Shown here: in pieces, positions 1 to 22,337 of the stretch | Layout of the letters: each line of letters begins with the position of its first letter | Numbering within the stretch: position 1 is the first letter of the stretch | Assembly: GCA_008501735.1 (NCBI GenBank) | Contig: QQUF01000034.1 | Location: forward strand, 1 to 22,337 | DNA: 22,337 nt | Source of the DNA: Calditrichota bacterium | GTDB taxonomy: Bacteria; CLD3 | Direction of reading: 5' to 3' | Made by a program: the position numbers and the translations under genes | Notes under the pieces: generated by a model | Seen by the model: the letters and a program-made list of their open reading frames with translations, nothing else | What the model was told of the DNA's origin: nothing | Database searches by the model: none

Positions 1-217
1 CGTGTTCACGAGCAGCTGCATTGATTCTGAGTATCCAAAGTTGTCTGAATTCTCTTTTACGAACTTTACGGTCACGAGTTGAGAAAGCCATTGCTCTATC
101 AACTGTTTCCATTACAGTACGGATAAGTTTTCTTCTTCCGCCTACAAAGCCTTTAGCTCTTTTTAAATATTTTTTTCTCCTTGCTCTTGAAGCAGGATTG
201 TTGGTTGCACGTGGCAT
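1..217 (-). CDS. rplT: 50S ribosomal protein L20, N-terminal part (cut by window edge)
   Basis: L20 binds 23S rRNA early in large-subunit assembly. The reverse-strand reading starts [16 protein letters not shown] and continues through [20 protein letters not shown] and [13 protein letters not shown], the strongly basic N-terminal extension and start of the globular domain of bacterial L20. About 72 codons are visible of the usual 115-120; the rest lies left of position 1. The ATG at 215-217 is preceded by a purine-rich AAGG ribosome binding site. It is the last visible gene of the thrS-infC-rpmI-rplT operon, an order shared by many bacteria. The 86-base gap to rpmI is the longest in the operon and holds a small hairpin. 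In Escherichia coli and Bacillus, L20 represses its own operon; whether that happens here is not shown by the sequence. Confidence 0.97.
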
Positions 218-268
218 TTTATTTCCTTGAGAGTTGGGTTAGAAAGAGGCAATTTCTGAAGATTACTC

Positions 269-283
269 TTAGTTCCTAACTAA
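269..283 (-). promoter_or_regulatory. Small hairpin in the rpmI-rplT gap
   Basis: On the transcribed (minus) strand the sequence reads TTAGTT-AGG-AACTAA, a perfect 6-bp stem with a 3-base loop, just after a second imperfect pairing (AACAACA with TGTGGTT). It lies between the rpmI stop and the rplT ribosome binding site. It has no T-tract, so it is not a terminator. It could be part of an L20-responsive structure, but the pairing is short and A/T-rich and may be chance. Confidence 0.3.
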
Positions 284-303
284 CCACAGTGTTGTTAATT
301 AAA

Positions 304-498
304 TTAGATTGCTAACATTCTTCGGACTCTTTTCACATCTGATTTGTCAACCAATGCTCCAAGGTCTAAATTACGTTTTCTTTTCGGCGATTTTTTGGTC
401 AAAATATGCTTAGTAAAAGCGTGTTTTCTTTTGATTTTACCAGAAGCAGTTACTTTGAAGCGTTTTTTCGCCGCACTGTTTGTTTTCATTTTTGGCAT
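304..498 (-). CDS. rpmI: 50S ribosomal protein L35
   Basis: A 64-residue, highly basic protein that matches bacterial L35 over its full length: [15 protein letters not shown] at the N-terminus, the central [15 protein letters not shown] block and a C-terminal VRRMLAI. L35 is a small, late-assembling component of the large ribosomal subunit. The start ATG follows a CGGAG-type binding site about 8 bases upstream. The gene is 24 bases downstream of infC and upstream of rplT, the classic infC-rpmI-rplT arrangement, so the three are almost certainly cotranscribed. Confidence 0.97.
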
Positions 499-522
499 TT
501 TTAGTGCTCCGAAAAGTTAAAG

Positions 523-1080
523 TTATTTATTGTTTTGAACTATCATTGTCATTCTGTTGTAACCTTCCATTCCAATCGACTTATCGATTTTGACCTTTTC
601 TTCTCCGCCAAGCATTTCAAACACTTCTGTCAAAAGTTTTCCACCATTATCCTTATAGACAAGTTGTCTTCCGTGAAAGAGAATTGTGAACTTTACTTTA
701 TCTCCATTGTCCAAAAACTCTTGTGCTTTTTTGAGTTTTGTTTGAAGGTCGTGAGTAGCGGTTACTGGCTTAAATCTAATTTCGCGAACTTCAACGTTGT
801 GCTGCTTTTTACGATTTAGCTTCTCACGTCTTTGAATTTCGTAAAGGTATTTTCCATAATCCAAAACCTTACAAACAGGAGGATTTGCATTTGGTGAAAT
901 TTCGACTAAATCAAGGTCGTGTTCATCAGCTTTTTCTAAAGCAACTGCAATTGGAACAATTCCTATCATAGCTCCGTCAGGACCAACGAGACGAACTTCT
1001 TTAACTCTAATTTCTTCGTTTGTTCTTACTGTTGGCTCTGGAATAGAACGAGATTTATAAGCCTTAGGTCTTCTTTGAAT
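523..1080 (-). CDS. infC: Translation initiation factor IF-3, predicted AUU start
   Basis: IF3 binds the 30S subunit, prevents premature 50S joining and proofreads the initiator tRNA and start codon. The protein, 185 residues with this start, has the N-terminal domain (NEEIRVKEVRLVGPDG near residues 21-36, then VCKVLDYGKY), a lysine-rich linker (RREKLNRKKQ) and the C-terminal domain (EIRFKPVTATHD; the final block includes IDKSIGMEGYNR). The first in-frame ATG (967-969) would remove about 37 conserved residues, including TNEEIRV, so it cannot be the real start. In-frame reading extends upstream to an ATT at 1078-1080, 7 bases after a strong AAGGAG. ATT is the start used by infC in E. coli and many other bacteria, where IF3 itself rejects the non-canonical codon and so limits its own synthesis. 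The binding site overlaps the thrS stop. Confidence 0.95.
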   Translation of the reverse strand: MQRRPKAYKSRSIPEPTVRTNEEIRVKEVRLVGPDGAMIGIVPIAVALEKADEHDLDLVEISPNANPPVCKVLDYGKYLYEIQRREKLNRKKQHNVEVREIRFKPVTATHDLQTKLKKAQEFLDNGDKVKFTILFHGRQLVYKDNGGKLLTEVFEMLGGEEKVKIDKSIGMEGYNRMTMIVQNNK

Positions 1081-1094
1081 AACTAATCTCCTTA
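1078..1094 (-). promoter_or_regulatory. infC ribosome binding site and AUU start codon
   Basis: On the minus strand, TAAGGAG (1094-1088) is followed by 7 bases and ATT (1080-1078). The TAA inside it is the thrS stop codon, so a ribosome ending thrS is already on the infC binding site. No ATG, GTG or TTG in frame lies at a usable distance. Family knowledge: AUU at infC is an autoregulatory start codon. Confidence 0.85.
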
Positions 1095-2999
1095 GTTTTT
1101 GTTCTTTATTTCTTGCTGAATGTGTGAGATAAAATCTTCAGCAGTCATTTTTAAAAGTTCTTTCGAGTGTCTTACGCGAATAGAAAAAACATCTGAATTT
1201 ACTTCATTTTCACCGATAACCAAAAGGTATCGAATTTTTTCCAGTTCACCTTCGCGAATTTTATATCCAACTTTTTCACTTCTGTTGTCGAATTTTACTC
1301 TGATTCCGCTTCTTACAAGTTTGTCGTTTACTTCTTTCGCAAAGTCTTCATACTTATCAGAAACAGGAATAATTCCGACTTGAACAGGTGCAAACCAACT
1401 TGGGAAATCTCCACCGTGATGCTCAATCAAAATTCCGATGAATCTTTCTAAAGAGCCAAGAATCGCTCTGTGAATCATTACAGGAGTGTGCTCCGAGCCA
1501 TCTTGTCCGACGTATTTTAAGTCGAATCTTTCTGGCATTGAAAAATCAAGCTGAATAGTTCCACACTGCCAACTTCTTCCGAGAGCGTCTTTAATGTGAA
1601 AATCAATTTTGGGTCCGTAGAATGCTCCATCACCTTCATTGATGACAAATTTCATTCCTTTGGAGTTCAAAGCATTTGCCAAAGCAGTTTCAGCTTTTTC
1701 CCAAATTTCATCTGAACCAATTGATTTTTCAGGTCTTGTTGAAAGTTCAATATTGTAATCGTTGAATCCAAAGTTACTGTAAATCTCTTCAACCAAATCC
1801 ATTACTTTGACAATTTCCGCTTCAATTTGTTCAGGAGTGCAATAAACGTGAGCGTCATCTTGAGTAATGTGTCTTACTCTAAAAAGTCCATTTGTAACTC
1901 CAGAACGCTCGTGCCTGTGTACGATTCCAAGTTCAGCATATTTGATTGGAAGTTCTTTGTAAGAGTGCTTTTCGTTGTCAAATATCAAACAATGTCCAGG
2001 GCAATTCATCGGCTTAACTGCAAATTCTCTTTCGTCGAATTGAGTAAAATACATATTTTCTTTGTAATTATCCCAATGTCCAGAACGGTGCCAAAGACTT
2101 TCGTCCAAAATAAATGGACTTCTAACTTCTTCGTAACCGTGACGGAAATGAATTTCTTTCCAGTAATCAATTAATTGATTCAAAAGCCTCATTCCCATTG
2201 GATGCCAAAAAGGCATTGCTGGAGATTCTGCATGAAAACTAAAGAGTTTGAGTTGTTTACCAAGTTTCTTATGGTCACGTTTTTTAGCTTCTTCAAGCAT
2301 AAAAAGATGTTCATCAAGTTGCTTTTTCTTAGGGAAAGAAACACCGTAAATTCTTTGCAAACTTTGGTTTTTCTCGTCACCTCGCCAGTAAGCAGCTGCA
2401 ACGTTCAGAAGTTTAAAATGCCTTAAAGCTCCTGTTGAAGCAACGTGAGGTCCACGACAAAGGTCAGTAAATTCGCCTTGTGTGTAAGCAGTAATAGTTT
2501 CGTTTTCGGGTAAATCGTTGATTAACTCAACTTTGAAATCTTCATTTTCTTTTTTGAAAAACTCAAGGGCTTCTTCTTTTGAGAGTTCACTACGACTGAC
2601 TTGAAAATCACTTTTGGAAATTTTTCGCATTTCGTCTTCAATTTTACCTAAGTCGTCAATTGAAATTGATTCGTCAGTGTAAATATCGTAATAAAATCCA
2701 CCTTCGACAGTTGGACCAATTCCGAGTTTTGCTTCGGGATAAAGTCTCTTAACCGCTTGAGCCATTAAATGTGTTGAAGAATGCCAGAAAACATCTTTTC
2801 CTTCTTCCGTTCCTGTCGTTATGATTGACACCGTTGAGTCTGTTTCAATTGGTCTTTTTAGGTCGTACAATTCTCCATTCACTCTTGCAGCGATAGAATC
2901 TTTTGCAAGACGAGGACTGATTGACTTCGCCAAATCGTAAGCGGAAGCACCGGAATCAAATTCTTTTACAGAGCCGTCAGGAAGTGTAAGTTTCATCAT
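1092..2999 (-). CDS. thrS: Threonyl-tRNA synthetase
   Basis: Class II synthetase that charges tRNA-Thr and hydrolyses mischarged Ser-tRNA-Thr. At 635 residues it is full length. An N-terminal TGS domain (about 1-62; MKLTLPDGSVKEFD) is followed by the editing domain with its zinc-site-like residues H73, H77 (HSSTH), C181 and H185 (CRGPH). The catalytic core has KPMNCPGH, RHERSG, QDDAHVYC and the class II motif 3 region HRAILGSLERF; C333, H384 and H510 are the expected catalytic zinc ligands. A C-terminal anticodon-binding domain begins around FAPVQVGIIP. Two adjacent ATGs open the frame; the first is annotated. It is the first gene of the translation operon, and a Bacteroidota-type promoter candidate lies about 50 bases upstream. 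Confidence 0.98.
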   Translation of the reverse strand: MMKLTLPDGSVKEFDSGASAYDLAKSISPRLAKDSIAARVNGELYDLKRPIETDSTVSIITTGTEEGKDVFWHSSTHLMAQAVKRLYPEAKLGIGPTVEGGFYYDIYTDESISIDDLGKIEDEMRKISKSDFQVSRSELSKEEALEFFKKENEDFKVELINDLPENETITAYTQGEFTDLCRGPHVASTGALRHFKLLNVAAAYWRGDEKNQSLQRIYGVSFPKKKQLDEHLFMLEEAKKRDHKKLGKQLKLFSFHAESPAMPFWHPMGMRLLNQLIDYWKEIHFRHGYEEVRSPFILDESLWHRSGHWDNYKENMYFTQFDEREFAVKPMNCPGHCLIFDNEKHSYKELPIKYAELGIVHRHERSGVTNGLFRVRHITQDDAHVYCTPEQIEAEIVKVMDLVEEIYSNFGFNDYNIELSTRPEKSIGSDEIWEKAETALANALNSKGMKFVINEGDGAFYGPKIDFHIKDALGRSWQCGTIQLDFSMPERFDLKYVGQDGSEHTPVMIHRAILGSLERFIGILIEHHGGDFPSWFAPVQVGIIPVSDKYEDFAKEVNDKLVRSGIRVKFDNRSEKVGYKIREGELEKIRYLLVIGENEVNSDVFSIRVRHSKELLKMTAEDFISHIQQEIKNKN

Positions 3000-3046
3000 T
3001 CTTCTTTCAACTTTGAAATTATCAGGAAACCTTTTCCTCTAAACTT

Positions 3047-3078
3047 CAAAATTACATTGTTTTGAGTTAAAATTTAAA
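3047..3078 (-). promoter_or_regulatory. Candidate Bacteroidota-type promoter for thrS operon
   Basis: Minus-strand TAATTTTG (3054-3047) fits the TAnnTTTG -7 element exactly; TTTA (3078-3075), one base off TTTG, lies 20 bases further upstream. Transcription would begin about 40 bases before the thrS start. Spacing and position are sensible, but the region is A/T-rich, so chance matches are possible. Confidence 0.5.
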
Positions 3079-3171
3079 TCTCTTTAAAAAAGTTGAGCAA
3101 TTTAACTTAGTTTTAATTTAAAATCAAGATTCTAATTAATTTTTACTTAAGTATTTTTTCACTTTTTTGGT

Positions 3172-3202
3172 TTTGTTAAGAATTTTAAGAGCGCTAACTT
3201 TG
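3172..3202 (+). promoter_or_regulatory. Bacteroidota-type promoter for the SLC13 transporter
   Basis: TTTG (3172-3175), a 19-base spacer, then TAACTTTG (3195-3202) is a full match to the TTTG / TAnnTTTG consensus of Bacteroidota primary sigma factors. The predicted transcription start near 3208-3210 gives a leader of about 25 bases before the ATG at 3234. It stands back to back with the thrS promoter. Confidence 0.65.
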
Positions 3203-3233
3203 CGATTCAAAATTATAAAAAGCGATTCTGACA

Positions 3234-4655
3234 ATGGCAAATTCGCAAAAAATTAAACTTCTGATTTCCTTACTAATCCCTCTCCTGATTTTAATCATTC
3301 CAAAAGAATTCATTCCGATAAACGACATTACAATCATTGAACAAAGATTGACGGCAATATTTTTTATGGCTGCTTTACTTTGGATATTGGAACCTATTCC
3401 AATTTACGCAACTTCCTTGCTCATCATTCTTTTAGAGTTAATTTTAGTCTCTGATAAAGGTCTTAATTTTCTCATTTCTGATACAACAAACCCTGAATTC
3501 GGTCAACTATTGAATTACAAATCAATCGTTGGGACTTTTGCTTCGCCAATTATTATGCTTTTCCTTGGCGGATTTTTCCTCGCAATGTCAGCCACAAAGT
3601 ACCGTTTGGACTTGAATTTAGCGAAGAACTTACTCAAGCCTTTTGGTAAAAAACCAAAGTTCATTTTGTTAGGCTTAATGGTCATCACGAGCCTTTTTTC
3701 GATGTTTATGAGTAACACAGCAACGACTGCAATGATGCTTGCAGTTTTGACTCCTGTTCTTGCATCTTTTCCAAAAAACGATAAAGGCAAAATCGCTTTC
3801 GTTCTCGCAATTCCTTTTGCTGCAAATATTGGCGGAATCGGAACTCCAATCGGAACTCCACCAAACGTTGTAGCCCTAAAATACTTGACAGGTGAAAATC
3901 AAATCGGTTTTGGTGAATGGATGGTTTTTTCTGTGCCTTTTCTGGCTGTGCTTTTGGTTTTCACTTGGCTTGTTTTGTGGAAGCTTTTTCCTTCTGAGCA
4001 AGAAAAAATCGAAATCAAAATCAAAGGCAAATTCCTCAGAAATGCAAAAGCAATTACAGTTTACTTCACTTTTGGAATGACAATTTTCCTTTGGCTTTTC
4101 GACTTTTTGCACGGAATGAATTCTTACATTGTCGCACTGATTCCTGTTGCAGTTTTCTCGGCTACAAAAATCATCACTAAAGAAGATTTGAAAAATGTTA
4201 GTTGGGACGTTCTTTGGCTGGTTTCTGGTGGAATTGCACTTGGTCAAGGTCTTGAAGAAAGCGGACTTGCAAAACACTTAGTTGAGACAGTTCCTTTTGG
4301 TACTTTTTCGTCTTACGTAATAATTTTATCGGCGACTTTGCTTACAATTTTAATGGCTTCTTTGATGTCAAACACCGCAACTGCAAATTTGCTTTTGCCG
4401 ATTGTTGCAGCACTCGGAGTCTCTTTGCCTGAATTAGAATTTCTTGGAGGTGCAAAAATGTTGATTTTGGCAGTTACTTTTTCCTGTTCTTTGGCAATGC
4501 CTTTGCCTGTTAGCACTCCACCAAACGCAATGGCTCACGCAACAGGTTTAGTAGAAAGTAATCAAATGGCAAAAGTAGGCTCAATCATCGGAATCTTCGG
4601 GCTTTTAGCTTCGTATCTTTTGATGTTCGTTCTGAACGAAATTGGATTTTTTTAA
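3234..4655 (+). CDS. SLC13/DASS-family anion (dicarboxylate/sulfate) symporter
   Basis: A 473-residue, very hydrophobic inner-membrane protein of the divalent anion:Na+ symporter family, which imports C4-dicarboxylates, citrate or sulfate with sodium. Both copies of the family's inverted-repeat signature are visible: MSNTATTAMM (S160-N161-T162) with TPIGTPPN (204-211), and MSNTATANLLLP (S379-N380-T381) with STPPNAMAHATG (427-438). In characterised members the two SNT motifs and neighbouring loops form the sodium and carboxylate sites. Around a dozen hydrophobic segments can be traced. Length is typical. The substrate cannot be told from the sequence; a dicarboxylate is the commonest choice. 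It has its own promoter, and no binding site better than a weak purine patch precedes the ATG, which is common in this phylum. Confidence 0.92.
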   Translation: MANSQKIKLLISLLIPLLILIIPKEFIPINDITIIEQRLTAIFFMAALLWILEPIPIYATSLLIILLELILVSDKGLNFLISDTTNPEFGQLLNYKSIVGTFASPIIMLFLGGFFLAMSATKYRLDLNLAKNLLKPFGKKPKFILLGLMVITSLFSMFMSNTATTAMMLAVLTPVLASFPKNDKGKIAFVLAIPFAANIGGIGTPIGTPPNVVALKYLTGENQIGFGEWMVFSVPFLAVLLVFTWLVLWKLFPSEQEKIEIKIKGKFLRNAKAITVYFTFGMTIFLWLFDFLHGMNSYIVALIPVAVFSATKIITKEDLKNVSWDVLWLVSGGIALGQGLEESGLAKHLVETVPFGTFSSYVIILSATLLTILMASLMSNTATANLLLPIVAALGVSLPELEFLGGAKMLILAVTFSCSLAMPLPVSTPPNAMAHATGLVESNQMAKVGSIIGIFGLLASYLLMFVLNEIGFF

Positions 4656-4748
4656 AATCTTTTGCCACGAAAAAAGAAGAAGTAAAAAGTAAATTTAATT
4701 TTTTTATATTCTTTCCTAATTCAAAGAAATACTAATTTGGGTTGAGAA

Positions 4749-5864
4749 ATGAAATCAAATTCTTTTAGTAATTTATCAATTAATTCACTCGCACAAAGTC
4801 TAAAACAGACAACTAATTCCTATAAATTTTATTGGCTTTTATCAATTATTGAGCAACTTAATTTTGTCGATTTTGAAACTAAACACCTTTCCACAAAAGA
4901 CATTGTAGCAAGAATGATTGCCAAAATTTGGTATCCAATAAATCATCATAATTTATCATTCGGAAAACAAGATAAACTTGGTGAAATTGTAAATTTCATT
5001 AAGATGAACTCTGAGATTACAATTAAGGATTCAGAAGAAGTTATTTTTGAATTTCTAAAGGAAGAATTTCAAAACCCAAAAAGTCAGTTCAAAAAGTTAC
5101 TGAAAGATTTACAAAGGTACGTTCCATTTCGATTTTTAACACCTTGGTTTAAATTTGAATTACAAGGGATTGAACCTAAAGAGAAAAGAATAAAAGAATT
5201 ATCGAGTCTTCATTTTTTAGATTCCAATTTTTTACCTCTTTATCGTTTTTTAAATACCGAAGAACAAATAATAGAGATGAGCCCATATTGGATTGATTAT
5301 CTGAAAAATAATCAAAAAATATTAGCTGATTTTTGTTACTGGAATTTGGTGAATTATCTACAAACAAAGAATCCTAATACTCCAAACATTGCTTTCAAAT
5401 TATTTATGCCAAAGGAAAGAGATTTAAGAAAAGCGAGGTATTTTTGGAGTTTAGTTTTGAAAAAAGATTCAAATATTCATTGTATTTATTCAGGATTCAA
5501 TCTTAATGACAATTTTACAATTGACCACTTTGTTCCTTGGAGTTTTGTTGCACACGACAAATTGTGGAATCTTATCCCAACTTCTCAAATTGTTAATTCA
5601 CAAAAAGGGAATTCTATTCCATCATTAGAGAGCTACTTAACACCTTTTATTAAAACTCAATTTGAGACACTAAAGTTTTTTATTAATCTTGATAAAGAGA
5701 AAAAAATATTAGAAGATTACGCAATATTATTTGATTCAGATTTTAACTCAATGTTATCAATGTCTTTTAGTAACTTTAAAACAAAACTTGAAGATACAAT
5801 TAAACCACTTTGCCAAATCGCCTCAAACAATGGTTTTCAAATGAATTGGAAATTTAAGAATTAA
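4749..5864 (+). CDS. HNH endonuclease domain protein (unknown system)
   Basis: A 371-residue soluble protein. Residues 245-298 form an HNH (beta-beta-alpha metal) nuclease motif: CIYSG (245-249), then the catalytic IDHF (D259-H260), PWSF, LWNLIPTS with N275, and NSQKGNSIP with N283 and N288. The residues before it (1-240) are largely helical and lysine/aromatic-rich with no domain I recognise; residues 300-371 are also mostly helical. It has no ATPase, helicase or recognisable specificity domain. It ends 5 bases before a methyltransferase-HIT gene, so the two are probably co-translated. The gene is much more AT-rich than its neighbours: rows 5221-5280 and 5641-5700 hold 25% and 23% G+C by hand count, against 40% in the transporter (3901-3960). 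HNH identity is secure; role in defence or a mobile element is inference. Confidence 0.8.
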   Translation: MKSNSFSNLSINSLAQSLKQTTNSYKFYWLLSIIEQLNFVDFETKHLSTKDIVARMIAKIWYPINHHNLSFGKQDKLGEIVNFIKMNSEITIKDSEEVIFEFLKEEFQNPKSQFKKLLKDLQRYVPFRFLTPWFKFELQGIEPKEKRIKELSSLHFLDSNFLPLYRFLNTEEQIIEMSPYWIDYLKNNQKILADFCYWNLVNYLQTKNPNTPNIAFKLFMPKERDLRKARYFWSLVLKKDSNIHCIYSGFNLNDNFTIDHFVPWSFVAHDKLWNLIPTSQIVNSQKGNSIPSLESYLTPFIKTQFETLKFFINLDKEKKILEDYAILFDSDFNSMLSMSFSNFKTKLEDTIKPLCQIASNNGFQMNWKFKN

Positions 5865-5869
5865 AGACA

Positions 5870-6664
5870 ATGTTAAAATTTTCAGAGAAAAACCCAAATT
5901 CGCACCTTACGGTAAAAAAAAGAAAATATCTTTCCTTCCCATCACGATTTTTACTCGAAAATAATTATTTAAAAGGAAAAGTTTTAGATTTCGGTTGTGG
6001 GTTAGGCAAAGACGTAGAAATATTATCTCAGCAAGGAATTAACATTGTTGGCTATGACCCATTTTATTTTAATTCTTTTCCTAAAGAAAAATTTGATACG
6101 ATAATTTGTAATTATGTTTTAAATGTTTTGCTACCCGAAGAACAAGCGGCAGTTTTAATGCAAATTTCCGAATCTTTAAAACCTAAAGGCAAATGCTTTA
6201 TTAGTGTTAGAAGGGATATAAAAAGAAATGGTTTTAGATTCAATCCAAATTATGGTTGTAAAGTTTATCAGTGCAATGTGAAGTTACCCTATAAAAGCAT
6301 TTGCTTAAAAGAACATTGTGAAATTTATTCTTATGAACATTACACTCAAAACCGAGAGTCTAAAAACGAATGTAGGTTTTGTTCTCCAAAAGGAGAAGAT
6401 TTAATTACCGAATCAGCAACTTGTTATTCAATTTTTGAGAGAAACTCTGAAATAAAAGGAAGTGCTTTCGTGATACCCAAAATTCATACTTCAAATTATT
6501 TTGACCTATCACTTCATCACCAAATTGCAACTTTAATGGTTATCGAAAAAACTCAACAAGTCATTTTCAATTCTTTAAAGCCTAAAGAAATTAATGTAAA
6601 ATTCAGTCTTACCAAAGACGAGAAAATAAGACATTCTTTCATTCAACTGATTCCCATCTTTTAG
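5870..6664 (+). CDS. SAM-dependent methyltransferase fused to a degenerate HIT-like domain
   Basis: A 264-residue protein with two parts. Residues 35-115 are a class I methyltransferase fold: SAM-binding loop VLDFGCGLGKD (38-48), acidic end of the second strand GYDP (61-64), and FDTIICNYVLNVL (75-87). From about 168 the sequence resembles the HIT nucleotide-hydrolase family: CRFC (168-171), ESATCYSIFERN, KGSAFVIPKIH (196-206) and NYFDLS. The expected histidine triad near the end, HxHxH followed by LIPR, reads HSFIQLIPIF (255-264), so the nucleophile position is Phe and the third His is Gln; hydrolase activity is doubtful. No (N/D)PPY motif is present, so it is not a classical N6-adenine DNA methyltransferase. 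It follows the HNH gene by 5 bases and shares its extreme AT content (15% G+C in 6061-6120). Substrate unknown. Confidence 0.75.
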   Translation: MLKFSEKNPNSHLTVKKRKYLSFPSRFLLENNYLKGKVLDFGCGLGKDVEILSQQGINIVGYDPFYFNSFPKEKFDTIICNYVLNVLLPEEQAAVLMQISESLKPKGKCFISVRRDIKRNGFRFNPNYGCKVYQCNVKLPYKSICLKEHCEIYSYEHYTQNRESKNECRFCSPKGEDLITESATCYSIFERNSEIKGSAFVIPKIHTSNYFDLSLHHQIATLMVIEKTQQVIFNSLKPKEINVKFSLTKDEKIRHSFIQLIPIF

Positions 6665-6789
6665 CTTAAGGAATCACTTTAAACTTCTTCTTTACAATGG
6701 TATCAAACTCCTAAAAAATATTTCTCTTTTCCAATCCTCTTTTAAAAATTATTTTCACACTGCAAAAAATTATAAAACAAAGGTAAAAA

Positions 6790-7551
6790 ATGCTTTTTGA
6801 CACTCACGCTCATTTGGATTTCAAGACTTTCAAAGATGACTTTGATTCGGTTCTGCAAAGAGCAAAAGATAACGGCGTAACTCACATCACTTCAATCGGA
6901 ATTGATTTACAGACAAGCAAAAATGCGGTTGCAATCGCCGAACAACACGAAAATATTTGGGCAACAGTCGGACTTCACCCTTGCGATTTGGAAGATTTTT
7001 CAGAAGAAAATTTTGCCGAACAAGAAGAAATGCTTTCTCACCCGAAAGTCGTTGCAGTCGGCGAAATCGGTTTGGACTACTACCATAAATTGAACTACTC
7101 AAATGAATTTCAAATTGATATTTTTAGAAAATATTTACGGCTCGCGAAAAAACACTCAATGCCTGTCGTGATTCACAAAAGAAATTCTGATGAAGACACT
7201 TACAGAGTTCTGAAAGAAGAAAATGTTGGAAAAGGAATTTTGCACTGCTTCGACGGAGACACAAAACTTGCTTTGGATTTCATCGAACTTGGATTTCACA
7301 TTTCATTTCCGGGAATTGTTACTTTCAAAAACTCCAAGCTTTTTGAAGTTGCAAAAGAACTTCCGCTTGAAAAAATGCTTGTCGAAACTGATTCTCCTTT
7401 TCTTGCTCCTCACCCAAACAGAGGAAAAAGAAATGAACCTTCTTTTGTACGTCTGACAGCAGAAAAAATCGCAGAAGTAAAAGGGATTTCATTGGAAGAA
7501 TTTGCAACCCAAACAACACAAAATGCCAAAAATGTTTTCGGAATAAGTTAA
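6790..7551 (+). CDS. TatD-family metal-dependent DNase
   Basis: A 253-residue TIM-barrel amidohydrolase-like nuclease. Metal and active-site residues of the TatD/YcfH family are all present: DTHAHLD (H6, H8), GLHPCD (62-66), GEIGLDYY (E92), VIHKR (H129), GILHCFDG (H152) and ETDSPFLAPHPNRGKRN (D201). Family members are magnesium-dependent 3'-5' exonucleases or deoxyribonucleases acting on DNA or RNA in the cytoplasm, and some hydrolyse D-aminoacyl-tRNA. Length is normal. An AAAGG binding site sits a few bases before the ATG. G+C rises sharply again here (48% in 7021-7080), marking the right edge of the AT-rich cassette. Which of the TatD paralogues (TatD, YcfH, YjjV) it corresponds to cannot be settled by eye. 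Confidence 0.93.
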   Translation: MLFDTHAHLDFKTFKDDFDSVLQRAKDNGVTHITSIGIDLQTSKNAVAIAEQHENIWATVGLHPCDLEDFSEENFAEQEEMLSHPKVVAVGEIGLDYYHKLNYSNEFQIDIFRKYLRLAKKHSMPVVIHKRNSDEDTYRVLKEENVGKGILHCFDGDTKLALDFIELGFHISFPGIVTFKNSKLFEVAKELPLEKMLVETDSPFLAPHPNRGKRNEPSFVRLTAEKIAEVKGISLEEFATQTTQNAKNVFGIS

Positions 7552-7616
7552 ACTTAAAAGTGTTGTTAGAATTTACGCTAAGATTTTGTTAAATTGAGAA
7601 CTTGGAAAAAGAATTA

Positions 7617-7706
7617 AAGAGTCAGAATTCAAGAGTCAGAAGTTGGTTCGGCGGTGAATTTTGAAATCTGTGAAATCCTTTAATCCATAAAAATCCGTGA
7701 TTCTGA
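7617..7706. repeat. Intergenic repeat patch
   Basis: An 11-bp direct repeat AAGAGTCAGAA occurs at 7617-7627 and 7631-7641. It is followed by four degenerate AATC(C/T) units about 8-10 bases apart (AATC at 7665, 7674, 7682 and 7692). TCAGAAT (7622-7628) is the inverse of ATTCTGA (7700-7706), so the two ends could pair. No open reading frame covers it. It looks like a remnant of a dispersed intergenic repeat, but other copies would have to be found in the rest of the genome; none is evident here. The rest of 7552-7765 shows nothing recognisable. Confidence 0.45.
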
Positions 7707-7765
7707 TTTTAGTGGGCATAAAAAGAGAGTTACTTTAGAAAATTAAAATTTGGAAAAGATATAAG

Positions 7766-8353
7766 ATGAATAAAACAGTACTAATTGCCTTAGGTGGAGT
7801 TGCGATTTTAATTGCTTCAACGGGTTTCTTTTTTAACAGAAGTGTCAAGCAAATCAAAAAACAAAATGCAGAAACTGAAACAGTTCGCGTAGAAGACTTA
7901 CCTTTGGACACAGGAATTTCTGTTCCACTTTTGCAAAATTTCAAACCTTTGATTGAAGACGAAGAAAGAAATTTGGTTCACGCAAGACTCGAACTTACAC
8001 CACAAATTGATTCTGATAAAATTGGGTTTGAATTTCTCGAAATGCCCGAAAATGTAACTTTGGTTTCAGGTTTACGAGAATGGGAAGGAGTTATCGGAAA
8101 AGACAGAACTAAAAAATTTGAGTTTTCATTTTCGGTAAAAACAAATAAAGCAGTTTGGATTCACTTACAAACTTCAATTCTTTCAGAAGGAAAAAATTTC
8201 ACAAGAGGTTCAGGACTTTACGTTGACTTCGGTGAAAAAGAAGTTCCAAGTTCAGTCGAAAAAAGAATTGAGGGTTACGAAGGCGGAGCAAAACTTTCGA
8301 TAATTCGCAAATCCGAAAGAGAACGTGCTACGGAGGCAAAAGATGAAGAGTAA
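7766..8353 (+). CDS. Membrane-anchored protein of unknown function
   Basis: A 195-residue protein I do not recognise. Residues 4-23 (TVLIALGGVAILIASTGFFF) form one hydrophobic segment without a lipobox or clear cleavage site, so it is probably an N-terminal anchor. A charged stretch (about 25-45) follows, then a beta-rich region (70-160) with alternating hydrophobic residues, ending in a highly charged Arg/Glu tail. The pattern suggests a periplasmic beta-sandwich domain but no catalytic motif is visible. The last 11 bases overlap the metalloprotease gene, whose GGAGG binding site lies inside this gene, so the two are translationally linked. A role connected with the secreted protease is plausible but not shown. 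Confidence 0.7.
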   Translation: MNKTVLIALGGVAILIASTGFFFNRSVKQIKKQNAETETVRVEDLPLDTGISVPLLQNFKPLIEDEERNLVHARLELTPQIDSDKIGFEFLEMPENVTLVSGLREWEGVIGKDRTKKFEFSFSVKTNKAVWIHLQTSILSEGKNFTRGSGLYVDFGEKEVPSSVEKRIEGYEGGAKLSIIRKSERERATEAKDEE

Positions 8354-10586
8354 AATTTTTCTTCTTGCTTTAACTTTCGGACTCCTACAAAATGCCTTTG
8401 CAGATTACACAGTCGAAGGAACTCTCGAGTACAGAGACATTTACATCGGGCTTTTTGGTTTTACTGGCGAAAATGCTTTTAGACCTGTCCGATTTGTTGA
8501 CATTGTTGTAATTGACGACAATACAAATCAAACTCTCGCAACGACTTCCACAAATGCAAACGGTTACTTTAACGTGAACGTTGTCGATTCACAAGTCAGA
8601 AATCTTTCAATTGCCGCCGTTACAAACACAACTTCAGGGCAACCCTACAACATCAAAGTTGCAAATTATTCGTCTTTCGGAGTTGGAGCGACTCACGCTT
8701 ACGAGCTTAATTTTTTAACAAATCACCAACCAACGCAAAACGTAAATCTCGGAACAGTTCAAGCTGACTACCAAAGTGGTGGCGAGATTTTTAATCTTTT
8801 TGACGTTGCCATTGACGGAATTGATTTTCTCGCAACTTTGGGCGAAACCGCTCCTTGGCCATCTTTAACAGTGGAATACACTTTTGGAACTACAAATTTT
8901 GCTTTTGCAAGTGGTGGAACAATTAATCTCGGCGGAATTTTGGGTTACGATGACACAATAATTTTACACGAAATGGGACATTGGGTTCAATTCAATTTTG
9001 GCGGATTTTCTGACAATCCCGGAGGAACTCACGTTATCGGCGACAACGGTCAAGACCCAAGACTTTCATTTGGAGAAGGTTGGCCCACCTTTTGGGGTTC
9101 AAACGTAAGAAATTATTTTAACGAACAAGGTTTGGCGGGTTATTCTCACCCAAATGTTTATATGAATTCAACAGGCGATTCGACTTCGGGAGTTTTGGAT
9201 TTTGCTTACGATTTGGAAACAAGTCAGAATGCAGGCGGTTCACAAGTCGGATTTGGTGGAGCTTCGAGTGAAGTTTCTGTTCAAGCTGCACTTTGGGATA
9301 TGACTGACGACGCAAATACAGAAGATTACACTCCCGGAACTGATGACGAAACGGGTTTTGCACTTGACCAACCTTTTCAAAAACATTGGGATTTTATAAC
9401 GACTTACTTGTCTCAACCTCCTTTTTCTGGGCAACTTGCTTTTGACGATTACTATTTTTTGTTTAACCAAAATGTTACAAATCCTGAAACGCAAAAATTC
9501 ACCGATATGATTAACACGAATCACGGTTTCGCTTACTTTGCCGATTCGCTTGAAAACGACAATTCTTTTGCAAGTGCATTTCAAATGAGTTTTGCCGACG
9601 TTGGTGAACAGAAATTAACTTACACAACAATTTTCCCGACAAACGACGATGATTGGCGAAGTTTTCCAGCTCTAAGCGGAATTACTTACAAAATCCGAAC
9701 TTTAAATTTGAACAACGGTTTGGACACGCAACTTGAACTTTACGACTCAGGAAATGGATTTCTTTCACAAAATAACAATTCAAGTGCAAACGTTTTAGCT
9801 TCCGAAATCACTTACACTCCAAATGCCGACCAAACACTTTACTTTAAAGTTACAACTCCAACTACTCCTGAACCTTACGCAAAAGTTGGCGGTTACATTT
9901 TTACAGTTGTTCCTGACAATGTTCCTGCATTTTACCCGAATATTCAGACAAATCCAGGCGGAGTAATTCTGCAAGTTGCAAACTCAACAACTGGTGTAAA
10001 TCCAACCAAAAATCTGGAAATTGAAAACACAGGAAGTGCAAACACTTTGAACTACACTTTGGAGTTTTTAGATTTCAACACACTCCAACCTGCGACTTTC
10101 GATTGGTTTTCTGTAAACCAACTTTCTGGAAATCTTGTTTCTGGAGCTTCAGAAACCTTGGTGATAACTTTTGATGCAAACCTTGCTGTTCAAGGAATTA
10201 ACAGAGCAAAACTTAGAATTGTAAGCAATGACCCTGACAATCCTCATCAAGACCTTTCTGTGAATTTGAACAACCAACTTCCTGTCTCAATCGAAGAAGA
10301 AATTTCAGAGCTTCCAACAAAATTTGAACTTTCACAGAATTTCCCAAATCCTTTTAACCCGACTACTTCGATAAATTACGAATTAACAGTGAACGCTAAA
10401 GGAAAGTTGACAATTTTTAATATTCGCGGCGAAAAGGTGAAGGATTTTATTTTGAACCAAACTAAAGGTTCAGTTACTTGGGACGGAACAAATAATTTTG
10501 GTGAAGAAGTTTCAAGTGGAATTTATTTTTACAAACTTGAAGCAGGAAACGATTCACAAATCAAAAAAATGACTTTCCTTAAATAG
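8343..10586 (+). CDS. Secreted HExxH metalloprotease with T9SS sorting domain
   Basis: A 747-residue exported protein. The start is set at ATG 8343, 6 bases after GGAGG (8332-8336); the upstream GTG at 8325 would put charged residues before the signal peptide (MKSKIFLLALTFGLLQNAFA, cut before DYT). Next come a carboxypeptidase-regulatory-like beta domain (about 22-85), a peptidase region with ILHEMGHWVQF (zinc site H209, E210, H213) and FGEGWPTFW, whose E245 may be the third ligand, then a prepeptidase C-terminal-like domain (about 403-520), an Ig-like domain (about 530-645; IENTGS, RIVSNDP) and a type A T9SS sorting domain (about 660-747; NFPNPFNPTTSINY, SSGIYFYKL, KMTFLK). It is expected to cross the outer membrane through T9SS and act on extracellular protein. 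Family assignment beyond zincin is uncertain. Confidence 0.85.
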   Translation: MKSKIFLLALTFGLLQNAFADYTVEGTLEYRDIYIGLFGFTGENAFRPVRFVDIVVIDDNTNQTLATTSTNANGYFNVNVVDSQVRNLSIAAVTNTTSGQPYNIKVANYSSFGVGATHAYELNFLTNHQPTQNVNLGTVQADYQSGGEIFNLFDVAIDGIDFLATLGETAPWPSLTVEYTFGTTNFAFASGGTINLGGILGYDDTIILHEMGHWVQFNFGGFSDNPGGTHVIGDNGQDPRLSFGEGWPTFWGSNVRNYFNEQGLAGYSHPNVYMNSTGDSTSGVLDFAYDLETSQNAGGSQVGFGGASSEVSVQAALWDMTDDANTEDYTPGTDDETGFALDQPFQKHWDFITTYLSQPPFSGQLAFDDYYFLFNQNVTNPETQKFTDMINTNHGFAYFADSLENDNSFASAFQMSFADVGEQKLTYTTIFPTNDDDWRSFPALSGITYKIRTLNLNNGLDTQLELYDSGNGFLSQNNNSSANVLASEITYTPNADQTLYFKVTTPTTPEPYAKVGGYIFTVVPDNVPAFYPNIQTNPGGVILQVANSTTGVNPTKNLEIENTGSANTLNYTLEFLDFNTLQPATFDWFSVNQLSGNLVSGASETLVITFDANLAVQGINRAKLRIVSNDPDNPHQDLSVNLNNQLPVSIEEEISELPTKFELSQNFPNPFNPTTSINYELTVNAKGKLTIFNIRGEKVKDFILNQTKGSVTWDGTNNFGEEVSSGIYFYKLEAGNDSQIKKMTFLK

Positions 10587-10593
10587 GTAATTG

Positions 10594-13245
10594 ATGAAAA
10601 GATTTTTCTTAATTTTATTTTTACTCACTCTCACGACTTTTGCTTTTGGCAATGAAAAAATTCGACCTTTGAAATCACTTTCAAAAGATGAGATTTCAAG
10701 GACTTTAAAAGCCAACCAAAAACCTTTCAAACCTTTGGGCAAAAAGACTGCTTCGATTAGTGGAGTTCAGACTGAGTTTAACGTTCAAAGATTTTCAAAA
10801 ACTCTTAAACCTGATTCTGTTTGGCAAATTACTTTTCCTTCTGTTGAAGGTGGCTTTTATCTCTTCGACATTAATGCACAAATTCTTGGCTCAAAACTTT
10901 ATCCTGAAATGGCAATTGCAAGGACTGACACAAATGATACTAAAGATTCTTTAGCTTTTGTAACAACACCAGATTTATTCTCAAATAAAATTGACGGTGG
11001 TTTTTTGGGAAGTCAAAGTGAGTTAGTTAGTGCTTTAGGTGTTAAGGAAGGAGAACAAACTCCTGAACAATTTTACCTCTACATTGCTGACGAAGAATTT
11101 GGTGAAGGTGGTTACTTTGAATTTTCCTTTTTGACTTTTGAAACAAAGAAAATTGATTCTTTAGACACAGAACCAAACGATGATTTTCAGACTGCACAAA
11201 CTTTACAAGGCGATTTTACTGAGGGAAATTATTTCACAATTGGAACTCTAAAATTCACTCAAATTGATTCTTCTGACGACGTTGTGGAACCTGAAAATGA
11301 TTTTTTCGTCTTTGAGGCAATCGCAGGAATTCCCTACGAAATTACTCTGAATTCAAACACTATCGAAAGTTTTAATTCAGCTTTTGATTCTTTCATAAAA
11401 ATTTATGACACAAACAGAAACTTAATTTCACAAAACGACGACTACTTTCACTTTTTAGACTCAAGAGCTGTTTTTAAACCAATTGTTTCTGGACAACATT
11501 TTATTGAAATCACATCGGCTTCGAATAGCTTTTCTGACCAAAACTTATCTTTTGACAGATTAAGTTTGCCTTACGAAATCCGTGTAAAAAGGCTTCAAGA
11601 ACTTGCCTTTACCGAAAATTTTACCATTGATTCAACTAACTCAACTACAACCCAAAAACTTGATTTTTCTCAGACAAACTCAATCGAATTTGAATTTACG
11701 ACAAACAACAGTGGCTGGATTTTTGAGTTTGAAACTAACTCTCAAGGTCTTGGGCTTTCCTTAGACACAAAACTTAAACTTTACTCTTTGGTAAGCGGAG
11801 CTGAGGAACTAATTGCTGAAAACGATGACAAAAGTTTCCCTTTCTCGGTTGACTCAAGGCTCACAACAATTTTACCTGACTCAGGAGATTACAAACTTGT
11901 TGTCGAAAATCATTTGCCTTTTGGAGGAGCAATTTCAGATTACTTACCCGAAGAGTTGCAAGGACTTTTGACTTACCGTTACGTTGGAAGCGATATAAAC
12001 GAGGAAAATGATTTCTTTTGGTCTGCGACTCAGGTTCCAATCCCTGAATCCTTAGAAGCACCAAATTACACTTATTCTTACAATTTTAAAGGGAATCTTT
12101 TGAGCAAAGATGACCTTGATTACTTTGTCTTTAATTTGCGGGATAGCACTTACTTTAATCTTTACACTCCTTTTGAAGACACTCTTAAAAGTCGTCCGAT
12201 TTTCTTTACAATTTATAACAATGAAGTTACTGAGTCAGAAAATCCAATGGAAACTCTTTTCAAATTTTATGACAAAGACTTTGGCAATTTAGGAACAAGC
12301 GAAATACTTGTAGGTAATAATTTTTACTCTAACATTCTCACTTTCAAAGACGACGGAAACTTCTACTTAGAACTTTCACATAGTGATGGAGAATTCGGAA
12401 ATTACGACGTTAATTTTAGAATGGACGCAGGTCTTGAGATTGAATTACCAGAGGAATTAGAGTTAGCGACTTACGATGAATTAAATTTTCCTTTGACCTC
12501 CTCTTGGGAATCAAATATTATCGAACTTGATTTCACAAGTAAGTCTGATTTTTACTACTTAACATTTGAAGTTGATTCAAACTTGGTTTATGCTGACACT
12601 TCTTTTGAAGACTCGACGATTACTAAAAGAGAAATTGAATTGATGATTGAAAACAAGTCCTCTGGTGGAAGAGGAATGAAAATTTTTGTTGAGATTTTTT
12701 CAGAAGATGGTTCAATTATTAATTTAACAAATGGAACTGCAAGTGATAGTTTAGCTTTAGGTGATTCCACAATAACAGAGTTTTTCTTCCCTTTTAATGT
12801 GGGTTTCGTTCCTGAGAGAGATTTTATTCGTATTTCTCATTTTAACGGAAATTTTACCACAGCTGAAATAACATTACATCTGTTTGCTTATGAGTACGAG
12901 GATCCTCTTCTCCAAATCCAATCAACCGACACAACTGATTCACAAATACTTGAGCCGATTCCTGAGAAGTACAGTTTATCGCAAAATTTCCCGAACCCGT
13001 TTAATCCAACTACACAAATTAATTACTCACTTAAGCAACCGGAAACTGTAAACCTAAAAATATTTAATGTTCTTGGACAAGAGGTCATTTCACTTGTAAA
13101 TTCCAAAGCACAAAAAGAAGGTTCTCACTCAATTGTTTGGAATGGAACTGACAAAAATGGAACTCAAGTCGGAAGTGGAATTTACTTTTACAGAATCGAA
13201 GCGGGTGAATTTGTCAAAACCAAAAAAATGCTTTTACTAAAATGA
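10594..13245 (+). CDS. Large T9SS-exported protein with prepeptidase-like domains
   Basis: An 883-residue exported protein, 7 bases after the protease. A signal peptide (MKRFFLILFLLTLTTFAFG, cut before NEK) is followed by a unique N-terminal region. A bacterial prepeptidase C-terminal domain (about 192-309: DTEPNDDFQTAQTL, DFFVFEA, DSFIKIYD, QNDDY, HFIEIT) comes next. At least two more copies in diverged form follow (DTKLKLYS, ENDDKS, YKLVVEN; then DDLDYFVFNL, NFYLELS). The C-terminus is a type A T9SS sorting domain: SQNFPNPFNPTTQINY, IFNVLGQEV, SGIYFYRIEAG and a basic KKMLLLK end. No protease motif is visible, so it is probably a binding or structural surface protein. TTG 10591 is directly upstream in frame, but ATG is preferred. 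Its stop overlaps the next start as ATGA. Confidence 0.85.
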   Translation: MKRFFLILFLLTLTTFAFGNEKIRPLKSLSKDEISRTLKANQKPFKPLGKKTASISGVQTEFNVQRFSKTLKPDSVWQITFPSVEGGFYLFDINAQILGSKLYPEMAIARTDTNDTKDSLAFVTTPDLFSNKIDGGFLGSQSELVSALGVKEGEQTPEQFYLYIADEEFGEGGYFEFSFLTFETKKIDSLDTEPNDDFQTAQTLQGDFTEGNYFTIGTLKFTQIDSSDDVVEPENDFFVFEAIAGIPYEITLNSNTIESFNSAFDSFIKIYDTNRNLISQNDDYFHFLDSRAVFKPIVSGQHFIEITSASNSFSDQNLSFDRLSLPYEIRVKRLQELAFTENFTIDSTNSTTTQKLDFSQTNSIEFEFTTNNSGWIFEFETNSQGLGLSLDTKLKLYSLVSGAEELIAENDDKSFPFSVDSRLTTILPDSGDYKLVVENHLPFGGAISDYLPEELQGLLTYRYVGSDINEENDFFWSATQVPIPESLEAPNYTYSYNFKGNLLSKDDLDYFVFNLRDSTYFNLYTPFEDTLKSRPIFFTIYNNEVTESENPMETLFKFYDKDFGNLGTSEILVGNNFYSNILTFKDDGNFYLELSHSDGEFGNYDVNFRMDAGLEIELPEELELATYDELNFPLTSSWESNIIELDFTSKSDFYYLTFEVDSNLVYADTSFEDSTITKREIELMIENKSSGGRGMKIFVEIFSEDGSIINLTNGTASDSLALGDSTITEFFFPFNVGFVPERDFIRISHFNGNFTTAEITLHLFAYEYEDPLLQIQSTDTTDSQILEPIPEKYSLSQNFPNPFNPTTQINYSLKQPETVNLKIFNVLGQEVISLVNSKAQKEGSHSIVWNGTDKNGTQVGSGIYFYRIEAGEFVKTKKMLLLK

Positions 13246-13562
13246 CAAAAACAAAAGAAAAAAACTTATCAGAATTGAAAAAAATAATTCTGGATTCGAT
13301 AAATCCCGAAGAGCATTCTGTTTTTCTTTTTGGTTCAAGAGCAACCCAAACCTCAAAACACTATTCTGATTTTGATATTGGTATTTTGGGCAAAAAGCCA
13401 CTTGGGAAGGCTTACCATAAAATTATTAATCAAATTGAAGATTTTTTCATTCCTTATAAAATTGATTTGGTAGATTTTTATTTTGTAAAGAATGACTTTA
13501 AAAAAGAAGTACTCAAAGGAGCTATTTTTTGGAACAAACCAAAAGATATGAATTCAAATTAA
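13242..13562 (+). CDS. mntA: MntA-like nucleotidyltransferase, antitoxin of HepT pair
   Basis: A 106-residue minimal nucleotidyltransferase. The fold signature is complete: FLFGSRATQTS (G31-S32), SDFDIGI with catalytic D43 and D45, and the third acidic residue in KIDLVDF (D75). In characterised MntA-HepT systems this enzyme transfers AMP from ATP onto a tyrosine of HepT and so blocks the toxin. The ATG overlaps the TGA of the T9SS gene (ATGA), and its own 3' end overlaps hepT by 34 bases. Composition is AT-rich compared with the thiolase downstream. The family also includes aminoglycoside nucleotidyltransferase-like proteins, but the small size and partner gene argue for the toxin-antitoxin type. 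Confidence 0.85.
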   Translation: MTKTKEKNLSELKKIILDSINPEEHSVFLFGSRATQTSKHYSDFDIGILGKKPLGKAYHKIINQIEDFFIPYKIDLVDFYFVKNDFKKEVLKGAIFWNKPKDMNSN

Positions 13563-13945
13563 TAATTTTTGAAAAAGTCTTAGACACTTTTGAAAAATCT
13601 TTAAAAGTTGATTTAGGAAAATTTTCAGAAATTGAGTTAGATACTTTTCAAAACGGACAGGTTCAGAAATTTGAGTATTGTGTCGAGATTTGTTGGAAAA
13701 CTATCAAATCTTTTTTAGAAGATGTTCACGGTTTGGAATCTGTTTCTCCAAAATCAGCATTTAAAGTTTTTTTTCAAACAGGCTCAATTGACGAAGAAAC
13801 TTGTGAATCTCTTTTTGAAATGATAAATGACAGAAATCGCTTGAGTCATATCTACGAAAATGATATTTTCAATGAAATTTATAAAAAACTACCAATTTAC
13901 TTAGAAATATTAAAATCAATTTCTACAATAATTAAGAATAATTAA
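13529..13945 (+). CDS. hepT: HepT-like HEPN toxin (HI0074 family), TTG start
   Basis: A 138-residue, mainly helical protein of the HEPN superfamily, the 'nucleotidyltransferase substrate-binding' group. The catalytic RX4HXY motif is intact: R102, H107 and Y109 in DRNRLSHIYEND; in studied HepT toxins R and H form the RNase site and Y is the AMPylated residue. NGQVQKFEYCVEICWKTIK (42-60) is typical of the HI0074 branch. The start is TTG at 13529, 7 bases after AAAGGAG (13515-13521) inside mntA, which makes this start convincing. The next in-frame ATG lies far downstream and would remove most of the protein. A hand count of 13561-13620 gives 20% G+C. With mntA it forms a probable toxin-antitoxin or phage-defence pair. 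Confidence 0.87.
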   Translation: MEQTKRYEFKLIIFEKVLDTFEKSLKVDLGKFSEIELDTFQNGQVQKFEYCVEICWKTIKSFLEDVHGLESVSPKSAFKVFFQTGSIDEETCESLFEMINDRNRLSHIYENDIFNEIYKKLPIYLEILKSISTIIKNN

Positions 13946-13959
13946 CATAGGAGAAAATA

Positions 13960-15138
13960 ATGTCAGACATAGTTTTTCTTTCAGCTGCGAGAACTGCTTT
14001 TGGTTCTTTTGGAAAAAGCTTGAAAGATTTTACAGCTAACGACCTTGGAACTTTTGCAGCAAAAGGAGCACTTGATAGAAGTGGCTTAGCTCCAGAAGAT
14101 ATTGGTCACGTAGTTTTCGGAAACGCATCACAAACGAGTGCAGACGCTCTTTACCACGCAAGACACATTGCTCTTCGTGCAGGTTGTCCAGAAACAACTC
14201 CAGCTTTGACTGTAAACAGAATTTGCGGTTCTGGTTTTGAGTCAATCGTACAAGGTGCAAGAATGATTAAACTTGGTGAAGCAAGTGCTACAATTTGCGG
14301 TGGAGCTGAAAGTATGAGCCAATCTCCTCACGTGATTCGCGGAGCTCGTTGGGGAATTCCTCTTGCACAAAGCAAAATGGAAGACCTTCTTTGGGAAGCT
14401 CTTTACGACCCTTATGCAGGATTCACAATGTCTTTGACAGCAGAAAACCTTGCTGAGAAATACGAAATTTCTCGTGAAGAATGCGACGTTTACGGACTTC
14501 GTTCACAAAACTTAGCAGAAGCTGCAATCAAAGAAGGAAGACTTGCAGAAGAAATTATTCCTGTTGAAATCAAATCTCGAAAAGGTTCAACTTTCTTTGA
14601 AGTTGACGAACACCCAAGATTTGGTGCAACAATGGAAGGACTTGCAAAGCTCAAAACTTACTTCAAAAAAGACGGTGTTGTTACTGCCGGAAATGCTTCA
14701 GGAATTAGTGACGGAGCTGCCGCAGTTGTAATTGCAGATTCAGATTTCGCAAAACAAAAAGGTGCTGAACCTCTTGGACGTTTAGTTGCTTGGGGAACTG
14801 CAGGTTGCGACCCAAAAATTATGGGAATTGGACCAGCTCCAGCGACTCGAATCGCTCTTGAAAAAGCAGGTTTGACTTTAGACGACATTGATTTAATCGA
14901 AATTAACGAAGCCTTCGCACCTCAGTACATTGCTGTTGAAAAAGAACTCGGATTAAACAGAGAAATCACAAACGTAAACGGTGGAGCAATTGCACTTGGT
15001 CATCCGCTTGCTGCTTCGGGAACTCGTTTGACTTCTACACTTTTATTCGAACTTAGAAGACGTGGTAAAAGATACGGACTTGCTTCTGCTTGTATTGGTG
15101 GCGGACAAGGTTTAGCGTTAATTATTGAAGCATTTTAA
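13960..15138 (+). CDS. Acetyl-CoA C-acyltransferase (thiolase)
   Basis: A 392-residue thiolase, which either cleaves 3-ketoacyl-CoA in fatty-acid oxidation or condenses two acetyl-CoA. All active-site elements are visible: nucleophile C89 in NRICGSGFESI, NEAFAPQ (316-322), GGAIALGHPLAASG with H348, and the second cysteine C378 in SACIGGGQG. Length is exactly that of the cytosolic homotetrameric family. A clear AGGAG (13949-13953) lies 6 bases before the ATG. No beta-oxidation partner (hydratase or dehydrogenase) is adjacent, so degradative (FadA-like) or biosynthetic (AtoB/PhaA-like) use cannot be decided; the gene symbol is left blank. It is followed 24 bases later by the lipoprotein cyclophilin. 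Confidence 0.95.
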   Translation: MSDIVFLSAARTAFGSFGKSLKDFTANDLGTFAAKGALDRSGLAPEDIGHVVFGNASQTSADALYHARHIALRAGCPETTPALTVNRICGSGFESIVQGARMIKLGEASATICGGAESMSQSPHVIRGARWGIPLAQSKMEDLLWEALYDPYAGFTMSLTAENLAEKYEISREECDVYGLRSQNLAEAAIKEGRLAEEIIPVEIKSRKGSTFFEVDEHPRFGATMEGLAKLKTYFKKDGVVTAGNASGISDGAAAVVIADSDFAKQKGAEPLGRLVAWGTAGCDPKIMGIGPAPATRIALEKAGLTLDDIDLIEINEAFAPQYIAVEKELGLNREITNVNGGAIALGHPLAASGTRLTSTLLFELRRRGKRYGLASACIGGGQGLALIIEAF

Positions 15139-15162
15139 TTAAAATTTTTGGAGATAATTTAG

Positions 15163-15891
15163 ATGAAAAAATTTCTTTTACTTTTGGTTTTAGCTTTTTC
15201 ACTAATTGCTTGTGGCGATAAAAAAGAAGAAAAAGCTCACGATGACCACGAAGGTCACGACCATTCGGAAGAAGTATCACACTCTGACACAAAAACAAAA
15301 GCAGAATCAAAACAAGCTGTTACAAGAGAAGATGCTGCTAAACAACAAACTAAACAAGAAACAAGGAGCAAAATGGAAACCAAAAGCGGAAGTGGTGAAA
15401 TTGTTACTCTCACTACAAAATTTGGCGACATCAAAATCAAACTTTACGACGAAACACCAAAGCACAGAGATAATTTTCTCAAGCACGTAAACAGTGGTTT
15501 TTACAACGGAACAACTTTTCATAGAGTAATTCCTAACTTTATGATTCAAGGTGGAGACCCAAACACAAAAGACAAAAGTTCTGATAAATCCACTCACGGA
15601 ACTGGTGGACCAGGTTACACAATTCCAGCAGAAATTAATCCAAACTTGAAACATTTCAGAGGAGCAGTTGCGGCAGCAAGACTTGGCGACCAAGTAAATC
15701 CTAAAAAAGAATCAAGTGGAAGCCAATTTTACATCGCAGTTGCTGATATTCATTTCTTAGACAACAACTACACTGTTTTCGGTGAAGTTGTAGAAGGAAT
15801 GGAATTTGCGGATAAAATTGTCAACCAAAAACGCGACGAAAGAGACAATCCTCTCGAAAGAACTGAAATGACAATCAAAGCTGAAAAATAA
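15163..15891 (+). CDS. Lipoprotein peptidyl-prolyl isomerase (cyclophilin) with His-rich linker
   Basis: A 242-residue lipoprotein: signal peptide with lipobox LIAC (C17), then a His/Asp/Glu-rich segment (25-41; AHDDHEGHDHSEEVSH), a Lys/Gln-rich spacer (42-76), and a cyclophilin domain (about 79-241). Cyclophilin active-site residues are present: FHRVIPNFMIQGG (R121, F126, M127, Q129), GSQFYIA (F189) and FLDNNYTVFG. At the positions of human CypA W121 and H126 it has F198 and Y203, a combination seen in bacterial cyclophilins and usually linked with low cyclosporin binding. It should act in the periplasm as a folding catalyst for exported proteins, perhaps including the T9SS substrates encoded nearby. 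The His-rich stretch might bind metal; this is inference. GGAG lies 8 bases before the ATG. Confidence 0.9.
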   Translation: MKKFLLLLVLAFSLIACGDKKEEKAHDDHEGHDHSEEVSHSDTKTKAESKQAVTREDAAKQQTKQETRSKMETKSGSGEIVTLTTKFGDIKIKLYDETPKHRDNFLKHVNSGFYNGTTFHRVIPNFMIQGGDPNTKDKSSDKSTHGTGGPGYTIPAEINPNLKHFRGAVAAARLGDQVNPKKESSGSQFYIAVADIHFLDNNYTVFGEVVEGMEFADKIVNQKRDERDNPLERTEMTIKAEK

Positions 15892-15913
15892 GTTCTGAAA
15901 AATAATTTTCTTT

Positions 15914-15950
15914 AAAGCCTGAAGGGGTCGCCTTTCAGGCTTTTTTATTT
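15914..15950 (+). terminator. Rho-independent terminator after the cyclophilin
   Basis: AAAGCCTGAA-GGG pairs with CCT-TTCAGGCTTT (13 bp with one G-T) around a GTCG loop, directly followed by a run of T (15941-15946). It lies 22 bases after the stop codon. The convergent yjbQ gene ends at 15970, so the hairpin may also stop that transcript, although its T-run on that strand is poor. Confidence 0.9.
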
Positions 15951-15969
15951 TACGAACCTACCTCACTTC

Positions 15970-16392
15970 TCAAATCTTTCCGATAAACTGAACGATTAGT
16001 TTTCTATCTCTCGGTCTGTTATCAAAATCTATAAAAATAATTTGTTGCCAAGTTCCGAGCAAAAGTTGACCTTTTATAAAAGGAACAATTAATGATGGAC
16101 CAAGAAGAGTTGCTCTAACGTGAGAATGTCCGTTGTAATCTTGCCAAGTATCGTTGTGTTTGTAATTTTGATTTTCTGGAATGATTTTCTCGAAGAATTC
16201 TGGAATGTCTTGCATCAATCCCGGCTCAACTTCTGTAGTTGTAATTCCTCCTGTCGCTCCTGGAACAAAAACAGTTATATTTCCTTCTTGGAGTTTTGTG
16301 TCTGCAAGTAAAGTCTCAACTCCTTGAGTAATGTCAATTATTTGACAATTTCCTTTTGTGCTTAGGCTTAGTATTTTTGTTAAGATTTCCAT
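15970..16392 (-). CDS. yjbQ: YjbQ / UPF0047 family protein
   Basis: A 140-residue protein of the widespread YjbQ (UPF0047) family. The signature C-terminal half is clear: YKHNDTW (H79-N80-D81), GHSHVRATLLGPSL (H89, H91), GQLLLGTWQQI and FDNRPRDRKL. The N-terminal half has the family's TEVEPGL block (53-59). Structures of relatives are trimeric with a metal-like His cluster; the E. coli member was reported to have weak thiamin phosphate synthase activity, but the physiological role is unknown. GAGGT lies 4 bases before the ATG. It is downstream of nuoN but behind that operon's terminator, and convergent with the cyclophilin. It probably has its own promoter or depends on read-through. Confidence 0.93.
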   Translation of the reverse strand: MEILTKILSLSTKGNCQIIDITQGVETLLADTKLQEGNITVFVPGATGGITTTEVEPGLMQDIPEFFEKIIPENQNYKHNDTWQDYNGHSHVRATLLGPSLIVPFIKGQLLLGTWQQIIFIDFDNRPRDRKLIVQFIGKI

Positions 16393-16406
16393 TTTTACCT
16401 CAAAAC

Positions 16407-16436
16407 AAAAAAAGCCCCCAAAACTTGGAGGCTTTT
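16407..16436 (-). terminator. Rho-independent terminator after nuoN
   Basis: On the minus strand AAAAGCCTCC (16436-16427) pairs with GGGGGCTTTT (16419-16410), with one T-G pair, and runs into seven T residues (16413-16407). It lies 22 bases after the nuoN stop and before yjbQ, closing the nuoLMN unit. Confidence 0.85.
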
Positions 16437-16458
16437 AAAATTATAAAAAAATTATTTT

Positions 16459-17943
16459 TTATCCGAAAAGAATCGAAACTGAACTTTTAACCCAAACTGA
16501 AAGAGGGTTGAAGTAGATTCCAAGAATCAAAGTGAACCCTGCTAAGATTGAAGCCAAAACTCCGCCACTAAGATTGAATTCAACTTTTTCATCTGAAAGT
16601 GATTCCTCCAAATACATTGCTTTTGCGACTCTCCAGTAGTAGTAAAGAGAAACTACACTGTTTAAAAGTCCCCAAACCGCAAGTAAGTAAAGTTCAGAAC
16701 TTACCAAAGCACTAAAGAGGTAAAATTTTCCGATAAATCCAGCCATTGGCGGAAGCCCTGCTAAAGAGGCGAGGAAAATTACCATTGTAAAAGCTAATAA
16801 AGGTGCTTTTGTATTCAAGCCTTTGAAAGCATAAATCTCATCACTTCCAACTTTTCTTCCAATGTGGTCAACAACGAAGAAAGCTCCGAAGTTCATAAAA
16901 AGGTAAGTTGCTAAGTAGAAAAGAATTGCTTCAACTCCCGCAAACGAAAGTGCTGCCATTCCCATTAGCATATAACCAGCGTGAGCAATACTTGAGTAAG
17001 CAAGAATTCTTTTTACATTTGTTTGGTTCAAAGCTGAAAGGTTTCCGAGTGTCATCGTCAAAATTGAGATTGCAATTAATACTTTCTGCAAACCAATTGA
17101 TTCAATTTCAGGAATCCAAGTTGTAAATGAAGGGTCATTTGTAAAGGTTACCGAGATAAACCTGAGAAGCATTGCAAAACCTGCTGCCTTTGGAGCAACA
17201 GAGAAAAATGCTGCTACAGGAGTTGGAGAGCCTTGATAAACATCTGGACACCAAAAGTGAAATGGTGCAAAAGCAATCTTGTAACCAATTCCACCAAGAA
17301 TCATAACGATTGAAAGTGCAAGTGCGATTGAGTTTACTTCTGTAGTTGCAAGTGCTGTGTGAATTCCTGCTAAGTTTGTTTCGCCTGTTAGCCCGAAGAG
17401 AATCGAAGCTCCATAAAGCATAATTCCTGAGGAAAGAGCTCCGTAAAGAACGTATTTCAAAGCAGCTTCACTTGATTCCATATCTTCTTTTTTGTAACCT
17501 GCCAAACAGTAAGAAACGATACTTACAACTTCGATTGACATTGCCATTGTCAACAAATCTGATGCACCTGACATCAAAAGTGTTCCAAGAGTTGCTGTCA
17601 AAAGAAATGCGTAATATTCGCCTGAGTTCAGTTTTCGGCTTGTGTAAGTCTGCATTGAGACAAGTGTCGCAATTGCGGCACTAATAATGAAGATATATTT
17701 GAAATAAACATTCATTTTGTCAAGAACCAACATTCCCGAGAAAAGGTAAGAAGGTTCTAAGCCATCTATTTTAAGCAAAGCTAAAAAAGCACCAACGACA
17801 AAAATAAGTGCTGTAAGTGCAACAGGGGTTTTACTTTCTTTTTTTATCAAAAGGTCAACAAGGAAAACAGCACAAATACCAATTACCAAAATTATTTCAG
17901 GTAAAATATAAGGGATACTTTCTGTTGCTGTTAAAGTGTTCAT
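16459..17943 (-). CDS. nuoN: NADH-quinone oxidoreductase subunit N
   Basis: A 494-residue, 14-helix-type membrane subunit of respiratory complex I, one of three antiporter-like proton channels. Key features are E138 in MSIEVVSIVSYCLAGY, K222 in GGIGYKIAFAPFHFWCPDV, K252 in SVAPKAAGF and the discontinuous-helix region YQGSPTPVAAFF. These charged residues match the channel residues of characterised NuoN. It begins 14 bases after the nuoM stop with an AAGGGAAG site, so it is the last gene of a nuoL-nuoM-nuoN unit and is followed by a terminator. Length agrees with the family. Confidence 0.97.
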   Translation of the reverse strand: MNTLTATESIPYILPEIILVIGICAVFLVDLLIKKESKTPVALTALIFVVGAFLALLKIDGLEPSYLFSGMLVLDKMNVYFKYIFIISAAIATLVSMQTYTSRKLNSGEYYAFLLTATLGTLLMSGASDLLTMAMSIEVVSIVSYCLAGYKKEDMESSEAALKYVLYGALSSGIMLYGASILFGLTGETNLAGIHTALATTEVNSIALALSIVMILGGIGYKIAFAPFHFWCPDVYQGSPTPVAAFFSVAPKAAGFAMLLRFISVTFTNDPSFTTWIPEIESIGLQKVLIAISILTMTLGNLSALNQTNVKRILAYSSIAHAGYMLMGMAALSFAGVEAILFYLATYLFMNFGAFFVVDHIGRKVGSDEIYAFKGLNTKAPLLAFTMVIFLASLAGLPPMAGFIGKFYLFSALVSSELYLLAVWGLLNSVVSLYYYWRVAKAMYLEESLSDEKVEFNLSGGVLASILAGFTLILGIYFNPLSVWVKSSVSILFG

Positions 17944-17957
17944 CTAAATTGCTTCCC

Positions 17958-19499
17958 TTATTTAATTGCTTCGGCAGTTTGTTGTAACATTGCAGGAGAG
18001 ACAACTTCGAGAAGTCTTCCGACAGAAGCATTAATTATGTCTAACATTGGTTTTGGGTAAACACCAAGAATTACAACAATAATTCCGATTGGGATGAGAG
18101 TTAATTTTTCACGACCATTGATTTCAACAATGTCTTTAAAATGTTTCATTTCTGTATTCAATTTGCCAAGGAAAACTCTTTGCATTGTCCATAACAAGTA
18201 AGCTGCTCCGAGCAAAATTCCGAAAACTGACCATATTGTGATTTTTGGAAACATTGACCAAGAACCGACAAAGATTAAAGCCTCAGAAATAAATCCACTG
18301 AGTCCTGGAAGTCCGAGTGCCGCAAAAAATGCGAAAGTTGTAAATCCAGCGTAAACAGGAACGTGAGAGGCTAAACCACCAAAACCTTCGATGTCTCTGT
18401 GGTGAGCTCTGTCATAAATTACACCAACAAGCAAGAAGAGCATTGCAGTGATTGTTCCGTGATTGAACATCTGCATTACTGCTCCAGTCATTCCAGCAGG
18501 GTTTTCAGCTGAAAGAACTGACATTCCAAGTAAAACGTAACCCATATGACTTACCGAAGAATAAGCGACCATTTTCTTGAGGTCTTTCTGTGCCATAGCA
18601 CAACAGGCTCCGTAAAGAATATTTATCGCTCCAAACACCGCTATTGTCATTGCAAAATAAGCAGTTGCCCAAGGTAAAATCGGATAGATAATTCTTAAGA
18701 TTCCATAAGTTCCCATTTTAAGTAAAACCCCAGCAAGAATAACCGAAATCGCTGTTGGAGCTTCCACGTGAGCATCAGGCAACCAAGTGTGGAAAGGAAA
18801 CATTGGAACTTTAATTGCAAATCCGAGGAAAAGCCCTAAGTAAGCCCAGAATTGGAAGTTCCAAACTCCCTCTTCAAATCTTCCTTGTCTTGACATTTCC
18901 ATCAACTCGAACATATTGAAAGTTCCAGTTTTCAAGTAGAAGGCAACCATCACAAGAAGCATAAAAACAGAGCCAAAAAGCGTATAGAGGAAAAACTTAA
19001 TTGCTGCGTATTCTTTTCTTGGACCACCCCAAATTCCGATTAGGAAATACATTGGGAGAAGCATTACTTCCCAGAAAACATAAAATAAGAAGAAGTCAGT
19101 TGCACAAAAAGTTCCAGCCATTCCTGTATCGAGTAACAAGAAAAGTCCGAAAAATCCTTTTGGCAATTTATCAGTATTCCAAGCCGCAAGAATACAAATT
19201 GGGCAAAGCAAAGTTGTTAAAAAGACAAGCGGAAAGCTAAGTCCATCAACTCCCATTGCATAATCAATGTTGAATGTTTCAATCCAAGGAATATTGACAG
19301 CAAATTGCATTGTGCTTGCGTCATTAACTCCAGCCATTGTTATGTCGTAGTTCATATAAAGCATAATTGAGACTACGAGTGGCGGAATTGTAGTAATTAA
19401 AGCAACCCACTTAGCTAATTCTTTTTGAATGAACGGCAGCATAATGATTAATGCTCCGACAAGTGGGAAAAATGTGATAAAAGTTAGTTGCCAATCCAT
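17958..19499 (-). CDS. nuoM: NADH-quinone oxidoreductase subunit M
   Basis: A 513-residue antiporter-like membrane subunit of complex I. Channel residues are conserved: E144 in VFWEVMLLPMYFLIG, K230 in FAIKVPMFPFHTWLPDAHVEAPTA (read in two parts around P234) and K261 in VLLKMGTYG. The DLKKMVAYSSVSHMGY block is diagnostic of NuoM. It sits between nuoL (51 bases upstream) and nuoN (14 bases downstream) in the usual order. An AGAGG site precedes the ATG by about 10 bases. It is expected to translocate one proton per NADH oxidised in the inner membrane. Confidence 0.97.
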   Translation of the reverse strand: MDWQLTFITFFPLVGALIIMLPFIQKELAKWVALITTIPPLVVSIMLYMNYDITMAGVNDASTMQFAVNIPWIETFNIDYAMGVDGLSFPLVFLTTLLCPICILAAWNTDKLPKGFFGLFLLLDTGMAGTFCATDFFLFYVFWEVMLLPMYFLIGIWGGPRKEYAAIKFFLYTLFGSVFMLLVMVAFYLKTGTFNMFELMEMSRQGRFEEGVWNFQFWAYLGLFLGFAIKVPMFPFHTWLPDAHVEAPTAISVILAGVLLKMGTYGILRIIYPILPWATAYFAMTIAVFGAINILYGACCAMAQKDLKKMVAYSSVSHMGYVLLGMSVLSAENPAGMTGAVMQMFNHGTITAMLFLLVGVIYDRAHHRDIEGFGGLASHVPVYAGFTTFAFFAALGLPGLSGFISEALIFVGSWSMFPKITIWSVFGILLGAAYLLWTMQRVFLGKLNTEMKHFKDIVEINGREKLTLIPIGIIVVILGVYPKPMLDIINASVGRLLEVVSPAMLQQTAEAIK

Positions 19500-19550
19500 A
19501 AGAACTGATGCCTCTATATTATTTTTATGTTTTTATTTACTTTATTAAAA

Positions 19551-21665
19551 TTACATCGCAAAAATTGTTACAAGTACCAAAATCCCTACTACAGTGAAAG
19601 CAAAGTAATTTTGAGCTTTTCCTGTTTGGAAGAAAGTCAGAATCATTCCAAGACCTCTTGAAGTAAACCCAATTAGATTCACAGTCAAGTCAACAACGTA
19701 TTTATCGAAGAGTGCTGAGACGTTCGATACTTTTTTGAAAAGGAATCCCATCAAATTCACAACTCCATCAACAATCGTTCTATCTATCCAAGAAAGTAAG
19801 TTGTTAAGATTTAACAAAAATCCTTTGATTAAAACCGAAATGTAAAATTCATCTACATAATATTTGTTGTGTGAAATGCTGTAAAGAGGTCCCCATTTTG
19901 CTGCCCAAGAATCTGCACTAAGCGATTTTTTCTGATACATTAAGTAAGAAAGGAAAATTCCTGTTCCAGCAACAACAAGTGAAATTCCCAAAGCAGGATA
20001 ATGTGCAGCGTGAACGTAATGTTCGAGGTGTTTCATCAATTCGGCAGTTTCAGCAACGGCAATGTTTGGCATTGCAATCAAGAATGCAAACCAAGAGTTA
20101 TCTGGTGTTGCTCCGAAAGGTCCTGTTGGAGCCCACCAAACCCAGAAGCTCAAACCTGCAAGAACCATCAAAGGCAAAGTGATTTGAATTGGATTTTCGT
20201 GATGAATTTCGTCGTAAATTTCTTTCTTCTGTGGCTCTCCGTGGAAAGTGAGCCAAATAATTCTGAACATATAAAAAGCAGTAATCATTGCCGCACCGAA
20301 TCCGAAAATCGGAAGAATAAAATGCACAGGGTCACTCATACTAAAAGCTAAAGTTCCTGCAAGAATTGCATCTTTACTCAAGAATCCCGAAGTAAAAGGA
20401 ACTCCCGAAATCGCACAAGTTGCAATCAAAAATGTGATATAAGTAATCGGAAGTTTCTTCTTCAAACCTCCCATATTTCTCATATCTTGTGGGTCAGTGT
20501 GATGGTCGTGTAAATTATGCAAAGCGTGATGCATTGCGTGAATTACTGAACCTGAACCTAAGAACAAACAAGCTTTAAACATTGCGTGAGTTACGAGATG
20601 GAAAAATGCAGCAGTGTAAGCACCAACTCCAAGTCCCATAATCATATAACCGAGCTGAGAAATTGTTGAGTAAGCGAGAACCGCTTTTATGTCATTTTGA
20701 GTGATTGCAATTGTTGCAGCAGCAAAAGCTGTAAAAGCTCCGATGTAAGCGATTACGAGCAAAGCATCAGGAGTTAAGATTGGGAAAATTCTTGCTACTA
20801 AGTAAACTCCAGCAGCAACCATTGTCGCAGCGTGAATCAAAGCAGAAACAGGAGTTGGACCTTCCATCGCATCAGGAAGCCAAACGTGAAGTGGAAACTG
20901 AGCAGATTTTCCAACTGCTCCACAGAACAAACCGATTCCAGCAAGAGTAAGCATTGTCCCTGCAAGCTCACCTTTGTTAATCAAAGCGTAAACACCTTCT
21001 GCACCTTCAACACTTGGTAAAACAACTGTTCCGATTGTGATAAAAATTATCAAAAGCCCAAGGAACATTCCAATGTCACCGACACGGTTTGTGAGGAATG
21101 CTTTTTTGTTTGCATTTGCCGCAGATGGTTTCTCAAACCAAAACCCGATGAGTAAGTAAGACGAAAGTCCTACAAGTTCCCAGAAGATGTAAAGTGCAAA
21201 CAAACTGTGTGAGAGAACGAGCCCAAGCATTGAGAAAGAGAAAATTGAAAGGAATGCGTAAAATCTTGAAAATCTCGGGTCACCTTTCATATAGTCAAGC
21301 GAGAAAAAATGCACCAAAGATGAAATGAGAGTTACGACCATTAGCATAATTGCGGTCATATTGTCAATCATTATCCCAAGCGGAATGCTGTAATTCCCAT
21401 TTGCAAAGAAAACCCAGTCGAATTGCCAAACTTCTGTGTGATTTGGATTGTGATTATTTACAACAACGTCATAAAAAATTGTTGATGACATCACCAAACC
21501 AGCAAAAATTGTTAGGATTGGGAGAATTGTGGGGATGATAGGATTTACGGCTTGCATTCGCTTACCGAAAATGATTGTAACAAAAAATGAAAATAGAGGT
21601 AAAAGGAGAATCCAAATACCTAAAGTTATGTTTCCTGAAAGCTCTGAAGTAAGAGTTTCTGTCAT
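19551..21665 (-). CDS. nuoL: NADH-quinone oxidoreductase subunit L
   Basis: The 704-residue distal antiporter-like subunit of complex I. Conserved residues include E163 in IFWELVGLSSYLLIGFWF, K253 in VGKSAQFPLHVWLPDAMEGP, H278 in ALIHAATMVAAGVYL, and the DIKAVLAYSTISQLGYM helix. The C-terminal third carries the extra segment typical of NuoL, the lateral amphipathic helix and anchor. A His-rich loop precedes DPQDMRNMGG, as in many relatives. GAGGAT lies just before the ATG, and a promoter-like site is 48 bases upstream. Unlike the common nuoA-N order, the gene next to it on the upstream side is divergent and not nuoK, so the other complex I genes must be elsewhere. Confidence 0.97.
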   Translation of the reverse strand: MTETLTSELSGNITLGIWILLLPLFSFFVTIIFGKRMQAVNPIIPTILPILTIFAGLVMSSTIFYDVVVNNHNPNHTEVWQFDWVFFANGNYSIPLGIMIDNMTAIMLMVVTLISSLVHFFSLDYMKGDPRFSRFYAFLSIFSFSMLGLVLSHSLFALYIFWELVGLSSYLLIGFWFEKPSAANANKKAFLTNRVGDIGMFLGLLIIFITIGTVVLPSVEGAEGVYALINKGELAGTMLTLAGIGLFCGAVGKSAQFPLHVWLPDAMEGPTPVSALIHAATMVAAGVYLVARIFPILTPDALLVIAYIGAFTAFAAATIAITQNDIKAVLAYSTISQLGYMIMGLGVGAYTAAFFHLVTHAMFKACLFLGSGSVIHAMHHALHNLHDHHTDPQDMRNMGGLKKKLPITYITFLIATCAISGVPFTSGFLSKDAILAGTLAFSMSDPVHFILPIFGFGAAMITAFYMFRIIWLTFHGEPQKKEIYDEIHHENPIQITLPLMVLAGLSFWVWWAPTGPFGATPDNSWFAFLIAMPNIAVAETAELMKHLEHYVHAAHYPALGISLVVAGTGIFLSYLMYQKKSLSADSWAAKWGPLYSISHNKYYVDEFYISVLIKGFLLNLNNLLSWIDRTIVDGVVNLMGFLFKKVSNVSALFDKYVVDLTVNLIGFTSRGLGMILTFFQTGKAQNYFAFTVVGILVLVTIFAM

Positions 21666-21712
21666 TTTATCCTCAAGAAATTAAGTACTACCAAATCGGT
21701 TAATCAAAGCCC

Positions 21713-21743
21713 GAAATATATCACAGTTAGACTTTCAAACAAA
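21713..21743 (-). promoter_or_regulatory. Candidate promoter for nuoLMN
   Basis: Minus-strand TTTG (21743-21740), a 19-base spacer and TATATTTC (21720-21713), one base off TAnnTTTG. The predicted start would lie about 40 bases before the nuoL ATG. The spacer length equals that of the transporter promoter at 3172-3202. Confidence 0.5.
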
Positions 21744-21846
21744 GAATTATTCTTTTGTTTTTTAAAAAAATTGGCAACAAAATTAACGAATTTTTCAGAG
21801 TTTCAGAAAACTTCCAAAAAATGACCGAAATTATTTTGAATTGATT

Positions 21847-21877
21847 CTTGTTTTGATAATTGAATTCTGTAACTTTT
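21847..21877 (+). promoter_or_regulatory. Weak promoter candidate for the SpoIID-like gene
   Basis: CTTG (21847-21850), a 19-base spacer and TAACTTTT (21870-21877); each element has one mismatch to TTTG / TAnnTTTG. It lies about 27 bases before the ATG at 21904. Plausible by position, weak by sequence. Confidence 0.35.
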
Positions 21878-21903
21878 CCCAATTTTTAACTTAGGTTTTT
21901 TAA

Positions 21904-22337
21904 ATGTTTAGACTGAAAATTTGCCTTTTAGCACTTACTTTAATTTTCGCGTTTGGTTGTTCTCCAAACCCAAAATTTAATACAGACATTCCAAAGGAGA
22001 AAGAAGTAGAAACTCCTAAAAGGTTAGACTCTAAAAATCTTTACATAAAAGTCGGAATTTTTAGGCAAATACAAAGCATCAATATTTCATCGAAAACAAA
22101 ACTAAAACTGTTCTCTCGTGGCAAAAAAATCAAGCTAAACCAAAAATCTTTAAAAATAGATTTGAAAGGCGAAAAATTCGTTTTTGAGAAAACGCCTTTT
22201 GCCGAAAAAGATTTACTCATCACTTCAAAGTCTCCAATTAGCGTAAATGGAAAAGAATTTCACGGAAAAATTGCCCTTCGAACTTCCAACGGAAAAATGA
22301 ATGTCGTCAACCGAGTCGAAATTCAAGATTACCTAAA
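21904..22337 (+). CDS. SpoIID/LytB-domain lipoprotein, N-terminal part (cut by window edge)
   Basis: At least 144 residues are visible before the window ends. A lipoprotein signal peptide ends in a lipobox (FAFGC, C19), followed by a lysine-rich linker, then LYIKVGIFRQ (46-55) and the pattern EFHGKIALRTSNGKMNVVNRVEIQDYL (read as 118-128 and 129-144). 'Small residue-rich beta strands, then VVNxVxxxDYL' is the conserved N-terminal signature of SpoIID/LytB domains, which cut or help cut stem peptide-free glycan strands of peptidoglycan in sporulators. In non-sporulating Gram-negatives the function is less clear, probably cell-wall remodelling. The catalytic glutamate region would lie beyond the right edge. 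Transcribed away from nuoL. Confidence 0.75.
   Translation, partial: MFRLKICLLALTLIFAFGCSPNPKFNTDIPKEKEVETPKRLDSKNLYIKVGIFRQIQSINISSKTKLKLFSRGKKIKLNQKSLKIDLKGEKFVFEKTPFAEKDLLITSKSPISVNGKEFHGKIALRTSNGKMNVVNRVEIQDYL

Follow-up and report, generated by a model that had tools for sequence, protein, structure and literature searches.

The window (the whole stretch of 22,337 nucleotides of Calditrichota bacterium DNA that was analyzed) contains two adjacent genes, one for an HNH nuclease and one for a protein in which a methyltransferase is fused to a HIT domain (Table 1). The spacing between them is 5 bases, and they lie between a gene for an SLC13-like transporter and tatD, an arrangement that the original prediction had described and with which the open reading frames (ORFs) agree. 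In the sole other genome of the same family (G001), tatD sits among other genes, with neither the transporter gene nor thrS beside it.

The G+C content is 27.1% in the HNH gene and 29.7% in the methyltransferase-HIT gene, versus 37.7% and 37.5% in the flanking genes, and no other stretch of that size in the window is as low in G+C as the pair (0.282, against a minimum of 0.308 elsewhere). The contrast reported earlier is real but was exaggerated when given as 15-25% against 40-48%, and the low G+C of the pair is due in part to amino-acid composition. Elsewhere in the window, positions 13242-13945 hold a unit as A+T-rich as the pair (26-27% G+C), which resembles a minimal nucleotidyltransferase plus DUF86/HI0074-type gene pair. 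Cyanobacterial plasmids (L002, L004, L009) also have similar small nucleotidyltransferase/DUF86-like pairs close to the HNH gene.

Table 1. Features of the window and of related loci (locus label before the colon)
Feature	Coordinates	Strand	Details
SLC13-like transporter gene	3234-4655		one flank of the pair
HNH nuclease gene	4749..5864	+	371 aa complete ORF
N-terminal all-helical domain of HNH protein	4749..5414	+	residues ~1-222; AlphaFold model
Cas9-type HNH domain	5415..5837	+	residues 223-363; structural matches
Asp259-His260, HNH signature	5523..5528	+	conservation in 52 relatives
Methyltransferase-HIT fusion gene	5870..6664	+	264 aa complete ORF
Class I SAM-dependent methyltransferase domain	5885..6343	+	residues 6-158; fold match
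SAM-binding motif I, LDFGCGLGKD	5984..6013	+	residues 39-48
HIT domain	6359..6661	+	residues 164-264; fold match and alignment
Cys168 and Cys171	6371..6382	+	predicted zinc ligands, together with His206 and His255
Degenerate HIT motif HSFIQ	6632..6646	+	His255 retained; Phe257 in place of the catalytic His and Gln259 in place of the third His
tatD	6790-7551		other flank of the pair
sspB 5' remnants	L015:7921-7995, L077:6570-6638, L081:7888-7956, L086:7888-7956, L022:339-404, L025:7641-7808
YhcG/DUF1016 nuclease genes, examples	L049:3-1163, L053:6870-7961, L069:5673-7952		upstream of HNH

Domains and motifs of the two proteins

The HNH protein passes the Pfam HNH_4 profile (E 5.7e-10; 39.4 bits against a gathering score of 22), and the Asp-His and Asn of that family are conserved: H260, N274, N283, and K286 are invariant in 52 HNH relatives, and D259 is present in at least 90% of them. 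In the AlphaFold model (pLDDT 94; alignment of 52 sequences), this nuclease domain follows an all-helical N-terminal domain. With the whole protein as query, matches in the PDB are almost confined to residues 225-363, the top ones being Cas9 HNH domains (Z 5-6 over ~90-110 residues), and nothing convincing was found for the helical domain. The latter carries the family motif (T/S)xxYKF, of which YKF is common to both HNH subfamilies (see below). The likeness to Cas9, which includes weak matches to Cas9 profiles, lies in the fold and motif of the nuclease domain; unlike Cas9, the protein has 371 aa, its remainder is without a Cas9 match, and no CRISPR features were seen. Assignment to a known defense family by profile was dropped, given just weak Cas9, PDC-M01B, and mad2 matches. 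Some cyanobacterial HNH relatives (L002:9707-11083, L010:95-1468) have an additional N-terminal segment of ~75 residues that is helix-turn-helix-like.

The methyltransferase-HIT protein (AlphaFold model pLDDT 91) matches Pfam Methyltransf_23 at E 2.7e-15, and its methyltransferase domain is clear by fold (Z 14.0 to 7bgg and 13.5 to 4nec). SAM-binding motif I is intact in the window copy, and its residues L39, D40, G42, G44, G46, and D48 are invariant in 42 relatives. The best curated match of this half is TIGR04096 (DNA phosphorothioation-associated putative methyltransferase; E 3.1e-15, residues 12-87), but the score of 55.9 bits is far below the cut-off of 150 and the match covers only the first 82 of 478 model positions. 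As had been noted from the sequence, the methyltransferase has no (N/D)PPY motif, its motif-IV region reading CNYVLNVL, and there is no target-recognition domain, HIT being the sole additional domain. The view that this is not ordinary (type II) restriction-modification was therefore upheld. Judging by the modeled fold and the motifs (best matches 7bgg and 4nec), the methyltransferase appears to be of the small-molecule/RNA class. A longer form of the fusion (~365 aa, with a C-terminal extension of ~70 residues) occurs at five loci (L045, L055, L056, L059, L119).

By sequence, the HIT domain stays below threshold (E 0.075), but residues 166-264 clearly match the fold of 1y23 (Z 14.1, rmsd 1.8 over 98 residues). 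According to the alignment, the window copy is shorter at the C terminus than most relatives, with the tail missing, and is also without the relatives' conserved Gly-His and Gly-Gln. Four residues (C168, C171, H206, and H255), predicted to be zinc ligands as in other HIT proteins, are kept in the window copy and in 36 of 39 relatives. The catalytic HxHxH triad, on the other hand, is degenerate in the window copy (HSFIQ). Across the family, the second (catalytic) histidine is kept in 26 of 39 members and lost in 12, including the window copy, with Ser, Ala, Thr, Gly, Cys, Tyr, or Phe in its place; one further member is cut short. On the tree, the loss corresponds to at least four changes, and the predicted zinc ligands are kept in 11 of the 12 members lacking the nucleophile. 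With the predicted zinc ligands kept and the catalytic histidine lost, the HIT domain of the window copy is a pseudo-enzyme, so HIT catalysis cannot be its job. Where the catalytic residue is gone and the zinc site remains, as in part of the family, the domain seems more likely to bind a ligand than to hydrolyze it.

A HIT protein, ThsC, is also part of Thoeris type II, and it has been proposed to switch off a nucleotide signal there (PMC8565338). Here too there is a HIT-domain partner in a putative defense operon, and canonical members of the present family match the PADLOC ThsC2 profile at E 4e-11 and 7e-12. Unlike ThsC, however, the HIT domain described here is fused to a methyltransferase and, in the window copy, is without the catalytic histidine, and no ThsA or ThsB genes were recognized by eye among the window ORFs.

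Recurrence and neighborhood of the pair

The HNH-anchored scan of GTDB genomes with the HNH alignment kept 80 loci (relatives of 33-44% identity). The partner gene directly adjoins the HNH gene at 45 of these, which with the window makes 46 pair loci spanning at least Bacteroidota, Chlorobiota, Chloroflexota, and the window's own small phylum, and the two genes usually overlap or stand within ~25 bases. One locus counted by clustering (L026) was left out of the pairs because its methyltransferase has no recognized HIT part and is upstream of the HNH gene. Conversely, the HNH family is without a methyltransferase-HIT partner at 44 of 91 loci.

An independent, partner-anchored search of 393 Bacteroidales-order genomes returned 16 full-length methyltransferase-HIT genes, and all 16 are directly downstream of an HNH gene. 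Four of these pairs have an HNH protein from a second subfamily, whose resemblance to the first lies mostly in the HNH core and the overall architecture. Among stand-alone HIT genes of the same HIT subfamily, three of three evaluable cases follow an HNH gene (the fourth is at a contig end), compared with none of the next ten weaker HIT matches. HNH distances and partner distances are correlated over 24 loci (rho 0.61; 0 of 2000 permutations), although common ancestry alone could produce this correlation. The pair is thus a recurrent two-gene unit, with adjacency far beyond chance. It is also accessory and patchily distributed, because it is present in just one of nine genomes examined from the window's phylum (absent from the other eight) and in 16 of the 393 Bacteroidales-order genomes. 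The original prediction had left it to database searches whether homologs of the two proteins co-occur and whether the pair is fixed across the phylum; they do co-occur, and it is not.

Two loci show other arrangements of these parts. On a Roseomonas plasmid, a class I methyltransferase is fused to a second-subfamily HNH (L140:1804-3525), two genes from mcrC. At another locus, two fragments ~85% identical to the stand-alone HIT genes (L155:3750-3890 and L155:7172-7267) lie upstream of an HNH-HIT pair, which looks like repeated duplication or recombination of the HIT gene.

The original prediction also raised the possibility that the pair lies in defense islands, and this is partly borne out. 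Neighbors of the pair loci, in a listing that was uncontrolled, include PADLOC matches to AriA, PtuA, LmuB, PbeA, DpdF, and others, in addition to phosphorothioation genes (see below), but many metabolic genes are likewise among them. A gene for a YhcG/DUF1016 PD-(D/E)XK nuclease is directly upstream of HNH in seven pair loci, in tandem in two (examples in Table 1). No relatives of the pair were found in viral contigs, and phage records gave partial matches only.

Phosphorothioation genes and their absence

Several HNH relatives lie in or near gene clusters for DNA phosphorothioation. Those on plasmids stand among genes for cysteine desulfurase, DUF4007 (SspB), SspC, and PAPS-reductase (SspD), and further HNH loci adjoin dndC, dndD, dndE, dptF, and dndG, or sspF and sspG. 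A DUF4007 gene is found within 8 kb of ~24% of HNH loci, versus anywhere in the genome (above cut-off) for 23 of 393 Bacteroidales-order genomes (5.9%). The HNH family is thus specifically tied to phosphorothioation systems (Ssp, Dnd, SspFGH, and DndFGH), an association that had gone unnoticed in the original prediction. HNH nucleases have been reported to accompany Dnd and BREX systems recurrently and interchangeably (PMC10853773, PMC12839542), so finding an HNH gene next to such genes is no novelty on its own.

The association is looser where the fusion partner is present. Counting genes within ~8 kb, ssp or dnd genes occur at 23 of 44 HNH loci without the fusion versus 11 of 45 with it (window and L026 excluded), and 21 HNH loci have neither the fusion partner nor phosphorothioation genes. 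In the Bacteroidales-order set, full sspB is near one of 16 pairs and remnants are near three, and around the remaining 12 there are neither ssp or dnd genes nor remnants of them; the phosphorothioation link could therefore be plain island co-residence.

In Ssp (SspABCD with SspE or SspFGH), relatives of the HNH gene sit within sspB/sspC/sspD/sspA clusters and beside sspF/sspG. However, in SspE an HNH domain of the DUF1524 type follows an NTPase domain (DUF262) at the N terminus (PMC11662687, PMC9646914), whereas the protein here combines a helical N-terminal domain with an HNH of the HNH_4/Cas9 type; no DUF262 match was found in it, HNH_4 being the only profile above cut-off, which sets it apart from SspE-type components. 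In several relatives the HNH gene lies beside dndCDE and dptF/dndG, genes of Dnd systems (IscS-DndBCDE with DndI or DndFGH). DndI likewise comprises DUF262 and DUF1524, and both DndI and DndFGH are reported to harm cells without the phosphorothioation modification (PMC11662687). In contrast, the HNH/methyltransferase-HIT pair persists without sspB or dndC.

The evidence for such persistence comes from scars. In five pair loci beyond the 11 just counted (L015, L025, L077, L081, L086), a truncated 5' fragment of sspB that retains the start region of the gene (FSGHxSFPC) lies upstream of the HNH gene, and in L015, L081, and L086 its stop codon shares bases with the HNH start codon (ATGA). The L015 remnant is distinct from the other three, and this pattern suggests repeated deletion or module exchange just past the sspB start. 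Full sspB is still present beside nearly identical pairs (L080, L085). The L077, L081, and L086 genomes contain neither a further DUF4007 match nor DndC, and their HNH and partner genes diverge at dN/dS 0.07-0.10, a sign of strong purifying selection (these figures describe the scar lineages; the window copy is divergent and without close relatives). To judge by this selection, the pair has been kept functional in the scar lineages without sspB and dndC.

The window genome (rated 100% complete) has no match to DUF4007 (PF13182), although the same search was positive in four relatives' genomes and one plasmid, and no match to DndC (TIGR03183), for which the search was positive in three other genomes (G009, G010, G030). 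By these two markers, no Ssp/Dnd machinery lies elsewhere in the window genome. No sspB scar was found upstream of the window pair. It should be noted that HIT decay cannot be attributed to loss of phosphorothioation, since the nucleophile is also gone from members whose genomes carry sspB.

Interpretation and alternatives

The pair is absent from PADLOC-DB 2.0.0, and we found no description of it in a literature search conducted largely outside subscription journals and preprints. The original prediction had singled it out as a candidate undescribed defense or mobile module. This absence and the association with defense genes favor that view, and we infer the defense role itself: the pair is probably an undescribed anti-virus module. 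With somewhat less than even confidence, we read the two genes more specifically as an autonomous effector module of defense islands, in which an HNH effector is under the control of its methyltransferase-HIT partner.

In such a module, the Cas9-type HNH domain would cut or nick DNA, and the helical N-terminal domain may recognize DNA or a partner. The methyltransferase-HIT protein would be a dedicated partner with SAM and a nucleotide (or nucleotidyl adduct) as its ligands, and would either control the nuclease or handle a small molecule that switches it. We assign the roles this way because the partner never occurs without HNH in the Bacteroidales-order sample, HNH often occurs without the partner, HIT-only partners exist, and catalysis has been lost with the zinc site kept in part of the family. 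The module may have been swapped into and out of Ssp/Dnd clusters, there serving as one of several interchangeable restriction components, and would keep working without phosphorothioation. In the window it stands alone, with HNH and methyltransferase motifs intact and the HIT domain apparently reduced to a zinc-binding, probably ligand-sensing pseudo-enzyme. A fuller version is possible but doubtful: a two-gene immune system in which a SAM/nucleotide-binding methyltransferase-HIT sensor gates the Cas9-type HNH, portable between autonomous and phosphorothioation settings, with HIT catalysis repeatedly lost and the sensor left.

Other explanations share some of this evidence. A restriction-modification-like system, in which the methyltransferase marks self DNA (alone or in place of phosphorothioation) and the HNH protein cuts unmarked DNA, would account for a nuclease and a methyltransferase in one operon and for the methyltransferase-HNH fusion near mcrC. 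It would also fit the higher frequency of phosphorothioation genes at partner-less HNH loci, as if the protective activities substituted for each other. Yet both activities occur at some pair loci and neither at 21 HNH loci, some partners are HIT-only, and by fold and motifs the protein falls in the small-molecule/RNA class and has neither the catalytic motif of a DNA methyltransferase nor a target-recognition domain; we consider this explanation unlikely. Somewhat less likely again is a toxin-antitoxin system in which the methyltransferase-HIT protein neutralizes an HNH toxin and the genes are kept by addiction rather than defense. The tight operons, with genes overlapping or nearly so, and a partner that is never without an HNH gene are what it would predict, but the nuclease gene comes first in the order, and the many HNH loci without a partner imply that the nuclease in general needs no such antitoxin.

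The recurrent Ssp/Dnd context and the resemblance of the methyltransferase to TIGR04096 could instead point to sulfur handling, with the partner processing phosphorothioate nucleotides released from cut sulfur-modified DNA, HIT removing sulfide and the methyltransferase capping thiols. There is a precedent in HINT1, which converts (d)NMPS to (d)NMP and H2S (PMC8775712), with sulfide removal from dGMPS included. However, most pairs are at loci without phosphorothioation genes, the window genome has neither sspB nor dndC, and the members that have lost the catalytic HIT histidine include L025, L040, and L042, whose genomes keep sspB; this makes the idea very unlikely. We hold it just as improbable that the HNH gene is a selfish or homing element without host function, carrying the methyltransferase-HIT gene as a passenger. 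Homing enzymes are frequent among HNH genes, and a patchy distribution, with absence from eight other genomes of the phylum, would be expected of one. Against this, the full gene pair is present every time, both genes are under strong purifying selection, the unit turns up repeatedly within Ssp operons and close to Dnd genes, and the viral contigs yielded no relative.

Phosphorothioation-based defense already uses several interchangeable restriction components. To these, the present analysis adds an HNH family that is widely found beside Ssp and Dnd genes, as well as a dedicated methyltransferase-HIT partner that travels with the HNH gene and outlasts the sulfur-modification genes. If the partner does control the nuclease, it would be one of few examples in which an immune nuclease is gated by a fusion of metabolic enzymes. 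Closely related loci that differ in having or lacking ssp genes would then offer a natural experiment on how such modules avoid cutting self DNA.
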